From positions 1 to 64,000 of the forward strand of contig JAUTCR010000029.1 in NCBI GenBank assembly GCA_030673895.1: a stretch of 64,000 nucleotides of DNA, in the 5' to 3' direction. Shown in pieces: positions 1 through 64,000 of this stretch. A program made the translations under genes and the position numbers. The stretch is from Verrucomicrobiota bacterium JB023 (GTDB lineage: Bacteria > Verrucomicrobiota > Verrucomicrobiia > Verrucomicrobiales > Akkermansiaceae). The notes below the pieces were generated by a model, which ran no database searches, had not been told where the DNA came from, and saw only the letters and a list, made by a program, of their open reading frames with translations. Position 1 is the stretch's first letter. Each line of letters begins with the position of its first letter.

Positions 1-1488
1 AAAGTGACCCAGATCCGAAGTTCCGGTCCAGCCAAGGGCCCAGTTGGAGCCCTGCGAGAAGGCACCCTGGTAGTCGGTTACCTCGAAGAAGGTGTCCGCG
101 CTCAGGTCGGTCACCGCTGCTCCGTTGGCCGCAAGCAGAACTGAATCCGCCGCAGGACGGGGATCGTAAAGCGCGTTGGCCACGTCCACGAAGTTCAGTC
201 CCACTCCGGTGCTGCTCGCGTCAGTGAACTGGGCAGCAAGGACGGATTCAACAGCGCTGTTGTCCGCTTCGAGCGCATTGCTCACATCGGTGCTTACGTT
301 GGTGAAGCTGGCGGTGTCGTTGAGAACCGCGTCGCCGGTCACGGTGATGAGGTCCGCGAAGGACGTTACCGCACCGTTGTAGACGCTACCTGCGAAGAAG
401 TCGTCAATCTTGAAGGCGTGGTCGCTCTCATTGTCTCCGATGAAGGTGATGTTCGCGATGGTCGGCGCGGTCTGGAAATCGTTGGTGTCGCCGCCAACGT
501 TGCCGTCCCACTCACCACCGTGGTCACTGTCCTGGATGCTATTCGAGTTGCTGTCCGTGTCGGTTGGGGTCTGGATGACACAAGCGAATTGGATGTTACC
601 GGTGTAGCCCTCGTCGAGGTCAAAGCCGTCATCCTTCACGAAGCTTACCAGAGCATACTTCAGATTGGCGGTGCCACCGAAGAACTCGATGCCATCGTCA
701 CTGTTGGACATCACCTCGATGTGCTCGAGGGTGGTACCACTTCCCACGCCACCAAGGGTCAGACCGTTGACTTCGTTGTCAGCTTTAAATTCATAGCCAC
801 CGTGACGGATGGAGACGTAGGTCATCGTCCCGCTACTATCTGCATCATTGGAACCACCGTATTCGATGATGTCGGCGCGTTCGTCATTATCAACATCGAC
901 AGAAATCGAGGAAGCAAAACCCTCAATGATGTTCTCGCCAATCAGCACGCCGGGCGCGCTATAGTTGTAAGTCTTCGCATTACCGAGAAGCACCACGCCG
1001 CCCCAGAGACCACGGTCGGCCTTGGTTGGCATCGGGCCCGCAACGCTGTCCTCATCCATGTCGACACCCCGCTCGGCTTCAAGCTCGCGGATGGTGGTGA
1101 ACTCGATGGGAGCTGCGGCAGTACCAGCAGCGTCAATCTGAGCACCTCTCGTAATGATCAAAGAACCGAAATCATCGTCAGACTTCGACTCCGTGCCGTA
1201 ATCATCGAAAGTACTGTAGAATTTGGTTCCGGCAGGAATCGTCAGCGTGTCGCCATCCATCACGAAGAGTGGAGCCGTCAGGATGTAGTTCTTGGACGAG
1301 TCGAGGGTCTGGCTGCCGTCGAGCTGATAGTTTCCGTTGACCAACGTGACGAGACCGCTGTTCATCACATCAACGTCATCAGCAGTGAGATTTTGCAAGG
1401 TCAAGGCATCGGCAGACTGCGATGCAAGACCCGCAAAAATCGCTGAACCTGAGAAGGTTAGCAGATTTCTGAATTTTGTTAACTTCAT
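1..1488 (-). CDS. Secreted beta-helix-type surface protein, partial (C-terminus beyond left edge)
   Basis: An open minus-strand frame runs from an ATG at 1488 to the left edge with no stop: 496 codons are visible and the C-terminus is missing. The N-terminus has a basic start followed by a hydrophobic stretch ending near SQSADA, a plausible signal peptide. The body reads like the secreted family with phrases such as DTLTIPAGT, GLWGGVVLLGNA, VSIRHGGYE, NGLTLGGVGSGT and SNSDDGIEFFGGT. This family is usually encoded beside TonB-dependent receptors and is expected to fold as a right-handed beta-helix. It is rich in Asp, Asn and Gly and has almost no Cys. It lies downstream of a TonB-dependent receptor on the same strand, so the two may act together at the cell surface. 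The substrate is unknown. A 342-codon plus-strand ORF over the same bases is a shadow. Confidence 0.8.
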   Translation of the reverse strand, partial: MKLTKFRNLLTFSGSAIFAGLASQSADALTLQNLTADDVDVMNSGLVTLVNGNYQLDGSQTLDSSKNYILTAPLFVMDGDTLTIPAGTKFYSTFDDYGTESKSDDDFGSLIITRGAQIDAAGTAAAPIEFTTIRELEAERGVDMDEDSVAGPMPTKADRGLWGGVVLLGNAKTYNYSAPGVLIGENIIEGFASSISVDVDNDERADIIEYGGSNDADSSGTMTYVSIRHGGYEFKADNEVNGLTLGGVGSGTTLEHIEVMSNSDDGIEFFGGTANLKYALVSFVKDDGFDLDEGYTGNIQFACVIQTPTDTDSNSNSIQDSDHGGEWDGNVGGDTNDFQTAPTIANITFIGDNESDHAFKIDDFFAGSVYNGAVTSFADLITVTGDAVLNDTASFTNVSTDVSNALEADNSAVESVLAAQFTDASSTGVGLNFVDVANALYDPRPAADSVLLAANGAAVTDLSADTFFEVTDYQGAFSQGSNWALGWTGTSDLGHF

Positions 1489-1581
1489 ATTTTTTGCAAG
1501 TTCGAGGAGGGAAGGATTTTTTGCGTAAAGGCACAAAAAGAGATCCTTGGCCGCACGGGTGCTTTTAAAAAAATCCACGTC

Positions 1582-1619
1582 GTATAAGCGCCTGATTTCG
1601 CGTTACAGAATTGTCACAC
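1582..1619 (-). promoter_or_regulatory. Pho-box-like direct repeat with -10 element upstream of the beta-helix gene
   Basis: On the minus strand 1619-1602 reads GTGTGACAATTCTGTAAC, two 7-base half sites separated by 4 bases. This is the 7-4-7 layout of the PhoB box (CTGTCAT-N4-CTGTCAC type). A TTATAC -10-like hexamer lies 14 bases downstream at 1587-1582, leaving a leader of roughly 85-90 nt before the ATG at 1488. The rest of the roughly 300-base gap (1489-1789) holds no gene; only a short GC hairpin without a T-tract is visible near 1660-1715. Phosphate control is an inference from the motif alone. Confidence 0.4.
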
Positions 1620-1789
1620 CCGACTTGCATTCCGTACCAATAAGCCGTCACTCAAGGCGAGAGACTGAGAGAACCAAACCGCCAGCAGGTTCCAATTCAG
1701 GCTCTGCCCTGAGATGAGCACGAGAGCAGCTTTTAGAATACGCGACGTCGGGTTCTCCCCCCGCGCCGGTCGGCCTGATGAAGAAAGAC

Positions 1790-4700
1790 TCAGAATTTGA
1801 TTTTGGCCTCAACCTGATAGGTCCTTCCGGGGCGACGCTCATCGAACACCTGGCCCTCGTAAATGGAACTCCCCTCTTCAAAATTGTAGGCGGTGGCAGT
1901 GTTGAAGAGATTTTTCACCGTGAAGCCCACCGTGACCTCATAATCGTCATGGTCGAACGTTTTGGCCAAATTGAAGTCCATCTGATGAAACCCGGGAGAA
2001 ACAATAAAAGGCTCAGCCTCCGAAAACCTGCGGTAAAGCAGTGAATCTCCGGTGTAGTTGTAGATAAGATTGGCAACCAATCCCCAATCCTCCAACTCAT
2101 ATCCTAGTGACAAGTTGAAGATATGGGCTGGCTGGCCCGGATACTTTTGCGAAACTGATTCAACACCGCCGACACCAACATTCACATCCGAAACCAGCTC
2201 GGATTCAATGTAGGTGTAATTTCCTCTCAAAGTCCAACGGTCCAATTCTGCAAATTCAAACTCAGCCTCGATACCTTGGAGATTTCCCGAGGTCCCATTC
2301 GTAAAAACAATTGTCCCAGCTGACAGATTGGCTTGGGCGACGATGGGATCTTCCAAGCTCTTGTAGAATGGAGCGACCACCAATCGGCTCTTATCCGTAA
2401 ACCGGTACTCGAAAGACAAATCAAAGTTTGTGATACCCGTATCAGTAAGCGCAGGATTACCACTCCGAATAAAACCCGTTGCCTGATCGACTGTCTTTGC
2501 CGGCAGGAACTCGAAGAACGTGGGTCGAGCAACGGTCCGAGAATAGTAGGCACCGATCGTGAACTTGCCGTCGAACAAATTTGCCTGTCCCCCTACGCTA
2601 GGCAGCCAGCTTACCACATCATCCGGTGCGTCAGGAAGAAAGGCGACGTCAGGAGCATTAAGAGCAGGATCGGCGAAATAAGATTTGTTCTCCAATTCGT
2701 ATCTTATTCCGCTATTGAAACTGAAGGTCTCACCACTCAACTCCCCTCCCAAATAGAGGGCCATGATATTTGACGTACCATCAAAGTTCCGGATTTGCTG
2801 GTTTGTAATGTCGGATAAGGTCGCTCCTCCGTTTGCCCCGTTGTTACCAGTCGTTAGATCGGTCAGCAAATCGGTATCCTGGGTGGCCTCTGAACCGATT
2901 CCTCCGGGAGTGTAGAGATCCGCATCATTGAGTTCATTTACATCAAACTCGTAGATTTTGGCTCGAGATTCCCGTGTCTTGTCGGAACCACGAAAGCCAG
3001 CTTTCACCTGAAATTTTCTTCCACCTCCCAATTCGAAAGGAAATACCAGGTCCGTGAACATTTCACGGGTATCTTCCCTAATCGATTGTTGCTGGATATA
3101 GGACTTCAACGGCGGAGGACTGGAGCCAATGTATTCGTCATGCGCGAAAGTTGGAACCTCTCCAAGCTCTGGACTATAGTTGGGCAACCCATTCTCAATA
3201 GCCGTGAAGACGGCTTCCGGCAGCAAACCTTGCTCAAGAACCAACGCCTTGACTTCATCGTAGGTTGGATTTTCCAGACCGAGCTGGAAGGCCGTATTAA
3301 AGGCATCCGCATTCGTTTGAAGAGTCGCGGAAGGATCAAGACGTTCGTCGGTGAAGTCTAGAATCGAATAGTTTAAGGTCGTCGAGTTAGGGCGAATCTC
3401 AGACGAAGAGTTCGCCGTAATCCCCCACTTCACCTTCATCGCGTTTTCACCGAAATCGTGATCGCCCAACAATTGGAACAGTTCAAGGTCACGAGTCACC
3501 GTCTCCACGTCCCAAAACTCTCCGAAGATCGCGGCAGGAGCCCCATAGCCGGGAATACCTCCCGGAAGCCCATCCTCTAAAAGATTGGGGTCACCCAAAC
3601 TCCCAAATTGAAGGGAACCACCATCAATGACGTCCCGACCCACGGTGATGGAGTCCTCGGTATTTCGCTTTTTAAAGTAGGTTGCACTGATGCCGTGATT
3701 GTCCCCAAGCTGTAACTCCCCTGCCAAAAAGACCGACCAATCAACTTCTGACGAATAAGTGTCTTCCGTATAACTTCTCGGTTTCGCGGGAGTGGGAGCC
3801 CGGGAAATTCCAACCGTCATGGAGTCCTGCTCTTTGTGAGAAAAACCCGAGATAATACCCAGTCTCACTCCATTGTCGAAATCAAAGACATCACCATAAG
3901 ACACCCCCCAGTCATGGGCTTCGCGAGCTTTATCTTTCCTCCCTCGGAAAGCAGCGTTCTCAAGTATCGTATCCCATGCCGCGTCGACAGTAGCCGCGTC
4001 TGTCGTGTTGGGGTTGGGCAAGGAGCCAACTCCATTTGACACCTCCTCATCGACGGAGCCCCAGAAGCCGAGGTCTCGATCTGGATGCCGGTAGAAGTCA
4101 CCTTCCAGATTACTGTTCCACCCTACTTTGTATTTAGCAGAGAAATACTGTTCCTCCGGCATACTCAAGCTCTGGATATTGATCGCCCCGCCTCCGAAAT
4201 CCCCAGGCATTGACACATCGTAGGTCTTTGAGACAGCGATACCTTGAATGACCGAGGTTGGGAGAAGATCGAGTTGGATCGTCTTTCTCGACGGGTCTGC
4301 CGAAGTGATCACCCCGTTATTGAAAGTTGTCGTCACGTAGCGGTCAGCCAATCCACGAACCACAGCATATTTTCCGTCGACGATGTTCGCTCCGGAAACC
4401 TTGCCAATAGCCTCTGCCGCATTACTAACGGATTGCTTTTCAAATTCAGCTTTTCCTATTCCGCTGAAAAGATTGGGAGTATCACCAGTTGAGATTTCAA
4501 TTCCCCCAAAACTATCCTCCTCAACGTACTCTCCCACGATCTCGATTTCCTCGAGTTCATACTCGTTGCTGTCCGTTTCGACGGGGCGCTCTTCCATCAC
4601 CTGGCTGACTTCCGAGACTTTCTCGTCGGTGACGGTGATGGTCGCATCGATACCAAAGTAGCCCAGCTTGGTGTATTTGATCACGTGGTCACCGGCAGGG

Positions 4701-5284
4701 AGATCCGGGAAGGCGAAGAGACCTTGTTGATCGCTCCGGGCGGAGCGATTGAGTGACGGAATCGAGACGATGACGCCGGGCAGGCCCTCACCATCTTTGG
4801 TAAAGACTTCGCCCTGGAGACTGCCCACCCCGTCGGGGTCAGGCTGATCGTCCGCCGGCTTATCCGGAAGAATGGCTCCGGGACCGCGGACTCCCTCGCC
4901 ATCGGGAAAGAGTTCGTCCACCTCGCTGACTTCCCTTGGCTCAATGAGTAGGATCGTCCCGCGAGGCGAGAAAGCTGGCTGACCATCAACCAGTTCCGCA
5001 GACTCTGCGGCGTTGAGGTACTCGTAGTTGAGGAGGGCGACCCGGGGCTGCCAGCTCACTGGAGATGTTGATTCATCTCGAGTGGGATCAAGAGGTGCCT
5101 CTTCACCGCTGCCAACAGCCTGCCCGGCGAGATAGCCGCCACTCAGAACGGTCAGGGAGACTGCGACCAAGCGGCCACTTGGGCTCTTGAGGATCAAGAA
5201 CTGATTCGGCGCAGGCAGAGTTCGGCCGACACTTCGCCAAACCCAGCTGAAGGAAGAGAAAAGCCAACCCATGGAGCGCGGCAT
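1790..5284 (-). CDS. TonB-dependent outer-membrane receptor with carboxypeptidase-regulatory-like N-domain
   Basis: Protein of 1164 residues. After a hydrophobic segment at about residues 36-57 comes an unassigned region to about 150. A carboxypeptidase-regulatory-like beta-sandwich follows (about 152-230, around GEVFTKDGEGLPGVIVSIP and DLPAGDHVIKYTKLGY). The plug domain is at about 260-380 (SNAAEAIGKVSGANIVDGKYAVVRGL, here shortened to GKVSGANIV and YAVVRGLADRY; then DLLPTSVIQGIAVSKT and PGDFGGGAINIQS). The rest is a 22-strand-type beta-barrel ending in an aromatic residue (RTYQVEAKIKF), as outer-membrane proteins do. Such receptors take up a bound ligand using energy from TonB-ExbBD; no TonB gene is in the window. 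The ligand cannot be read from sequence. The beta-helix gene follows on the same strand after about 300 nt. The first ATG is used; ATG at codon 5 is also possible. Confidence 0.9.
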   Translation of the reverse strand: MPRSMGWLFSSFSWVWRSVGRTLPAPNQFLILKSPSGRLVAVSLTVLSGGYLAGQAVGSGEEAPLDPTRDESTSPVSWQPRVALLNYEYLNAAESAELVDGQPAFSPRGTILLIEPREVSEVDELFPDGEGVRGPGAILPDKPADDQPDPDGVGSLQGEVFTKDGEGLPGVIVSIPSLNRSARSDQQGLFAFPDLPAGDHVIKYTKLGYFGIDATITVTDEKVSEVSQVMEERPVETDSNEYELEEIEIVGEYVEEDSFGGIEISTGDTPNLFSGIGKAEFEKQSVSNAAEAIGKVSGANIVDGKYAVVRGLADRYVTTTFNNGVITSADPSRKTIQLDLLPTSVIQGIAVSKTYDVSMPGDFGGGAINIQSLSMPEEQYFSAKYKVGWNSNLEGDFYRHPDRDLGFWGSVDEEVSNGVGSLPNPNTTDAATVDAAWDTILENAAFRGRKDKAREAHDWGVSYGDVFDFDNGVRLGIISGFSHKEQDSMTVGISRAPTPAKPRSYTEDTYSSEVDWSVFLAGELQLGDNHGISATYFKKRNTEDSITVGRDVIDGGSLQFGSLGDPNLLEDGLPGGIPGYGAPAAIFGEFWDVETVTRDLELFQLLGDHDFGENAMKVKWGITANSSSEIRPNSTTLNYSILDFTDERLDPSATLQTNADAFNTAFQLGLENPTYDEVKALVLEQGLLPEAVFTAIENGLPNYSPELGEVPTFAHDEYIGSSPPPLKSYIQQQSIREDTREMFTDLVFPFELGGGRKFQVKAGFRGSDKTRESRAKIYEFDVNELNDADLYTPGGIGSEATQDTDLLTDLTTGNNGANGGATLSDITNQQIRNFDGTSNIMALYLGGELSGETFSFNSGIRYELENKSYFADPALNAPDVAFLPDAPDDVVSWLPSVGGQANLFDGKFTIGAYYSRTVARPTFFEFLPAKTVDQATGFIRSGNPALTDTGITNFDLSFEYRFTDKSRLVVAPFYKSLEDPIVAQANLSAGTIVFTNGTSGNLQGIEAEFEFAELDRWTLRGNYTYIESELVSDVNVGVGGVESVSQKYPGQPAHIFNLSLGYELEDWGLVANLIYNYTGDSLLYRRFSEAEPFIVSPGFHQMDFNLAKTFDHDDYEVTVGFTVKNLFNTATAYNFEEGSSIYEGQVFDERRPGRTYQVEAKIKF

Positions 5285-5321
5285 AAAAGGCCATACCGGC
5301 TCGAGACGCGCCTCTCGTTTT

Positions 5322-5339
5322 GTGACGGTTTCGTCACGA
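5322..5339 (-). promoter_or_regulatory. Pho-box-like / inverted repeat upstream of the TonB-dependent receptor
   Basis: Minus strand 5339-5322 reads TCGTGACGAAACCGTCAC, 38 nt upstream of the receptor start. It can be read as two 7-base direct half sites with a 4-base spacer (Pho-box layout) or as the inverted repeat GTGACG-N4-CGTCAC. The same layout occurs before the neighbouring beta-helix gene (1602-1619) and before the subtilase (21437-21454). The regulator is not known; PhoB is the best guess by shape and spacing. Confidence 0.4.
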
Positions 5340-5367
5340 TAGGCTCAAGTTGAGCATTATCGGATCT

Positions 5368-6465
5368 TCATTGCGCGCTTTTCTCCTCTTTGCGCGCCTC
5401 GACGAGCTGGCGCGAGAAGGAACGAAAGGTCTGCGGCTCACCTGTGAGGAAACTGGCGGCAAAGGCCTCCACGGGCTGGGCGGGAAGACTGTTTTCCAAC
5501 TCGGCAAGGCGTTGAGCGACGTTCTTTGCTGCTTCCTCTTCGCCCATGCGCCATCTCACCCTGGCCTCAAGCGCAAGGGCCGGCACCCGCGACCGCTCGC
5601 TCTTGGCGAGTTGGTCAGCGATGAATGCAAGGAGGTCGGCCGGGATATCGACATCCTTTTCGTCAATTTTCACTGCGAGGCTGATAGCCGCTGAGCTGAC
5701 ACTGCGCTGACCTTTGCTATCCTTCAAGAGCTGGAGGACATCGTCCCATCGCTCCTCGGTGACGGCGAGATCAAGCTTCATCGCTGCGAGCCGCCCACTG
5801 CGCACCTCCATCTTCTCAAGCTTCGCCAGAGCCTTCCTCATCTTGGCGGCATCTCCCTGGCGCGCGGCTTGGGAAAAAGCCCTCATCTGCTCGCGGAGCT
5901 GATCTTTCTGCTCAGCTTCCCGCTGCACGGACTCTGCGACCTGACGGGCCCGCTCTCCCCCGGCCAAGAGGTCTTCGACTCGTTCCTCGGTCAAGGCCGA
6001 GGGGTGGATGGAGAACTGCAGCTTCCCATCCATGACGACAAAGGCATGGGGAATGCCGCGCACCCCAGCGGGCTTGAGCCAATCTTGCACGAAGGCTCCG
6101 CCCTCGCTCACGTAGGCTACGGGATAGGACATGCCTTCTCCCTTCTTGGCGACAAAGGCTTCCACCTTCTTCTTCGCTTCCTCCTTCTTCTCCCAGACAT
6201 TCATCCCGATCACCCGGAGACCCTGGGAGTGATACTTGTCGTGGAGGGCATCGACATGAGGAATCGCGGCGAGGCAAGGACCGCACCAAGTGGCCCAACA
6301 CTCGAAGACGTAAACCTCGCCTTCCTGCCACGCGGCGGGAGCTTCGCCTTGGATGAACTCGGCCTGTGTGATGGCCGAGAGCGACACCTCGTCGCCCGGA
6401 CCGAGAGCGAACGCACTCTTGAGCAAGCCCGCGAGGAGGGCCAGAGAGACCATGGAATTCTTCAT
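5368..6465 (-). CDS. Secreted thioredoxin-like (TlpA/redoxin) protein with helical C-terminal extension
   Basis: With the start at ATG 6465 the protein has 365 residues and a clear signal peptide (MKNSMVSLALLAGLLKSAFA). An in-frame extension to 6612 would put 49 unlikely residues before it and overlap the pckG start region. A thioredoxin fold follows, with the redox motif WCGPC at residues 60-64 and the cis-Pro loop around GVRGIPHAFVV. From about residue 190 the chain is rich in Glu, Lys, Gln and Ala and is probably helical, with tetratricopeptide-like spacing. The family reduces or oxidises disulfides in periplasmic proteins or couples to cytochrome maturation; the partner here is unknown. 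It is transcribed away from pckG and lies 83 nt upstream of the receptor control region on the same strand. Confidence 0.8.
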   Translation of the reverse strand: MKNSMVSLALLAGLLKSAFALGPGDEVSLSAITQAEFIQGEAPAAWQEGEVYVFECWATWCGPCLAAIPHVDALHDKYHSQGLRVIGMNVWEKKEEAKKKVEAFVAKKGEGMSYPVAYVSEGGAFVQDWLKPAGVRGIPHAFVVMDGKLQFSIHPSALTEERVEDLLAGGERARQVAESVQREAEQKDQLREQMRAFSQAARQGDAAKMRKALAKLEKMEVRSGRLAAMKLDLAVTEERWDDVLQLLKDSKGQRSVSSAAISLAVKIDEKDVDIPADLLAFIADQLAKSERSRVPALALEARVRWRMGEEEAAKNVAQRLAELENSLPAQPVEAFAASFLTGEPQTFRSFSRQLVEARKEEKSAQ

Positions 6466-6602
6466 TGCGAGAATACCGACGAGGAGGAGCGCATCAATCA
6501 ACCAAAAGTTCAAAAAAAACACCCCGCCCGCCATCTTCTTAAAAACCCCGCATGATTTTTGCCTGCCTTGCAATCGCCGGATCGATACCTCATGACTTTG
6601 CC

Positions 6603-8429
6603 ATGACAACACATCCCCAGCTCGCCAAATGGGTCGAGAAGATGACCAATCTCTGCCAGCCCGATTCTGTCCGCTGGTGCGACGGTTCCCAGGAAGAATG
6701 GGATGAACTCACCCAACTCCTTGTCGATAAGGGCACCTTCATTCGCCTCAATCCCGAGAAGCGGCCGAACTCCTTCCTCGCGCGCTCCACTCCCGGCGAT
6801 GTCGCCCGGGTGGAGGGCCGCACCTACATCTGCACCCGGCGTCCCGTCGAGGCCGGCCCTACTAATAATTGGGCTGAGTCCCGCGAAATGCTCGAGCTGA
6901 TGCACGAGAAGTTCACTGGCTGCATGCAGGGACGCACCATGTATGTGATTCCCTTCTGCATGGGACCTCCCGACTCCCCGCTGGCCAAGATTGGCGTCCA
7001 GGTGACCGACTCCGCCTACGTCGTGGTCAATATGCGGATCATGGCCCACATGGGCTCGGCCATCCTCAAGCAACTTGAGGAGGAGAAGACCGGTAATGCG
7101 CCGAAGGTGCGCCACGGCCACGGCATGTTCATCCCCTGCGCCCACACCGTCGGCATGCCCCTGACGGAGGGAGTCGAGGATGTCTCTTGGCCCAGCAATG
7201 ACGACAAATACATCTGCCACTTCCCCGAGAGCCGGGAGATCTGGTCCTATGGCTCCGGCTACGGCGGCAATGCCCTGTTGGGGAAAAAATGCCTCGCCCT
7301 CCGCATCGCCTCCGTCATCGCGCGCGAGCACAACTGGATGGCCGAGCACATGCTCATCCTCGGACTGGAGTCTCCGGAAGGCGAAAAAACCTACGTCTCC
7401 GCCGCCTTCCCAAGCGCCTGTGGCAAGACGAATCTGGCCATGATCGTGCCTCCCAAGGAGTATGCGGACAAAGGGTGGAAGACGACCATTGTCGGCGATG
7501 ATATCGCCTGGCTCTGGCCCCATGAGGATGGCTCCCTGCACGCCATCAATCCCGAGACGGGTTACTTCGGCGTCGCTCCCGGCACCTCCTACGACACGAA
7601 CCCCATCGCGATGGACTCCATGAAGGAGAATTGCATCTTCACCAATGTCGCGCTCACCGACGATGGTGATGTCTGGTGGGAAGGCCTCACCAAGGAGAAG
7701 CCAGCCCACCTCATCGATTGGAAGGGTAATGACTGGACGCCGGAGTGCGAGACGCCGGCCGCGCATCCCAACGCCCGCTTCACCGCACCTGCCGAGCAGT
7801 GCCCCACCATCGATTCCGATTGGCAGAACCCCGCCGGGGTCCCCATCTCAGCCATTGTCTTCGGCGGCCGCCGCCCTTCCACCATGCCGCTGGTCTTCCA
7901 AGCCTTCAACTGGTCCCACGGCGTCTATCTCGGTGCCACCATGGGCTCGGAGGTGACTGCCGCCGCGATCGGCCTCAAAGCCGGCGTCCGTCGGGATCCC
8001 ATGGCCATGCTCCCCTTCATCGGCTACAATGCTGGCGAATACCTCCACCACTGGCTCGATATGCGCCGCGAGATTAAGCACCTCCCCCGCATGTTCCACG
8101 TCAACTGGTTCCGCTTGGATGAAGACGGGAAATTCCTCTGGCCAGGCTTCGGCGAAAACATGCGCGTCCTCGAGTGGATTGTGAATCGTTGCCACGGCAA
8201 GATTGCCGGCCATGAAACGCAGATCGGTTGGACGCCCCATTATGAGGATTTCAATACCGACGGCCTCGACGATTTCACCCCCGAGCGATTCGAGACGGCG
8301 ATGGCCTTCGACCCCGAGGAATGGAAGGCCGAACTGGTCTCCCAGAGCGAGCTCTACCTGAACCTCTACGACCACCTCCCCAAGGAGCTGGTCTTCCAAA
8401 AAGAGCTTCTGGCGGCAAGACTCACCTAA
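6603..8429 (+). CDS. pckG: Phosphoenolpyruvate carboxykinase (GTP)
   Basis: 608 residues from ATG 6603, the normal length for the GTP-dependent enzyme; an ATG 17 codons upstream gives an unlikely leader. The enzyme interconverts oxaloacetate plus GTP with PEP plus GDP and CO2, the committed step of gluconeogenesis, in the cytosol. Visible signatures include [15 protein letters not shown], the P-loop [12 protein letters not shown], the metal/kinase-2 stretch VGDDIAWLW, and the C-terminal [13 protein letters not shown] block. These are of the GTP class, not the ATP class (pckA). The gene stands alone, divergent from the thioredoxin-like gene. A short inverted repeat CAACC/GGTTG with a few Ts lies just downstream (8459-8477), too weak to call a terminator. 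Confidence 0.97.
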
Positions 8430-8479
8430 ATCAACCAGTTTAGATTATTTCGCTAGATCAACCTTAAACGGTTGTTTCA

Positions 8480-8807
8480 ATGCGCTACGCTCTCCTTGCG
8501 AAGGTCGTCTCCTCCCGCACCATCGTGGGTGAGCAACGGGAGCAGTTTGGAGAAGATTTGAAGCAGTGCTTCGCCCATCTTAATGCGAAGCATGCTTCCT
8601 CTCTCTCCGCCCCGCTGACCCCGACGAAAGGCGTCGACGGATTTTCGGTCATGGTTGGCACCCGAGCGAATGCAATACGAGCTCGCGGAGCAAGCCGCAG
8701 TCTTTCCCCAAAAGTACTCAAAGGCCTTGAATCGGGCTAGCTTTCACGAGATCGTCGAGGTGAACCAGACCCTCACGCAATGGATGTCACAACTCCCCTC
8801 TGGCTAG
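8480..8807 (+). pseudogene. Probable decayed SatD-family gene remnant
   Basis: The 532-base gap between pckG and the VIT gene contains two plus-strand frames that look coding but do not join. The first starts at ATG 8480 (RYALLAKVVSSRTIVGEQRE... to SLSAPLTPTKGVDGFSVM). It resembles the N-terminus of SatD-family proteins (ALIADVVxSR, then SPFTITxGDEFQ), with key positions lost. The second frame, open from about 8618 to a TAG at 8805-8807, gives MQYELAEQAAVFPQKY... to WMSQLPSG and would be a later part of the same protein after a frameshift and deletion. The match is judged by eye and is weak. The alternative is a real 86-codon ORF of unknown function. From 8808 to 8961 nothing is seen. Confidence 0.35.
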
Positions 8808-8961
8808 CGCCCCAAGTCCATCGTCCGGGACTCCAGGGAAGGAACTTGAGACAATCACTCCCTCTGCGGGACGCTCGCTAATTTAGTTTTGGGGCCTTCT
8901 GCTGAGCCATCTCGCCGATACTCTGCTCTCGGGCTCGCCATCCCTCTAAAGAACCATCGCC

Positions 8962-9720
8962 ATGTCCCATCACTCCGACCATGCCGCCGATCACACGCCT
9001 GAGGCCATCCAGCGCCGCCTGCAAAGGGGTGGCACGCAAGAATACCTGAAGGACTCTATCTACGGGGCTATCGACGGGGCCGTGACGACCTTCGCCGTCG
9101 TCTCCTCAGTCGCCGGGGCCGGGCTCCCCTCCGGCATCGTGATCATTCTGGGCGTCGCCAATCTCCTTGCGGACGGCTTCTCCATGGCCTCGGGGAATTT
9201 CCTCGGAACGCGGGCCGAAAACCAATCCGCCGATCGCACCCAGCGGGAGGAGGAATATGAAATCGAGCACCATCCCGAAGGCGAACGGGAGGAGGTTCGC
9301 CAGATTTTTGCCGAGAAGGGCTTTGAGGGAGATACCCTCGACAAGATCGTTTCCGTCATCACCTCGGATCGCAAGCTCTGGTTGGAGACCATGCTTCTCG
9401 CCGAGCACGGCATCACCGGCGACCGTCCATCCGCTTGGAAGGCGGCCACCGCCACCTTCATCGCCTTTCTGATTATCGGCGGCATCCCTCTCGTCGCTTA
9501 CATCCTCGACCTCTCGCGTCCGGGTCTGGTGGGCGATCCCTTCACTCTGGCCTGTATCCTCACCGCCATCTCATTTGCCCTTATCGGGGCCTTGAAAGCG
9601 CGCTTCGTTGGCCAAAAAATCGGCTACGGCGTCTTGGAGACTCTTGGGGTCGGAGCCATCGCTTCTGGCCTGGCCTACACCATTGGTTACCTACTGCGCC
9701 CCTTTGCCGAGAATTTGTGA
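8962..9720 (+). CDS. VIT1/CCC1-family iron/manganese transporter
   Basis: 252 residues. A His-rich start is followed by the family's first helix (YLKDSIYGAIDGAVTTFAVVSS), then ILGVANLLADGFSMASGNFLG, a charged cytosolic helical domain at about 95-160 with Glu-rich metal-binding character (REEEYEIEHHPEGEREEV), and three more membrane segments to the C-terminus. This is the usual five-helix VIT layout. Proteins of this family export Fe2+ or Mn2+ from the cytosol across the inner membrane (in eukaryotes into the vacuole). The gene stands alone on the plus strand. The substrate is inferred from the family only. Confidence 0.88.
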   Translation: MSHHSDHAADHTPEAIQRRLQRGGTQEYLKDSIYGAIDGAVTTFAVVSSVAGAGLPSGIVIILGVANLLADGFSMASGNFLGTRAENQSADRTQREEEYEIEHHPEGEREEVRQIFAEKGFEGDTLDKIVSVITSDRKLWLETMLLAEHGITGDRPSAWKAATATFIAFLIIGGIPLVAYILDLSRPGLVGDPFTLACILTAISFALIGALKARFVGQKIGYGVLETLGVGAIASGLAYTIGYLLRPFAENL

Positions 9721-9897
9721 GCCCCCCTCCGGCAGAACTCGAGAGGGCTCAAAGTCGTTTTTCGCGAAATTAGGCAACAGGGAGAGCAAGTAATTTCCGT
9801 TGAACTTTGAAAATACTGCCTGATCGTTACGTAACAGGATTGCCACATCAGTTGGCCCTCCATCGCTGGAAAGCGCAAACGATCCTACCCACTTGCC

Positions 9898-11181
9898 ATG
9901 AAACCTCAGCAAATCATCCTCGGAACCGTATGGGCTGGCAGCCTGGCAGCCGCCTTCTTCATCGGGAAGACCACGGTGAGCCCCGAATCAACAGCCGCCC
10001 AGCAAGTCGCTGCAGCCAGATCGAGCACCAGATCGTCCGGTGCGGCCGGAGGAGGCTCTGCGAGTGCGGGTCTCGGCGGGACCTCTGCCCGCTCCCGGCT
10101 TGAGGCCTCGCCTCTTGTCCAGAAAGGCTCCTCCCCCGTCCAAGCCATTGCTGATATCGCCCGTGGCGATGACCCCATCGAGCGGGCCAATGCCCTTATC
10201 GCTCTCATCGACACCCTGGGACCAGACGAGTTCGAGGGCGTGGTGGACGCCTTCCGTGAGCTGGGGATGACCGACGAGCGCCGCGCGGAGTATGCCATGC
10301 TGCTTACCGCCTGGGCTAAAGTCGCTCCGCTTGAGGCGCTTGCCTACGCTGATGAAAACACAGGCGGAAGCTTCGCCCGCAATACCATTCTCTCCACTTG
10401 GGCCGGCACCAATCCGGATGGAGCCCTCGCTTGGGCCAACGAAAACTACGACGGCGACGGAGGGAATCCCTTCCTCGTCGGCGTCATCCGTGGCCTGGTC
10501 AACAACGACCTCGACCGTGCCACGGAGATCATGGAGACGATGCCCCGCTCCCGCGAGCGAGGCTCGGCAATCTCCGCCATCACCGACATGTTGGCTAGCG
10601 GCGATCCCGAAGTGGCCAAGGAATGGACCCAAGACATTGAGGATGATGAACTTCGCTCCAGCACGGTAGCCTTCACGGCAGAGAAGATCGCGGAACGGGA
10701 CCCTGCTTCTGCAGCGGAGTGGCTCACCGATTTGAACGATACTGACGCGACGAATCGAGTGGGCGAGGACTTGACTGAAGATTGGTATCGCGAGGATCCC
10801 GAGGCTGCCATTGCCTGGGCCTCTACCCTGCCCTCAGAGACCATTGGCGAGGCTGTCGAAGGCATTGCCGACCGGATGGTGCGGGAAGATCCCGTCGTCG
10901 CCGCACAATGGATTTCGGAAATTGCGCAGGCCAATCCAGACGCCAATTTCGATGGCGCGGTAGGTGAGATTATCCGTGGCTCCGCTGATAGAGATCCTCT
11001 ACTGGCTGCCGAGTGGATCACCGGGATCCGCGATGAACGCTCCCGCAACCGCTACTACAATCGAGTACTTGGCCGCTGGCAAGACAACGACCCCGCCGCC
11101 GCCAATCAGTGGATCCAGAGCAACGCCAATTCCCTGCCCGAGTCCATCCAGCGACGTTTCCTGGAATCAAACGACAGCTAA
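9898..11181 (+). CDS. Secreted or anchored repeat protein with about nine DPxxAxxW units
   Basis: 427 residues. The N-terminus has one hydrophobic segment (IILGTVWAGSLAAAFFIG) that would act as a signal or anchor, followed by a Ser/Ala/Gly-rich linker. From about residue 140 to the end there are some nine units of 31-33 residues. Each opens with a form of DPxxAxxW: PDGALAWA, DPEVAKEW, DPASAAEW, DPEAAIAW, DPVVAAQW, DPLLAAEW, DPAAANQW. The units look all-helical, so an alpha-solenoid is likely, probably a protein-binding surface outside the inner membrane. Similar repeat proteins are frequent in Verrucomicrobiota and have no assigned function. A weak Pho-box-like sequence lies at 9831-9848. The gene is convergent with the ABC ATPase that follows. 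Confidence 0.7.
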   Translation: MKPQQIILGTVWAGSLAAAFFIGKTTVSPESTAAQQVAAARSSTRSSGAAGGGSASAGLGGTSARSRLEASPLVQKGSSPVQAIADIARGDDPIERANALIALIDTLGPDEFEGVVDAFRELGMTDERRAEYAMLLTAWAKVAPLEALAYADENTGGSFARNTILSTWAGTNPDGALAWANENYDGDGGNPFLVGVIRGLVNNDLDRATEIMETMPRSRERGSAISAITDMLASGDPEVAKEWTQDIEDDELRSSTVAFTAEKIAERDPASAAEWLTDLNDTDATNRVGEDLTEDWYREDPEAAIAWASTLPSETIGEAVEGIADRMVREDPVVAAQWISEIAQANPDANFDGAVGEIIRGSADRDPLLAAEWITGIRDERSRNRYYNRVLGRWQDNDPAAANQWIQSNANSLPESIQRRFLESNDS

Positions 11182-11193
11182 GTCACCTATCCC

Positions 11194-12195
11194 TCAGCCT
11201 TTGAGGATGACCACATCCCTTTCGTCCGCCTGGAGGATCACTTCTCCATGGCGGACCTCACGGGGGTTCATCTCCGCCACCTTGAGCGAGATGCCTTGCG
11301 GTGTCTCGACCTCATACTGCACCAAGGCTCCCAGATAGCTGGTGGAAATGACCGTTCCGGCTACCTGATTACTGCTCTCCCCATTTCCTGAGGCAAAGCG
11401 AAAGGCTTCGGGGCGAACGGAAACCAGCTCGCCCTCTCCCTCTCCTCGGAATTCGCCCAAACTGCCTTGCGCGAAGAGGTTCGTCTCTCCGATGAATTCG
11501 GCCACCGTCCGGCATGACGGGCGGCGATAAATCACCTCCGGGGTCCCGACTTGGCGAATCTCGCCCAGCTCCATGACTGCCATACGGTCGGCGACTGAGA
11601 GGGCTTCTTCTTGATCGTGGGTCACATAGACTGCGGTCAATCCGTTCTCCTTCACGATGCGGCGGATCTCGGTCCTCATCTCGACGCGCAGCCGGGCATC
11701 GAGGTTGGACAAGGGCTCATCGAGGAGCAACACCTTCGGCCGCACCACGAGCGCCCGCGCGAGAGAGACCCGCTGCTGCTGCCCCCCTGACATCTGGTCA
11801 ATCCCTCTCGGCCCGTAGCCTCCGAGTTGCACCATCTCCAAGGCTTCCTCCACCCTTCGTTTCACCTCATCCTTTTTGATCCCCCGCTCCTCGAGACCGA
11901 ACGCAACGTTCTGCGCCACGCTCATGTGAGGCCAGAGGGCATAGCTCTGGAAGACCATCGCAGCCTCGCGCTTATGGGTCGGCAGCTCGGTGACATCCTC
12001 GCCATCAAAAACGATTCGGCCCTTGGTCGGAGTCTCCAGACCGGCGATGCAGCGGAGCAGGGTCGTCTTCCCGCAGCCGCTCCCGCCGAGGAGGAAGAAA
12101 AGTTCTCCACGGTCGATGGCAACCGTCACGCCCTTGAGCGCGCGCACTTCGCCGAACTCCTTAACGACTGCCTCTGCCAGAATCGCCTCACTCAT
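11194..12195 (-). CDS. ABC transporter ATP-binding subunit (MalK/PotA/FbpC type), orphan
   Basis: 333 residues from ATG 12195; the frame upstream to 12309 is a non-coding extension. All nucleotide-binding motifs are present: Walker A GGSGCGKT at about 37-44, a Q-loop in MVFQSYALWPH, signature MSGGQQQRVSLARAL, Walker B VLLLDEPLSNLDA, and the H-loop YVTHDQEEA. The C-terminal 90 residues form a TOBE-like domain (SVRPEAFRF ... GTVISTSYLGALVQYEV). This architecture belongs to importers of sugars, polyamines, iron(III) or thiosulfate. No permease or binding-protein gene is adjacent, so the substrate cannot be told. ATPases of this group often serve permeases encoded elsewhere. Confidence 0.9.
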   Translation of the reverse strand: MSEAILAEAVVKEFGEVRALKGVTVAIDRGELFFLLGGSGCGKTTLLRCIAGLETPTKGRIVFDGEDVTELPTHKREAAMVFQSYALWPHMSVAQNVAFGLEERGIKKDEVKRRVEEALEMVQLGGYGPRGIDQMSGGQQQRVSLARALVVRPKVLLLDEPLSNLDARLRVEMRTEIRRIVKENGLTAVYVTHDQEEALSVADRMAVMELGEIRQVGTPEVIYRRPSCRTVAEFIGETNLFAQGSLGEFRGEGEGELVSVRPEAFRFASGNGESSNQVAGTVISTSYLGALVQYEVETPQGISLKVAEMNPREVRHGEVILQADERDVVILKG

Positions 12196-12290
12196 GGACT
12201 CGTTTCTCAACCGCGCGGCGCCTCTTGGCAAGCCCTTCGAGCGTTCAGGCAAGCAAGCCCATGCCTCGGATTCCTCTCCGCCCCCAACCC

Positions 12291-12617
12291 CTAGGCCTCG
12301 TCCCGGCAATTCTCACCGACAAATTCCAAATAGGCCGGCAAGCCCTGCCTGACGTCCAGCGCTAAAATCTCCGGCACCTCATACGGGTGGCGTTGCCGCA
12401 AGGATGCCTCCACCTCCGCGTAGCGACTCCGCAGCGTCTTCATTAAGACGACCACCTCGGCGTCTTCACAAATCTCTCCCTCCCACTGATAGACGGAAAC
12501 CGCACCCGGCAGGATATTGGCGCAGGCTATCAATCCCTCCTTCACTAGCTCCCGCGAGATGGCCCGGGCTTGGCTCTCGCTCGGAAATGTTGTCACCATG
12601 ACAAGGACCTCAGTCAT
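12291..12617 (-). CDS. cutA: CutA1 divalent-cation tolerance protein
   Basis: 108 residues from ATG 12617, the normal size for CutA1; an upstream ATG at 12650 adds 11 unlike residues. The family core is seen: VMVTTFPSESQARAISRELVKE, then GLIACANI, YQWEGEI, EVVVLMKT and HPYEVPEILAL. CutA1 is a very stable trimer with a ferredoxin-like fold linked to divalent metal tolerance; its precise role is unsettled. It is transcribed toward the ABC ATPase (95-nt gap), so co-transcription is possible, and it is divergent from tatC. Confidence 0.93.
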   Translation of the reverse strand: MTEVLVMVTTFPSESQARAISRELVKEGLIACANILPGAVSVYQWEGEICEDAEVVVLMKTLRSRYAEVEASLRQRHPYEVPEILALDVRQGLPAYLEFVGENCRDEA

Positions 12618-12724
12618 GCCCGAATGCTGCGCTTTCGGGAGAAATTGCACAAGAATGAGCCAAGCCCAATTTTCCGCTAGGGCTTTCGCCCTTGCTTGCT
12701 ACCTTCCCCGCGAGCCGCCGCATC

Positions 12725-14014
12725 ATGTTTGTTCTCAAAAAGCTGTTTCAACTACGCGAACACGGAAATCCCGAAGCGGAAAAGCCCTTTCTCGACCACC
12801 TCGACGACCTGCGGATCACCATCACCCGTATCATCCTGACCCTCTTGGTCTCGACGGTGATTTGCTACGTCTTCCGCAACACCTTGATGGAAGTCATCCG
12901 CCATCCAGTGGAGAAAGTCTGGAACCAAAGCCAGAGCACCGCTCTGGCGGAGCTTAAGCCCCGCCCTTCGATCGAGACTTGGGAAGCGGCGCTTGAGGCG
13001 GCCGGCTCCATCGCGGGACTGACCGAAGCGCAGCGGGATCACTTCATCAACTCGCTTGGCATAGACGACAAGGACTTCGCCTTCCATGTGGAGTCCGCCT
13101 TCCACTACCGCGCGGCTCTCCCCATCACGGACAAGGTGCAGCGGGCCGAGTATTTCAAGACCTTACCCGACATCCCGGAGGAGCTTCGCAAGCAATTGCT
13201 CGCCCTCAACGAAGGAGACCCCAATGCCCGTCTCGAGGCCAAGGGGCGCATGGTGGTCATGCAATCCCTCAATCCCACGGAGGGCTTCATGCTCTCCATC
13301 AAGCTCGCCTTCTTCGCTGGCATCGTCATCTCCTTCCCCTTACTCCTCTACTACCTGCTCCAGTTCATTCTCCCGGGGCTTCATGAGCATGAGCAGAAGG
13401 CTCTCTTCCCCGCCTTGGGCATCGGTTTTCTCCTATTCCTCACCGGGGTTCTCTTTGCCTACTTCATCATCCTACCCAATGTTCTTAACTTCTTTTACGA
13501 GTACAATGGTGAACTCGGGGTGCAGAACGATTGGCGGATTGGCTACTACATCTCCTTTGCCACGCAGTTCGTTCTCATCTTTGGTCTAGCCTTCGAGCTA
13601 CCGGTGGTGGTCATGACGCTCGTTAAGATCGGCATCCTTTCCCACGACATGATGAAGGGCACCCGCTCCTACGCCATCCTGGCCATCTTCATCATCGCCG
13701 CCATCATCACGCCCACGCCGGATGCCTTCACCCTCTGCCTCCTCGCCGTGCCCATGTATGTGCTCTACGAGATCTGCATCTGGCTCTCCTACTTCCACGA
13801 CAAGAAGGAGAAAACGCGGATGGAGGCTGAAGAGAGGGAGCGGCTTGAGCGGCTTCTTGATGGGCCCACCCCCGCTCCGGCTTCGGGAGCCCAGCCACGT
13901 GGTAGTGAGGATGACGAGGACGAATTCGACGGACCGGATCCCGCCCTCGAGGATCTGCATTCCCAGGCTCCGGAAGATGAATTTTTCGAAAACCAAGAAG
14001 AGGAACGACAGTGA
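12725..14014 (+). CDS. tatC: Twin-arginine translocase subunit TatC, with enlarged periplasmic loop and acidic tail
   Basis: 429 residues from ATG 12725, against about 250 for typical TatC. The N-terminal FLDHLDDLR is the TatC signature region, followed by the first membrane helix (RIILTLLVSTVICYVF). The family pattern resumes at about residue 180 (LNPTEGFMLSIKLAFF, SFPLLLYYLLQFILPGL) and continues through the remaining helices (AIFIIAAIITPTPDAF). Between them is an extra region (about 58-178) of mostly charged, soluble sequence, which would sit in the first periplasmic loop. The last 70 residues form an acidic cytosolic tail. TatC binds the RR signal peptide of folded exported proteins; the DUF1501 protein at 31.6 kb is one likely client. 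No tatA or tatB gene is nearby. Confidence 0.93.
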   Translation: MFVLKKLFQLREHGNPEAEKPFLDHLDDLRITITRIILTLLVSTVICYVFRNTLMEVIRHPVEKVWNQSQSTALAELKPRPSIETWEAALEAAGSIAGLTEAQRDHFINSLGIDDKDFAFHVESAFHYRAALPITDKVQRAEYFKTLPDIPEELRKQLLALNEGDPNARLEAKGRMVVMQSLNPTEGFMLSIKLAFFAGIVISFPLLLYYLLQFILPGLHEHEQKALFPALGIGFLLFLTGVLFAYFIILPNVLNFFYEYNGELGVQNDWRIGYYISFATQFVLIFGLAFELPVVVMTLVKIGILSHDMMKGTRSYAILAIFIIAAIITPTPDAFTLCLLAVPMYVLYEICIWLSYFHDKKEKTRMEAEERERLERLLDGPTPAPASGAQPRGSEDDEDEFDGPDPALEDLHSQAPEDEFFENQEEERQ

Positions 14015-14062
14015 AATCCCCTGAGGATGCGGGACAAAATCACTGGCCGGCCCCCTCCCCTA

Positions 14063-14091
14063 TTGACTCCCGCTCCATCCCATGATTAATC
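14063..14091 (+). promoter_or_regulatory. Sigma-70-like promoter for the L31 gene
   Basis: TTGACT at 14063-14068 and TTAATC at 14086-14091 are separated by 17 bases, a good -35/-10 pair. The predicted transcript would start near 14098 and carry a leader of about 40 nt with a GAAAGG ribosome-binding site at about 14127. Type-B L31 genes are often zinc (Zur) regulated, but no convincing Zur box was seen. Confidence 0.45.
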
Positions 14092-14139
14092 CTCCCGCCC
14101 GCGGCGTCGGAAACGTCGCACAACCGAAAGGTTCTTCCC

Positions 14140-14415
14140 ATGAAAACAGACATTCATCCTGATTACCACCCGGTCATCTTCCAGGACATGACCACTGGTC
14201 GCCGCTTCTTCTCTCGCTCGACATCGAAGTCGGACAAGACTGAAGAAGTCGATGGCGTTGAGCACTACGTCATCTCGATGGGTATCACCTCTGATTCCCA
14301 CCCCTTCTTCACTGGCCAGAAGCAGTTCGTCGATACCGAAGGCCGCATCGACAAGTTCCAGAAGCGTTTCGGAACGGTCCGCCGTTCCAAGAAGCCATCT
14401 CTGGGTGGCAACTAA
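14140..14415 (+). CDS. rpmE2: 50S ribosomal protein L31 type B (zinc-independent)
   Basis: 91 residues. The start MKTDIHPDYHPVIFQD and the motif GQKQFVDTEGRIDKFQKRFG are diagnostic of L31. There is no Cys at all, so the CxxC zinc site of the type-A protein is missing and this is the longer type-B form. It is a structural protein of the large subunit that forms part of an intersubunit bridge. The gene is monocistronic: its own promoter lies upstream, a hairpin ATCCGT-ATA-ACGGAT begins at the stop codon, and a strong terminator follows at 14447. Confidence 0.96.
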   Translation: MKTDIHPDYHPVIFQDMTTGRRFFSRSTSKSDKTEEVDGVEHYVISMGITSDSHPFFTGQKQFVDTEGRIDKFQKRFGTVRRSKKPSLGGN

Positions 14416-14446
14416 TCCGTATAACGGATACAGATTTTTCAATAGC

Positions 14447-14479
14447 GAGCGGGATGACAAAATCATCCCGCTCTTTTTT
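14447..14479 (+). terminator. Strong intrinsic terminator after rpmE2
   Basis: A perfect 11-base-pair stem (GAGCGGGATGA at 14447-14457 with TCATCCCGCTC at 14463-14473), a CAAAA loop and a run of six Ts form a textbook Rho-independent terminator. Confidence 0.92.
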
Positions 14480-14539
14480 GGTTTAAGTCCCAAAATTCAC
14501 TTTTCCTGACTACCTCGATAACTTCAGCTTTCCTATATT

Positions 14540-14713
14540 ATGGAAGCGGAAGAAAAACTGTCCGATCTCGCTCGTTTGGTCTCAGGGGTGCTCTCTGACA
14601 CCGAAGAGGAGATCAAGTTCCGCCCCGCTCCCAAGGACAACTTGTCTCCTACCAAGCTGCAGGAGCAGCAAGAGGCCGAGCGCCTCCTCGCCCCGCCCCC
14701 GCAGCGAGATTGA
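14540..14713 (+). CDS. Small hypothetical protein, 57 residues
   Basis: ATG 14540 to TGA 14711-14713 encodes an acidic, hydrophilic 57-residue chain (starts MEAEEKLSDLARLVSG, ends LLAPPPQRD) with no membrane segment and no Cys. The codon choice matches the neighbours (GC-rich third positions such as CTC, GCC, CGC). It lies after the L31 terminator and ends 6 bases before the stop of the convergent HerA-like gene. The first half looks helical. The family is not recognised; it may be a real small protein or chance. Confidence 0.45.
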   Translation: MEAEEKLSDLARLVSGVLSDTEEEIKFRPAPKDNLSPTKLQEQQEAERLLAPPPQRD

Positions 14714-14719
14714 GTCTCT

Positions 14720-17131
14720 TTACCAAATCGCCTCCCCACGCTCATCGTAGGGCAGCCAGAGCAGGGCGACAGCGGTGACGTGGATATCCTTTTTGTAAGG
14801 CTTCACGCTTTCCATCTCGAACTCCAGATTCATGGGATCGAGCTCGTGCTTTAGCTCGGCCACTTCCTGCCGCAGCTCCTCCTCCAGCTCGCGTATTTCG
14901 TCCTCAATTCCTTCAATCTTATCCTTCGCCACCCGCACATCGGCCCGCTGCTGGAAGGCGCGCGATGCGGAGGACACCGTGCTGCCCCGGCGTTTCCGGG
15001 TATTGAGTAATCCGCTCAGCAAGCTCCCCAGCACCTTGGCCCCGGCTTGCCAGGTTGCGCTCTGGGCCTGGGCCTTTTCCTTATCCAAGGCCAGCTCTGC
15101 CCGCTGAAGCTGACCTTCCTTTGTCTTCAGCTTCTTCTCATACTTGTCGCGCAATTTTTCCACGGCCTCATCCCGCACCTCGCGCGCCCGGTGCTGCAGG
15201 CGCGCGCGGAAGTCCCCCTCGTCTTCACCCATGCGGGAGTATTCATCCAGCTCATCGCTGAAGAAGAGGCGCACACGCTCATTGCGGTAGATCCAGTCCT
15301 CGAACTCGTCTTCCACAGGTTTGTAATTGTCGGCGTTCATCGCGTAGCCGGGAAGATTGGCGAAGCCCACTCCCTTGCGCGGCTCGCTCTTCATGGACCG
15401 CAGGGGCAGGGTGCAACCGCAGTCTTCCTCCCAGTCGATTCCGCGCTCCTCAATCGGGTTGGTGAAGCGGATGAGCCGGGTCCCCTCCATCTTGGCCTTC
15501 CGTGAGATGAAGTGCACCTCGGCCTCCCGGAGAAGAGCGGGCCGATACTCGACGCCACGACCTTCCCCCGCAAAGGGGACGAAGTATTCCTTCACTCCCC
15601 TGCCGACCAGGGGGCGCTCGCCCTTCGGCGCCTCGGGCTCGGCTTGGTTCATTGCCATTGGATTGGCTGGCGCGACGACCTTGCCCTTGGCCCGCTCAAA
15701 GGCCGAGCGCTTGGGGTCCATCAGCGTCTTGATTTGCCGACGGGTCAAGGGGCCGCGCAGGTAGCTCATCACCCACCTGACGTGGAAGACGGTGGGCCCC
15801 TCGTCATGCACATTATTCATCAGGAAGACCCGGCTCCCCAAGCCGGAGAGCAGCTTGTCCACCCGCGAACGATCAAAGCTCGCTCCTCCTTCGCTCATCG
15901 CCCCCTCCAAGCCATCAAGGACACGCAACTTGTCCCGCTCAGTCTGGAGACGACCCAACCACCAGGTGCCGATGTTCGAGAGAGCCTTGTAGTCGAGATC
16001 GACAGGGTTCTGCGTCGCCACCAGCACCCCTAGCCCGAAAGCACGAGCCTGCTTGAGCATGGTCATGAGCGGCTTCTTGCTCGGAGGATTGGAAACCGGC
16101 GGGAGGTAGCCGAAAATTTCATCGATATAGAGTAAGGCCCGCAGGCTGCTCGTTCCGCTCTGCTGACGCATCCAACCCAGCATCTGATTGAGGAGCAGGG
16201 AGACGAAGAACATGCGCTCGGTGTCACTCAGATGGGCGATGGAGAAGATGGACACCCGCGCCTTGCCCTCCGGCGTGTAAAGCATGCGCTGGATATCGAG
16301 GGGAGGCCCCTCCAACCACGTCGAGAATCCGGGGCTAGCCAAGAGATTGTTAAAACGCAGGGCCAGCTTCTGGCGGTCTTTCTCCGGATAAAAGCTTTCC
16401 AGATCAATCACTCCCACCTTGCCGAACGGTGGCTTCTGAATCGTGCGAATCAATCCCTCGAGGGAGAGACTCTCTTCCGCCTGCCAAGCGTGATGGAAGA
16501 TTGTCGCCAAGAGGACTGCTTCCGGGCTTTGAACGGGATCGGCATTCACTCCCACCAGAGAAAGGAGGGAAGACACCGTGCTCTCGATCCGCTCGCCTAA
16601 CAGTTCTCCATCGTCGAGCACCTCGAATGGCGGAGCATCGAGCGAGCTGAGAATCGATACCGGGATGCCCGCCTTGCTCCCGGGGGTGAAGACATTGATG
16701 TCCACCTTCTCCTGCAACTGCCGGACCCGCTCTCCACTCTGTCCCCAGTCCGCGATTCCCTTCTCCCAAGTGCTCGCCGTCTTGGCGGCGAAGTCGGCCA
16801 CTGTCTGCCCCTTTTTGCGGGCATCATCCTCATTGACCCAAGGCTGGAAGTCCTGCCCCCGGAACTCGGGAAAAGTCAGCATCAGGTTCGGGATGTCCCC
16901 TTTCGGATCAATGACGATTGCCGGGATGTTATCCATCGCCGCTTCTTCCAGCAGGCTGAGACAAAGCCCCGTTTTTCCCGAGCCCGTCATTCCAAGGACC
17001 GCCCCATGGGTCACCAAATCCTTCGAATCATAAAGCGTCAGCTCATCCTCCAAGCTTGAGGAATCCAAATCATACCCTCGCCCCAAATAAAACTTCCCCA
17101 ACTTCTCGTAGTCCGAAACCGCGATCTCCAT
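14720..17131 (-). CDS. HerA-like / DUF87 hexameric ATPase with C-terminal coiled coil
   Basis: 803 residues. The Walker A motif GMTGSGKT is at 47-54, followed by IVIDPKGDIPNL, a hallmark of HerA/VirD4-like pumping ATPases. The Walker B-like ALLYIDEIFGYLPP is near 335, and LLVATQNPVDLDYKALSNIGTWWLGRL (here LVATQNPVDLD) resembles the sensor region of the HerA-FtsK clan. The central part is followed by an unassigned domain (about 480-620) and a long charged coiled coil (about 630-780, DKYEKKLKTKEGQLQ onward to EEELRQEVAEL). HerA-type proteins translocate DNA, usually with the nuclease NurA; no nurA lies nearby. Related DUF87 proteins also occur in defence systems, but no such neighbour is seen. 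The actual job is open. Confidence 0.82.
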   Translation of the reverse strand: MEIAVSDYEKLGKFYLGRGYDLDSSSLEDELTLYDSKDLVTHGAVLGMTGSGKTGLCLSLLEEAAMDNIPAIVIDPKGDIPNLMLTFPEFRGQDFQPWVNEDDARKKGQTVADFAAKTASTWEKGIADWGQSGERVRQLQEKVDINVFTPGSKAGIPVSILSSLDAPPFEVLDDGELLGERIESTVSSLLSLVGVNADPVQSPEAVLLATIFHHAWQAEESLSLEGLIRTIQKPPFGKVGVIDLESFYPEKDRQKLALRFNNLLASPGFSTWLEGPPLDIQRMLYTPEGKARVSIFSIAHLSDTERMFFVSLLLNQMLGWMRQQSGTSSLRALLYIDEIFGYLPPVSNPPSKKPLMTMLKQARAFGLGVLVATQNPVDLDYKALSNIGTWWLGRLQTERDKLRVLDGLEGAMSEGGASFDRSRVDKLLSGLGSRVFLMNNVHDEGPTVFHVRWVMSYLRGPLTRRQIKTLMDPKRSAFERAKGKVVAPANPMAMNQAEPEAPKGERPLVGRGVKEYFVPFAGEGRGVEYRPALLREAEVHFISRKAKMEGTRLIRFTNPIEERGIDWEEDCGCTLPLRSMKSEPRKGVGFANLPGYAMNADNYKPVEDEFEDWIYRNERVRLFFSDELDEYSRMGEDEGDFRARLQHRAREVRDEAVEKLRDKYEKKLKTKEGQLQRAELALDKEKAQAQSATWQAGAKVLGSLLSGLLNTRKRRGSTVSSASRAFQQRADVRVAKDKIEGIEDEIRELEEELRQEVAELKHELDPMNLEFEMESVKPYKKDIHVTAVALLWLPYDERGEAIW

Positions 17132-17263
17132 AGTCGTGTTCTAGGACAATGCCACCCCCGCTCAAGTCACATTCTCCCCAAGAAGAGGCCGGCCAAGTCT
17201 TTCCCCAATAGAGAAACTCCAGATGAGGCTTGCTGGCCTCGTTTAAATTGCTAATTTTCCAGC

Positions 17264-18862
17264 ATGAAGAAACTCTTGCGGGTTGCTCCGCTCATTCTCC
17301 TCGGTCATTGCGCCGGCCCCGCAACCGCGCCGTATTCATCAGTAAATCGGCCCCTCCCCCCCACCCCTACCTCCCCTCTCCCTTCAGTCACGCTCAGCGC
17401 AATCTCTGGGGGGACGATCACCTCCGGCCTTCGCTCCGGGGACTATGCCATCACCCAAAACTCGATCGATCGGCTCCTCAATCAGCCCCAGCAGTCAGCG
17501 GCCGGAGAGCGATACCCGCAGGCCCCCTTCAACGATTTCATCTCAAGCTCCCGTCGTCCTCGCTCCACCGTCTCCATCGACGTCGACACAGCCTCCTACG
17601 CCAACTTCCGCCGCTTCACGACGGAGGGAATCACTCCCCAGCCTGGTGCCTTGCGGACTGAGGAGATGGTCAATTACTTCCGCTACAACTATGCTGCCCC
17701 AGAAGGCGGTGCGCCCTTCTCGATAGCCACCGAGATTGCCTCATGCCCATGGAATCCCGCCAATCGCTTGGCCTTGATCGGACTACGGGCCAAGGACATC
17801 GCCCCCGTTGAGCGCCCGCCTGCCAACCTCGTCTTCCTCCTCGACGTCTCCGGCTCGATGGACGGGGAAAACAAGCTGCCTCTCGTTAAGAAGTCTCTCC
17901 GCCTGCTCCTCGAGCAACTCGATGAGGAAGACACCGTTGCCATCGTCACTTACGCGGGCAGCGAGAACATTGCTCTCCCTCCGACCCCTTGCTCGAAGAA
18001 AAGAACAATCCGCCGCGCCCTCTCCCGCCTGAAAGCAGAGGGAAGCACCAACGGAGAGGGAGGGCTCACCAAGGCCTATCAACTCGCGCGCAAAAACTAC
18101 CACCCAGACAAGCTCAACCGCGTCATCCTCGCCTCCGATGGCGACTTCAACGTCGGTATCTCGGACCCCGACAAGCTGGAGGAACTCATCCGCAAGGAGG
18201 CCCGATCCGGCGTCTCCCTAACCGCCCTCGGCTACGGAATGGGAGACCTGAGGGACGACGTCATGCAATCTCTCGCGCAAAACGGGAACGGCCAACACGC
18301 CTACATCGATACCTTGAGCGAAGCGCGCAAGGCCCTCGTCACCGACCTCCCCGCCACCCTGCAGACGGTGGCCAAGGACGTGAAACTGCAAGTGCGATTT
18401 CACCCCGATAGAGTGAAATCCTACCGCCTCATTGGCTACGAAACGCGCCTGCTCAATGATGCGGACTTCGCGGACGACGGGAAGGATGCCGGCGATCTAG
18501 GCTCCGGACATCGGGTGACGGCACTCTACGAACTTGTCCCCGGCACCGCCACGTCCGGCCCTCTTTTCACCCTCTCGGTCCGTCACAAGGAACCACAGGG
18601 AACCCAGAGCCACCTGCAACGATTCCCCATCTCTGACGCGGGCAAGGACTTCTCCCAGTCTTCCCACGAGTTCCGATTCGCCAGCTCAGTCGCAGCCTTC
18701 TCGCAGTGGCTGAATCATTCTCCCCACCTGAACGGCACGACCAGACGGGACATTCTTGCTTGGGCCAAGAGCGGCGCGGAATACGACCCCCATGGCTACC
18801 GAAAAGAATTTCTCTCCTTGGCGTCCAAGACAAAACGCCGACCAGCAGCAGCCGTTCAATGA
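17264..18862 (+). CDS. Secreted von Willebrand factor A-domain protein (YfbK/DUF3520 type)
   Basis: 532 residues. The N-terminus is hydrophobic (LLRVAPLILLGHCAG), a signal sequence; Cys at 15 is preceded by His, so a lipoprotein site is doubtful. A conserved segment STVSIDVDTASYANFRRF precedes the VWA fold, as in E. coli YfbK. The metal-binding (MIDAS) motif is DVSGSMDG near residue 193, and the further MIDAS Thr/Asp appear in SDGDFNVGISD. The C-terminal part (after about 360) corresponds to the DUF3520 domain that always accompanies this type. The domain binds protein ligands through a divalent metal; the ligand is unknown. It stands alone and its end overlaps the convergent gene by 7 bases. 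Confidence 0.85.
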   Translation: MKKLLRVAPLILLGHCAGPATAPYSSVNRPLPPTPTSPLPSVTLSAISGGTITSGLRSGDYAITQNSIDRLLNQPQQSAAGERYPQAPFNDFISSSRRPRSTVSIDVDTASYANFRRFTTEGITPQPGALRTEEMVNYFRYNYAAPEGGAPFSIATEIASCPWNPANRLALIGLRAKDIAPVERPPANLVFLLDVSGSMDGENKLPLVKKSLRLLLEQLDEEDTVAIVTYAGSENIALPPTPCSKKRTIRRALSRLKAEGSTNGEGGLTKAYQLARKNYHPDKLNRVILASDGDFNVGISDPDKLEELIRKEARSGVSLTALGYGMGDLRDDVMQSLAQNGNGQHAYIDTLSEARKALVTDLPATLQTVAKDVKLQVRFHPDRVKSYRLIGYETRLLNDADFADDGKDAGDLGSGHRVTALYELVPGTATSGPLFTLSVRHKEPQGTQSHLQRFPISDAGKDFSQSSHEFRFASSVAAFSQWLNHSPHLNGTTRRDILAWAKSGAEYDPHGYRKEFLSLASKTKRRPAAAVQ

Positions 18863-19305
18863 ATCGAGCGACTGGGAAACTCCCTTGAGTCGAAATACTT
18901 CGAGTGCTTTCTCATCGGACCAAGAAGCTCGTCGGGAATGACCGAGATTGGCAATTTGGCTTTTAAGAAAGGAAAAAAGCGTCTCGGAATCAGGGCCCAA
19001 TCTCCTTGAAATTCAATGCGCTCAACCTCGTTCCAATTGAGATGGGCCAGGCTGTAGCCATTTTTTGAAATCATGAGGAGTTCCTCTCCCCACTTGAATT
19101 GCCAACGGATGTGCTTGCGGCGAAGCGAGACCCACGCTGAAACGAAAATCATGACCGGCCACAGCGCAAGCATGACAGTGCGCATCAATCCCAATGGCTC
19201 ATTGAGCCAATAGAAACCGGATATGAGAGTCACGAGGAAAGCCCTCTGCCAGAAGTCTCTCTTTCGTGCCTCTGCGGGAATCTCCTCGAGGATTGTTCGT
19301 TCCAC
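18856..19305 (-). CDS. Hypothetical small membrane protein with two central helices
   Basis: 149 residues. Two hydrophobic segments (about 24-35 and 42-60, FLVTLISGFYWL and TVMLALWPVMIFVSAWVSL) are followed by a soluble domain with alternating strands (IRWQFKWGEELLMISKNG, WNEVERIEFQGDW). This layout resembles short membrane proteins with a PH-like (bPH/YcxB-type) domain, which is only a suggestion. Its stop lies inside the end of the VWA gene on the other strand. No partner is visible. Confidence 0.6.
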   Translation of the reverse strand: MERTILEEIPAEARKRDFWQRAFLVTLISGFYWLNEPLGLMRTVMLALWPVMIFVSAWVSLRRKHIRWQFKWGEELLMISKNGYSLAHLNWNEVERIEFQGDWALIPRRFFPFLKAKLPISVIPDELLGPMRKHSKYFDSREFPSRSIH

Positions 19306-19418
19306 ACCTTCACCCTAGAGGTTTCCGTGCCAGCTGACAATCATCGAGCCAATCGACGGGAGCGAAATCGGCGCGAATTTTCGGTTCAAAATCCCGCCAA
19401 AGCCCCCTAGCGTGCCGC

Positions 19419-20504
19419 GTGGCCAACATCTTCGGCAAGCTCTATCAAATCAGCACCTTCGGCGAATCCCATGGGGGCGGTGTCGGCGTCGTCATCGACG
19501 GCTGCCCTCCCGGGATCGAGATTTCAGAAGAAATCATTCAAAAGGATCTCGACCGCCGCCGACCCGGGCAATCGGAAATCGTCACCCCCCGGAACGAGGC
19601 GGACGCCTGCGAAATCCTCTCCGGCGTCCATGAAGGCAAGACCCTCGGAACGCCCATTGCCATCCTCGTCCGCAACAAGGACGCCCGGCCATCCGCCTAT
19701 GATGAGATGGCGCTGAAGTACCGCCCCTCTCACGCCGATTACACCTACGACGCCAAGTTCGGCCACCGCAATCCCAACGGAGGCGGGCGTTCTTCCGCCC
19801 GCGAGACCATCGGTCGAGTGGCAGCTGCTGCCATCGCGAAACAAGTTCTCAAGCAGCTTGCCCCCGAGCTCGAAGTACTCTCCTGGGTCGCCTCGATTAA
19901 GGATCTCAAGGGAACAGTGGATCCCGCGACGGTCAGCTCCGAGACGATCGAGGGCAACATCGTCCGCACCGGCGATCCCGCCATGGTCGAGCCCATGATC
20001 GAGTTGATCAAGGCGACTCGTTCGGATGGCAACTCTGTGGGCGGCACCATCGAGACCGTCGTGAGGGGCTGCCCTCCCGGACTCGGCGCCCCCGTCTTCG
20101 ATCGTCTCGAGGCCGACCTTGCCAAGGCCATGCTCTCCCTGCCGGCCACCAAAGGTTTTGAGGTTGGCTCCGGCTTTTCCGGCACCCTTCTCACCGGCCG
20201 CGAGCACAATGACCCCTTCTATCTGGAGAACGATCAGATCCGCACCCGCACCAATAACTCGGGCGGCGTGCAAGGTGGTATCTCCAATGGCGAGAACATC
20301 CTCTTCCGCGTCGCCTTCAAGCCCACCGCCACCATCATGACCTCGCAGGAGACTGTCTCTTCGGCCAAGGAGGAAACCGAACTTAAAGGGAAGGGACGCC
20401 ATGACGCCTGCGTCCTTCCCCGCGCCGTTCCCATCGTGGAAGCGATGACTTATCTAGTCGTCATCGACCACTTCCTGCGCCAGCGGGCCCAGTGCGGAGC
20501 TTGA
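19419..20504 (+). CDS. aroC: Chorismate synthase
   Basis: 361 residues from a GTG start at 19419; no better in-frame ATG precedes the conserved N-terminus ([20 protein letters not shown]). The signature [18 protein letters not shown] lies at about 16-33, and [17 protein letters not shown] and the C-terminal MTSQETVSS and [18 protein letters not shown] blocks are intact. The enzyme converts 5-enolpyruvylshikimate-3-phosphate to chorismate with reduced FMN, the last step of the shikimate pathway, in the cytosol. It is a single gene, not in an aro operon. Confidence 0.98.
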
Positions 20505-20512
20505 AGAAAGGA

Positions 20513-20545
20513 CGAGGCCAGCCTGTCGGACGGCCTCGCTTAATC
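20513..20545 (+). terminator. Possible terminator after aroC
   Basis: CGAGGCC at 20513-20519 can pair with GGCCTCG at 20532-20538, 9 bases after the aroC stop. The T-tract (CTTAATCTT) is poor, so the call is tentative. A second small hairpin CGCGTG/CACGCG lies at 20568-20585. Confidence 0.4.
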
Positions 20546-20678
20546 TTCACAGCAGCGAGATCCTAATCGCGTGCCAAGACACGCGCCTACTTACAGCGAG
20601 GAAGGGTATGATAAAGTAATTTAAGAATTAGCTGTCCGTCATCATCGTTACCTCTAGGTTGATTGTGTCGTTTCCCCT

Positions 20679-21416
20679 ATGAAACCTTTGCTTATCCTCC
20701 TGCTCGCCCTCTCCCTAGGTCCACTTTTCGGCGAGGACCTCCTGCCTGCCGACAAAGTCGTGCCACAGGAATCGCTCTTCAAAGGTGGACTTAAATATAA
20801 CTTGGAGGCGATCTCGCCCAACGAAAGGCTGTATCTCCAAGGAGAGCCGATGACCGTTAAAGCTGGTTATGAGTTTGCCAGTCTGGACCTCATCCTCTCC
20901 CAGCCCGAGGATTTCAACTTCCATATCTACTACTTCCCCTCCCCCGCCGCAGCGAGCAAATTCTATCGGGAGCATTTGGCGGACATCGAGTTGTTTGGAG
21001 ATATCCACGAGAAAACAGAAAGCGATGAAACCGAAAAAGTCGTCGCCTCGATTCTGGGGCGCTACGTGCGCACTCTCTCCCGTCGCGCCAACGTGGTCGT
21101 CTCGATGAGTACCGATGCGAGTGCTGATGCCCGCACTCTGGTGACTACGCACTGGAAAACCTACGACGACTATCTCGCCGGACTTCATCAATCCGACGCA
21201 TCGGCCTCGGGCGCCAAAACCGAGAGCCCACTGATCGACAAGTCAGAATGGACAAGCTCTGCGGGCAAGACGATTCAAGGCTCCATCACCTCGTTCAATC
21301 CTGACAAACGCACCGTCACCCTCCGACGTGCCGATGGCAAAGTCTTCGAGGGCATCCGCCTCGACAAGTTCTCCGCGGAGGATCAAAAGCTAATCCTCGA
21401 AAAGCTCTCGCCCTGA
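20679..21416 (+). CDS. Secreted protein with C-terminal SHD1-like domain
   Basis: 245 residues with a clear signal peptide (KPLLILLLALSLGPLFG). The middle part (about 45-170) is an unassigned alpha/beta region (LDLILSQPEDFNFHIYYFPSP, SILGRYVRTLSRRANVVVSM, each shown in part). The last 55 residues match the SLA1-homology-1-like module that is common in Planctomycetota and Verrucomicrobiota: EWTSSAGKTIQGSI, VTLRRADGKVFEGIRL and FSAEDQKLI. SHD1 modules in these phyla are thought to bind ligands outside the cytosol. It is not clearly in an operon, although the subtilase follows by 100 nt with its own control region. Confidence 0.7.
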   Translation: MKPLLILLLALSLGPLFGEDLLPADKVVPQESLFKGGLKYNLEAISPNERLYLQGEPMTVKAGYEFASLDLILSQPEDFNFHIYYFPSPAAASKFYREHLADIELFGDIHEKTESDETEKVVASILGRYVRTLSRRANVVVSMSTDASADARTLVTTHWKTYDDYLAGLHQSDASASGAKTESPLIDKSEWTSSAGKTIQGSITSFNPDKRTVTLRRADGKVFEGIRLDKFSAEDQKLILEKLSP

Positions 21417-21436
21417 AGTCCGGGTCCCACAGCTCA

Positions 21437-21454
21437 ATGTGACATTTTCGTCAG
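21437..21454 (+). promoter_or_regulatory. Pho-box-like repeat upstream of the subtilase
   Basis: ATGTGACATTTTCGTCAG has the same 7-4-7 layout and the TGTGAC-N5-(C/T)GT(C/A)A core seen at 1602-1619. It lies 63 nt before the subtilase ATG. A 6-3-6 palindrome, CCTCAATAGTTGAGG, follows at 21483-21497, 20 nt before the ATG, and may be a second operator. Confidence 0.35.
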
Positions 21455-21516
21455 TTCGAGAGCCTTGAGCGAGTCGGCTCATCCTCAATAGTTGAGGTTT
21501 GAATTAAGTAACCTTA

Positions 21517-24500
21517 ATGCCGAACCTATCTTCCCTGCTCATTCTGCTTTTTGCGGCTGCTCTCACCACACTCCATTCCGCGCCTCTCAATGGGCTAATC
21601 CAACTTGAGGACGGGCCTTGTCGCCCGGACCGCCTCTTGGCCAAACGCAACGACAGCGACAAGATCGCCCAAGAAGACTTCTCCAAAAGCCTCAAAGCAA
21701 AAGGCGTCAAGGTCGGCAAAGAGTTCAGCCAACTTCCGGACCTCGTCGTCCTCCAGCTCGACCCTCCAACTTTCAAGAACGCCGAGCCAGTCGATGAGAA
21801 GCGACGCGTCGCTGACCTCCGGACCAAGATTAAGGAGCTGATGGCCACCGGGCTCTTTGAGTACGTCGAACCGGACTACATCCGCCAGGCCTCGGTGACG
21901 CCTCCTGATCCCGGGCTTGCTGACGGTCGCCTCTGGGGACTCCGCAATACCGGACAATCCGGCGGCCAGCCAGGCTCCGATATCCGCGCGGAACTGGCTT
22001 GGGAGACGACGATTGGTTCGAGAGATGTCCTCGTGGGAGTCATCGACTCGGGCGTCAATTACACTCACCAAGATCTGGCTGCCAACATGTGGCACAATCC
22101 CGGGGAGATTCCTAACAACGGAATCGATGACGACAACAACGGGGTCGTCGACGATGTTCACGGGCTTAATGCCATCACCGGAGAGGGAGATCCTCGGGAT
22201 GACAATGGCCATGGCACCCATTGCGCCGGAACGATAGGAGCAGTTTCTGACTCCTCCGGGCCTCATGTGGGAGTCGCTTGGGAAGTCTCTCTCATGGGCT
22301 TGAAATTTCTTTCTGATTCCGGCTCGGGAGCCACCTCCGATGCCATTGAGTGCATCAACTACGGCGTGCAGGAAGGATGCGATATTCTAAGTAATAGCTG
22401 GGGCGGAGGCGGTTATTCGCAGGCTCTCTTTGATGCCATCGTCGCGAGCGAACAAGCCGGGGTACTTTTCGTTGCGGCAGCCGGTAATGAGACCAATAAC
22501 AATGACCTCACCCCCGCTTACCCCGCGTCCTACGAGATTGCCAATGTAATCAGTGTGGCCGCCTTGGACCGCAGCGATGAAATCGCATCCTTCTCCAACT
22601 ACGGGCGGACATCGGTCCATCTCGGAGCCCCCGGAGTCGCCATCTTCTCCTGCTGGTTTGATGCCGATGATTCCTACAACACGATCTCGGGGACGAGCAT
22701 GGCCTGCCCTCACGTCTCTGGTGTAGCCGCCCTCCTTAAGGCAGCGAACCCGGACATCACTTATCCCGAGATGAAGCAACGGCTGCTGGAGACCGTTCGT
22801 CCAGTCCCTGCCCTCAGCGGAAAATCCATCACAGGAGGAACCCTCGACGCCAATGCTGCGCTGAACAGCGCTGCCGACGGGGTGATGGAACTACGAGCCA
22901 CCCCCTCTCATCTACCGCTGATTGCCAATGATTCCGTTACCTTGGAACTGGCGATCACTGACCTCACCCCGGTGACAGACGCCGTCGTGCAAGCCCGCTT
23001 CAATGACCAGCCATTCACCGACTTCCGCGACAATGGCCAAGGCCTCGACCGCATCGCCGATGATGCCATCTACACCGCCAATCTAACAGCTCCTGCGGAT
23101 GGGGATACCGTTTTGCTCGAAGTGGTGGCGAATGCAAGTGACAAGGAGACTCTGACGGCGACACGTGAGTTTGCTCTGGCAACCCGCCCTCCCAACGATC
23201 GGTTCGCCCGCCGCATCGCCATTCCCTCCAGTGCGACCTCCGTCAATGGAAACAATCACTTTGCCACTCTCGAGACCGATGAAGCGGTCAACCCGGCGGT
23301 CGCAGGAGAGGCCACCGTGTGGTGGAGCTGGACGGCGGGCGCCGACGGACCAGCCACTATCAATACCTCAGGGAGCGACTTCGATACTACCCTCGCCATC
23401 TACACGGGCACTTCGCTAAGTTCTCTCAACCTCATCGGAGCGAATGACGACACGGAGGGGCGAGCAAGTTCAGTCACCTTTGAAGCCACCGCCGGGACGC
23501 TCTATCAGATCCAGGTCAGCGGTTACGAAGACGCGACCGGCGACATCATTCTCAATGCGCCCTCGGCCATCGCCGCTCCCACTATTACGCGTCAGCCCGA
23601 GGACGTCGCCGCACTCGTCGGCTCTTCGGTCTCGCTTTCTGTCGAGGTCCAAGGACCCTCCCCGATCACCTATCAGTGGTTCAAGGAAGCCAGCAGCATC
23701 GCCGGAGCGACTTCGGCTGAATTGACTATCGCTACCGCAGCACTGTCTGATGCGGGGACCTACTTCGTTGAGGCACGCAATGTCAATGGCACGACCCGCT
23801 CCGCTTCCGCAACTGTCTCCATCGACCAGGTCCAACCCGCCCCCGTCAACGACGACTTTGCTGCTGCTAGCGCCCTCACTGGCTATACGGGCCGCATCGA
23901 TGCCACGAATCGTCAGGCGACTGGGGAGCAAGGGGAACCCAACCACGACAATCTGGCAAACCCCTTGAACTCTGTCTGGTGGCAATGGACAGCCCCTCAA
24001 AGCACCTCCGGCACCTTCTCGTTCAACACCAATGGAAGCGCCTTCGATACCGTTCTCGCGGTTTATACGGGAAACCTCGTAGGTGACTTGACGAAGATTG
24101 TTTCCGACGATGACTCGGGTACTGACAATGATTCCGCAGTGAGCTTTGCCAGCGAGCGAGGAGTGACCTACTTCATCGCAGTAGACGGTTACGGTGGTGC
24201 CATCGGTGACATCACCGCCAATTACCAGTTCACTCCATCGGGAGACACGGGGATTTCCAATGATAACTTCGGCGACGCTTCGCTTCTGTCAGGCGCTTCC
24301 GCGCAAGCATCCGGGAACAATCAAGGGGCCAGCGGACAAGCCGGAGAACCCAACCATGGCGATGATGCCCTTCCTCTCAACTCCGTCTGGTGGCAGTGGA
24401 CCGCGCCGGCCGATGGGGAGCTGACACTGGATACGCGAGGCAGCGATTTCGATACCATCCTGGCCGTCTATCAAGGCTCCACTGTGGGCAACTTGACCGT

Positions 24501-26256
24501 CATCGCTTACGATGACGACATTGTGAATGGCGTTGAGCGGCAGAGCGAACTGTCCCTACTCGCGCGTGCGGGACAGACCTACCACATCGCGGTGGATGGT
24601 TGGGAAGGCGAGACAGGCAACATCAGCCTCAATCTCAACTTCGAGCCCATTATCCGGCCCTTGAATGACAACTTCGCTAATTCAGCCGAATTTCCTCCCG
24701 ATGCCGATTTCGTCATCGGGAGCAACGTGAACGCCACGGTGGAAACGGACGAACCCAATCATGATGCCGAGAATTTCTTCAGCTCGGTCAAGTCCGTTTG
24801 GTGGCACTTCACCCCACCCTCCGAGGGGATCATCATTCTGACCACATTCGAAAGTGAGTTTGATACGGTATTGGCCGCTTATTCTGGCTCATCGGTCGAT
24901 GACTTGACCCTGTTGGCATCCAATGATGACTACTTCGGCTACCAGAGTCTGATCATTTTTCCTGTTGAGAAGAATGTGCGTTACTCGATAGCCGTTGCCG
25001 GGGCGGCCTTCCCTTGGGAATCCGATGAGGGGCCCATCCATCTGAACGGGTATTTTTTCCGCACCACTTTGGAGAGCCTCCTTGATTCTCCGGAGCCCGA
25101 ATGGGCGGACTCATCCATTGCCCCTTTCGTTGCCGACATTGAGCAAGCCGTGGATCCTGACAATGATGGAGATAGTGCCAGAAGCGTGGCTATCGGTGAC
25201 GATGAAGAGAGCTGGTTCTCCACCCGCATCCAAGGTCCAGCGAACATCTCTTTCTACTGGCAATGCGATACCGAAGCGGACAAAGATATTCTCTCCTTCT
25301 CGATTAATGGGACAACATCCGCATCCCTCTCAGGAAGCCAGCCTTGGCAGCAGGTGAACCGGAGTCTGCCGGCCGGCGTCCACGACCTGCGGTGGAGCTA
25401 CCAGAAAGACAGTAGCGGAAGCGCGGGACTCGATACCGCCTGGGTGGATCAATTCTCCGTCACTCCGGCGGAGGTGCAGCTCGCCATTGATAGCTACACC
25501 ATCGATGATGATACGACTGGGGACTCTATCGGTAATGGCAATGGCGTGGCTGAACCTGGTGAAGCCTTGGAGATGTCCCTCACCCTCGAGAACACCGGCT
25601 TTTACAATGCCCGCGCAGTCATCGCGGATCTCTCCTCTGCCGACCCCTATGTGAACGAAATGACCGATACCCAGGAATTCTTTGGAGACATGCCCGGCGG
25701 CACCATCTCGAGAAGCCCTTACGATTTCGACTTCACGGTGTCGCCAGCCACCCCCCCGGGTCACGTCATTGAACTCGTTCTCACCCTCACTTCTCTTGAG
25801 CAAACGTGGGAAGAGCAAATCGAGATCCCGGTCTTGGGCGGCTTCGACGCTTGGCTGGGGAACTACCCTTCGCTGCCAGCAAATCAACGAGGCGTTCTCG
25901 ATGATCCCGATGGAGACGGACTCGTTAATCTCGCTGAATATTTCCACGCCACCTCGCCGATTGTGGCGGACGCCGAAGCAGCGGCGCTCTCCCTGACCAG
26001 GCTCTCGGACGGTCAGCAGATTGCACTCCGCTTTCGGCGCAACAAGGACCTTCTCGGCGTCGATACTGCGCCGCAGTGGTCTGTCGACCTGGCCAGTTGG
26101 CTCGGTGACGGCGAGACCTCAGCCGGGACGACCCTCCTCTTTCAGGAAAGCATCATCGACACCTCACATCCCGATTACGATTGGGTTGAGATTCGTGGCA
26201 CTGCCAGTCCCGTTCTTCCCCCGGGCAGCTATTTCCGCTTGGAGTATGCCGAGTAG
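21517..26256 (+). CDS. Large secreted subtilisin-like serine protease (peptidase S8) with repeat modules
   Basis: 1579 residues. A signal peptide (SSLLILLFAAALTTLHSA) is followed by a propeptide to about 130. The S8 catalytic triad is complete: Asp in VGVIDSGVNYTHQDL (about 176), His in DNGHGTHCAGTIG (about 231) and Ser in SGTSMACPHVSGVAALL (about 393). After a beta-rich linker come four copies of a module of about 110-130 residues that opens with NDxFA and contains VWWxWTAP and FDTxLAxYxG (about 558, 776, 914 and 1047). These resemble bacterial pre-peptidase C-terminal modules. An Ig-like module (about 687-770, ITYQWFKEASSI) lies between copies 1 and 2. The C-terminus has a DDPDGDGLVNLAEYFHATSP tail and ends in SYFRLEYAE, a verrucomicrobial secreted-protein ending. 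It should degrade external proteins, probably surface-bound. Confidence 0.95.
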   Translation: MPNLSSLLILLFAAALTTLHSAPLNGLIQLEDGPCRPDRLLAKRNDSDKIAQEDFSKSLKAKGVKVGKEFSQLPDLVVLQLDPPTFKNAEPVDEKRRVADLRTKIKELMATGLFEYVEPDYIRQASVTPPDPGLADGRLWGLRNTGQSGGQPGSDIRAELAWETTIGSRDVLVGVIDSGVNYTHQDLAANMWHNPGEIPNNGIDDDNNGVVDDVHGLNAITGEGDPRDDNGHGTHCAGTIGAVSDSSGPHVGVAWEVSLMGLKFLSDSGSGATSDAIECINYGVQEGCDILSNSWGGGGYSQALFDAIVASEQAGVLFVAAAGNETNNNDLTPAYPASYEIANVISVAALDRSDEIASFSNYGRTSVHLGAPGVAIFSCWFDADDSYNTISGTSMACPHVSGVAALLKAANPDITYPEMKQRLLETVRPVPALSGKSITGGTLDANAALNSAADGVMELRATPSHLPLIANDSVTLELAITDLTPVTDAVVQARFNDQPFTDFRDNGQGLDRIADDAIYTANLTAPADGDTVLLEVVANASDKETLTATREFALATRPPNDRFARRIAIPSSATSVNGNNHFATLETDEAVNPAVAGEATVWWSWTAGADGPATINTSGSDFDTTLAIYTGTSLSSLNLIGANDDTEGRASSVTFEATAGTLYQIQVSGYEDATGDIILNAPSAIAAPTITRQPEDVAALVGSSVSLSVEVQGPSPITYQWFKEASSIAGATSAELTIATAALSDAGTYFVEARNVNGTTRSASATVSIDQVQPAPVNDDFAAASALTGYTGRIDATNRQATGEQGEPNHDNLANPLNSVWWQWTAPQSTSGTFSFNTNGSAFDTVLAVYTGNLVGDLTKIVSDDDSGTDNDSAVSFASERGVTYFIAVDGYGGAIGDITANYQFTPSGDTGISNDNFGDASLLSGASAQASGNNQGASGQAGEPNHGDDALPLNSVWWQWTAPADGELTLDTRGSDFDTILAVYQGSTVGNLTVIAYDDDIVNGVERQSELSLLARAGQTYHIAVDGWEGETGNISLNLNFEPIIRPLNDNFANSAEFPPDADFVIGSNVNATVETDEPNHDAENFFSSVKSVWWHFTPPSEGIIILTTFESEFDTVLAAYSGSSVDDLTLLASNDDYFGYQSLIIFPVEKNVRYSIAVAGAAFPWESDEGPIHLNGYFFRTTLESLLDSPEPEWADSSIAPFVADIEQAVDPDNDGDSARSVAIGDDEESWFSTRIQGPANISFYWQCDTEADKDILSFSINGTTSASLSGSQPWQQVNRSLPAGVHDLRWSYQKDSSGSAGLDTAWVDQFSVTPAEVQLAIDSYTIDDDTTGDSIGNGNGVAEPGEALEMSLTLENTGFYNARAVIADLSSADPYVNEMTDTQEFFGDMPGGTISRSPYDFDFTVSPATPPGHVIELVLTLTSLEQTWEEQIEIPVLGGFDAWLGNYPSLPANQRGVLDDPDGDGLVNLAEYFHATSPIVADAEAAALSLTRLSDGQQIALRFRRNKDLLGVDTAPQWSVDLASWLGDGETSAGTTLLFQESIIDTSHPDYDWVEIRGTASPVLPPGSYFRLEYAE

Positions 26257-26330
26257 CCTCCTGACAAATCACCTGCAGCGAAGTCTTTTCGTTGCTCGCT
26301 TCCGGATGCATACTCCGGCCCGCGAACCTC

Positions 26331-27197
26331 ATGGATTTCATCAACAATCTCCCCATCGACCAGATCGGCCTCACCGTCGGCATGGTGATCATCGTTCTGC
26401 TTTTCGCGGTCGTGACCATCATCAAGGGAATCCTGAAGATGATTCTCACCCTCTTCAGTCTCGGCGTGGCAGGAGCCGCCTTCCTCTTTGGCTACCTGCA
26501 ATCACCTCCCTACATTGACCAATTCGTGCCTGAGGCAGGGAGCTGGATGCCTCTCGTGGCCGGGGGCATCTGTGCCCTGATTGCCCTTGTCCTGATTCAA
26601 CTCCTTCTGGGGCTCTTCTCGGGTAAGAAGAAGAGCGCCAAGCCGGAAAGCGGCGAGGCTGGTTCATCAAAAGGAAGACGCAATCCCCTCGCTCCTCTTT
26701 TCGGTTTCGTGACGGGCGTCATCGTCCTCTACCTGGTCCTGACCGCCCTTCGCTATGGTGTCAGCCGGGCCGAGCTCGACTACTTGCGCCAGGTCGCGGA
26801 ACAGGGCATCGAGGAGGCTGGCCCCCGGCCGCTTCCCGCGCAGGTCAATCAATGGTTGGACGATTCTCCCATCGCTAGCTTCCACGACCGCATCAATCCC
26901 TTCTTCGATAGCGCTCGACTCAATCTGGCGAAGCTCATGATCCTCGCCGACAATACCCAACTCTTTGCCAAAGCACGAAGAAACGAGGAGAACGAAGAAG
27001 CCATGCAGGTGCCTGAGGTCAAATCGATCTGCTTGCTTAGCAATACCCAGCGCGAACTAATCCGGGAAGGCAAGTACAACGAACTCTTCAGCGACCCCCG
27101 CTTCCTGCGCATCGCCAAGCGCCCCTCCATCGAGCGCGAGCTTCTGGGCGTCGACCTAGGTGTCCTCTTCGAGAAAGAGAAGACGGAGGACGAGTAG
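26331..27197 (+). CDS. CvpA-like integral membrane protein
   Basis: 288 residues from ATG 26331 (MDFINNLP); an ATG at 26292 adds 13 residues with no better signal. Membrane segments are seen at about 12-32, 36-53, 66-90 and 113-135. The first third resembles CvpA in layout: an acidic start, IIKGILKMILTLFSLGVAGAAF, then a hairpin and a third helix. The rest is soluble, with SFHDRINPFFDSARL and a charged helical end. CvpA proteins support envelope function and, in enterobacteria, colicin V production. The similarity is modest, so the name is provisional. It follows the subtilase by 74 nt. Confidence 0.6.
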   Translation: MDFINNLPIDQIGLTVGMVIIVLLFAVVTIIKGILKMILTLFSLGVAGAAFLFGYLQSPPYIDQFVPEAGSWMPLVAGGICALIALVLIQLLLGLFSGKKKSAKPESGEAGSSKGRRNPLAPLFGFVTGVIVLYLVLTALRYGVSRAELDYLRQVAEQGIEEAGPRPLPAQVNQWLDDSPIASFHDRINPFFDSARLNLAKLMILADNTQLFAKARRNEENEEAMQVPEVKSICLLSNTQRELIREGKYNELFSDPRFLRIAKRPSIERELLGVDLGVLFEKEKTEDE

Positions 27198-27263
27198 GGA
27201 AGAAAGAGAGCTGTCTCGCGGGAAGGCGCGTCGGCGGCCGGATGGGCCCGGACGAGACGCGTA

Positions 27264-27980
27264 TCATGCCCCAGCCAGCTCGCTCACCCGGTCGCACAGG
27301 TCGCGCACTTGCTGCAGGTAGTCATCCCAATCGAGAGTCTCCTTCCAATTGTCATCGACCTCTCCTTTTGCCGCGACGGGAGCCAGCTCATTCCTGGACC
27401 GATCATAGGTCAGCCCCGAGCTCCCTTGCCCCAGTGCCGTCACTTCAATCGCCTGTTCGCTCGGGATAGCCTTCGGGCGGCCATCTACCGCGAAGGCGAC
27501 GATGACCGGGCGGGAGAATGAGCGACCCCGCAGCCATTCGGCCAAGGAGATTAGAGCAGCGCTTGATGCGCTATCAGTGCGATAATTCGCCCAAATCAAG
27601 AGTGCCTCTTCCTCACTGCCCTCCCCGCTCTGCACCCAGTAGTCCTTCCAGATTCGCTCTCCCGCGATGACCGCTTCGCCATCCTTTACGGTGTAGCCGA
27701 GATTGTTCAGTCCCAGCTCACCCTGAATCAGGGCAGCCGCTTGGCGCAGCCTCCGCTGCTCTAGCTCACCATCGTAACCCCGCGGACCGATGAGATCCTC
27801 AAGCTTGCCAACCGCATCTCGCAGACCTGCCGCACTGAAATCCGAGGCCGCGTAGCTCAGGCTGGCCATCCCCCGCTGGTCTTCAGCTTTAATCTTCCAC
27901 CAGAGGGCCACGACAACCGATATCCCCAACCCTGCGGGCAGGGCCACGAGCAAAAACTTGTAAAAAGCAGGTCCTTTCAT
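27264..27980 (-). CDS. Hypothetical anchored protein with degenerate M28-peptidase-like core
   Basis: 238 residues. One membrane segment lies at about 8-27 (FLLVALPAGLGISVVVALWW). The central part (ALLIWANYRTDSASSAALISLAEWLRG and FSRPVIVAFAVDG, read in pieces) follows the M28 aminopeptidase pattern in which a strand is followed by HxD and an ASGVAxLLELA helix. Here the zinc-binding His and Asp are replaced, so catalysis is unlikely. The ATG at 27980 overlaps the lpxB stop (ATGA), so it is translationally coupled to lpxB and probably acts in the envelope. The family is not recognised with certainty. Confidence 0.65.
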   Translation of the reverse strand: MKGPAFYKFLLVALPAGLGISVVVALWWKIKAEDQRGMASLSYAASDFSAAGLRDAVGKLEDLIGPRGYDGELEQRRLRQAAALIQGELGLNNLGYTVKDGEAVIAGERIWKDYWVQSGEGSEEEALLIWANYRTDSASSAALISLAEWLRGRSFSRPVIVAFAVDGRPKAIPSEQAIEVTALGQGSSGLTYDRSRNELAPVAAKGEVDDNWKETLDWDDYLQQVRDLCDRVSELAGA

Positions 27981-29080
27981 TCCATCAACTCCATCACTTC
28001 ATCCGCAACCCGGCGGTGGACTCCTCCATCCCCCAGTTTCCCCGCAACCGATTGCAGGCGGGCGGCAAGGTCTTCCCTTCCGCTCCGGTCGTCAAGCTGC
28101 TGCTCAACCCATTCGACCAAAACATCGGCTCTTAAGTCATCCTGCAGAAATTCGGGAGTGACATCCTCACCCGCGAGAATATTGACGATCCCGATACGCT
28201 CGATTTTGACGACCCTCTTTCCGATGCTCCAAGTCAAGGGGGCGACCCGGTAAACGAGGCAATGTGGCAGACCGAAGAAAGCAGCTTCCAGAGTCGCCGT
28301 CCCACTGGCCATCAGCGCGCATGAGGCCCGCTGCATGAGCTCGGCACTGTGACCGAGCTTGATCTCGATGCAATCGCCGGGCTCCATCAAGTCCTCCATC
28401 GCCGAGGCCAAGGTTTCCGACACCGCTGGCACCTCGAATCGGACTTCCGGCCTGCGATGCGAGATTTCCCGCGCGGCCTCCAGCATCACCGGGAAGAGGC
28501 GCTCGACCTCCCGCCGACGGCTTCCCGGGAAGAGCCCGACCAACTTTTCTTCCCTTTCAAAGGCACCTCGCTTCTCCTTGAGCTCGTCCACGATCGGGTG
28601 CCCCACCCACTTGCCGGGGCATCCTCCTTCTTCCAGCACCTCCACCTCGAAGGGGAACAGGCACAGCACCCGGTCCAGCCACTTCGCCATCTTCGGGATC
28701 CGGCTTCTCTTCCATGCCCACACCTGCGGGCAGACGTATTGCACAATCTTCAGCTCGGGGAAGCGGGCCCGGCAGGCTTTTGCCAGCCGGAGATTGAAGC
28801 CCGGGTAATCGATGAGGACGAGCACATCCGGCCGGATATTCTCAATCTCGGCCAAGGTCTCGTGAAATCGCTCGCGGAACCAACCATACTGCTTGAGCAC
28901 ATCCCAGATGCCCATCACTCCGGCCTTCTCCACCCAATCCTTGGTCCCTCCGGCCTCCGCCATCCGGGGGCCGCCCCAGCCCGCGAAGGTCGTGACCCCA
29001 CGCTTTGTCAGCTCTGCCATCAGTTCGGCACCATGCAGGTCGCCGCTGACTTCTCCCGCAACCAAATAGACCCCTGCCAT
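27977..29080 (-). CDS. lpxB: Lipid-A-disaccharide synthase
   Basis: 367-368 residues from ATG 29080 (MAGVYLVAGEVSGDLHG); the longer frame to 29113 adds 11 unlike residues. The GEVSGDLHGA motif is diagnostic of LpxB. Other family blocks follow: GVMGIWDVLKQY, VLVLIDYPGFNLRLA, YVCPQVWAWK, PGSRRREVERLFPVML and MASGTATLEAA. The enzyme joins UDP-diacylglucosamine with lipid X to form the lipid A disaccharide, on the inner face of the inner membrane. It shows that the organism makes lipopolysaccharide. It is the first gene of a two-gene unit with the M28-like gene and is divergent from argC. Confidence 0.96.
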   Translation of the reverse strand: MAGVYLVAGEVSGDLHGAELMAELTKRGVTTFAGWGGPRMAEAGGTKDWVEKAGVMGIWDVLKQYGWFRERFHETLAEIENIRPDVLVLIDYPGFNLRLAKACRARFPELKIVQYVCPQVWAWKRSRIPKMAKWLDRVLCLFPFEVEVLEEGGCPGKWVGHPIVDELKEKRGAFEREEKLVGLFPGSRRREVERLFPVMLEAAREISHRRPEVRFEVPAVSETLASAMEDLMEPGDCIEIKLGHSAELMQRASCALMASGTATLEAAFFGLPHCLVYRVAPLTWSIGKRVVKIERIGIVNILAGEDVTPEFLQDDLRADVLVEWVEQQLDDRSGREDLAARLQSVAGKLGDGGVHRRVADEVMELME

Positions 29081-29262
29081 CCCGCCCGCACCATAAGCCC
29101 TCCGCCCCAGCAATCAACGTCCAAGCGGACCCACCGTCCGCGAATTTGCCTTCCCACACCGCCGCCCGTCCCCGGCCCTTCCAGAAAATAGTCACCGATT
29201 ACCCGAAACTGCCCCATGACAAATCCCGCTCCTTCTGCCACGCTCGGCAGCCCCTTCCACTC

Positions 29263-30300
29263 ATGAATACTCACCCCATCGCCGTCGTCGGAGCCTCGGG
29301 CTATACCGGCATTGAGCTTCTCCGGCTCCTCTTCGCCCATCCTCACGCCGAGATTGTTGCCATCACCTCCCGCAGCGAGGTCGGTAAACCGCTCTCCTCC
29401 GTTCTTCCCCGCTTTCGTCATCTTCCGGGGGCCGATATTCCCTTCATCGCTCCCGATATCGATGCCATCGTTGACTCTGGAGCCCGCACCGCCTTCCTCG
29501 CCCTCCCCCATGGAATGGCTGCGGAGTACGCCGTCCCTCTCCTGGAGCGAGGCCTGAAGGTGATCGATCTTTCTGCTGATTTCCGCCTCAACGATGCCGC
29601 TGTTTACGAGGAATTCTATGGCCACCCCCACCCGGCCCCCCAGCTATTGGGAGAAGCCGTCTATGGCATGCCCGAGATCCATGGCGACGCCATCAAATCA
29701 GCCCGGCTCATTGCCTCCCCCGGATGTTACCCCACCTCCATCATCCTCCCTCTCGTGCCACTACTACGGGAGGGGCTGATTGAGGCCTCCAGCATCGTGG
29801 TCAATTCCATGAGCGGTGTCTCTGGTGCGGGCAAGAAGGCCGACGTCTCTTTGATCTTCGCAGAAGTGAATGAATCGCTGCGCGCCTATGGCTTGCCCAA
29901 GCACCGTCACCTCTCTGAAATTGAGCAAGAACTCTCCCTCGCTGCCGGCGAGAAAGTCACCATCACCTTCACGCCCCACCTCGTGCCCGTCACCCGGGGA
30001 ATCCACTCCACCATCACCGCGAGTCTCGCCGCCGACTTCACCGCAGTCTCATCCTGCCTGCAGAAAGCCTATGGCCAGGCCGGCTTCGTCCGCCTCTTGG
30101 GCGAAGGCCAGTGTGCGGACACCGCTCATGTCACCCGGACCAACTTTGTGGACCTAGGCTGGCATCATGATACCCGCACCAATCGATTGATTCTAACAAG
30201 CGCGGAAGATAATTTGACCAAAGGTGCCTCCGGACAAGCCATTCAGGCATTCAACATGCTCCACGGCTTTTCCACAAATGATGGATTGATGAATCTCTAA
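29263..30300 (+). CDS. argC: N-acetyl-gamma-glutamyl-phosphate reductase
   Basis: 345 residues from ATG 29263; the frame upstream to 29146 is a Pro/Arg/His-rich non-coding extension. The NADP-binding motif VVGASGYTGIELLRLL is at the start, and the catalytic Cys is in SPGCYPTS at about 154. HLVPVTRGIHSTI matches the family's C-terminal active-site His region. The enzyme reduces N-acetylglutamyl phosphate to the semialdehyde, step 3 of arginine synthesis. argJ follows after 32 nt on the same strand, giving an argCJ operon. A small hairpin ACTTCC/GGAAGT lies in the junction. Confidence 0.97.
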   Translation: MNTHPIAVVGASGYTGIELLRLLFAHPHAEIVAITSRSEVGKPLSSVLPRFRHLPGADIPFIAPDIDAIVDSGARTAFLALPHGMAAEYAVPLLERGLKVIDLSADFRLNDAAVYEEFYGHPHPAPQLLGEAVYGMPEIHGDAIKSARLIASPGCYPTSIILPLVPLLREGLIEASSIVVNSMSGVSGAGKKADVSLIFAEVNESLRAYGLPKHRHLSEIEQELSLAAGEKVTITFTPHLVPVTRGIHSTITASLAADFTAVSSCLQKAYGQAGFVRLLGEGQCADTAHVTRTNFVDLGWHHDTRTNRLILTSAEDNLTKGASGQAIQAFNMLHGFSTNDGLMNL

Positions 30301-30332
30301 GAAACTTCCAATGTGGAAGTACCAGCCTAGTC

Positions 30333-31583
30333 ATGCCTTATAAAACGATTAAAGGAGGAGTTTGTGCCCCCAAAGGATTCCTCGCCAGCTCCGTGTCCGC
30401 TGGAATCAAAAACCCCGACAGCGACCGACTTGATTTAACATTACTCTACTCCGAGGATCCTTGTGTCTCCTCGGGAACCTTCACCACCAACCGGGTCAAG
30501 GCCGCTCCCGTGCGCGTCTCCCAAGCTCATCTGCGGAATAACGAGATCCGCGGGATCATCGCGAACTCTGGCAATGCCAACGCCTGCACCGGAGTGTGCG
30601 GGGTCGAGGATGCGCGGGAAATGGCGAAGATGGTGGCCATGAAGCTCGGTGTCCGGCGCCGCGAGATTGGCGTCTGCTCCACCGGAGTCATCGGACTCCC
30701 CCTTCCCATGGAGCGGATCCGGCCCCATGCGGAGACACTGGTCTCTACCCTTAAGCCACGCAATGGCGCCGAAGTCGCCCGCGCCATCATGACCTCGGAC
30801 ACTCGCCCGAAGGAAATCGCCATCACCACCGAGATCGATGGACGTCCCATCCGCATCGGAGCGTGTGTGAAGGGAGCTGGAATGATCTGCCCCTCCATGG
30901 CCACGATGCTCTGCTTTGTCACCACGGATGCCGACATCACGCGGGGTTGCCTCGACAAGTGCCTCTCGGAAGCTGTCGAACGCTCCTTCAACTGCATCAC
31001 CATCGATGGCGACATGTCGACCAACGACACCGTCCTCGCCTTGGCCAATGCCCGCGCTGGCGGCCCCAGAATCACGCGAGGCACGAAGTCTTGCCGCCTT
31101 TTCCTGGATGCCCTCTCCTTCGTCCTCCTCAAGCTAGCAAAGGAGATCGTCCGCGATGGCGAGCGAGTCACGAAGTTCGTCACCGTGGAGGTCAAGAATG
31201 CCCGCACCTTCAACGATGCCCGCAAGGTGGCAGAAGCGGTGGCCAAATCACAGCTCGTCAAAGCCTCTTGGAACGGCAACGACCCCAACTGGGGTCGTGT
31301 CATCCACGCCGTCGGCTATTCTCGTGCTCCCATCCGCGAGGAACTCATCGACATCTACTATAACAACCTACCAGCCTGCATCGGAGGCCTCGTGGCACAG
31401 GGCACGAAGCTCGATGACCTGAGAGCCATCGCCGCCAAGAAGGAGTTTAAAATTGTGATCGATCTCAATCTGGGCAAGTCGGACCACACCATCTTCAGCT
31501 CCGACCTCTCGCCAGAATACATTGATTTCAATCGTAACGAATACGCCTACTGGAACCAGGCGAGGAAGGAAGGCATCATCTAA
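30333..31583 (+). CDS. argJ: Bifunctional ornithine acetyltransferase / N-acetylglutamate synthase
   Basis: 416 residues. The autocleavage site is seen in KGAGMICPSMATML near residue 185-198, where the Thr of MATML becomes the N-terminal nucleophile of the beta chain. NSGNANACTG and TIDGDMSTNDTV are further ArgJ signatures, and the C-terminus SPEYIDFNRNEY matches the family end. The enzyme transfers the acetyl group from N-acetylornithine to glutamate, so arginine synthesis here uses the cyclic pathway. Whether it also uses acetyl-CoA (bifunctional) cannot be told from sequence. It is the second gene of argCJ and convergent with DUF1501. Confidence 0.96.
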   Translation: MPYKTIKGGVCAPKGFLASSVSAGIKNPDSDRLDLTLLYSEDPCVSSGTFTTNRVKAAPVRVSQAHLRNNEIRGIIANSGNANACTGVCGVEDAREMAKMVAMKLGVRRREIGVCSTGVIGLPLPMERIRPHAETLVSTLKPRNGAEVARAIMTSDTRPKEIAITTEIDGRPIRIGACVKGAGMICPSMATMLCFVTTDADITRGCLDKCLSEAVERSFNCITIDGDMSTNDTVLALANARAGGPRITRGTKSCRLFLDALSFVLLKLAKEIVRDGERVTKFVTVEVKNARTFNDARKVAEAVAKSQLVKASWNGNDPNWGRVIHAVGYSRAPIREELIDIYYNNLPACIGGLVAQGTKLDDLRAIAAKKEFKIVIDLNLGKSDHTIFSSDLSPEYIDFNRNEYAYWNQARKEGII

Positions 31584-31599
31584 CAGCCCTCCCCGACTC

Positions 31600-32898
31600 T
31601 CAAGCCAAGAAGCCCAAATCGCTGAAGCTCTTTCCGAGAACCTTCTCCGAGTCGGTCTTCAACCAGCCATCTAACAGGGTCGCATAAACCCGGCGGAAAT
31701 CGGTGGTGAACTTGAGGTCCCCCTTGCTGAGATCGGTGAGGCTCGGGTGCTCACCATAGAGTCCGCCCTTCACGCCTCCTCCGGCAACGAAGAGGCAGGA
31801 ACCTTGGCCATGGTCGGTCCCGCCGCTGGCGTTCTCAGCCACGCGACGGCCGAATTCCGAGAAAGTCATCACCGTCACCCGCTGGTAATTTCCTTGCTCC
31901 CGCAAGTCTTTGAAGAAGGCTCGCAAAGCCTCATCGAGTTGGCCTAACAACTGGTCATGCCTTCCCTCCTGCTGGCGGTGGGTATCGAATCCTCCATGGT
32001 CCACATAGTAGACGCGGGTTGGCATTCCCCCGGCGATCATCCTCCCGACCAAGCTGAGACTCCGGCCAAGATTGGTTCCCGGATAAGCTGACTGGTTGCC
32101 ATGCTTGCGAGCCATCTTGACGACCTCGTCCGAGCTGACCTGTGCGTTCAGAGCCACCCGCTCGAGATAAGCCGCTGCATCCTGCGGTCCTCCCGTCTGA
32201 CCAAGCGCAGCGACTGAGTCCCCGCTCGTGCTCATCATATCGGGTGCATTCAGACCGGCGAAGGCCTCCTCGGCCATCTCCAGATCGTCCCCGCCGTGAA
32301 TCCAGCGATAGAGCTCCGGAGCGGAGAGGCTGATCCCGCTGTTTCTCGCCGCGCCAAAGGATTCAGGCTCGTTCTTCTTCAGGCTCACGCCCACGAGGGG
32401 GTCGGCACCCTCGCATTGGTTGTCAAAGTACCGGCCCAGCCAGCCGGTATTGGAGCGATAGGCGGGATCCGCCGTCTCCCAGATCGAGGTTGATACGAAG
32501 TGGGATCGATTCGGATTGGGATAGCCGACCCCTTGCACGATGGCCAGCTCGCCTTGATCGTAGAGCCCGGCCAACCCTTTCAGCCTCTCGTTGAGACCCA
32601 ATTGGTCATTGAGCTTGATCAGCTCCTTCTCTTTCTTGGCCAGAATCGGACGAGCTTTATAGTAGGCATCGTCTTTGTAGGGAATGAGGGTATTAAGCCC
32701 ATCATTCCCTCCCGCCATTTGGAGGACGACAAGGACCTCATCATCTTTTCCACTACGCACCTGCGTAGCCGAGTGCCGGGCCACGCCATCCATCTCGGCA
32801 AAGGTTCGCTGAAGGAAGAGCGGCATGGTCCAGGAGGCGGAGGCTCCCCAGATGCCAGTACGAAGAAACTCGCGCCTCGTTTTCAAATTTTCGTTCAT
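31600..32898 (-). CDS. DUF1501 family protein with twin-arginine signal
   Basis: 432 residues. The N-terminus TRREFLRTGIWGASASW is a twin-arginine signal, so export through TatC is expected. DUF1501 phrases are clear: VVLQMAGGNDGLNTLIPY, GVGYPNPNRSHFVSTSIWETA (shown in part), DHGGFDTHRQQEGRHDQLL and TFSEFGRRVAENASGGTDHG. The fold is related to the alkaline phosphatase/sulfatase superfamily, but no reaction is proven for this family. It lies 18 nt downstream of the DUF1800 gene; the pair is nearly always together in Planctomycetota and Verrucomicrobiota and is probably one functional unit. Confidence 0.95.
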   Translation of the reverse strand: MNENLKTRREFLRTGIWGASASWTMPLFLQRTFAEMDGVARHSATQVRSGKDDEVLVVLQMAGGNDGLNTLIPYKDDAYYKARPILAKKEKELIKLNDQLGLNERLKGLAGLYDQGELAIVQGVGYPNPNRSHFVSTSIWETADPAYRSNTGWLGRYFDNQCEGADPLVGVSLKKNEPESFGAARNSGISLSAPELYRWIHGGDDLEMAEEAFAGLNAPDMMSTSGDSVAALGQTGGPQDAAAYLERVALNAQVSSDEVVKMARKHGNQSAYPGTNLGRSLSLVGRMIAGGMPTRVYYVDHGGFDTHRQQEGRHDQLLGQLDEALRAFFKDLREQGNYQRVTVMTFSEFGRRVAENASGGTDHGQGSCLFVAGGGVKGGLYGEHPSLTDLSKGDLKFTTDFRRVYATLLDGWLKTDSEKVLGKSFSDLGFLA

Positions 32899-32916
32899 CG
32901 CTTTCTGATTTGGTTG

Positions 32917-34419
32917 TTAGGCGAGTTGATAACTGGGTGTCGACAGCATCAGGTGGATCAACTCAGCCACCTCCGTGTTGGTAAAAATCACTCCTTTCTT
33001 GGACTCCGCGTAGGCCACGAAGGCCTTGCGATCTTTCTCCTGAAGTGGGTAATGGAAGAATCGTTCACCCAAAGCAGACACCAGCTTGGCAGGGTCCTCT
33101 CGCAGCTCACGTGGAGCGATACGCTCATAATCAGGCTTTGTCACCTTCGCCCTGAGGAATCGCTTCGCAGCATTTGACAGCTTCATCTTGTTCGCTTGAC
33201 TCCCCATCACCATCTTCAAGTCTCCGCCCGCTCCGGTAAGCAGCCCGGCGACGTGATAGCGGGTGATCAGAGTATTCGTATTGATCCAAGCCTTGCCCCA
33301 ATCCCAGCCAGCCACGTTGGGCGGAAGGAAGGGCACCTGCCCCAGCTGCTCGAGAATCTGAAACATCACCCGGTCCGGCGGCAGCGGGACCTCAAGCTGC
33401 TTGCAGAGCATGATAAGGAACTCGACCGGGCTCTTGATGCGCGTCCGCATCGCTTCCGGTGAGTAGAATTCTTCACTCAGAAAGATGGTTCTGAGAAGCG
33501 GCTTGAGCGCGTAATCTCCCTCCTTCAGGCAAGCCCCGAGAACCGCCACCATCTGTGGGCTCGGGTTCTCGTAGGCAAAGTATTCAAAAACCTTCTTTGC
33601 GATGAAGCCGGCACAGGCTTCGCGCTTCAGGATCAGCTCAACCACCGCGTCGCCATCGAAAGCGCCTTTGGCACCGAGCACCTGCTTTTCCCCTTCGTCC
33701 CAAGCTCGCGCCCGATGGGTCACCTCGCCATTCACCCGATTCAAGCGATAGCCGGTGAAGGCCCGCGCCGCCTCCTTAATGTCATCCTCGGTATAATTGC
33801 CCACTCCGAGAGTGAATAACTCCAGCAACTCGCGGGCGAAGTTCTCATTCGGTTTCTTCTTATTCGATTGTGCCGAGTCGAGGTAGAGCATCATCGCCGG
33901 ATCCGTGACCACCTGCTTCACCAAGGCTCCAAAGTTCCCGGTAGCATGCTTTCGAAAAAGCTCGTTTTGCCGAAACATGAAGTCCGGTCGTCGCACCTTC
34001 TGAGTGCTACTTGCGAAGTGATCGTGCCAAAAGAATACCATTTTCTCCTGCAAGGGCGTTCCGGTCGTTCGCATCCTTTCCATCCACCAGGTCAGCAGGA
34101 TGAGGCTATCCTCTCTTCTTGCGCGGGCGAGCTTCCGCTGGATTTCCGTCCGCTGGCGGTCGCGCTCGGCGGCAGAGAGCCCATTTCCCGGAGAACGGAG
34201 CTCTTGCAGGTCGGCGAACAACTCCCTTTGCTTCCCGCCCATCTTGGGCGCCGGCGGGCTTGAGCCTTCCTCTGTCAGCAGCCACTCGACCGCAGCCCGC
34301 CTCCCACGGCGGTGCAACGACTCAATGTCATCAGGAGAACCCCCAAATCCTGCCCGATTGAGCAAGTGCGCGGCCTCCTCCAAGGTCCAAGTGTCGGAAA
34401 TATTCGCCATCAACTCCAT
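32917..34419 (-). CDS. DUF1800 family protein
   Basis: 500 residues with no obvious signal peptide. The DUF1800 pattern is intact: EEAAHLLNRAGFGGSPDDIE at the start, MVFFWHDHFASSTQKV, NENFARELLELFTLGVGNYTEDDI (read in pieces), AFTGYRL and LPPNVAGWDWGKAWI. The family has no established activity and is found beside DUF1501, as here. It is first in the unit DUF1800-DUF1501. The end IHLMLSTPSYQLA is the usual C-terminus. Confidence 0.95.
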   Translation of the reverse strand: MELMANISDTWTLEEAAHLLNRAGFGGSPDDIESLHRRGRRAAVEWLLTEEGSSPPAPKMGGKQRELFADLQELRSPGNGLSAAERDRQRTEIQRKLARARREDSLILLTWWMERMRTTGTPLQEKMVFFWHDHFASSTQKVRRPDFMFRQNELFRKHATGNFGALVKQVVTDPAMMLYLDSAQSNKKKPNENFARELLELFTLGVGNYTEDDIKEAARAFTGYRLNRVNGEVTHRARAWDEGEKQVLGAKGAFDGDAVVELILKREACAGFIAKKVFEYFAYENPSPQMVAVLGACLKEGDYALKPLLRTIFLSEEFYSPEAMRTRIKSPVEFLIMLCKQLEVPLPPDRVMFQILEQLGQVPFLPPNVAGWDWGKAWINTNTLITRYHVAGLLTGAGGDLKMVMGSQANKMKLSNAAKRFLRAKVTKPDYERIAPRELREDPAKLVSALGERFFHYPLQEKDRKAFVAYAESKKGVIFTNTEVAELIHLMLSTPSYQLA

Positions 34420-34580
34420 TAAACCGACGCTTCGGGATAAAGTTTCAGCCCCAAAGAGAGATTTTTCTCAAGACCGCTCGCGAGAGGCGTTTTCGCGAAA
34501 TCGCCGAAAGAACGGACTTGAACGTCAGATTGACCGCATCCAGGGGGCGTGAGACAATCCCCGTCTTGTCGGCTCCACCC

Positions 34581-37076
34581 ATGAATCCTTCCAACGAAAC
34601 CGAACTCCTCTCCCCTGCGGGCAATTGGGACTGCGCCCGTGCGGCCATCGCAGCCGGGGCCGACGCCATCTTCTTTGGCCTTCCCGCCTTCAATGCGCGG
34701 CTGCGCGCCGATAACTTCACCCAGGACGACTTACCCGAACTCATGGCCTTCTTGCACAAGCACGGGGTCAAGGGCTTCCTGACGATGAATACCCTCATCT
34801 TCACCGGAGAGCTCCAGGCAGCGGCGCGCCAGCTTAGGCTGGCTGAAGAGGCCGGCGTGGATGCCTTCATCATCCAAGACCTCGGCCTGGCCCAGATGGC
34901 GGCTCGCCTTGCCCCCAACATCGAGATCCACGCCTCCACCCAGATGACGATCACCGCGCCCGACGGCCTCCGCTTCGTGGAGACGATTCTCCCCCTCAAG
35001 CGTGCCGTCCTCGCTCGTGAGCTATCGGTCAAGGAGATTGGCAAATTCAATGCGGCCCGCGAAACCACCGACCCCGGCTACAGCTCGACCCCACTGGAAG
35101 TTTTCGTCCACGGCGCCCTCTGTGTCGCCTACTCCGGCCAATGCCTCACGAGCGAATCTCTCGGCCAACGGTCCGCCAACCGGGGGGAATGTGCGCAAGC
35201 CTGCCGCATGCCCTATGAGTTGGTCGTGGATGGCGTCACCCGCGAGATGGGAGACACCCGCTACCTCCTCTCACCCCAGGATTTGGCCGCCGTCGACCTC
35301 ATCCCCGATCTAGTCGAGGCTGGGGTCAAGTCCTACAAAATCGAAGGTCGCCTGAAGTCACCCGAGTATGTCGCGGCCGTGACCCGGGTGTATCGCAAGG
35401 CGCTGGACGATGCCGCCGCGAGGACCGGCGAGTCCCAGGCTGATGCGGCAGCGGCCTCCTCTCCAGTCAGCGCTGCCGACCGTTACCAGCTAGAGATGAC
35501 CTTCTCCCGTGGGCTCTCCACGGGCTGGTTGGCGGGCACCAATCACCCCTATCTCACCCACGGCCGCTACGGTAAGAAGCGAGGCCCCTTCATCGGCACC
35601 ATCTCCGCAATCGGGAAGAATTGGTTAGAATTCAAGCCCGGCGAGCAAGCGGTCCCGCTCAAACCGGGCGATGGCATCGTCATTGACGAAGGCTTGGATC
35701 GAAACCACGAACAAGGCGGTCGTCTCTTCAAGGTTGAGGGCCATCGCCTCACCATCGATCGACTGGCAAAAATTGACCTGATGCGTCTGGAGCCCGGGCA
35801 GGCCATCCACAAAACCGCCGACCCGGCGCTCGAATCCGAGCTTCGCAAGTTCTGGAAGAACGCCAAGTTGAGCGAAAAGAAAGCGCCCTTGCATTTGGTC
35901 GTCGCGGGTCGTCCCGGCCTCCCCCTGACCCTCTCGAGCGGATCGATTTCCGTGCAAAGCAAGGAGGCTCTCAGCGAAGCCTCCAACCGGCCGCTCGACT
36001 TGGAGACCCTTCACGCCCAATTGGGCCGTCTGGGCAATACCCCTTACGAACTAGCCTCACTTGAGAATCGATTGGAGGGCATGTGCCATCTTCCGCTCAG
36101 CCAGCTCAATGCACTGCGCCGGGAGCTCATCAATCAATTACCCGACGATCCCCACCAAGTCAGCCCCGCCAAACAACCCGCCGAATCCTACGATGACCTC
36201 CTGCCTGACTCGACGCCATCACCCATCGGGGAAGAGCCGAAGCTCGCCGTCCTGACCCGGAGCCTGGAGCAGGTTGAGGCGGCTCTCGAGTGCGGCATCG
36301 AGACCATCTACTGCGACTTTGAGGATCCCCGCCGCTATCGCGAGGCAGTCGCGCTGAAGGAGCGTTCACCCCAGTCCTCGATCTTCCTCGCCACGCCGCG
36401 CATCATCAAGCCCAACGAGCACGGCTTCCTCAAGCACATCGCCTCCCTTTCTCCGGATGGCCTCCTCCTCCGCAACCTCGCCGCGCTCCACTACTACAAA
36501 GACCGTAATGAGTTCCGCAAGGTCGGGGACTTCTCCTTAAACGTCGCCAATCCCGTCACTGCGAAGCTGCTCAAGGAAAGCGCCCAACTCGAAAGGCTGA
36601 CCATCTCCTACGATCTCAATATCAATCAGGTTCTCGATCTCGTTGCCGGGACTCCCCCCGCTTGGTTGGAGCTAACCCTTCACCAGCACATGCCCCTCTT
36701 CCACATGGAGCATTGCGTCTTCTGCACCTTCATGAGCAAGGGAACCAGCTACAAGGACTGCGGCCGCCCCTGTGAGAAGCATGAGGTCCACCTCAGGGAT
36801 CGGGTGGGACAGCTTCACCGGCTTCATGCTGATGTCGGCTGCCGCAACACCCTCTTCAACGGGCGGGCCCAGACCGGCGCAGCCTTCTACGAGAGACTTC
36901 GTAGCCAGGGACTGGAGAACTTCCGGCTCGAGCTTCTCGATGAATCCCGTAGCGAGGCCCTCGCCCTCATCCGGCGCTATCACGCCCTGCTGAAGGGGCA
37001 GACCTCAGCCAGCGAGCTACTCGCCACCCTTCCCGCGCTTTCCAAGCTCGGCGTGACCGAAGGCACGCTGGCCTGA
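34581..37076 (+). CDS. U32-family peptidase-like protein (two-domain, RlhA/DUF3656-like)
   Basis: 831 residues from ATG 34581 (MNPSNETELLSPAGNWD); 21 upstream codons in the same frame look non-coding. The U32 TIM-barrel starts with LLSPAGNWDCARAAIAAGADAI. The Cys signature CVAYSGQCLTSESLGQRS...GECAQACR at about 180 is the iron-sulfur ligand region of U32 proteins. A DUF3656-like middle follows, and then a second U32-type half (about 555-830) with its own cluster HMEHCVFCTFMSKG...DCGRPCEKHE. U32 proteins now known in detail act in RNA hydroxylation (RlhA, TrhP) or ubiquinone synthesis (UbiU/V), so the peptidase name is historical. Which RNA or molecule it modifies is not known. Confidence 0.88.
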   Translation: MNPSNETELLSPAGNWDCARAAIAAGADAIFFGLPAFNARLRADNFTQDDLPELMAFLHKHGVKGFLTMNTLIFTGELQAAARQLRLAEEAGVDAFIIQDLGLAQMAARLAPNIEIHASTQMTITAPDGLRFVETILPLKRAVLARELSVKEIGKFNAARETTDPGYSSTPLEVFVHGALCVAYSGQCLTSESLGQRSANRGECAQACRMPYELVVDGVTREMGDTRYLLSPQDLAAVDLIPDLVEAGVKSYKIEGRLKSPEYVAAVTRVYRKALDDAAARTGESQADAAAASSPVSAADRYQLEMTFSRGLSTGWLAGTNHPYLTHGRYGKKRGPFIGTISAIGKNWLEFKPGEQAVPLKPGDGIVIDEGLDRNHEQGGRLFKVEGHRLTIDRLAKIDLMRLEPGQAIHKTADPALESELRKFWKNAKLSEKKAPLHLVVAGRPGLPLTLSSGSISVQSKEALSEASNRPLDLETLHAQLGRLGNTPYELASLENRLEGMCHLPLSQLNALRRELINQLPDDPHQVSPAKQPAESYDDLLPDSTPSPIGEEPKLAVLTRSLEQVEAALECGIETIYCDFEDPRRYREAVALKERSPQSSIFLATPRIIKPNEHGFLKHIASLSPDGLLLRNLAALHYYKDRNEFRKVGDFSLNVANPVTAKLLKESAQLERLTISYDLNINQVLDLVAGTPPAWLELTLHQHMPLFHMEHCVFCTFMSKGTSYKDCGRPCEKHEVHLRDRVGQLHRLHADVGCRNTLFNGRAQTGAAFYERLRSQGLENFRLELLDESRSEALALIRRYHALLKGQTSASELLATLPALSKLGVTEGTLA

Positions 37077-37085
37077 GGAGCGAGA

Positions 37086-38168
37086 ATGAAGTTGCCGCCC
37101 CACGAATACCTGCCTAGGTTCCGTGGTGGGATGAAGGCGATTCTCGTGGCCACTTTCGGCACTCTCCTGCTGGCAAGTCTGGCGGCGGAGCCGGTTGTCT
37201 TCACCATCGACCAATCCGATATCCAGCGGTCAATCTACTTTTCCTCCGGGCAATCAGACAGTGCCAATGCACCATTCTCCGGAACGCTTGTTGCCGAGGT
37301 GCAGCTGGATGAGGATGGAGGCTTGACCTCATTTCACTTCATCGGAGGGCGCTATCTTGATGAAGGTTCCGAGTTCACTTTTAATTTTGGCACCATTCCG
37401 TCGACTTCCAGCTTCACCCTGGCCTCACGACAGATCGGGATCTCTCCCTTCAGTGAAGGGGACGGCCCAGGGATTGATGGCGAGACGGGGCTTCTCGATG
37501 ATTTCAGCCACTACTGGATCGCAGACGCCGGAATGATTGTGCTCAGCTACGGGCCGTTCGAGGAAGTCCTCCGGGACTACTCCGCCGTTCCTCTCACCTC
37601 CAATTTCCTGAGTTCGACCTCAGTGAGCCAAGACTGGCGTTTAACCTCTGCCTTGGGAGTCCGGACGGGGCTGGCTCTCAATATTTCTCTCGATCACCTC
37701 GAGAACTACACCCTGGTCCCGGAAAATCCTCCCGACAACCCGGGGCTAAGCGCTCAAGTCCAAGTGATCGGAGAGACCATTGCCCGGGGTGAACATTTCT
37801 CACCCAGCGAGGAATTCACCGCCTGGCTGACTCATCATAGCCAAAGCATCGAGCACTTGGATACAATCAACCCGGAAACAGGAATGCCCCTCGCCTTGCT
37901 CTTCGCCCTCCGACTGCCGGCGGATGCGCTGACCCTGGGCCTGGAAGTTGAGCCCCTGACCCGGGTCGCGCGAATGGAGTTGCCTGCCGAGGGACCGCGC
38001 GTCCCCCTCTCACTGGAGGTCTCACCCGACATGGCAACTTGGTCGGAACTCGACTCGGACGGACGTCTTCAAGGTGGCCCCACCTTCGCGGTGAGCGACA
38101 CGGGGGCTGTCGAGGTTCCCTTGCCTGACTGGCCGCGCCTTTTCATCCGGCTGCGGACGGATGACTAA
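37086..38168 (+). CDS. Hypothetical secreted protein with verrucomicrobial C-terminal tail
   Basis: 360 residues from ATG 37086, which has a strong GAGGAG site 5 nt upstream; a second ATG at 37131 (MKAILVATFGTLLLASLAAEP) begins directly with the signal peptide and is equally possible. The mature part is beta-rich with no Cys and no recognised domain (EVQLDEDGGLTSFHFIGGRYL, shown in part). The C-terminal 60 residues (LSLEVSPDMATWSEL, ending LFIRLRTDD) match the SxDxxxW ... FxRL ending seen in the subtilase. It is 9 nt after the U32 gene and may be co-transcribed. Confidence 0.65.
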   Translation: MKLPPHEYLPRFRGGMKAILVATFGTLLLASLAAEPVVFTIDQSDIQRSIYFSSGQSDSANAPFSGTLVAEVQLDEDGGLTSFHFIGGRYLDEGSEFTFNFGTIPSTSSFTLASRQIGISPFSEGDGPGIDGETGLLDDFSHYWIADAGMIVLSYGPFEEVLRDYSAVPLTSNFLSSTSVSQDWRLTSALGVRTGLALNISLDHLENYTLVPENPPDNPGLSAQVQVIGETIARGEHFSPSEEFTAWLTHHSQSIEHLDTINPETGMPLALLFALRLPADALTLGLEVEPLTRVARMELPAEGPRVPLSLEVSPDMATWSELDSDGRLQGGPTFAVSDTGAVEVPLPDWPRLFIRLRTDD

Positions 38169-38224
38169 CGGCACGCAGAACAGCTAATTCCAAGGCTTCG
38201 CGATATCGAAGCGGAAGAAAGGCA

Positions 38225-40549
38225 TTAAAACTCAGCCTCGTCCTCGCCCAAGATTTGCACCTCCGTATCAAGCTCGATTCCCCGCTCCACGAGGGCCTTC
38301 TTCCGCAGGTCATCGATGAGAGCGAGGACCTCTTTCGCGGTTGCTTTCCCTTTGTTGATGATGAAGTTGCCATGCTCCTTGGACACGCGAGCTTTCCCGA
38401 TGCCGGTCTCCTTGAGCCCCAGCTCATCGACCAATTGGCCCGCGCCGATTCCAGCCTCTTTGGGATTCTTGAAGATGCAGCCCGCACTGGCCTCCCTCGG
38501 TTGAGATGATTTCCTCTTTTGCCGGGACTCATCAAGCCGCAGGGCAATCTCCTCCGGCTTCGCACTGGCTTGTCCCCGGAAGACCGCTCGCAAGGCGTAG
38601 TTGCGGCGCAGCTCGGGCACATTGCGGTAGAAGGATTCGATCTCCTCATTCTTCCGCACCCGGCGTTGTCCGTCCTCGTCAAGGAACTCCACTTCCACCA
38701 CTTGATCGAATGTTTCCACGCCCATCGCCCCCGCGTTCATGCGCAGGCCGCCGCCCACATTACCCGGGATGCCTTCCATCCACTCGAAACCGCCGATGCC
38801 CTGAGCCTGTGCGAAGCTGGCCAGCTTCTTGAAGCGCACCCCGGCTCCAGCCTCGATAAGCCCTTCGCCGACGACCTTTAATTCCCCAAATTCTCCCTTG
38901 TTTGATGGATGGACCACCGCGCCCCTGATTCCCCCATCCCGCACGAGCAGATTCGAGCCCCGGCCGACGATACGCACCGGCAAGCCATCCTCCTTGAAAG
39001 CTTCCACCGTTTCGCAAAAGCCCGCAAAGGTTTGCGGCTCAACCCAAAATTGAGCCGGCCCACCCACCAGCATCGTGGTGTGCTTGCGCATAGGCTCGTA
39101 GAGTTTGGTTTTGAGGTCGGCTTCGGAGCTCTCGCGCTTGATCTCTTCAAGAATGGATAAGTCGCGGGTGATCTTCCGGCCAATCTCATGGACATTACCC
39201 GCGCCCAGGGTGATGAGCAGATCGCGGGGACGCAGCTGGTTCCCAACAAGGTGATGGGCCGTGGCGAAGTCGTCCAAATACCAGCCCTCGGCACTGCCCT
39301 GACGCTCCATGGCATCGACAATGGTCTGACCGCTCACTCCCTCAATGGGATCCTCGCTCGCGGCATAGACAGGCAAGACGTAAACCACATCGGCCAGCTG
39401 CAGGGCCTTGCCAAAGTCCTCGGCCAAGCGCTGCGTCCTGGAGTAGCGATGGGGTTGGAAAACGACGACGAGACGCTCCCGTCCAAGCCCTCGCGCTGTC
39501 TTCAAGGTGGCCTCGATTTCCGTCGGGTGATGACCGTAATCGTCGATGACGCGCAGGAACTTGGTCCGGTATTTGGTCTCGAAGCGGCGTTTTGCGCCCG
39601 CGAAGGTCGATAGGGCGCGGGCCACGAGCCCGAAGTCTGCTCCCACCTGCATGGCCAAAGCGATGGCGGCCAAGGCATTGCTGACGTTGTGTCGGCCGGG
39701 AATCCCCAACTCGACCCGACCCAGCTCCTCACCATCACTCACGACCGTGAAAGCAGTCGTTCCCCGTCCTTCGAGAATATCCTTGGCGATCACATCATTG
39801 TGTTCTCCGAAGCCGTAGGACACAGCGGGCACCGAGTTGCCTTTTCCGCATACCCGGCTCGCGCCTTCATCGTCACCGCAATAGATGACCGCCCGGCCCG
39901 TTTGCCGGAGAAGGGTGCGGAACACGCCATCAATCTGCTCGATCCCGTCGGTATAGAAATCGAGATGCTCAGCCTCCACGTTGAGCACGATCGAGTAGTG
40001 GGGATGATAAAGAGCAAGCGTTCCGTCACTCTCATCGCCCTCTGCCACCATGAGCTTTCCGTCGTTATCCCAATTGGCATTGGTGCCGAGCACCGGGATC
40101 TCCGCGCCGACATAGTGGCTTGGCTTTTCTCCAGCCTTACGGAGGACATGGGCGCACATGGCGGAGGTGGTGGTCTTGCCATGGGTGCCGGAGACGACGA
40201 CGCCACCCTTGGCATGCAGGATGGCGGCCAGGCACTCCGCTCGCCGGAGGGACGGAATTCCCAGTCGATCCGCGGCTGCCCGGGCCGGATTAGTCTCCCT
40301 GATGGCGGAGGAGAAGACGACCACGTCCACTCCCTCAACTGATTCAGCCGAGTGCGGGGTCGAGAAGTCCAATCCCATCTTCTTGAGGCGCTCGACCTCC
40401 CCACTGGTCACTCGGTCGGATCCGCTCACGCGGTGCCCCATTTGAAGTAATAGTCCGGCCAGGCCGCTCATGCCCGAGCCAGCCACTCCGATCAAATGCA
40501 CCCTCACCGGATCACTCCGGTCCATGAATCGCTCCGTCCAGTCAGCCAT
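38225..40549 (-). CDS. murC-murB: MurC-MurB fusion: UDP-MurNAc-L-alanine ligase and UDP-enolpyruvyl-GlcNAc reductase
   Basis: 774 residues in one frame. Residues about 14-480 are MurC: HLIGVAGSGMSGLAGLL, the ATP loop VVSGTHGKTTTSAM at about 115, VAEGDESDGTL and DDYGHHPTEIEATL. Residues about 486-774 are MurB: VGRGSNLLVRDGGIRGAVV (FAD binding), WMEGIPGNVGGGLRMNAGAMG (shown in part) and GCIFKNPKEAGIGAGQLVDE. The catalytic Ser of typical MurB is replaced by Cys in AGCIFKNP, as in some other bacteria. The enzyme reduces UDP-GlcNAc-enolpyruvate to UDP-MurNAc with NADPH and then adds L-alanine, so it performs two consecutive steps. It lies outside the dcw cluster and is transcribed alone. Confidence 0.96.
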   Translation of the reverse strand: MADWTERFMDRSDPVRVHLIGVAGSGMSGLAGLLLQMGHRVSGSDRVTSGEVERLKKMGLDFSTPHSAESVEGVDVVVFSSAIRETNPARAAADRLGIPSLRRAECLAAILHAKGGVVVSGTHGKTTTSAMCAHVLRKAGEKPSHYVGAEIPVLGTNANWDNDGKLMVAEGDESDGTLALYHPHYSIVLNVEAEHLDFYTDGIEQIDGVFRTLLRQTGRAVIYCGDDEGASRVCGKGNSVPAVSYGFGEHNDVIAKDILEGRGTTAFTVVSDGEELGRVELGIPGRHNVSNALAAIALAMQVGADFGLVARALSTFAGAKRRFETKYRTKFLRVIDDYGHHPTEIEATLKTARGLGRERLVVVFQPHRYSRTQRLAEDFGKALQLADVVYVLPVYAASEDPIEGVSGQTIVDAMERQGSAEGWYLDDFATAHHLVGNQLRPRDLLITLGAGNVHEIGRKITRDLSILEEIKRESSEADLKTKLYEPMRKHTTMLVGGPAQFWVEPQTFAGFCETVEAFKEDGLPVRIVGRGSNLLVRDGGIRGAVVHPSNKGEFGELKVVGEGLIEAGAGVRFKKLASFAQAQGIGGFEWMEGIPGNVGGGLRMNAGAMGVETFDQVVEVEFLDEDGQRRVRKNEEIESFYRNVPELRRNYALRAVFRGQASAKPEEIALRLDESRQKRKSSQPREASAGCIFKNPKEAGIGAGQLVDELGLKETGIGKARVSKEHGNFIINKGKATAKEVLALIDDLRKKALVERGIELDTEVQILGEDEAEF

Positions 40550-40704
40550 CTGCCTCGTGATTCTGCCCGCCGCCCCCTGAGTCTCAAGCAGCTTTTCCGT
40601 CCCGTCGTTTCAGTATAATTGCAACCGATCTGTCAGAGCTACTTTTTAGCCAAGCTTCCCTGAAAGTTCATTTTCTCTTCTGCGGTAGCGCTTCCCTGAG
40701 TCAC

Positions 40705-41505
40705 ATGAAAATCAAAACCCTAATCACCTCGTCTGTACTCCTGCTTCCTCTCTCCAGCCTTCAGGGAGAAGAAGAGGGATTCCGCCCGCTCTTCGATGGA
40801 AAAACCCTGGAGGGCTGGACCTCTGCCAAAAGCACCGGCCCGGGCGACTGGGGCCCCTTCTCGGTCAATGAGGAAGAACAAGCCATCCATGTCTATGCGG
40901 GCGCGGAAGCCAACTCCAAGCAAGACTCCGACTGCTTGAACACCGATGACACCTTCAGCCACTACATCCTGAAGCTGGAATACAAGTGGCTCGACGACCG
41001 CTTCGCCCCCCGCACAAATTGGGACCGGGACGCGGGTCTCCTCTTTCATGTCCACGGAGACCTCACCAAAGTTTGGCCCCTGTCCTTGGAAATGCAGATC
41101 GGGGAATCACCGGGAGACAAGCCCGGTGGCAAGGAGCCAACTGAGAAACGCTTCCATACTGGAGACCTCTTCGTCCTGGGAGGCGACCTCCGGGCTGATG
41201 TCCGACGCGACGGAAAGTTTTATGACCCCCAAGGCGAGTTGAAAACCGGGCGCCACTGCCAAACCAAGCTTGGCGTCGAGAAGCCCAAGGGCGAGTGGAA
41301 CGAAATGGAAATTCGCGTCCATGGCTCCGAGAAGGCCACTTTCATCCTCAACGGAGAAGTCGTGCTCGAGCTCTCCAATTTCACCCAAAAGAACGAAGAC
41401 GGTGAAACCGTGCCACTCTCGAAGGGCCATATCGGCCTCCAAGCGGAATGGGCCGAGCTCCTTTATCGGAATATCCGAATCAAGGAACTCGATTCCGAAA
41501 AATAA
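40705..41505 (+). CDS. DUF1080 (3-keto-disaccharide hydrolase-like) secreted protein
   Basis: 266 residues with a signal peptide (IKTLITSSVLLLPLSSLQG). The DUF1080 core is seen: FRPLFDGKTLEGWTS at the start, LKLEYKW, DAGLLFHVHG, EMQIGE, and the closing KGHIGLQAEWAELLYRNIRIKEL (read in part). The fold is a concanavalin-like beta-sandwich; some members hydrolyse 3-keto-glycosides. Its stop codon abuts the stop of the convergent sulfatase without a gap. It probably shares polysaccharide breakdown with the two genes that follow. Confidence 0.92.
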   Translation: MKIKTLITSSVLLLPLSSLQGEEEGFRPLFDGKTLEGWTSAKSTGPGDWGPFSVNEEEQAIHVYAGAEANSKQDSDCLNTDDTFSHYILKLEYKWLDDRFAPRTNWDRDAGLLFHVHGDLTKVWPLSLEMQIGESPGDKPGGKEPTEKRFHTGDLFVLGGDLRADVRRDGKFYDPQGELKTGRHCQTKLGVEKPKGEWNEMEIRVHGSEKATFILNGEVVLELSNFTQKNEDGETVPLSKGHIGLQAEWAELLYRNIRIKELDSEK

Positions 41506-42990
41506 TCAGGGGTTGCCCGCTTCGGCAGCCTTCTTCCTCTGCTCGTAATCCTCGCGGGAGAGATAAGGGGAGACGTGGTGCGGCTGCAGTTCAATCAATG
41601 TCTCCGGTCGCAGCGGGGCCGGCTCTTCCGGGATGTGTGCGGCGAGTTCTTGCTGAATCGCCGCATACTCTTCCTTGCCGGCAAGATTATGCCACTCCTC
41701 CGGATCCTTCTTGATGTGGTAGAGCTCCTCCGACCCATCAATCAGGCGGAGGTACCGCCACTCCTCGGTATTGACCGCGAATTCACTGAAGTCATAAGCG
41801 GTCAATGAGGGGTGGTCCCACTCGCGATCGGGATCCTCGATGAGAGGAACCAGACTACGCCCGTCCAACTTCTCCAAGGGCGAGAGACCACACATCTCAA
41901 TCAAGGTCGGGTAGATATCGATCAGCGACGTCACCCGCGCACTCTCCTCCCCGGCATTGGTGCCACGGGCATCCTTAATCATCAAAGGGCATCGGGCCAC
42001 ATTGTCCCAAAGGGCAAACTTCCGCCAATGCATCTTCTCCCCCAGCTGCCAACCGTGATCGGACCAGAGAACGATGATCGTGTTATCCGCATGTGGACTA
42101 GCTTCCAACGAATCGAGCAACCGGCCCAACATCGCATCCGCATAACTGATTGATGCCAGATAACCCTGGACCGCCTTCTTCCATTGCCCGGCCTCGGTGA
42201 CGTGCTTGTGGTAGCCTCCTCCGCGATTGGCGATATCAATGCCCCGCTCGCTAAGGTCCGCTTGGTCATCCTCCAGAACCTTGGGCAACTGGATGTCCTC
42301 CAAAGGATAGAGATCGAAATACTCCTGGGGCACATACCAAGGCAAATGAGGTCGATAGATCCCACAAGCGAGGAAGAAGGGGCGATCCCGCTCCTGCTGC
42401 ATCTGCTCGCTAATCCATGCCACCGAGCGAGCATCTCCCGTCTCATCATCTTGAAGAGAAATTGGTGCCCAATCGAAGTCACCATACATCCCCTCGAAGG
42501 CAGGCATATTCACGGTCTCTCCCGGCTTGGGATAATGATACTCGGGCATCGGCTCCTCAATGGCTGGGAAGTAAGCCTCCCACCCTTTAGTATCGACTTG
42601 GGAGTAGTGGAAGATTTTGCCAGCCCCTGCCGAGTAGTAACCATTCGCACGAAAGTGGCTGCCCATGGTCACCGCATCAGGGATGGCCTTGGTCCAATGC
42701 TGATAGTTGGAATACATCCCGGAGGTGGCCGGATGTCTCCCGGTCATCGTCGCCGTCCGGGACGGGTTGCAGCCTGGCGAGGGGCAGTAGTTACGCGTGA
42801 AGTTGACCGACTGCTTGGCCAGTCGGGTAAAGTTCGGCGTGATCGCTTGAGGATGGCCACCCAAGGGCTCGATCCAATCATTGAGATCATCGACGGAGAT
42901 GAAGAGCACGTTGGGCTTGTCTTCGGCATGGCCCGTGACACCGAACAAGGCGAGAGAGGCAAAGGCAACGGGCAACAGTTTGGTAATCAT
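41506..42990 (-). CDS. Secreted sulfatase, iduronate-2-sulfatase-like (type I formylglycine)
   Basis: 494 residues from ATG 42990 (MITKLLPVAFASLALFG signal peptide); an ATG at 43041 would overlap the neighbour. The N-terminal metal site is in NVLFISVDDLNDW. The activation motif is CNPSRTATMTGR with Cys at about 75, the residue that is oxidised to formylglycine. Later blocks: VLWSDHGWQLGEKMHWRKFALWD (read in part) and TSLIDIYPTLIEMCGL. It cleaves sulfate esters from sulfated glycans in the periplasm or outside. It lies 29 nt downstream of the sialate O-acetylesterase, so the two form an operon. Confidence 0.95.
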   Translation of the reverse strand: MITKLLPVAFASLALFGVTGHAEDKPNVLFISVDDLNDWIEPLGGHPQAITPNFTRLAKQSVNFTRNYCPSPGCNPSRTATMTGRHPATSGMYSNYQHWTKAIPDAVTMGSHFRANGYYSAGAGKIFHYSQVDTKGWEAYFPAIEEPMPEYHYPKPGETVNMPAFEGMYGDFDWAPISLQDDETGDARSVAWISEQMQQERDRPFFLACGIYRPHLPWYVPQEYFDLYPLEDIQLPKVLEDDQADLSERGIDIANRGGGYHKHVTEAGQWKKAVQGYLASISYADAMLGRLLDSLEASPHADNTIIVLWSDHGWQLGEKMHWRKFALWDNVARCPLMIKDARGTNAGEESARVTSLIDIYPTLIEMCGLSPLEKLDGRSLVPLIEDPDREWDHPSLTAYDFSEFAVNTEEWRYLRLIDGSEELYHIKKDPEEWHNLAGKEEYAAIQQELAAHIPEEPAPLRPETLIELQPHHVSPYLSREDYEQRKKAAEAGNP

Positions 42991-43019
42991 GAGCGTCGGG
43001 TTGTTAGATGCGAAACCTG

Positions 43020-44489
43020 TTACTTCTTCTCGATCGGCCAATCGTCGGTGCGAAAGGAGGAGGCGGGCAATCCTTCCTCATTAACGAAGTTGGTGATGTC
43101 CGCATTCCCCCACCCGAAGCGCACTGCAACAGGCTGGGACACTTCGTCACTCCGTACCACCACGGTGTCACCCTCGATGACGGCTTGAGCGGGATGAAAC
43201 TTCTTATCCCGGCCAGCGATGGTAAAGTGGGTCAGCTCCTCACCATTGTTCGTTGTCAATCCGCTGCCCACGTTGGTGAACTTTAGTCGCATCTTGTTCC
43301 CTTCCCGGCTTGAGCTTTCAAGCAGCGGACCGGAAGCAACGACATCCTTACCGTAATCATTGGCCAAGGCGAGGAGGGCGAGCCGCTCCGCCACGGGCTT
43401 CTTCCTCTTGGGATGGATGTTGTCAACTTCACCCACATCCATCGTGACGACCATTCCAGTATTAGGGACAGAGAGCGCCTGGAGTTGGGCCTCGCGCAAG
43501 AACGCGACCGGGATGGGCTCCGCCTTGTAGGCGAAGGGCGCAATCTGCACATAGTAGAAAGGGAAATTTCCTTGCCCCCAGTAATTGCGCCAGTCGCTGA
43601 TCACAGCCGGGAAGAGGTCGCGGTACTGCGCGGGCTTTTTTACATTGGATTCGCCTTGATACCAAATGACCCCTTTCATCGCAAAGGGGACAATCGGCGC
43701 AATCATTCCATTGAAGAGCACGGACGGCGAAGTCTGCTTGAGCCACTTGGGTGCCTTGGCCCGGAGCGGGAAGACTGAGCCATGCTCCTGTGCCGTCTTG
43801 GGGTAGCTCATCAATCGGTCTTGGAATTCGGGGAACTCATTCATGAGCACCTCGGGGCTCACCCAGGCTTCCGCAGAGGAGCCTCCCCAATTCGATGATA
43901 TCAGGCCGATGGGCACATCAAGCTCCTCATGCAGGCGGGAGCCAAAGAAGTAAGCGATGGCACTGAAGCCCATCACCGAGCGCGGATTGCAGATTTCCCA
44001 TTTGGTTTTGACATCTTCCAAGGGTTCGAGAGCGCGCACTTGGGGGATGAGCGCATAGCGAATTTCCGGGTACTTCGCCTTCTTCGCCTCATCCTTCCAA
44101 TGGTCGGGACCGAAGCCACGCATCCGCCATTGCATGTTCGACTGTCCCCCGCAGATCCAGACCTCTCCTGCGAGGACGTTCTTGATGGTGATGGATTGAT
44201 CGCCGCTCTCGACCTCGATCCGGTGCGGACCTCCCGCCCCAGGGGTCTTGACGAAAAGGCTCCATTGGCCACTTTCCTCGACCTTGGTCGTCGCTTTCTT
44301 CCCATTCCAGGATGTCGTCACCTCCACCTGCTCGCCGGCGTCACCCCATCCCCAGACACGCGCCTCGGTATCCCGTTGAATGACCATGTTGTCCCGGAAG
44401 AGCCCGTTGAGCTTTAACGAATCAGCAGCAGCCGGAACCACCGCCAACAGCAAAAACATCTTGCAGAGATTTGGCAGAAAATAACGCAT
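43020..44489 (-). CDS. Sialate O-acetylesterase-like (SGNH) secreted hydrolase
   Basis: 489 residues with a signal peptide (MFLLLAVVPAAADS; ATG at 44489 or codon 11). The active-site Ser is in GGQSNMQW at about 116; block NWGGSSAEAWVSP and KGVIWYQGESNVKKPAQYRDL (read in part) match the family, and the catalytic His region is VDNIHPKRK. The family removes acetyl groups from sialic acids or other acetylated glycans. First of a two-gene unit with the sulfatase, pointing to use of sulfated, acetylated polysaccharide or mucin-like glycan. Confidence 0.95.
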   Translation of the reverse strand: MRYFLPNLCKMFLLLAVVPAAADSLKLNGLFRDNMVIQRDTEARVWGWGDAGEQVEVTTSWNGKKATTKVEESGQWSLFVKTPGAGGPHRIEVESGDQSITIKNVLAGEVWICGGQSNMQWRMRGFGPDHWKDEAKKAKYPEIRYALIPQVRALEPLEDVKTKWEICNPRSVMGFSAIAYFFGSRLHEELDVPIGLISSNWGGSSAEAWVSPEVLMNEFPEFQDRLMSYPKTAQEHGSVFPLRAKAPKWLKQTSPSVLFNGMIAPIVPFAMKGVIWYQGESNVKKPAQYRDLFPAVISDWRNYWGQGNFPFYYVQIAPFAYKAEPIPVAFLREAQLQALSVPNTGMVVTMDVGEVDNIHPKRKKPVAERLALLALANDYGKDVVASGPLLESSSREGNKMRLKFTNVGSGLTTNNGEELTHFTIAGRDKKFHPAQAVIEGDTVVVRSDEVSQPVAVRFGWGNADITNFVNEEGLPASSFRTDDWPIEKK

Positions 44490-44610
44490 GATGCTGCAGC
44501 CTAGCGAAGTCGCCTCCGCGCAACAATGGATAATTTGTTAATTATGTTGAACGCTTGGCCCGATTGTCAATTTCGCTTGCGATCACCTGCCAAGAAACCT
44601 TTAATGAGGT

Positions 44611-46257
44611 ATGAGCGATATCCCGAGTATCTTCAACGACGTGCTGGGACCCGTGATGCGGGGCCCGTCCAGCTCCCACAGCGCGGCCGCCTTACGGATT
44701 GGGCGCTTCGCCCTCGACCTCATGGGAGGTGAGCTGACCCACGTGCGCGTCGATTACGATCCCTCGGGCTCGCTCGTCACCACCCACGATTGCCAAGGCT
44801 CGGACCTTGGCCTCTTCGGCGGACTCATGGGCTGGGAGACGGATGACGAGCGCCTGCCGAACTTCCGCGACGAAATCAAGAAGGCCGGAATCGAGGTCGA
44901 GATTTGCTATACCTCCTACGGCGCTGAGCACCCGAATACCTATCGCCTCACCATGCGCAATGCCACGCGCGAGCGCAGCCTGGAGGCCATCTCCACTGGG
45001 GGTGGCATGATCGTGATTCAGAATATTGACGGCTTTCCCGTTGAGCTCAAGGGAGACTACCATGAGACGGTCATCATCGTCTCTGGCGACGACACCGCCA
45101 ACGTGGTTGCCCGGCTTCAGGCCGAGGCGGAGCTGGAAGACATCATCGTAAGCAATCAGCCTGAGCGAAGCCTGGTCATCGCGCGCGGTCGGAGCCCACT
45201 GCCCGACAGCCTGGTCGCCACCCTCGGTCGTCTGCCCGGGATCGTCTCAGTCGATCCGGTGGCAGCAGTCCTCCCCGTTCTCGGGCGCAAGGATCTGTCG
45301 GTCCCTTTCCTCTCTTGTGAGGAGATGCTCGCCTATCGCGAGCAAGAAGGAGGCACCCTCAGCCTGGCCGAACTGGCGACTCGCTATGAGGCGGCCCGCG
45401 GAGGCATCACGGAAGCCGAAGTTCGCGAAAAGATGGGGCGATTGGTCGATGTCTTTGAGAGCTCGATCACCACGGGCCTTGGCGGAACCTCATACGAGGA
45501 CCGCCTACTCCACTATCAGTCCGGAGGCTTTAGCGAAAAGCTCTCCCGAGGCGCCCTCATCCCTAGTGATGCGCTGAACCGGGTCATCCTCTATGTGACC
45601 GCGATGATGGAGATGAAGAGCTCGATGGGCGTCATCGTCGCGGCACCAACGGCCGGATCCTGCGGTGCCCTGCCGGGTGCCGTCTTTGGAGTTTGTGATG
45701 CGATGGGTCTCGACCGGGAGCACCGGATTGATGCCCTCATGGTCGCAGGGCTAATCGGGGTCTTCATCACCGCCCGCTCCACCTTCGCTGCCGAGGTCGC
45801 TGGCTGTATGGCCGAGTGTGGTTCCGGCTCCAGTATGTCCGCCGCCGCTCTCACCGGTCTCGCCGGGGGCTCCTTCGAGCAGCAGCTCGGCGCGGCTTCC
45901 CAAGCCTTGCAAAACTCCTTCGGCATGACATGTGACACCCTCGCCAACCGCGTGGAAGCGCCCTGCCTAGGCAAGAACGTGATGGCCGCGAGCAATGCCC
46001 TCGCCTGCGCCAACATGGCCTTGGCCGACTATCAACACCTCATTCCCCTCGATCAAGTGATCGATGCCATGCGCGAGGTGGGAGATCTCATGCCGCGGGA
46101 AATCTGCTGCACCGGACTGGGCGGACTGGCAGTCACCCCGACCTCCCGCGACCTCGAGAAGATGCTCGAGGATAAGAAAGCGGCCAGCTCCTGCGACTCG
46201 GGCTCTTGCCAATGTCAGCCAGACCCTACGGAGAAAGAGGCCGCGACCCCCGTCTAA
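44611..46257 (+). CDS. sdaA: L-serine dehydratase, fused beta and alpha domains (iron-sulfur)
   Basis: 548 residues, the single-chain arrangement. The N-terminal half holds the beta domain (PVMRGPSSSHSAAALRIGRFA) with a possible ACT-like region (about 150-225). The alpha domain holds APTAGSCGALPGAVFG, ECGSGSSMSAAALTG and CCTGLGGLAVTPTS, which supply Cys ligands of the [4Fe-4S] cluster. The enzyme converts L-serine to pyruvate and ammonia in the cytosol. The end has an unusual tail with four Cys in SSCDSGSCQCQ (three within six residues) before EKEAATPV; this is not in the catalytic core. It is convergent with the sensor kinase (10-nt gap). Confidence 0.95.
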   Translation: MSDIPSIFNDVLGPVMRGPSSSHSAAALRIGRFALDLMGGELTHVRVDYDPSGSLVTTHDCQGSDLGLFGGLMGWETDDERLPNFRDEIKKAGIEVEICYTSYGAEHPNTYRLTMRNATRERSLEAISTGGGMIVIQNIDGFPVELKGDYHETVIIVSGDDTANVVARLQAEAELEDIIVSNQPERSLVIARGRSPLPDSLVATLGRLPGIVSVDPVAAVLPVLGRKDLSVPFLSCEEMLAYREQEGGTLSLAELATRYEAARGGITEAEVREKMGRLVDVFESSITTGLGGTSYEDRLLHYQSGGFSEKLSRGALIPSDALNRVILYVTAMMEMKSSMGVIVAAPTAGSCGALPGAVFGVCDAMGLDREHRIDALMVAGLIGVFITARSTFAAEVAGCMAECGSGSSMSAAALTGLAGGSFEQQLGAASQALQNSFGMTCDTLANRVEAPCLGKNVMAASNALACANMALADYQHLIPLDQVIDAMREVGDLMPREICCTGLGGLAVTPTSRDLEKMLEDKKAASSCDSGSCQCQPDPTEKEAATPV

Positions 46258-46267
46258 GCACCCTTTC

Positions 46268-47800
46268 CTACTTCAGCGCCTTCGCCACCGCCTGGCGCAG
46301 CTGCTCCAGGGTGGCAGGCTTGGCAAGATGCTCATCGAATCCTGCCTCCATGCTCGCCGCCACGTGCGAAGGCTGCGCATGCCCCGACAAGGCGACCAGA
46401 TAGGGCGCCCGATCAGGATAAGTCGCCCGAATCTGCCGGGCGATGTCCCATCCCTCCAGACTGCCCGACAAGGACAGATCGCAGAAGATGATGTCTGGGA
46501 TCTCCTGTGCCAGAAAAGAGAACGCGGAACGCCCGTCCGGCAAGGCATGGACCTCGTGCCCACTGGACTGCAGGAGCAGTTCCAGAGCCGTGGAAACATT
46601 CACATCATCCTCAATGATGAGTATCGTCGCCGCATTGGGCTTCTTATCTCCCCGCCCTGTATCAACCAATCCGACTGCTGGACCTTCCGTCGTTTTGAAA
46701 CGAAGCGAGAAAGTCGCGCCCCTGCCTTTCCCTTCACTCCTCACCGAGGCCTCCCCTTCATGGAGCACCATGATTTCCCGAATGACGGACAAACCCAGCC
46801 CCAAGCCATCCTTGCTCAAGCGATACGCGGACGCCCCTTGCCGGAAGGGCTCGAAGATGAATTCCATCTCCTCCGGAGTCAGTCCGATTCCAGTATCTCT
46901 CACCTCAATGACGGCCATGCCGGCCTCCGGCTCCTCACGTAAGCTGACCGACACCTGTCCCCCCGCATCGGTGAACTTGATTCCATTGCTGAGAAGATTG
47001 TTCAAGCACTGGGAAATCCTGACCGAATCTCCCTCAGTCCACAGGGCAGCTGTCGTCTCATCGAGCTCAAGGCGAATATTCTCCTCCCGGGCGATCGCTT
47101 CGTAATCCTTTACGCAATCCTGCACGATACGATTGAGCGACAACCGGCCTTTGACGAGTTTGAAGTTGCCCGCCGACAGGCGCGAGACGTCGAGGGTGTC
47201 ATTAACCAAGCGGGAGAGATGGGATATCTGCCGACCCAGGATTTCCATCGTAAGCTCCCGCTTCTCTTGATTGAGATCATTGCCGAGGGCGTGGTAACTA
47301 TTGGTGATCGCGGAGAGTGGATTCCGCAGCTCATGCCCGAGCATGGCGATGAAGCGGTCCTTCTCGGCGGCGGACTTCTTCAAAGAATCGACATTGGTCG
47401 TCGTCCCATACCACTTGATGACCTGTTTCGCCTCATTGTGGATGGGCACCGCACGGGCTGTGAACCATTCGTAGTTCCCATTCGCCGAGCGGATCCGTAC
47501 TTCCTGCTCGTAGATCGTCCCCTTCTGCACGCAGTTTCCCCAATTGCTCATCACCTCGTCGAGATCCTCGGGATGGATGAGCGGCGCCCAGTTCAAGTAA
47601 TCGGGGTCATCTTCCGAGACGCCGGTATATTTCCCCATCTGGGGACCGATGTAATCAAGCACGCCATCCGGCTCGGCTGTCCAGACAATTTGCGGAAGTG
47701 TCTCCGCAAAATGCCGGAAATGGAGTTCTGCTCCTGATTGCTCGTGAATCCCAGGGGGAGAGTTGTTTTGACGGGGGGAGTCTTTGATGGGCTGCTTCAC
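46268..47800 (-). CDS. Hybrid sensor histidine kinase: PAS - HisKA - HATPase - receiver
   Basis: 510 residues, no membrane segment, so cytosolic. PAS/PAC at about 26-140 (LPQIVWTAEPDGVLDYIG, EVRIRSANGNYEWF). The phospho-acceptor His is in AMLGHELRNPLSAI (about 155). The ATP-binding domain has NLLSNGIKFTDAGG, VIEVRDTGIGLTPEEM and KDGLGLGLSVIREI. A C-terminal receiver (about 388-508) carries the acceptor Asp in IIFCDLSLSG and the conserved Lys in HLAKPAT. The receiver may pass phosphate onward or control the kinase; no separate response regulator is nearby. It is co-directional and 47 nt downstream of ftsW at the end of the dcw cluster, which suggests a link to envelope growth, although the signal is unknown. 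Confidence 0.93.
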   Translation of the reverse strand: MKQPIKDSPRQNNSPPGIHEQSGAELHFRHFAETLPQIVWTAEPDGVLDYIGPQMGKYTGVSEDDPDYLNWAPLIHPEDLDEVMSNWGNCVQKGTIYEQEVRIRSANGNYEWFTARAVPIHNEAKQVIKWYGTTTNVDSLKKSAAEKDRFIAMLGHELRNPLSAITNSYHALGNDLNQEKRELTMEILGRQISHLSRLVNDTLDVSRLSAGNFKLVKGRLSLNRIVQDCVKDYEAIAREENIRLELDETTAALWTEGDSVRISQCLNNLLSNGIKFTDAGGQVSVSLREEPEAGMAVIEVRDTGIGLTPEEMEFIFEPFRQGASAYRLSKDGLGLGLSVIREIMVLHEGEASVRSEGKGRGATFSLRFKTTEGPAVGLVDTGRGDKKPNAATILIIEDDVNVSTALELLLQSSGHEVHALPDGRSAFSFLAQEIPDIIFCDLSLSGSLEGWDIARQIRATYPDRAPYLVALSGHAQPSHVAASMEAGFDEHLAKPATLEQLRQAVAKALK

Positions 47801-47847
47801 TTAGTACCAAAAATGAAGGGAATTCTCGGATGAGCAAGCAAGGAAGT

Positions 47848-49005
47848 TCACAGCTTAAGCGCAAACTTGCGTTCCTTCGTCCGAGCGAGCTCGGTCGTCT
47901 CAATGAAGGTGCAGCGGCGGTGAACGCTGAAGAGCAAGCCCACAGAGACTAACGTGCAGAAAAGATTGGAGCCCCCCTGGCTCATGAAGGGGAGCGGCAA
48001 ACCCGTGACCGGAAGAGATCCCGTGACCACACCAATGTTCAACATGGCCGGAACCACAATGATCATGGTGAGGCCGGCTGCGAGAATCTTGCCATGGAAT
48101 TCCCGAGCATAGATGGCGATGGCCAGACCAGAAATGACAATCAACACAAACGAGCTGACGACGAGCAAGGAGAAGACCAATCCCAGCTCCTCGCCGAGTG
48201 CGGCGAAGATGAAGTCATTGTTGGCAAACGGCAGCGCACCCAGCTTGGCCGTTCCATTGCCAACCCCGGTTCCGAACCACCCACCATTCTGGAGCGCCTT
48301 CAAGCCTTGCGCCAACTGATAGCCAGCTCCGGCCCGAATCTCAGGATCATCCATGTTCCAGAAGGCCGTCAGGCGCATGCTTCGGACCGGGTCACTCTGC
48401 ACGAACTTGTACCCTCCCAATGCAGCGATTCCGGCGGTCAATCCCAGCAACGATATCCGGCTGCCCGCGACGAACATCAAGCCCCCGCCGACGGCGCCCA
48501 GGACCATGGTCGTTCCCAGGTCACGCTCGAAGAGAATCAGCAAGCAAGGCCCACCTAACAGCAGGCCGGGCACCAGGAAACCGCGCACGAGGCACTTCGC
48601 TTCAGCCTGATACTGCGCGTACCAACAAGCCAGGGCCAAAACCACAATCGGCTTCGCAAACTCCGAAGGCTGGATGACCGGCAAGCCGGGAAACTTAACC
48701 CAACGACCTTCCCCGTAGTTCACATACCGAATCCCATCGACATAACAAAAGGACAGGAGCACACAGACACCAAGGAACAACCAGAGCCAACACGATTGCA
48801 GGCGACGGTAGTCGATCATGGAGAGAAGGCACGCGAAGAAGACGCCCAACCCCATCCAGACGGCTTGTCTCTTGACTGACGCATAGACGTCGTCGCTGTT
48901 ACGCATCTCCGGCGTCCAGACCGTCGTGCTCGTGAGCATGATCAGGCCGAGCACGACGAGAGTCGCGACGGCGGAGAAAAGGAGGATGCCACTATGACGA
49001 GCCAC
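47848..49005 (-). CDS. ftsW: SEDS peptidoglycan glycosyltransferase FtsW
   Basis: 385 residues with about ten membrane helices. SEDS-family blocks: PGLPVIQPSEFAKPIVVLAL (in part), ILFERDLGTTMVLG, NNDFIFAALGEELG, and TGLPLPFMSQGGSN. FtsW polymerises lipid II into glycan strands at the septum together with the class B PBP (FtsI, same cluster). Its place in the dcw cluster, downstream of murD, favours FtsW over RodA. It follows the LysM gene by 8 nt. murG, which usually follows ftsW, is not here; the sensor kinase takes that place. Confidence 0.94.
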   Translation of the reverse strand: MARHSGILLFSAVATLVVLGLIMLTSTTVWTPEMRNSDDVYASVKRQAVWMGLGVFFACLLSMIDYRRLQSCWLWLFLGVCVLLSFCYVDGIRYVNYGEGRWVKFPGLPVIQPSEFAKPIVVLALACWYAQYQAEAKCLVRGFLVPGLLLGGPCLLILFERDLGTTMVLGAVGGGLMFVAGSRISLLGLTAGIAALGGYKFVQSDPVRSMRLTAFWNMDDPEIRAGAGYQLAQGLKALQNGGWFGTGVGNGTAKLGALPFANNDFIFAALGEELGLVFSLLVVSSFVLIVISGLAIAIYAREFHGKILAAGLTMIIVVPAMLNIGVVTGSLPVTGLPLPFMSQGGSNLFCTLVSVGLLFSVHRRCTFIETTELARTKERKFALKL

Positions 49006-49013
49006 GGGGAGAC

Positions 49014-49883
49014 CTACTGAGCGGGGATCTTGAGCTTCATTCCGATGCGCATCTTACGCGCATCCTTGATGCCATTGAGGGAGAGAATCTCCTGCTGGGA
49101 CACGCCATAGCGGCGGGAGAGCGACCAAACGGTCTCTCCACTACTCAGCGTGTGCGTCCTCATGGGAGCGGGCTTTGGCTTCTCTTCCACCACTGGTGGA
49201 GCCACTTGGGCTACTGGCTCAGATGGAACGGTCGTACGGACAGGCTCCGTCGGCAGGGCCTGCACGGGGGCCGCACCGAGAGTCGGAGGCAAAGGTGTTC
49301 CGATTGGTTCGGGCTCTGACAACAGCTCATATTCGGGAGGCATGGAATGCGAGGGAGCCACTTCACGAATCGGAGGGAGCTGCTCCATGGCCATAGCCTC
49401 TTCTTCATTCTCAATGACCTCGATACGTTGTGCCCCAGCTGGCAACTTAAGAGCGAGATTGGCACTCAGCGGAACATTTCCGTTGAAGCGACGAAGGTAA
49501 TCACTATCGAGCCCGTAGTTGCGCGCGATCCGTTCATACGTGTCCCCCGGCTCGACGAAGTAGGGTTGATCGTTGGCATTCAGCTTCGGCTTCTCCGTCT
49601 CTGCCACCGCTGACTTGTTCGCCGCCTCTACCGGCTCCTTGACGACAACATCGCTCTTGGTCGATTGATTATGCACCACGATGGCTGCAATGGCTGCCAC
49701 GTGAAGTAGAAGAATCACGACGAGGCCGCGGGCGACGCCGAGATTGGGCTCTTCCACGGCGAAGTCGCCGTTTGATGCTGCCGCAGCCACACGCTGCTTC
49801 TTCCTCCTACGGGTCTTGGCATGCAGGAAGCGGAAGCCTCCGCTCGTTGCACGACGTTTGGTTTCGAATAATTTGGTCTTCAT
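49014..49883 (-). CDS. Single-pass membrane protein with two LysM domains in the dcw cluster
   Basis: 289 residues. A basic cytosolic start (KTRRRKKQR) of about 50 residues leads to one membrane segment (GLVVILLLHVAAIAAIVV, about 53-70), a periplasmic linker, a LysM-like module (about 107-150, YFVEPGDTYERIARNYG), a long Pro/Glu-rich linker (about 165-240) and a canonical C-terminal LysM (about 243-288, HTLSSGETVWSLSRRYG to MKLKIPAQ). LysM binds GlcNAc in peptidoglycan. The layout (short cytosolic tail, one helix, Pro-rich linker, terminal wall-binding domain) is that of FtsN, with LysM in place of SPOR. It lies between murD (8 nt) and ftsW (8 nt), so a role in septal wall synthesis is inferred. 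Confidence 0.85.
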   Translation of the reverse strand: MKTKLFETKRRATSGGFRFLHAKTRRRKKQRVAAAASNGDFAVEEPNLGVARGLVVILLLHVAAIAAIVVHNQSTKSDVVVKEPVEAANKSAVAETEKPKLNANDQPYFVEPGDTYERIARNYGLDSDYLRRFNGNVPLSANLALKLPAGAQRIEVIENEEEAMAMEQLPPIREVAPSHSMPPEYELLSEPEPIGTPLPPTLGAAPVQALPTEPVRTTVPSEPVAQVAPPVVEEKPKPAPMRTHTLSSGETVWSLSRRYGVSQQEILSLNGIKDARKMRIGMKLKIPAQ

Positions 49884-49891
49884 TGGGGTAT

Positions 49892-51202
49892 CTATTTGAG
49901 CTGTTTGACGATCTCGCGAAACGCGTCGCCACGTTCCACATAGCTGGAAAATTGGTCGAAGGACGAGGTCCCTGGCGAGAAGAGGACGGTGCTCCCGGGT
50001 GGGGCCAGTTCGCGGGCAGCGAGGACGGCTTCTTCAAGCGTCTCCACCGGGCGAGTCTCCACCACGCTAGAAAAAACCTTAGCAAGAGACTGGCCAATCT
50101 GGCCAAAGGTGACAGAGGCGACCGCCTTCTCCCCGAGTATCCCAGTTAGAGGCTGATAGTCGAGTCCTTTGTCCTTCCCTCCCGCGATGAGAACAACCGG
50201 TCGAAGCTGCGAACGAAGCGCTGCTTCCAACGCATGCAGATTAGTTGCCTTGGAGTCATTGAGATATTCCACTCCGTCTAGCGTGCGAATCAATTCACAG
50301 CGATGGGGCGGCGGGACGAAGGACTTGAGACTCTCCTTGATTTTCTCCAAGTCTGCCCCCGCTTCATGCGCGGCAGCTGTTGCCGCCATGATGTTCTCGG
50401 CATTGTGCAACCCCCGCAAGGTGGTGTCCTCCAAGGACACGAAGGGCACCCCCGCCCGATAGATCAGGCCATCCTTAAAGAGGTATTCGGCGTCAGCCTC
50501 ATCATCCCACTCACTCATGAAGCGGATCACCTTCGACTTGATGGACTCAAGGTCTTCTTCTGATCGGGCAATGATCGCCTGATCCTCCGTCATGTTCTCA
50601 AAGATTCGCATCTTGGCCGCCCGGTATTCCTCGATGGTGGCATAGCGGTCCATGTGGTCGGGCGCGAAGTTCAGCCAAATCGCAATGTCCGGACGAAAGG
50701 TTTCGATGGTCTCCAATTGAAACGAACTGACCTCGAGGGCAATTGATTCCGGAGGCTCATCATCAAGCACGACATCACAGAGAGGCCGGCCATGATTACC
50801 GCAGGGCAGGCAGGAGATGCCGCTCTCGTTGAGAAACGCCGAGACCAGCTCCGTGGTCGTTGTCTTCCCGTTGGTTCCTGTGATGGCGACCACGAGCCCA
50901 CGATAGTTCAAAAAGCCCAGTTCGAGTTCACCAATGAAGCCACCACTCCCTTCCGCGAAGGCTTGGGCGAAGTCTCCCGCTGTCTCGATCCCCGGACTGA
51001 CAACGACCAGGTCGGCACGAGTCTCCTTGCCCATCTCGGGGGTCGCATTGGGCGTCAAGGTGATGGCCTCGGGCCAGTCACCTACGATGGTTCCTGTATC
51101 ATAGACCGTCACCTTGGCTCCCAGCCGGAGACAAAGCTCCGCCGCCGCCCGACCACTCCGGCCGGCTCCAAGGATTGCCACAGTTTGTCCGTCGAGATGC
51201 AT
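49892..51202 (-). CDS. murD: UDP-N-acetylmuramoyl-L-alanine--D-glutamate ligase
   Basis: 436 residues from ATG 51202 (MHLDGQTVAILGAGRSG); the frame reaching 51289 would run into mraY. The start codon shares one base with the mraY stop (TAATG), a coupling arrangement. The ATP loop is AITGTNGKTTTTELV; ALEVSSFQLE, NFAPDHMDRY, YLNDSKATNLHALEAAL and LIAGGKDKG follow the MurD pattern. It adds D-glutamate to UDP-MurNAc-L-Ala in the cytosol. Confidence 0.96.
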   Translation of the reverse strand: MHLDGQTVAILGAGRSGRAAAELCLRLGAKVTVYDTGTIVGDWPEAITLTPNATPEMGKETRADLVVVSPGIETAGDFAQAFAEGSGGFIGELELGFLNYRGLVVAITGTNGKTTTTELVSAFLNESGISCLPCGNHGRPLCDVVLDDEPPESIALEVSSFQLETIETFRPDIAIWLNFAPDHMDRYATIEEYRAAKMRIFENMTEDQAIIARSEEDLESIKSKVIRFMSEWDDEADAEYLFKDGLIYRAGVPFVSLEDTTLRGLHNAENIMAATAAAHEAGADLEKIKESLKSFVPPPHRCELIRTLDGVEYLNDSKATNLHALEAALRSQLRPVVLIAGGKDKGLDYQPLTGILGEKAVASVTFGQIGQSLAKVFSSVVETRPVETLEEAVLAARELAPPGSTVLFSPGTSSFDQFSSYVERGDAFREIVKQLK

Positions 51203-52377
51203 TAGAGAATCTTCAAAGTTGCCAAGCCAATGAGTGCGAAAAGAATGGAAAGGATCCAGAAGCGGATAATCACCTGGGTTTCCTTCCACCCGCCCAGCTC
51301 AAAGTGGTGGTGAATCGGTGACATGCGAAAGATCCGCTTTCCGGTGCTTTTGAAGCTCGCAACCTGCAGCATCACCGAGAGGGCCTCCATCACGAAGATG
51401 CCACCAATGATGACCAAAAGCAGCTCCTGGCGGACGCAAATTGCCGTCGTTCCGATGCAGCCACCAATAGCCAGCGATCCGGTGTCTCCCATAAAGACCT
51501 TGGCCGGATAGGCATTGAACCAAAGAAAGCCAAAGCTCGCCCCCACCAGAGCCATCAAGATGATGCAGACCTCCCCGACGAAGGGATTATATGGAACGCT
51601 GAGGTATTCGTGGGCGTTGTAATTGCCCGCGACATAGGCGAGAACGGTGTAGGCGAGCGCAACGGTAATGGTGCACCCAATTGCCAGGCCATCCAAGCCA
51701 TCCGTCAGGTTCACCGCATTCGAGCTTCCCATCAGAACAAGCACGAAGAAGGGAATCGCGAAGATTCCAAGATAGAGAAATGGAGACTTGGAAACCGGAA
51801 TCGAAAGGTGGGCGATGTTCCTCTCGCTGTCCGCCCAGGCAATATTTTGGTCACTGAAAAGCCACTGGGAGGTCTCTGGCTTGGTGTAGAGGAAGATGGC
51901 AACGAAAGCGCCGACGACGAGCTGCCAAAATAGTTTGGTGCGGCCGCTCACCCCGTCGGAGGACTTCTTCACCACCTTGGTGTAATCATCCATGAAGCCA
52001 AGTAAGCCCAGCGACAACAGGGCGAACATGACGACGGTGACAAAAGGATTCAACAGCCGGCCGCACAGGAGAACAGAGACCAATACCGTGCCAAGAATCA
52101 TCACCCCGCCCATCGTCGGAGTGCCCACTTTCTTGCCATGCAGCTCGGCCAATTTATGAACCTCTTCCGCAGTCCGGATAGGCTGGCCAACCTTGAGCGA
52201 AATCAGCTTCCGGATGATCCGGGGGCCAATGATCAAGCTCAGCAGAAAGGCGATCATGGTTGCCAAGCCTGCTCTAACAGAGATGTATTGGAACCAATTC
52301 AAGAACCTCAACCCGTGGGACCATTCCGCACCCGCCTCGTTGGCTTTTGCCCACCATTCGTAAATCCAGTATAACAT
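51202..52377 (-). CDS. mraY: Phospho-N-acetylmuramoyl-pentapeptide transferase
   Basis: 391 residues, about ten membrane helices. MraY signatures: GTPTMGGVMIL, FMDDYTKVVKKSSDGVSGR (in part), NAVNLTDGLDGLAIG with the catalytic Asp residues, and HHHFELGGWKE near the end. It moves phospho-MurNAc-pentapeptide to undecaprenyl phosphate, making lipid I on the inner membrane. The gene starts 3 nt after murF stops and ends on the murD start. Confidence 0.97.
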   Translation of the reverse strand: MLYWIYEWWAKANEAGAEWSHGLRFLNWFQYISVRAGLATMIAFLLSLIIGPRIIRKLISLKVGQPIRTAEEVHKLAELHGKKVGTPTMGGVMILGTVLVSVLLCGRLLNPFVTVVMFALLSLGLLGFMDDYTKVVKKSSDGVSGRTKLFWQLVVGAFVAIFLYTKPETSQWLFSDQNIAWADSERNIAHLSIPVSKSPFLYLGIFAIPFFVLVLMGSSNAVNLTDGLDGLAIGCTITVALAYTVLAYVAGNYNAHEYLSVPYNPFVGEVCIILMALVGASFGFLWFNAYPAKVFMGDTGSLAIGGCIGTTAICVRQELLLVIIGGIFVMEALSVMLQVASFKSTGKRIFRMSPIHHHFELGGWKETQVIIRFWILSILFALIGLATLKIL

Positions 52378-52380
52378 ATC

Positions 52381-53736
52381 TTAGTCAGTAAAAACGAGGT
52401 TCATCACTTCTTCGATGGCCGCAGCACGGCTGCCCTTGAACAGGACCGCATCACCTTCCTTGAGATTCTCGGAAAGCCACTTCGCAGCCTGCTCTTTTTC
52501 AGCAAAATAGAAATTCCCTCCCGCACCTTCGGCGATTCCCTCGGCGCCTTCGCCGACCGCCAGCAGTCCAATCCCCATCCCGGCCACGGACTCACCAAGG
52601 GCCTTATGCTCACGCTCGGCGTGCTCTCCTAGCTCAGCCATCCGGCCGAGGACCGCAAATCGGCGACCTCCCTCCCCGACCGACGCTTCGGCCAGAGTCT
52701 CCAATCCTGCCCGCATCGAGTCCGGATTGGCATTATAGGTATCATCAAAAACTTTCACTCCCTCCGCTTGGAAGGCTCGCAGGCGCCCACTGGTGAGGAC
52801 GGCCTCTGTCAACCCCTTGGCCGCATCCTCGACGCCGATGCCAAGGGCTCGGCCCGCTGCAGCAGCGAGGAGCGCGTTGGTCACCATGTGACGCCCGGCC
52901 ACCTTCAGGTGAACCTGAGCCTTTCCTTCACCCTCGAAGACCAATTGAAAACTCATCGTGCCCGAGGAGCCGTCAATCTCCTCAGCCCGCACATCCCCGC
53001 GTCCGTTGCCTACGCCAACGACCTGGGCCCTCGTTCTCTCCACCAAGTATGGCATGTAGTCGCAGGAAACCGGGACCAACAAAGTGCCTACTTCAGGAAG
53101 CGAACGAGCGAGTGCACCTTTTTCTTCCGCGATGGCGTCGCGCGAGCCCATGTATTCAATGTGAGCGGTTCCAATGTTGGTTATGATCCCGATATGCGGT
53201 TTGGCAATTTCACACAGCGGGGCGATCTCTCCCGGATGATTCATCCCCATCTCAAAGATCCCGACCTCATCCCCCTCCTCGAGAGAGAGCACACTGAGTG
53301 GAACCCCAATGTGATTGTTTAGATTACCGACCGTGGCACGGATGCGATAACGAGTGCCGACAACGGCTTTGGTAAAGTCTTTGGTTGAGGTCTTGCCGTT
53401 CGAACCGGTCAGACCAATGACGGGCAGACCCAGCTCCGCTCGCCACCATCTGGCCAGACGTTGCAGGGCCGTGAGGGTATTCCCCACCAGGATTGTCCCC
53501 TCCGCAGACTCGGTGCATTCCGTATTCTCCACAAACACACCTGCCGCTCCCGCCTCAAGAGCCGACTGGGCAAAAGCGTGGGCATCGAAGCGCTCACCCT
53601 TGAGAGCGACAAATAACTCACCCCCCGCGACTTTGCGATTGTCCGTGCAGACACCACTAACAACCCGGTCGTCTCCTCCAAACGGAAGAGAGCCTCCCAC
53701 GGCTGCGGCTATCGTCTTTAAATCGACCCCCTTCAC
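52381..53736 (-). CDS. murF: UDP-MurNAc-tripeptide--D-alanyl-D-alanine ligase
   Basis: 451 residues. Mur-ligase motifs: GLTGSNGKTSTKDFTKAV (ATP loop), EMGMNHPGEIAPL, NIGTAHIEYMGSRDAI, and DDTYNANPDSMRAGLE, which is specific for MurF. It adds D-Ala-D-Ala to the UDP-muramyl tripeptide. The start overlaps the murE stop by 4 bases (ATGA). No ddl gene is in the window. Confidence 0.96.
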   Translation of the reverse strand: MKGVDLKTIAAAVGGSLPFGGDDRVVSGVCTDNRKVAGGELFVALKGERFDAHAFAQSALEAGAAGVFVENTECTESAEGTILVGNTLTALQRLARWWRAELGLPVIGLTGSNGKTSTKDFTKAVVGTRYRIRATVGNLNNHIGVPLSVLSLEEGDEVGIFEMGMNHPGEIAPLCEIAKPHIGIITNIGTAHIEYMGSRDAIAEEKGALARSLPEVGTLLVPVSCDYMPYLVERTRAQVVGVGNGRGDVRAEEIDGSSGTMSFQLVFEGEGKAQVHLKVAGRHMVTNALLAAAAGRALGIGVEDAAKGLTEAVLTSGRLRAFQAEGVKVFDDTYNANPDSMRAGLETLAEASVGEGGRRFAVLGRMAELGEHAEREHKALGESVAGMGIGLLAVGEGAEGIAEGAGGNFYFAEKEQAAKWLSENLKEGDAVLFKGSRAAAIEEVMNLVFTD

Positions 53737-55220
53737 AGCCTGGCCTCCTTTCCGCGCAATTCATCGATGATCCGGCGGGCCACCTTTCGATCGTCAAACT
53801 CGATCGTCCGGTCCGAGAAGATTTGGTAATCCTCATGTCCCTTCCCCGCGATGAGGATGATGTCTCCCTCGCGGGCTGCCTCGATCGCCCGGCGGATGGC
53901 CTCCTCGCGATCCTCGATCAGCGTGTAAGCCTCGCCTGCAAAACCTTTCTCCACCTCGCGCATGATCGCGTCCGGCTCTTCCCCGCGGGGGTTGTCGGAA
54001 GTCACGATGCAGAAGCTACTCAAGGCCTCAGCCGCCCGGGCCATGGGGGCCCGTTTGCCCCGATCCCGATCCCCTCCGCAGCCAAAGACAGTAATCAAAC
54101 GACTTGGCTCAAGCTCGCGCAGGGTTCGGCAAACATTCTGCAGCGCGTCAGGCGTGTGCGCGTAATCGACAAAAACAGGAACACCGCTCTTCATCCCCGC
54201 CAGCTCCAGACGACCCGGCACCCCCTTCATCTCTTTCAAGACATTGAGAGCCTCGCGCATCGGAACTCCCACGGAAGTGACCGCGGCCAAAGCGGCCAGC
54301 ACGTTCATGACATTGAAGCGACCAATCAGTGGCACCCGGACCAAGAAGGATTTCGACTTGGCCTCCAATTGAAATTCAGTCCCGCGGGCGTCTTGCTTCA
54401 TCCGGCCCGCGCGAAAATCGCACTGACTAGAGAAGCCGTAGGTCACGATATTGAGCCGGGAAGCGAAGTCGTCGACCAACTCGACCCCATATCGATCGTC
54501 CAGGTTAATCACCGCCGCCGCATTCCCCTTGGCATTGGCCATTTGGGTGAAGAGCTTCTTCTTCGCTGCGAAGTAATTCTCCATCGTGCCGTGGTAATCG
54601 AGGTGGTCTTGCGTCAGGTTGGTGAAGACGCCCACGTTGAAATCGACACCCAGGGTCCGCCCCTGCTCCAATCCATGTGAGGAAACCTCCATGACCACCC
54701 CACCGCAGCCATTGTCACGCATCCGCGCGAGCAGAGACTGCAACTCCAGGGCTCCCGGAGTGGTTTGCTTGGCGGGGTTCGACTCCACCCCGTCATCGAT
54801 AGCTACGGTTCCAATCATCCCCGCCCGCATGCGGGTCGCCTTGAGGATGGTGTGCACGAGGTACGCGATCGTGGTCTTGCCGTTCGTTCCCGTTACTCCG
54901 ACCATCGGAAGATCACGCGACGGTGAGTGGTGCCAGGCATCCGCAATGTTGGCGAGAGCGAGACGGCTATCCTTCACCCGGATCCACACCTTGTCGTATC
55001 CTTCAGGTGGTTCGGTCTCTGCAACGATGGCCGCCGCCCCCTGCGTCACCGCCTTGGAGATGTAGTCATGACCGTCGACCGCCAAGCCCCGGACAGCGAC
55101 AAAGAGGCTCCCGGGCGTCACCTGGCGCGAGTCATCGTGGACGCCGCTAAGTTCGACCCCATCGCGGGGACCGGAGACATGCGGTTGGGATAGGCAGAGG
55201 ACAAGATCTTCCAATTTCAC
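53733..55220 (-). CDS. murE: UDP-MurNAc-L-alanyl-D-glutamate--2,6-diaminopimelate ligase
   Basis: 495 residues. The ATP loop is GVTGTNGKTTIAYLV; VMEVSSHGLEQGR and NLTQDHLDYHGTMENYF are further motifs. The C-terminal DNPR motif in TSDNPRGEEP is the known mark of the meso-diaminopimelate enzyme as against the L-lysine type, so the wall is DAP-type. The start overlaps the ftsI stop by 4 bases. Confidence 0.97.
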   Translation of the reverse strand: MKLEDLVLCLSQPHVSGPRDGVELSGVHDDSRQVTPGSLFVAVRGLAVDGHDYISKAVTQGAAAIVAETEPPEGYDKVWIRVKDSRLALANIADAWHHSPSRDLPMVGVTGTNGKTTIAYLVHTILKATRMRAGMIGTVAIDDGVESNPAKQTTPGALELQSLLARMRDNGCGGVVMEVSSHGLEQGRTLGVDFNVGVFTNLTQDHLDYHGTMENYFAAKKKLFTQMANAKGNAAAVINLDDRYGVELVDDFASRLNIVTYGFSSQCDFRAGRMKQDARGTEFQLEAKSKSFLVRVPLIGRFNVMNVLAALAAVTSVGVPMREALNVLKEMKGVPGRLELAGMKSGVPVFVDYAHTPDALQNVCRTLRELEPSRLITVFGCGGDRDRGKRAPMARAAEALSSFCIVTSDNPRGEEPDAIMREVEKGFAGEAYTLIEDREEAIRRAIEAAREGDIILIAGKGHEDYQIFSDRTIEFDDRKVARRIIDELRGKEARL

Positions 55221-57094
55221 TGGCTGGCAATTTCTGGTTGGGGAATCGGGACGGTAGGCACGAGGTTCATCGCCGAAACAAACCGGCTGGCAACCTTGGC
55301 AAAAACAGGAGCCGCAATGGTGCCACCTCCCGGCTTCAGGTCTCCTGAAGGACGAGGGTCATCAATCACCACAACGGCGACAAAGGCAGGGTCCTCAGCC
55401 GGCATCATGCCAGCAAAAGACGTGACATAACGATTACTATAGTATCCGCCGGGTTTCGCTTTCCGGCTGGTTCCGGTCTTTCCTGCAACGCGAAAACCCG
55501 GGACGCGAGCACGGGTTGCGGTCCCCCCCTCCTCTGTCACTTGAGACAGCGCCTCCCGCATCTCGCGAGCGACCCACGGCTGAACAACCTGGCGGACCAT
55601 CTCGGGCTTAAATTCACAAATCTTCGTTCCATTGTTGGCAATGGCGGACTTCACCACCGTGGGCTTCATCAAACGTCCCCCATTGGCGATCGCCCCATAA
55701 GCTGCGGTGAGTTGGAGCGGAGTGACGTCGATACCATACCCATAGGAGATTCGCGAATGGTCCGTGGGGTTGCTACTCCGGTTCAGCAATCCCGAAAGCT
55801 CGGCTCCCAATGAAATCCCCGTCGGCTGCCCAAACCCAAAGCGCTCATAATAGTCGTAGAGCGTCTCCTTGGGCATCATCTTGGCAAATTGATAAGTCCC
55901 GATGTTACTCGATTTCATCAGGACTTTTTCCAAGCTCATCCACCCGTAGTGGCCGACATCATTAATCTTCAGCTCGGCATAGTGACCATTGTGACAGAAG
56001 ACTGATGTCTCACGATTGGCCAAGCCGAGATCCATGACCGCGCTGGTCGGGACGATTTTGATCGTGGACCCGGGTTCATAGATTGCCTGCGTCGCATAGT
56101 TCACACCGGCAGTGGAAACATTCTCCCGCAGATTGAGATTGAAGGCCGGACGGCTGGCCATGGCGAGAATCTCGCCCGTGCCGGGCTCCATGACGACGAT
56201 GGTTCCCCTCTCGGCATTGGCAAACTCGAGACCCGCATCCAGCTCCTCTTCGACGATTGCCTGCAGGCTGAGGTCCAAGGTCAGCTGAACGCTCAGCCCT
56301 TGGATGGGCGGCTTCACCACGCTCTGGCTTTTTCCGAGAGCCAAATCCTGAGCATCGCGACGGGTCACCTCGTAGCCATCCTTCCCGGCGAGATAGGCGG
56401 ACATGCTCCGCTCCACCCCGGACTTGCCGACTCCCTCGTGGTTCACAATTCCGACAACATGGCAGGCCATGTCCGGGTTCGGATACCAGCGGCGGTAACC
56501 CTTCTGCAAGATGACGCCCTGCAGACGATTCTCACGGATGACTTGCTCCAGCTCATCCGCCACATCCTCAGTCACATTCTTGGCGATGATCGTCTCTCCA
56601 TGCCCGAGCGGGCCAATCTTCTTCAAGAGGGCCTCCCGGCTTTCAAAACCCAAGCGGGGCACGAGAATCTTGACGAGGAAATCCAAATGCTGCCGCACGA
56701 CGTCGTCGGGGTCCTCGGATTCAAAGAGTTCGCGGCGTTTCGCGGCAAGGATGCGGTTCCGCTCCTTCGGCCCCGCCGTTGCCCAGCGCGGGTCCATCAT
56801 CGCGAGAGGATACGCCACCCCACCAATCACCTCATTGCATTTGCCCAATTGCCGAAGGTCCACCTTGACCGTCGTGACCGGGATATTGCGGGCAATAATC
56901 TCCTCATTGCGGTCACAAATATAGCCACGCTGGGCGAAGAGAGGCCGCTTCGCCTCGAAGCCCCGGGACTCCTTGTGACTTGTCCGCCCAGTCTCGGTCC
57001 CTTGCAGGAAAACCAGCCTCACTGAAAGCGCACTAAGCCCGACGACAAGCGTCAGGCAAACAATCAACAAGCGCACTTCCAGTCCTCTCTTCAT
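55217..57094 (-). CDS. ftsI: Class B penicillin-binding protein (septal transpeptidase FtsI/PBP3)
   Basis: 625 residues. One N-terminal membrane helix (LLIVCLTLVVGLSALSVRLVF, in part), a dimerisation domain, and the transpeptidase domain with SxxK in EPGSTIKIV (about 345), SxN in KSSNIGTYQ and KTG in VAGKTGTSRKA (about 538). It crosslinks peptidoglycan at the division site with FtsW. It has no PASTA repeats. It is 1 nt downstream of the ftsL-like gene. Confidence 0.96.
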   Translation of the reverse strand: MKRGLEVRLLIVCLTLVVGLSALSVRLVFLQGTETGRTSHKESRGFEAKRPLFAQRGYICDRNEEIIARNIPVTTVKVDLRQLGKCNEVIGGVAYPLAMMDPRWATAGPKERNRILAAKRRELFESEDPDDVVRQHLDFLVKILVPRLGFESREALLKKIGPLGHGETIIAKNVTEDVADELEQVIRENRLQGVILQKGYRRWYPNPDMACHVVGIVNHEGVGKSGVERSMSAYLAGKDGYEVTRRDAQDLALGKSQSVVKPPIQGLSVQLTLDLSLQAIVEEELDAGLEFANAERGTIVVMEPGTGEILAMASRPAFNLNLRENVSTAGVNYATQAIYEPGSTIKIVPTSAVMDLGLANRETSVFCHNGHYAELKINDVGHYGWMSLEKVLMKSSNIGTYQFAKMMPKETLYDYYERFGFGQPTGISLGAELSGLLNRSSNPTDHSRISYGYGIDVTPLQLTAAYGAIANGGRLMKPTVVKSAIANNGTKICEFKPEMVRQVVQPWVAREMREALSQVTEEGGTATRARVPGFRVAGKTGTSRKAKPGGYYSNRYVTSFAGMMPAEDPAFVAVVVIDDPRPSGDLKPGGGTIAAPVFAKVASRFVSAMNLVPTVPIPQPEIASQ

Positions 57095-57095
57095 C

Positions 57096-57434
57096 TCACT
57101 CTTTCCTCGCTACCAGGGGATCCATTGAAACTGGGGCGATATCGATAATCGCCTCTTGCGGGATTGGTAGAAGCCCGGTGCCTCTCGTCGTTAAAAGCTC
57201 CCGAAGAGCAAAGCGATTGGCATGCTGCCCCAAGCGAATCTCAAGATTCGTCACGTCCCGCTCATGCTCCTTGATGCGGCGCTCGACCACCTCGATCTCC
57301 TTGGCCACGCGCAGCTGCCGATTCTTCACCACCACTCGAAAGACCTCGGTGCAACCCAGAGACAGGGCTGTCATCACCAACAAGATGATGGCAAAGGGAC
57401 TCATTCCTGCACTTTTCTTACGATTGCGACTCAT
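57096..57434 (-). CDS. ftsL: FtsL-like division protein
   Basis: 112 residues. A basic cytosolic start (SRNRKKSAG), one membrane helix (about 12-32, FAIILLVMTALSLGCTEVF) and a short coiled coil (about 38-72, LRVAKEIEVVERRIKEHERD in part) followed by a polar tail. This is the FtsL/DivIC shape, which is poorly conserved in sequence; the position between rsmH and ftsI is the usual one for ftsL. It would form the FtsQLB-like scaffold that activates FtsWI. The start overlaps rsmH by 4 bases. Confidence 0.8.
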   Translation of the reverse strand: MSRNRKKSAGMSPFAIILLVMTALSLGCTEVFRVVVKNRQLRVAKEIEVVERRIKEHERDVTNLEIRLGQHANRFALRELLTTRGTGLLPIPQEAIIDIAPVSMDPLVARKE

Positions 57435-58399
57435 GACTTTAATTTTGCGGCTCTCAGGTGGGCGCTTCGGGACCTTGGATTGGCGGCCAACTCCTCGGCT
57501 CCGGCCGATACGGCCTTTCTAGTAATCGGCACAAGGGCCCAGTCCGGGTTCGGACGTGGCTCCGGCCATTCGGGACGGTCCAGCCATTGGCGGCTGCGGT
57601 CCCTCATGAAATTCTTCACCAAGCGATCCTCAAGACTGTGAAAGGTAATGACTGCCAGGACACCGCCGGGCTTGAGGACATTCAAGGAAGCACGCAAAGC
57701 CTTCTCCACCTCATCCAATTCGGCATTCACCGCGATTCTCAAAGCTTGAAAAACTCGCGTGGCCGGATGCTTGCGCCCCCGCCCTCCCATTGCGCTCGCC
57801 ACACAATCGGCGAGCTGCAGGGTTCGCGTGAAGGACTCCTGCTGGCGAGCCTTGGCGATGGCTGCGGCAATCTTCCGCGAAGCTTTCTCCTCCCCGAATC
57901 GATAAAAAACATTGGCCAAGTCCTCCTCAGCCCAGGTGTTAACGAGATCGGCTGCAGTCTCCCCCTTGCTCCGATCCATTCGCATGTCGAGAGGACCGTC
58001 CTTTTGGAAGGAGAAACCGCGTTCTGCTTCATCCAGTTGCCAAGATGAGACCCCGAGGTCGAGCAAGACCCCATCCAGGGAAGCAGGTTCGACAGCCTCC
58101 TCCATCTGGGAAAAATTAAGATGAACGGCCCGGAAGCGATCGCCATAGCCCTCGAGCCGGCGGGACGCATAAGCGAGCGCGTCTTCATCGCGATCAAGGC
58201 CGATCACAGAGGCCCCGGCGGCCAAGAGAGCCTGACTATGCCCTCCGCCGCCGAGAGTTCCGTCCAATACGCGCTTCCCCGCCAGCGGACCGAAAACCGC
58301 TATCGTTTCTTCGCGCAAAACCGAGACATGATAACCGCTACTTGCGCCGTTATCACCCTCACCTCGAGAATGATATGCCAACTCCCGCCATTCCGGCAT
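57431..58399 (-). CDS. rsmH: 16S rRNA (cytosine-1402-N4)-methyltransferase
   Basis: 322 residues from ATG 58399 (MPEWRELAYHSRGEG). The frame continues upstream to 58519, but that part is translated repeat DNA, so the shorter start is chosen. Family motifs: YHVSVLREETI, DGTLGGGGHSQALL (S-adenosylmethionine binding), LDLGVSSWQLDEAERGFSF (in part), MRMDRSKGETA and VITFHSLEDRLVKNF. It methylates C1402 of 16S rRNA in the ribosomal P site. It is the first of the tightly coupled dcw genes after mraZ. Confidence 0.95.
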   Translation of the reverse strand: MPEWRELAYHSRGEGDNGASSGYHVSVLREETIAVFGPLAGKRVLDGTLGGGGHSQALLAAGASVIGLDRDEDALAYASRRLEGYGDRFRAVHLNFSQMEEAVEPASLDGVLLDLGVSSWQLDEAERGFSFQKDGPLDMRMDRSKGETAADLVNTWAEEDLANVFYRFGEEKASRKIAAAIAKARQQESFTRTLQLADCVASAMGGRGRKHPATRVFQALRIAVNAELDEVEKALRASLNVLKPGGVLAVITFHSLEDRLVKNFMRDRSRQWLDRPEWPEPRPNPDWALVPITRKAVSAGAEELAANPRSRSAHLRAAKLKS

Positions 58400-58420
58400 T
58401 GCCAGCTTGCCCCAGGAAAA

Positions 58421-58514
58421 CCCGGCAAGGCAGCGGGGCTCCCCGGCCAATGCCGGAATGGATGCGGGTGTCAGCATGTGTTCCAGTGTTCCAGTCTGTG
58501 TTCCAGTAAATCGT
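58421..58514. repeat. Interspersed repeat copy A between rsmH and mraZ
   Basis: First of three copies in the 454-base gap between rsmH and mraZ. On the plus strand it begins GGCAAGGCA, has a variable GC-rich middle, and ends TGTTCCAGTGTTCCAGTC, then TGTGTTCCAGTAAATCG. The shared ends and variable centre are described in the findings. No coding function is supported, though spurious frames run through it on both strands. Confidence 0.8.
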
Positions 58515-58598
58515 TCCAACCCTCTTTCTCTCTTCCCTCAAGCAGACTGAACTTGCCCCCACTCCGCGCCGGTCAGGCGGCGGCATGTTCCAAATCCG

Positions 58599-58694
58599 TC
58601 ACCAGCAAGGCATGGGGACCAGGCCCACCGCTTGTTTTGACTACGGAGTGGAGACAGTGTTCCAGTGTTCCAGTCTGTTTTACCCAATAAATTG
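58599..58694. repeat. Interspersed repeat copy B
   Basis: Second copy in the same orientation. It opens AGCAAGGCA, contains GTGTTCCAGTGTTCCAGTC as in copy A, and ends CCAATAAATTG. The middle shares little sequence with copy A. Confidence 0.8.
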
Positions 58695-58759
58695 TTCTCT
58701 CCTTCAGTCCGGACACTGCCACCCCGTCCTGCCCGGTGACCCGGTTCAGTCGAAAAACT

Positions 58760-58841
58760 CCAGTCGACAAGGCATTCTTGACGAGCCGGGCTCTCGGGTT
58801 GGTTTCGGGGTGACAGCATTGTTCCAGCCTTCCAGTAAATC
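58760..58841. repeat. Interspersed repeat copy C
   Basis: Third copy, same orientation, shorter. It opens GACAAGGCA, contains TGTTCCAGCCTTCCAGTAAATC near its right end, and TGACAGCAT just before that, as in copy A (TGTCAGCAT). It stops 12 bases before the mraZ stop codon. Confidence 0.75.
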
Positions 58842-58853
58842 TTTCTGCTCGGT

Positions 58854-59324
58854 TCATTCTCCGAAGCCGACGATGTCGAAGAGATTTCCAAGCGCTTTCT
58901 CTTCGGCTGCCTCCATGGCTTCGATGTCCCGCGGACTCACCAAGTCGAAACTCGTGATCCGCCCTCTCAAGTACACCATGTTCGATGTTTCCAGCCCCAT
59001 CTTGTCGGCGAGCTTCTTGGGGACAGCGAGCTTCCCCTGATCGTTCATGTGTACTGGCTCGATACGCGCCGAGATCGAACTCTTGGCCTGGGCTTTCTGC
59101 CCGACCGTCAGAGTCTCGTTCTGGTCAATGGATTCCATCATCGCGCTAAAAGCCTTGTCCGTCAGGACTCGCAGCACGGGCACGCCCAGATGCTGCCAGC
59201 TCAAGAGCCGCAAGTTCACCGTCTGACCTGATACCGGCCGCCAAGCAGCAGGCACCGCGACCCGGTATTTCGAGTCGAGCTTGAAGTCGTAGCCTCCTTC
59301 GAAGCTCTGGACGGTTGCACTCAC
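58854..59324 (-). CDS. mraZ: Transcriptional regulator MraZ
   Basis: 156 residues from the GTG at 59324. A longer frame starts at a GTG at 59351, but that codon lies against the -10 element of the promoter, so the internal GTG is preferred; AAAGGA lies 13 nt before it. The AbrB/MraZ fold is present twice: YDFKLDSKYRVAVPAAWRP at the N-terminus and VHMNDQGKLAVPKKLADKMG in the second half. MraZ is a ring-forming DNA-binding repressor of its own dcw operon. It is followed by the repeat-filled gap and then rsmH. Confidence 0.93.
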   Translation of the reverse strand: MSATVQSFEGGYDFKLDSKYRVAVPAAWRPVSGQTVNLRLLSWQHLGVPVLRVLTDKAFSAMMESIDQNETLTVGQKAQAKSSISARIEPVHMNDQGKLAVPKKLADKMGLETSNMVYLRGRITSFDLVSPRDIEAMEAAEEKALGNLFDIVGFGE

Positions 59325-59352
59325 AGGACACTTGAGTTCCTTTCGGTGCACT

Positions 59353-59405
59353 TTGATACACCGGCCTGCCGTTTTGAGTCAACTTTTTATTCTTTAGTAC
59401 ACTTT
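59353..59405 (-). promoter_or_regulatory. dcw operon promoter with candidate MraZ box
   Basis: On the minus strand TTGACT (59382-59377) and TATCAA (59358-59353) are 18 bases apart, a good -35/-10 pair; the start of transcription would be near 59346. Upstream and into the -35 lie AAAGTG (59405-59400), AAAGAA (59395-59390) and AAAGTT (59386-59381), spaced 9-10 bases, like the AAAGTG-type direct repeats that MraZ binds in some bacteria. Another AAAGTG overlaps the -10 at 59354-59349. Self-repression by MraZ is the natural reading. Confidence 0.55.
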
Positions 59406-59548
59406 GAGCACCCTGAAATCGTTGAAAGGCCAATATTTTAAAATTCTAAAATTTTTCCGACCTTTTTATTAAGACAACTTAAATAAGCTGACGAAAAGCA
59501 GACTCCGGCCCTTTCGAAAATCGTTCCCCTAGCCTCCCCGGATGTGTC

Positions 59549-60973
59549 ATGCCGGACGGATGCCGCATCCCTCGGCCGCCTTTTGAACGCCTCATTCTTG
59601 CATTCCTGGGAATCGCTTCGAGACTCCCGCCCGTGCGCGACATCCTCACTGGCCAGGGCCCCTTTCGACATCGTAATGTCCGCCTCTATGCGTGGTACAC
59701 CACGCTCTACAATGCGCGCGCCTACTATCCCGTCTTTGCGATTCTCTTCCTCGACCTCGGCCTGAGCCGGGAAACCTTCCTGGCTCTCAATGCCTTATGG
59801 GCAGGAACAATTTTTCTCCTCGAGGGTCCCTCCGGGGCACTCGCCGACCTCATTGGCCGCCGCAAGCTCATCCTGGCTGCCGCCGTGATGATGATAATGG
59901 AGATGGCCTGCCTCTTGGTCGCTCCGGCCAACGGAGGGGCTCTCTTGCTCGGCCTCTGCATTATCAACCGGCTGCTCTCCGGAGCCTCCGAGGCTTCGGC
60001 CAGCGGAGCAGACCAGGCACTGGCCTATGACACGCTCAAGGAGAAAGGAGAAGAAGCGCAGTGGGACCAGGTTCTCGCCTCGCTCATGGTTTTCCGGTCC
60101 GCTGCTTTCTTCTCGGCGATGATTCTTGGAGCCATACTTTACGACCCAAGTGTACTGGCGCGTCTCATTCCCGCGCTTGCCGGCCTCGATCGGCAGACCA
60201 CCCTCAAGCTCCCCATCGCTCTCGTCTTTCTGCAAGGCCTCGCCTGCCTCGCGCTGAGCTGGAAGATGAGAGAAACGGGTGACGGACAACCCAGGGCGAA
60301 GCCGACCGTCAAGCAAGCCTTCGCGCAAACGCTGGGTGCCAGCCGCTGGATGTTCGCCACCCCGGCCGCACTCGTCGTCGTGCTCGGCGGCATTCTCGGA
60401 GATTCCTTCGCCCGCACCTTCGCTACCCTCACCTCCACCTACTTTCGCTTCATCGAGATCCCGACCTGGCTCTTTGGCTTCCTCGGAGCCACCTTCGCCC
60501 TCACCGGCCTTTTCGTCCCCCGCCTGGCCAAGGCACTGGCGAGGACTCTCTCGCCCAGACACCACTTGCTTATTATTACTGGCTGGTCGGCATTTTCCCT
60601 CATCCTACTGGCTCAGGCTTGGCCTTGGTGGGGCATTCTCCCCGCTATCGGGGTGATGGCGGTAATGTCATGGACCGACTTCCTCGTCTCCCGGGAACTC
60701 AATCGCTTGGCCGACTCAAGCCAGCGGGCCACCATCCTCTCGGTGAAGGGGCTACTCTTCAATCTTGGCTACGGATTAGCCTCCCTCGCCTTCGCCGGCG
60801 CGGTAACAGGGTTTAAGGAAGCCGGAGCCGACGAGGGCCAAGCCTTCCAATCCACCCTCCTATGGCAGCCAGTTGCCCTCATCCTGCTCATCGCCCTCTT
60901 TGCGCTCTGGTCCAGAGAGAAGACAAGGCCTCCCTCCCCCACCCATCCCGGCGCGCAACCGGAAACCGATTGA
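59549..60973 (+). CDS. Major facilitator superfamily transporter
   Basis: 474 residues with about 12 membrane helices. A GALADLIGRRKLIL loop between helices 2 and 3 is the MFS signature (G-x-x-x-D-x-x-G-R-R/K). An amphipathic N-terminus (PPFERLILAFLGIASRLP) precedes helix 1, and the central loop is short. The substrate is unknown; a drug or small-molecule exporter is possible. It is divergent from mraZ, with an AT-rich gap of about 200 bases between them, and 32 nt upstream of a sulfatase. Confidence 0.88.
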   Translation: MPDGCRIPRPPFERLILAFLGIASRLPPVRDILTGQGPFRHRNVRLYAWYTTLYNARAYYPVFAILFLDLGLSRETFLALNALWAGTIFLLEGPSGALADLIGRRKLILAAAVMMIMEMACLLVAPANGGALLLGLCIINRLLSGASEASASGADQALAYDTLKEKGEEAQWDQVLASLMVFRSAAFFSAMILGAILYDPSVLARLIPALAGLDRQTTLKLPIALVFLQGLACLALSWKMRETGDGQPRAKPTVKQAFAQTLGASRWMFATPAALVVVLGGILGDSFARTFATLTSTYFRFIEIPTWLFGFLGATFALTGLFVPRLAKALARTLSPRHHLLIITGWSAFSLILLAQAWPWWGILPAIGVMAVMSWTDFLVSRELNRLADSSQRATILSVKGLLFNLGYGLASLAFAGAVTGFKEAGADEGQAFQSTLLWQPVALILLIALFALWSREKTRPPSPTHPGAQPETD

Positions 60974-61005
60974 GATCTTGCAATAATAGCCTGCTTCCCA
61001 ATCGT

Positions 61006-62787
61006 ATGGCCTTCATGCAGCGAATTCTTCTCTTCCTCGCATTCACCGCCGCCCTCGCGGCCAAACCCAACATCGTCTTCATCATCACTGACGACCAAGG
61101 CTATGGCGACTTGGCCTGCCACGGTAATCCCACCATCAAGACTCCCCACCTCGATCAGCTCCACTCCGAGTCGATCCGCTTGACCGACTATCACGTCTCC
61201 CCGACGTGCACGCCGACACGTGCCGCCCTGATGACCGGACGCTTCACGAACCGGACCGGCGCCTGGCACACCATCATGGGGCGCTCCCTGCTGCGGACGA
61301 ACGAGCGCACCATCGCAGACTACCTCAGTGACGCCGGCTACGTCACCGGCATCTTCGGCAAATGGCACCTCGGCGATAGCTACCCCTACCAACCGGAATA
61401 CCGGGGCTTTCAAAAGACCTTCGTCCATGGCGGGGGCGGGGTCGGGCAGACCCCCGATGTCTGGAACAACGCCTACTTCGACGATACTTACCTGGAGGAC
61501 GGCGAGCTCACTCCCTCCGAGGGCTTCTGCACCGACGTCTTCTTCGCGGAGGCCACTGAATTCATCGAGGAACAAGTGGCGGCATCCAAGCCCTTCTTCG
61601 CCTACATCTCCACGAATGCTCCCCACGGGCCCTTCCATGCCCCCGAAGAGTATCTCGCCCTCTACCCCGACCTCGATCCCCGCCTGCAAGCCTTCTTCGC
61701 CATGATCACAAACATCGATGACAATGTCGGCAAGCTTCGCGAAAAGCTTGCCGCGCTCGGCGTCGACAAGGACACGCTCTTTATCTTCACCACCGACAAC
61801 GGCACCGCTGCCGGGGCCAAGCACTTCCCCGGCGGCATGAGCGGGAACAAGGGCAGCAACCTCGAGGGAGGACACCGCGTGCCCTTCTTCATCCATTGGC
61901 CGGAGAAGGGTTGGGATACAGGCCGTGATATCGACACCCTCACCGCCCACATCGACGTCCTCCCCACCCTGGCCGACTATTGTGGCTTCGAGGTGAAGGA
62001 TGAGCCGAAAATCGATGGCACTTCCCTCCGCCCGCTGTTGGAGTCAGAGGACCAAGCCGATTGGCCGGAACGCATTCTCGTCACGGACTCCCAGCGGGTC
62101 AAGGACCCCATTAAATGGCGAAATTGCTCTATCATGGCGCAGGACTGGCGCCTGCTGAATGGAAAGAAACTCTATCGCCTCTCCACGGATCCTTTCCAGA
62201 AGACCGACTTGGCCGACGAGTTCCCCGAGAAGGTCAAGACCATGCGCGAAGCTTACGAAGACTGGTGGGCTAGCATGAAAGACTCCTTCGCGGAAGGCGC
62301 CCCCTTCCATCTCGGGTCCAATCCCAAGCCGCTCGAGCTCACCGCACACGACCTCATCGGCACCGGAGGCACCGCTTCCGTGGCTTGGAACCAGCGCTAC
62401 ATCCGCGAGGGCAAACTGACGGGCGTCAATGAAGACGGTCCGGCCTATTGGTTGCTCAAGGTGACGGAGGGAGGAGACTATGAGTTCACTCTCTCCCGCT
62501 ATCCTCTCTCCAGCGAGCTGGCGCTCAATGCGGCCGCCCCCGCGCGGGCCAACGTCCCTGGAGCCAGCCTGGCCTACCGCGCGGTTCCCGGTAAAGCTCT
62601 GGACATTCAATCGGCTTGGCTGGCCCTCGATGGAGAAAAGATTGCCTCCGGCGACGTCGACGCGGATCGCCCCTCAGTGACCTTGAAGGCCAACGTGCCA
62701 GCAGGCGACTACCAACTCTCGGCTCTCTTCGAAACCGAAGACGGCCCTCACGTCGCCTACTATCTACAGATCACCAAGGTGGACTAA
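61006..62787 (+). CDS. Secreted arylsulfatase A-like enzyme (type I)
   Basis: 593 residues from ATG 61006 (or 61015, MQRILLFLAFTAALAAKP signal peptide); the longer frame overlaps the MFS gene end. N-terminal metal-site block NIVFIITDDQGYGDLACHG (in part). The formylglycine motif is CTPTRAALMTGR (Cys about 69). YVTGIFGKWHLG and FTTDNGTAAGAKHFPGGMSG (in part) follow. The C-terminal 120 residues form an extra beta-rich domain of unknown role. It cleaves sulfate esters from polysaccharides outside the cytosol. Confidence 0.95.
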   Translation: MAFMQRILLFLAFTAALAAKPNIVFIITDDQGYGDLACHGNPTIKTPHLDQLHSESIRLTDYHVSPTCTPTRAALMTGRFTNRTGAWHTIMGRSLLRTNERTIADYLSDAGYVTGIFGKWHLGDSYPYQPEYRGFQKTFVHGGGGVGQTPDVWNNAYFDDTYLEDGELTPSEGFCTDVFFAEATEFIEEQVAASKPFFAYISTNAPHGPFHAPEEYLALYPDLDPRLQAFFAMITNIDDNVGKLREKLAALGVDKDTLFIFTTDNGTAAGAKHFPGGMSGNKGSNLEGGHRVPFFIHWPEKGWDTGRDIDTLTAHIDVLPTLADYCGFEVKDEPKIDGTSLRPLLESEDQADWPERILVTDSQRVKDPIKWRNCSIMAQDWRLLNGKKLYRLSTDPFQKTDLADEFPEKVKTMREAYEDWWASMKDSFAEGAPFHLGSNPKPLELTAHDLIGTGGTASVAWNQRYIREGKLTGVNEDGPAYWLLKVTEGGDYEFTLSRYPLSSELALNAAAPARANVPGASLAYRAVPGKALDIQSAWLALDGEKIASGDVDADRPSVTLKANVPAGDYQLSALFETEDGPHVAYYLQITKVD

Positions 62788-62815
62788 CGACCATCCACTC
62801 GATCATTCAAACGAT

Positions 62816-62842
62816 AAGAGCCGGTCATCGACCGGCTCTTTT
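62816..62842 (+). terminator. Intrinsic terminator after the sulfatase
   Basis: AAGAGCCGGT at 62816-62825 pairs with ACCGGCTCTT at 62831-62840 across a 5-base loop, followed by two more Ts. The A-rich left side means it could also work from the other direction. From 62843 to 63004 nothing else is recognised. Confidence 0.8.
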
Positions 62843-63004
62843 GACTTTAAGCTTGGACGACCAAGACAGCAGAGGAACAGCCTAACCGCGCTCTATCTAC
62901 CACCTCATAGAACTGAGGCTGAAGTGATCTGCATTAGGCCGCGTCGGCCAACCGACCTGAGCCGGAAGCCTTCCCAAGCAGCTTCGCTCACCACGCTCCG
63001 GAGA

Positions 63005-63038
63005 CAAAAAATGGCCGCCACTCAACAGCGGCGGCCAT
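63005..63038 (-). terminator. Intrinsic terminator for the right-edge TonB receptor
   Basis: ATGGCCGCC at 63011-63019 pairs with GGCGGCCAT at 63030-63038. On the minus strand the stem is followed by a run of Ts (63010-63006). It lies 41 nt beyond the receptor stop. Confidence 0.85.
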
Positions 63039-63078
63039 CTCTTCAAAGGCTCATCTAGAGGAGCTGTCCCCCTGTTTC

Positions 63079-64000
63079 TTAGAATTCGTAGGCAGCCCCG
63101 AAGCGATACTCGCGACCCGGGCTCTTGAGACCAGAAGCCGTGTAAATGGTGTGCGCCTGGTAGTCTTGGTCGAAGATGTTATCGACGTTAGCCGACAAGG
63201 AAAGGCCCTCCACCTGCGGCACGTCCCAGCGAACGAATCCATTGACCAGGGTGTAAGAGTCTTTTCCAGCCACGGCCGGGAAGGAACCCAGAGGCACTTC
63301 GTCAACCTCCTCGCGATACTCCACGCTGCCGCCAACGGTCACTCCGCTGTCTTCGTGAGCATAGCTCGTGGTGAAGATCCAACGGCGCCCTGCGACGACC
63401 ATCCCGAAGTCGTCGGGATAAGCATAGCCGTCGACTTCCGGGTCGTTGTCTGCCACCCCCAACGAGGTCGAGAAGCCATTCGCACGATAGCCAATGAAGG
63501 CGTCGTATCCCTCGTTCTTGATATCGCCAAGGCTCCCATTCGAGGTGATGGGGTAGAGGTAGTTATCGATGCTCTGATTAAAGTAGGAGGCTGAGGCAAA
63601 GAAGCCATTCTTCTCAAAATCAGCCGCGATTTTGAAGGTCTCCGACTCTTCTCCATCCAATGAGTCTGAGATCGAGATTGAAGGAAGGAAGGACTCACGA
63701 ATGCCAACGCCGCGGTAAGCCCGCGCCCAGCTCCCGGTGAGCGACAGACCGTCAAGGGGTCGCAAGGTGATCGAGGCATTGGGGCTGAACTGTGAGGAAT
63801 CAAATTCCTCTCCGCTCACGCTCTCGTAGTCATAGAAGTCATAGCGGCCCCCCAGAGAGAAGGTTATCATATGGTGAGGCGTGTAGTCATTCTGCAAGAA
63901 GAAGCCATAGGCCGTCTCCTCCTCCTCACCCTCACCCAGCCAGGAAAGATCCAGATTGTTCCTCGTGTAGCGGACATCCACCCCATAAGTCGCCGTGAAG
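63079..64000 (-). CDS. TonB-dependent receptor, partial (N-terminus beyond right edge)
   Basis: About 307 codons of the C-terminal barrel are visible; the frame is open to the right edge and the start is missing. Barrel repeats (TAYGFFLQNDYTPHHMITFSLGGRYDFYD in part; SPNASITLRPLDGLSLTGSWARAYRG in part; LSLSANVDNIFDQDY, the usual late-barrel motif) end in GREYRFGAAYEF with a terminal Phe. SWARAYRGVGIRESF is also typical of siderophore or vitamin receptors, but the ligand is not clear. It differs in sequence from the receptor at 1.8 kb. It ends before a terminator and is convergent with the sulfatase. Confidence 0.88.
   Translation of the reverse strand, partial: FTATYGVDVRYTRNNLDLSWLGEGEEEETAYGFFLQNDYTPHHMITFSLGGRYDFYDYESVSGEEFDSSQFSPNASITLRPLDGLSLTGSWARAYRGVGIRESFLPSISISDSLDGEESETFKIAADFEKNGFFASASYFNQSIDNYLYPITSNGSLGDIKNEGYDAFIGYRANGFSTSLGVADNDPEVDGYAYPDDFGMVVAGRRWIFTTSYAHEDSGVTVGGSVEYREEVDEVPLGSFPAVAGKDSYTLVNGFVRWDVPQVEGLSLSANVDNIFDQDYQAHTIYTASGLKSPGREYRFGAAYEF

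What the first reader, a model, noticed from the sequence alone, without database searches (positions are those of the whole stretch)
58400..58853. Three copies of an undescribed repeat inserted between mraZ and rsmH
Three same-direction copies (58421-58514, 58599-58694, 58760-58841) share GnCAAGGCA at one end and TGTTCCAG-yGTTCCAGT...AGTAAATC at the other, with variable GC-rich centres. They sit inside an operon whose first two genes are usually adjacent. The TTCCAGTGTTCCAG core is a short tandem repeat. They may be non-autonomous mobile repeats, RNA-processing sites, or attenuator-like sequences that uncouple MraZ from the remaining genes.
Basis: seen in the sequence. Interest (0 to 1): 0.65.

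Follow-up and report, generated by a model that had tools for sequence, protein, structure and literature searches.

The report
Hairpin-array RNA leader of rsmH
The three repeats are halves of long RNA hairpins lined up at the start of a ribosome-modifying gene; the structure is conserved across a bacterial family and probably throttles how much of that gene, and perhaps of the cell-division genes behind it, is made, although the mechanism itself is untested.

Summary
The repeats are real, but they are neither mobile nor dispersed. In this 4.03-Mb genome the core occurs only here. All four held Roseibacillus genomes have 2-4 tandem units at the same mraZ-rsmH gap. In three of them the last unit carries the rsmH start codon at the hairpin base; R. 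ishigakijimensis lacks that unit. Outer stems covary (99% paired, 6 of 11 pairs with compensatory changes). Many other genera of the family start RsmH with a homologous hairpin. Two genera (g7, g13) carry 5-11 hairpins inside a translated 150-230-aa N-terminal RsmH extension; seven g7 genomes give 43 compensatory pairs (19 in shuffles), and codon divergence shows RNA-level constraint with the frame preserved. No Rfam family matches. Best explanation: a cis-acting RNA gate on rsmH translation (and perhaps on downstream dcw genes). Its early-ORF stem-loop is of the kind a 2026 preprint found to need RsmH-modified ribosomes, so autoregulation is a testable idea. Structure is well supported; mechanism is inference.

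The parts
58854..59351 (-). mraZ (divergent MraZ-like AbrB-fold regulator), first gene of the operon
   Evidence: ORF; best NCBIfam models are MraZ (NF001477 E 7e-11, below curated cut-off) and Pfam MraZ is sub-threshold; synteny with rsmH
59345..59405 (-). MraZ-box-like GTGTACT / GTGCACC repeats in front of mraZ, conserved in the four Roseibacillus genomes
   Evidence: sequence comparison; the Mollicute MraZ box AAAGTG[T/G] is described in PMC8475190
58821..58836 (-). unit 1 leader: two tandem 8-nt repeats (ACTGGAAG GCTGGAAC)
58709..58827 (-). unit 1 hairpin (43 bp, apical GCCTTG at 58768-58773)
   Evidence: MFE -59.7 kcal/mol for 58707-58842, z -3.4; coordinates
58659..58674 (-). unit 2 leader: ACTGGAAC ACTGGAAC
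58546..58666 (-). unit 2 hairpin (44 bp, apical GCCTTG at 58606-58611)
   Evidence: MFE -56.3 for 58545-58694, z -1.5, the weakest of the units tested; coordinates
58480..58507 (-). unit 3 leader: three ACTGGAAC repeats directly upstream of the rsmH start codon, the last two in tandem
58375..58477 (-). unit 3 hairpin (40 bp, apical GCCTTG at 58426-58431); begins at the ATG of rsmH and lies inside its reading frame
   Evidence: MFE -66.0 for 58372-58513, z -4.3, 0 of 200 shuffles as stable; most stable GC-adjusted 150-nt window on the minus strand of the 64 kb
58538..58819 (-). possible 93-codon ORF through units 1-2, starting at the unit-1 ATG; the same frame is open through all internal units in the four genomes
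   Evidence: no Pfam match for the G034 version
57431..58477 (-). rsmH (mraW) with a non-conserved N-terminal extension MLTPASIPALAGEPRCLAG... encoded by the hairpin
   Evidence: TIGR00006 E 2.6e-95 and PF01795 E 2.4e-100, matching from residue 49 on
55217..57434 (-). downstream dcw genes: small ftsL-position ORF and ftsI-like transpeptidase

Best explanation
This is a cis-acting RNA element of the mraZ-rsmH-fts operon. Shown by computation: (1) each unit is an unpaired leader of ACTGGAAC repeats followed by a 40-56-bp hairpin with a conserved GCCUUG tip, arranged in tandem; (2) base pairing is under selection, because arms diverge while pairing is kept; (3) in most Roseibacillus and in many other genera of the family the rsmH start codon lies at or just before one of the hairpins, so its early codons are occluded; (4) the hairpins lie in open reading frame. 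Inferred: the hairpins act as a translational gate. Ribosomes dock on the unpaired leader (standby or weak GGA sites) and must melt the hairpins to start and elongate RsmH, which keeps RsmH output low and dependent on translational capacity. Poor passage could also lower expression of the fts/mur genes behind it. More speculative: the gate reads RsmH's own product, because ribosomes methylated at 16S C1402 were reported to initiate better on mRNAs with early stem-loops, which would make rsmH autoregulated.
For: Units fold far better than dinucleotide shuffles (z -3.4 to -6.2 in 11 of 12). Outer stem in 10 Roseibacillus units: 99.1% of cells pair, 6 of 11 pairs with compensatory changes (2.5 in shuffles). 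In seven genomes of genus g7: 96.9% paired, 43 pairs with changes on both sides vs 19.2 +/- 2.7 shuffled and 3-11 in slid controls. In the g7/g13 extension the frame is kept at 94-100% of aligned sites, but codon-position divergence is nearly flat (about 0.18/0.18/0.25) whereas the RsmH core shows about 0.11/0.08/0.38: constraint is on RNA, with translation retained. The leader is identical across three species although rsmH third positions diverge 50-58%. rsmH has the most stable start region of 41 predicted genes in the window (-69.8, mean -42.5, sd 9.1). The array is locus-specific in Roseibacillus and in eight g7/g13 genomes. PMC13317604 reports that MraW/RsmH-modified ribosomes are needed for efficient translation of mRNAs with stem-loops occluding early codons.
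Against: No expression data exist here; transcription, start codon use and translation of the leader are not shown. R. ishigakijimensis (G024) lacks the rsmH-start unit and begins RsmH differently, though it also has strong structure there. Akkermansia (g3) and two genera with very short gaps lack the element, so it is not essential. A 40-bp hairpin at the start codon might block translation outright; the preprint found that a strengthened stem did. Autoregulation in the reported direction would be positive feedback, which is not an obvious limiter. The cited study is a preprint on B. subtilis.
Confidence: 0.5

Rival explanations
1. The hairpins are processing or stability elements: a double-strand-specific nuclease (RNase III) cuts the long stems and separates the mraZ mRNA from the rsmH-fts mRNA, giving each part its own half-life.
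For: Stems of 40-56 bp are the kind of long duplex RNase III cuts (general knowledge); they lie exactly between the two genes and are multiplied in tandem.
Against: In g7/g13 the hairpins lie inside a frame-preserved RsmH extension, so cutting there would destroy the rsmH message; conserved apical loops and leader are not needed for a plain RNase III site.
Confidence: 0.2
2. Transcription attenuator or polarity device: translation of the small upstream ORF decides whether transcription continues into rsmH.
For: The frame from the unit-1 ATG is open through all internal units in 4 of 4 genomes (0 stops in 503 codons; other frames carry 8-19); its stop overlaps the rsmH ATG in G034. G034 has a terminator-like hairpin plus U8 before the rsmH unit.
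Against: No terminator-like site on the minus strand of the gap in the window; hairpins end in UUUCC, not a U-run; GC by codon position of the ORF is not gene-like; the ORF has no Pfam match.
Confidence: 0.15
3. Binding array for a protein regulator (MraZ or an RNA-binding protein) that recognises the ACTGGAAC repeats or the conserved loops.
For: Leader repeats and loop sequence are the most conserved parts; MraZ proteins bind direct repeats upstream of mraZ (PMC8475190).
Against: MraZ-box-like repeats (GTGTACT) stand in front of mraZ in all four genomes and do not resemble ACTGGAAC; the 8-nt period does not fit one helical turn; the leader repeats are not found in the other genera.
Confidence: 0.08
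4. Non-functional palindromes kept alike by a mutational process (template switching, unequal recombination); in-frame only because rsmH must stay translatable.
For: Tandem duplication plainly occurs (147-bp periods); the peptide sequence of the extension is poorly conserved.
Against: Family-wide persistence at one locus, reduced third-position divergence, conserved unpaired leader and loops, and absence of similar arrays elsewhere in the genomes.
Confidence: 0.1

Closest known systems
mraW RNA motif (Rfam RF01746, Actinomycetales)
   Same: a conserved RNA structure in front of mraW/rsmH, presumed cis-regulatory (PMC2864571, PMC3890552)
   Different: no covariance-model match up to E 1; other phylum; not a tandem array and not described as part of the coding sequence
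MraW-dependent early stem-loops (B. subtilis cmpA, PMC13317604)
   Same: stem-loop that includes the start codon or early codons and limits translation
   Different: there a short stem in unrelated genes; here 40-50-bp hairpins, often in tandem, on rsmH itself; dependence on RsmH not tested
UpsM / extended 5' leader of the dcw cluster in Rhodobacteraceae (PMC5089854)
   Same: family-restricted structured RNA at the mraZ-rsmH cluster
   Different: lies upstream of mraZ and contains a Rho-independent terminator; no hairpin array at rsmH
REP, RPE and MITE-type palindromic repeats
   Same: GC-rich palindromes, sometimes in frame in coding sequence (from general knowledge)
   Different: those are dispersed in the genome; these are confined to one locus

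Membership tests
mraW RNA motif (RF01746) | match to the Rfam covariance model | tested here: not met
   no match up to E 1 in seven loci or in window 57000-60000
dispersed mobile or palindromic repeat (MITE, REP, RPE) | copies at several unrelated genomic places | tested here: not met
   only this locus in 4.03 Mb; same locus in relatives, one lone 1-mismatch core without hairpin in G034; one locus per genome in eight g7/g13 genomes
conserved cis-acting RNA structure | compensatory base changes beyond shuffled controls | tested here: met
conserved cis-acting RNA structure | constant position relative to one gene across species | tested here: met
   between the mraZ stop and the RsmH core in the family members that have it
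MraW-dependent early-stem-loop mRNA (cmpA type) | stem-loop occluding the start or early codons | tested here: met
   predicted pairing of AUG 0.25-1.0 and codons 2-6 0.53-0.73 in three Roseibacillus genomes; prediction only
MraW-dependent early-stem-loop mRNA (cmpA type) | translation falls without RsmH and is restored by stem disruption | not testable with these tools
   needs reporter assays in an rsmH mutant
intrinsic-terminator attenuator | GC hairpin directly followed by a U-run on the transcribed strand | tested here: not met
   none on the minus strand in the gap; a hairpin with U8 is seen before rsmH in G034
leader-peptide attenuator | translated small ORF whose translation changes RNA folding | tested here: inconclusive
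   open frame in 4 of 4 genomes, no proof of translation
MraZ box | GTG-type direct repeats (AAAGTG[T/G] in Mollicutes) | tested here: not met
   leader repeats are ACTGGAAC; MraZ-box-like repeats lie upstream of mraZ

The most novel reading that the evidence does not exclude
The array is an autoregulatory sensor: rsmH carries unusually strong early-ORF stem-loops so that its own translation reads out whether ribosomes carry the C1402 methylation made by RsmH, tying ribosome maturation to expression of the cell-division operon behind it.
Probability: 0.18. Interest if true: 0.85.

Novelty: new variant of a known kind. Interest (0 to 1): 0.64.

Why it matters
It is an undescribed structured RNA that sits inside translated sequence, evolves as RNA while keeping the reading frame, and marks the start of rsmH in many genera of one bacterial family. 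In two genera it lengthens a near-universal rRNA methyltransferase by 150-230 residues. It offers a natural test of the recent claim that RsmH-modified ribosomes are specialised for mRNAs with structured starts, and of whether the division operon is tied to ribosome maturation. It also warns that RsmH start sites in this family may be mis-annotated.

Tried and rejected
Mobile element: rejected. Known RNA family: none. Intrinsic terminators or internal promoters in the gap: no convincing site. The ACTGGAAC repeats as MraZ boxes: rejected. The extra core match in G034 (L013): isolated, no unit around it. Chance copies of the 17-mer in other phyla: none of the other contig hits lies next to mraZ or rsmH. 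A resemblance of the UGUCACCCC arm to 16S helix 44, the RsmH substrate, was considered and dropped: short, and absent from the g7/g13 hairpins.

Full report
What was checked. The three copies exist at the stated coordinates. With up to two mismatches the core TGTTCCAGTGTTCCAGT occurs nowhere else in the 4.03-Mb genome, and the whole gap has no other significant match in it. So this is not a dispersed element.

Where it comes from. The 17-mer scan of 84,980 species found 69 stretches; the only ones next to mraZ and rsmH are Roseibacillus persicicus, R. ishigakijimensis and an uncultured Roseibacillus. These are the genomes handled as G011, G024 and G034, the same genus as the window. All four held genomes of the genus carry the repeat, always at the mraZ-rsmH gap. 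Two of them are cultured collection strains, so it is not an assembly artefact.

What a unit is. On the operon strand each unit reads TTTACTGGATAACTGGAACACTGGAACA, then (often) ATG, then a long self-complementary stretch whose tip is GCCTTG(CC) and whose end is typically TTTCC. Among the measured unit periods four are exactly 147 nt; others are 148, 156, 181 and 199. The window has three units; G034 and G011 have four, G024 has two. Main hairpins have 40-56 pairs. Against dinucleotide shuffles 11 of 12 units have z between -3.4 and -6.2; the window's second unit is weaker (-1.5).

Pairing is under selection. In ten Roseibacillus units (excluding those at rsmH), the anchored outer stem pairs in 99.1% of cells, with six of eleven pairs showing compensatory changes (shuffled mean 2.5) and a collapse when partners are slid. 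This alignment was anchored on the predicted stem, so the cells-paired figure leans towards it. The leader, in contrast, is conserved letter for letter between three species whose rsmH third codon positions differ by 50-58%.

Relation to rsmH. Pfam and TIGR00006 match RsmH only from residue 49 of the frame that starts at ATG 58477. That ATG is the 5' base of the last hairpin, and the first codons (MLTPASIPALAGEPRCLAG) are the hairpin arm. The same start and hairpin occur in G011 and G034; G024 lacks that unit. In the window, the rsmH start region is the most stable of 41 predicted genes (-69.8 vs mean -42.5 kcal/mol, sd 9.1), and this hairpin is the most stable GC-adjusted window of the minus strand.

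Family-wide picture. Many other genera of the family also start RsmH with M-L-x-x-P-x-P-A or similar and a hairpin just after the ATG. In genera g7 and g13 the open frame upstream of the RsmH core holds a 150-230-aa extension made of repeats (LGT...GWL), encoded by 5-11 hairpins of at least 11 bp, again only at rsmH in each of eight genomes. Seven g7 genomes give 41 compensatory pairs by RNAalifold; in the counted structure 43 pairs have changes on both sides against 19.2 +/- 2.7 in shuffles and 3-11 in slid controls. The extension keeps its frame at 94-100% of aligned sites, yet divergence by codon position is nearly flat, with third positions slower and first and second positions faster than in the core. 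That is the signature of an RNA element that must remain translatable. Akkermansia (g3, named from its genome sizes and my own knowledge) has an unrelated extension, and most sampled genomes of other families in the order show no comparable structure. g7 and g13 are unnamed.

A possible small ORF. From the ATG of unit 1 the frame is open through all internal units in the four genomes (93, 168, 152 and 90 codons; no stop in 503, while the other five frames carry 8-19 stops each). In G034 its stop overlaps the rsmH ATG (ATGCTGA). Its codon-position composition is not gene-like, and the units share ancestry, so the evidence for a protein is moderate. The open frame could serve to keep ribosomes on this stretch.

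Mechanism. The anatomy (unpaired leader, start codon at the base of a very stable hairpin, hairpins kept in translated frame) fits a translational gate best. A 2026 preprint on B. subtilis reports that ribosomes modified by MraW (RsmH) translate mRNAs with early stem-loops better, and that a strengthened stem blocked translation (PMC13317604). The gene with the strongest early stem-loop in this window is rsmH itself, which makes an autoregulatory loop an attractive but untested idea. RNase III processing, attenuation, a protein-binding array and mutational maintenance are the rivals; none can be excluded from sequence alone.

Known relatives. The Rfam mraW motif (RF01746) is in Actinomycetales and does not match. 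The dcw leader UpsM of Rhodobacteraceae lies upstream of mraZ. Searches of the held literature for rsmH with Verrucomicrobia, and for Roseibacillus with mraZ, found nothing.

Limits. No expression data; structures are predictions; only four Roseibacillus genomes are held; MraZ is identified by synteny and weak profile matches.

Noticed in passing
L116 (G047) rsmH core, about positions 1725-1885 of the reverse-complemented locus: Two back-to-back hairpins of exceptional stability (about -99 kcal/mol in 160 nt) lie inside the conserved RsmH coding region of one g7 genome.
   Followed up: partly
L015 (G034), between unit 3 and the rsmH unit: Terminator-like hairpin CCTAATTCGGACGAATTAGG followed by AAAC and eight T, inside the possible small ORF; absent from the window.
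   Followed up: partly
L035, L169, L176-L179, L182 (Akkermansia-like genus g3): The frame upstream of the RsmH core is open for about 190-225 codons with an ordinary-looking, unrelated protein sequence, suggesting a fused N-terminal segment.
   Followed up: no
many genomes: Many genomes of the order carry a second, about 40% identical RsmH paralogue elsewhere in the genome.
   Followed up: no
window 59345-59405, minus strand: GTGTACT / GTGCACC repeats before mraZ are conserved in four Roseibacillus genomes and resemble the AAAGTG MraZ box of Mollicutes.
   Followed up: partly
window 8491-8640, 37681-37830, 14371-14520 and 10441-10590, minus strand: Other unusually stable 150-nt stretches for their GC content.
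   Followed up: no
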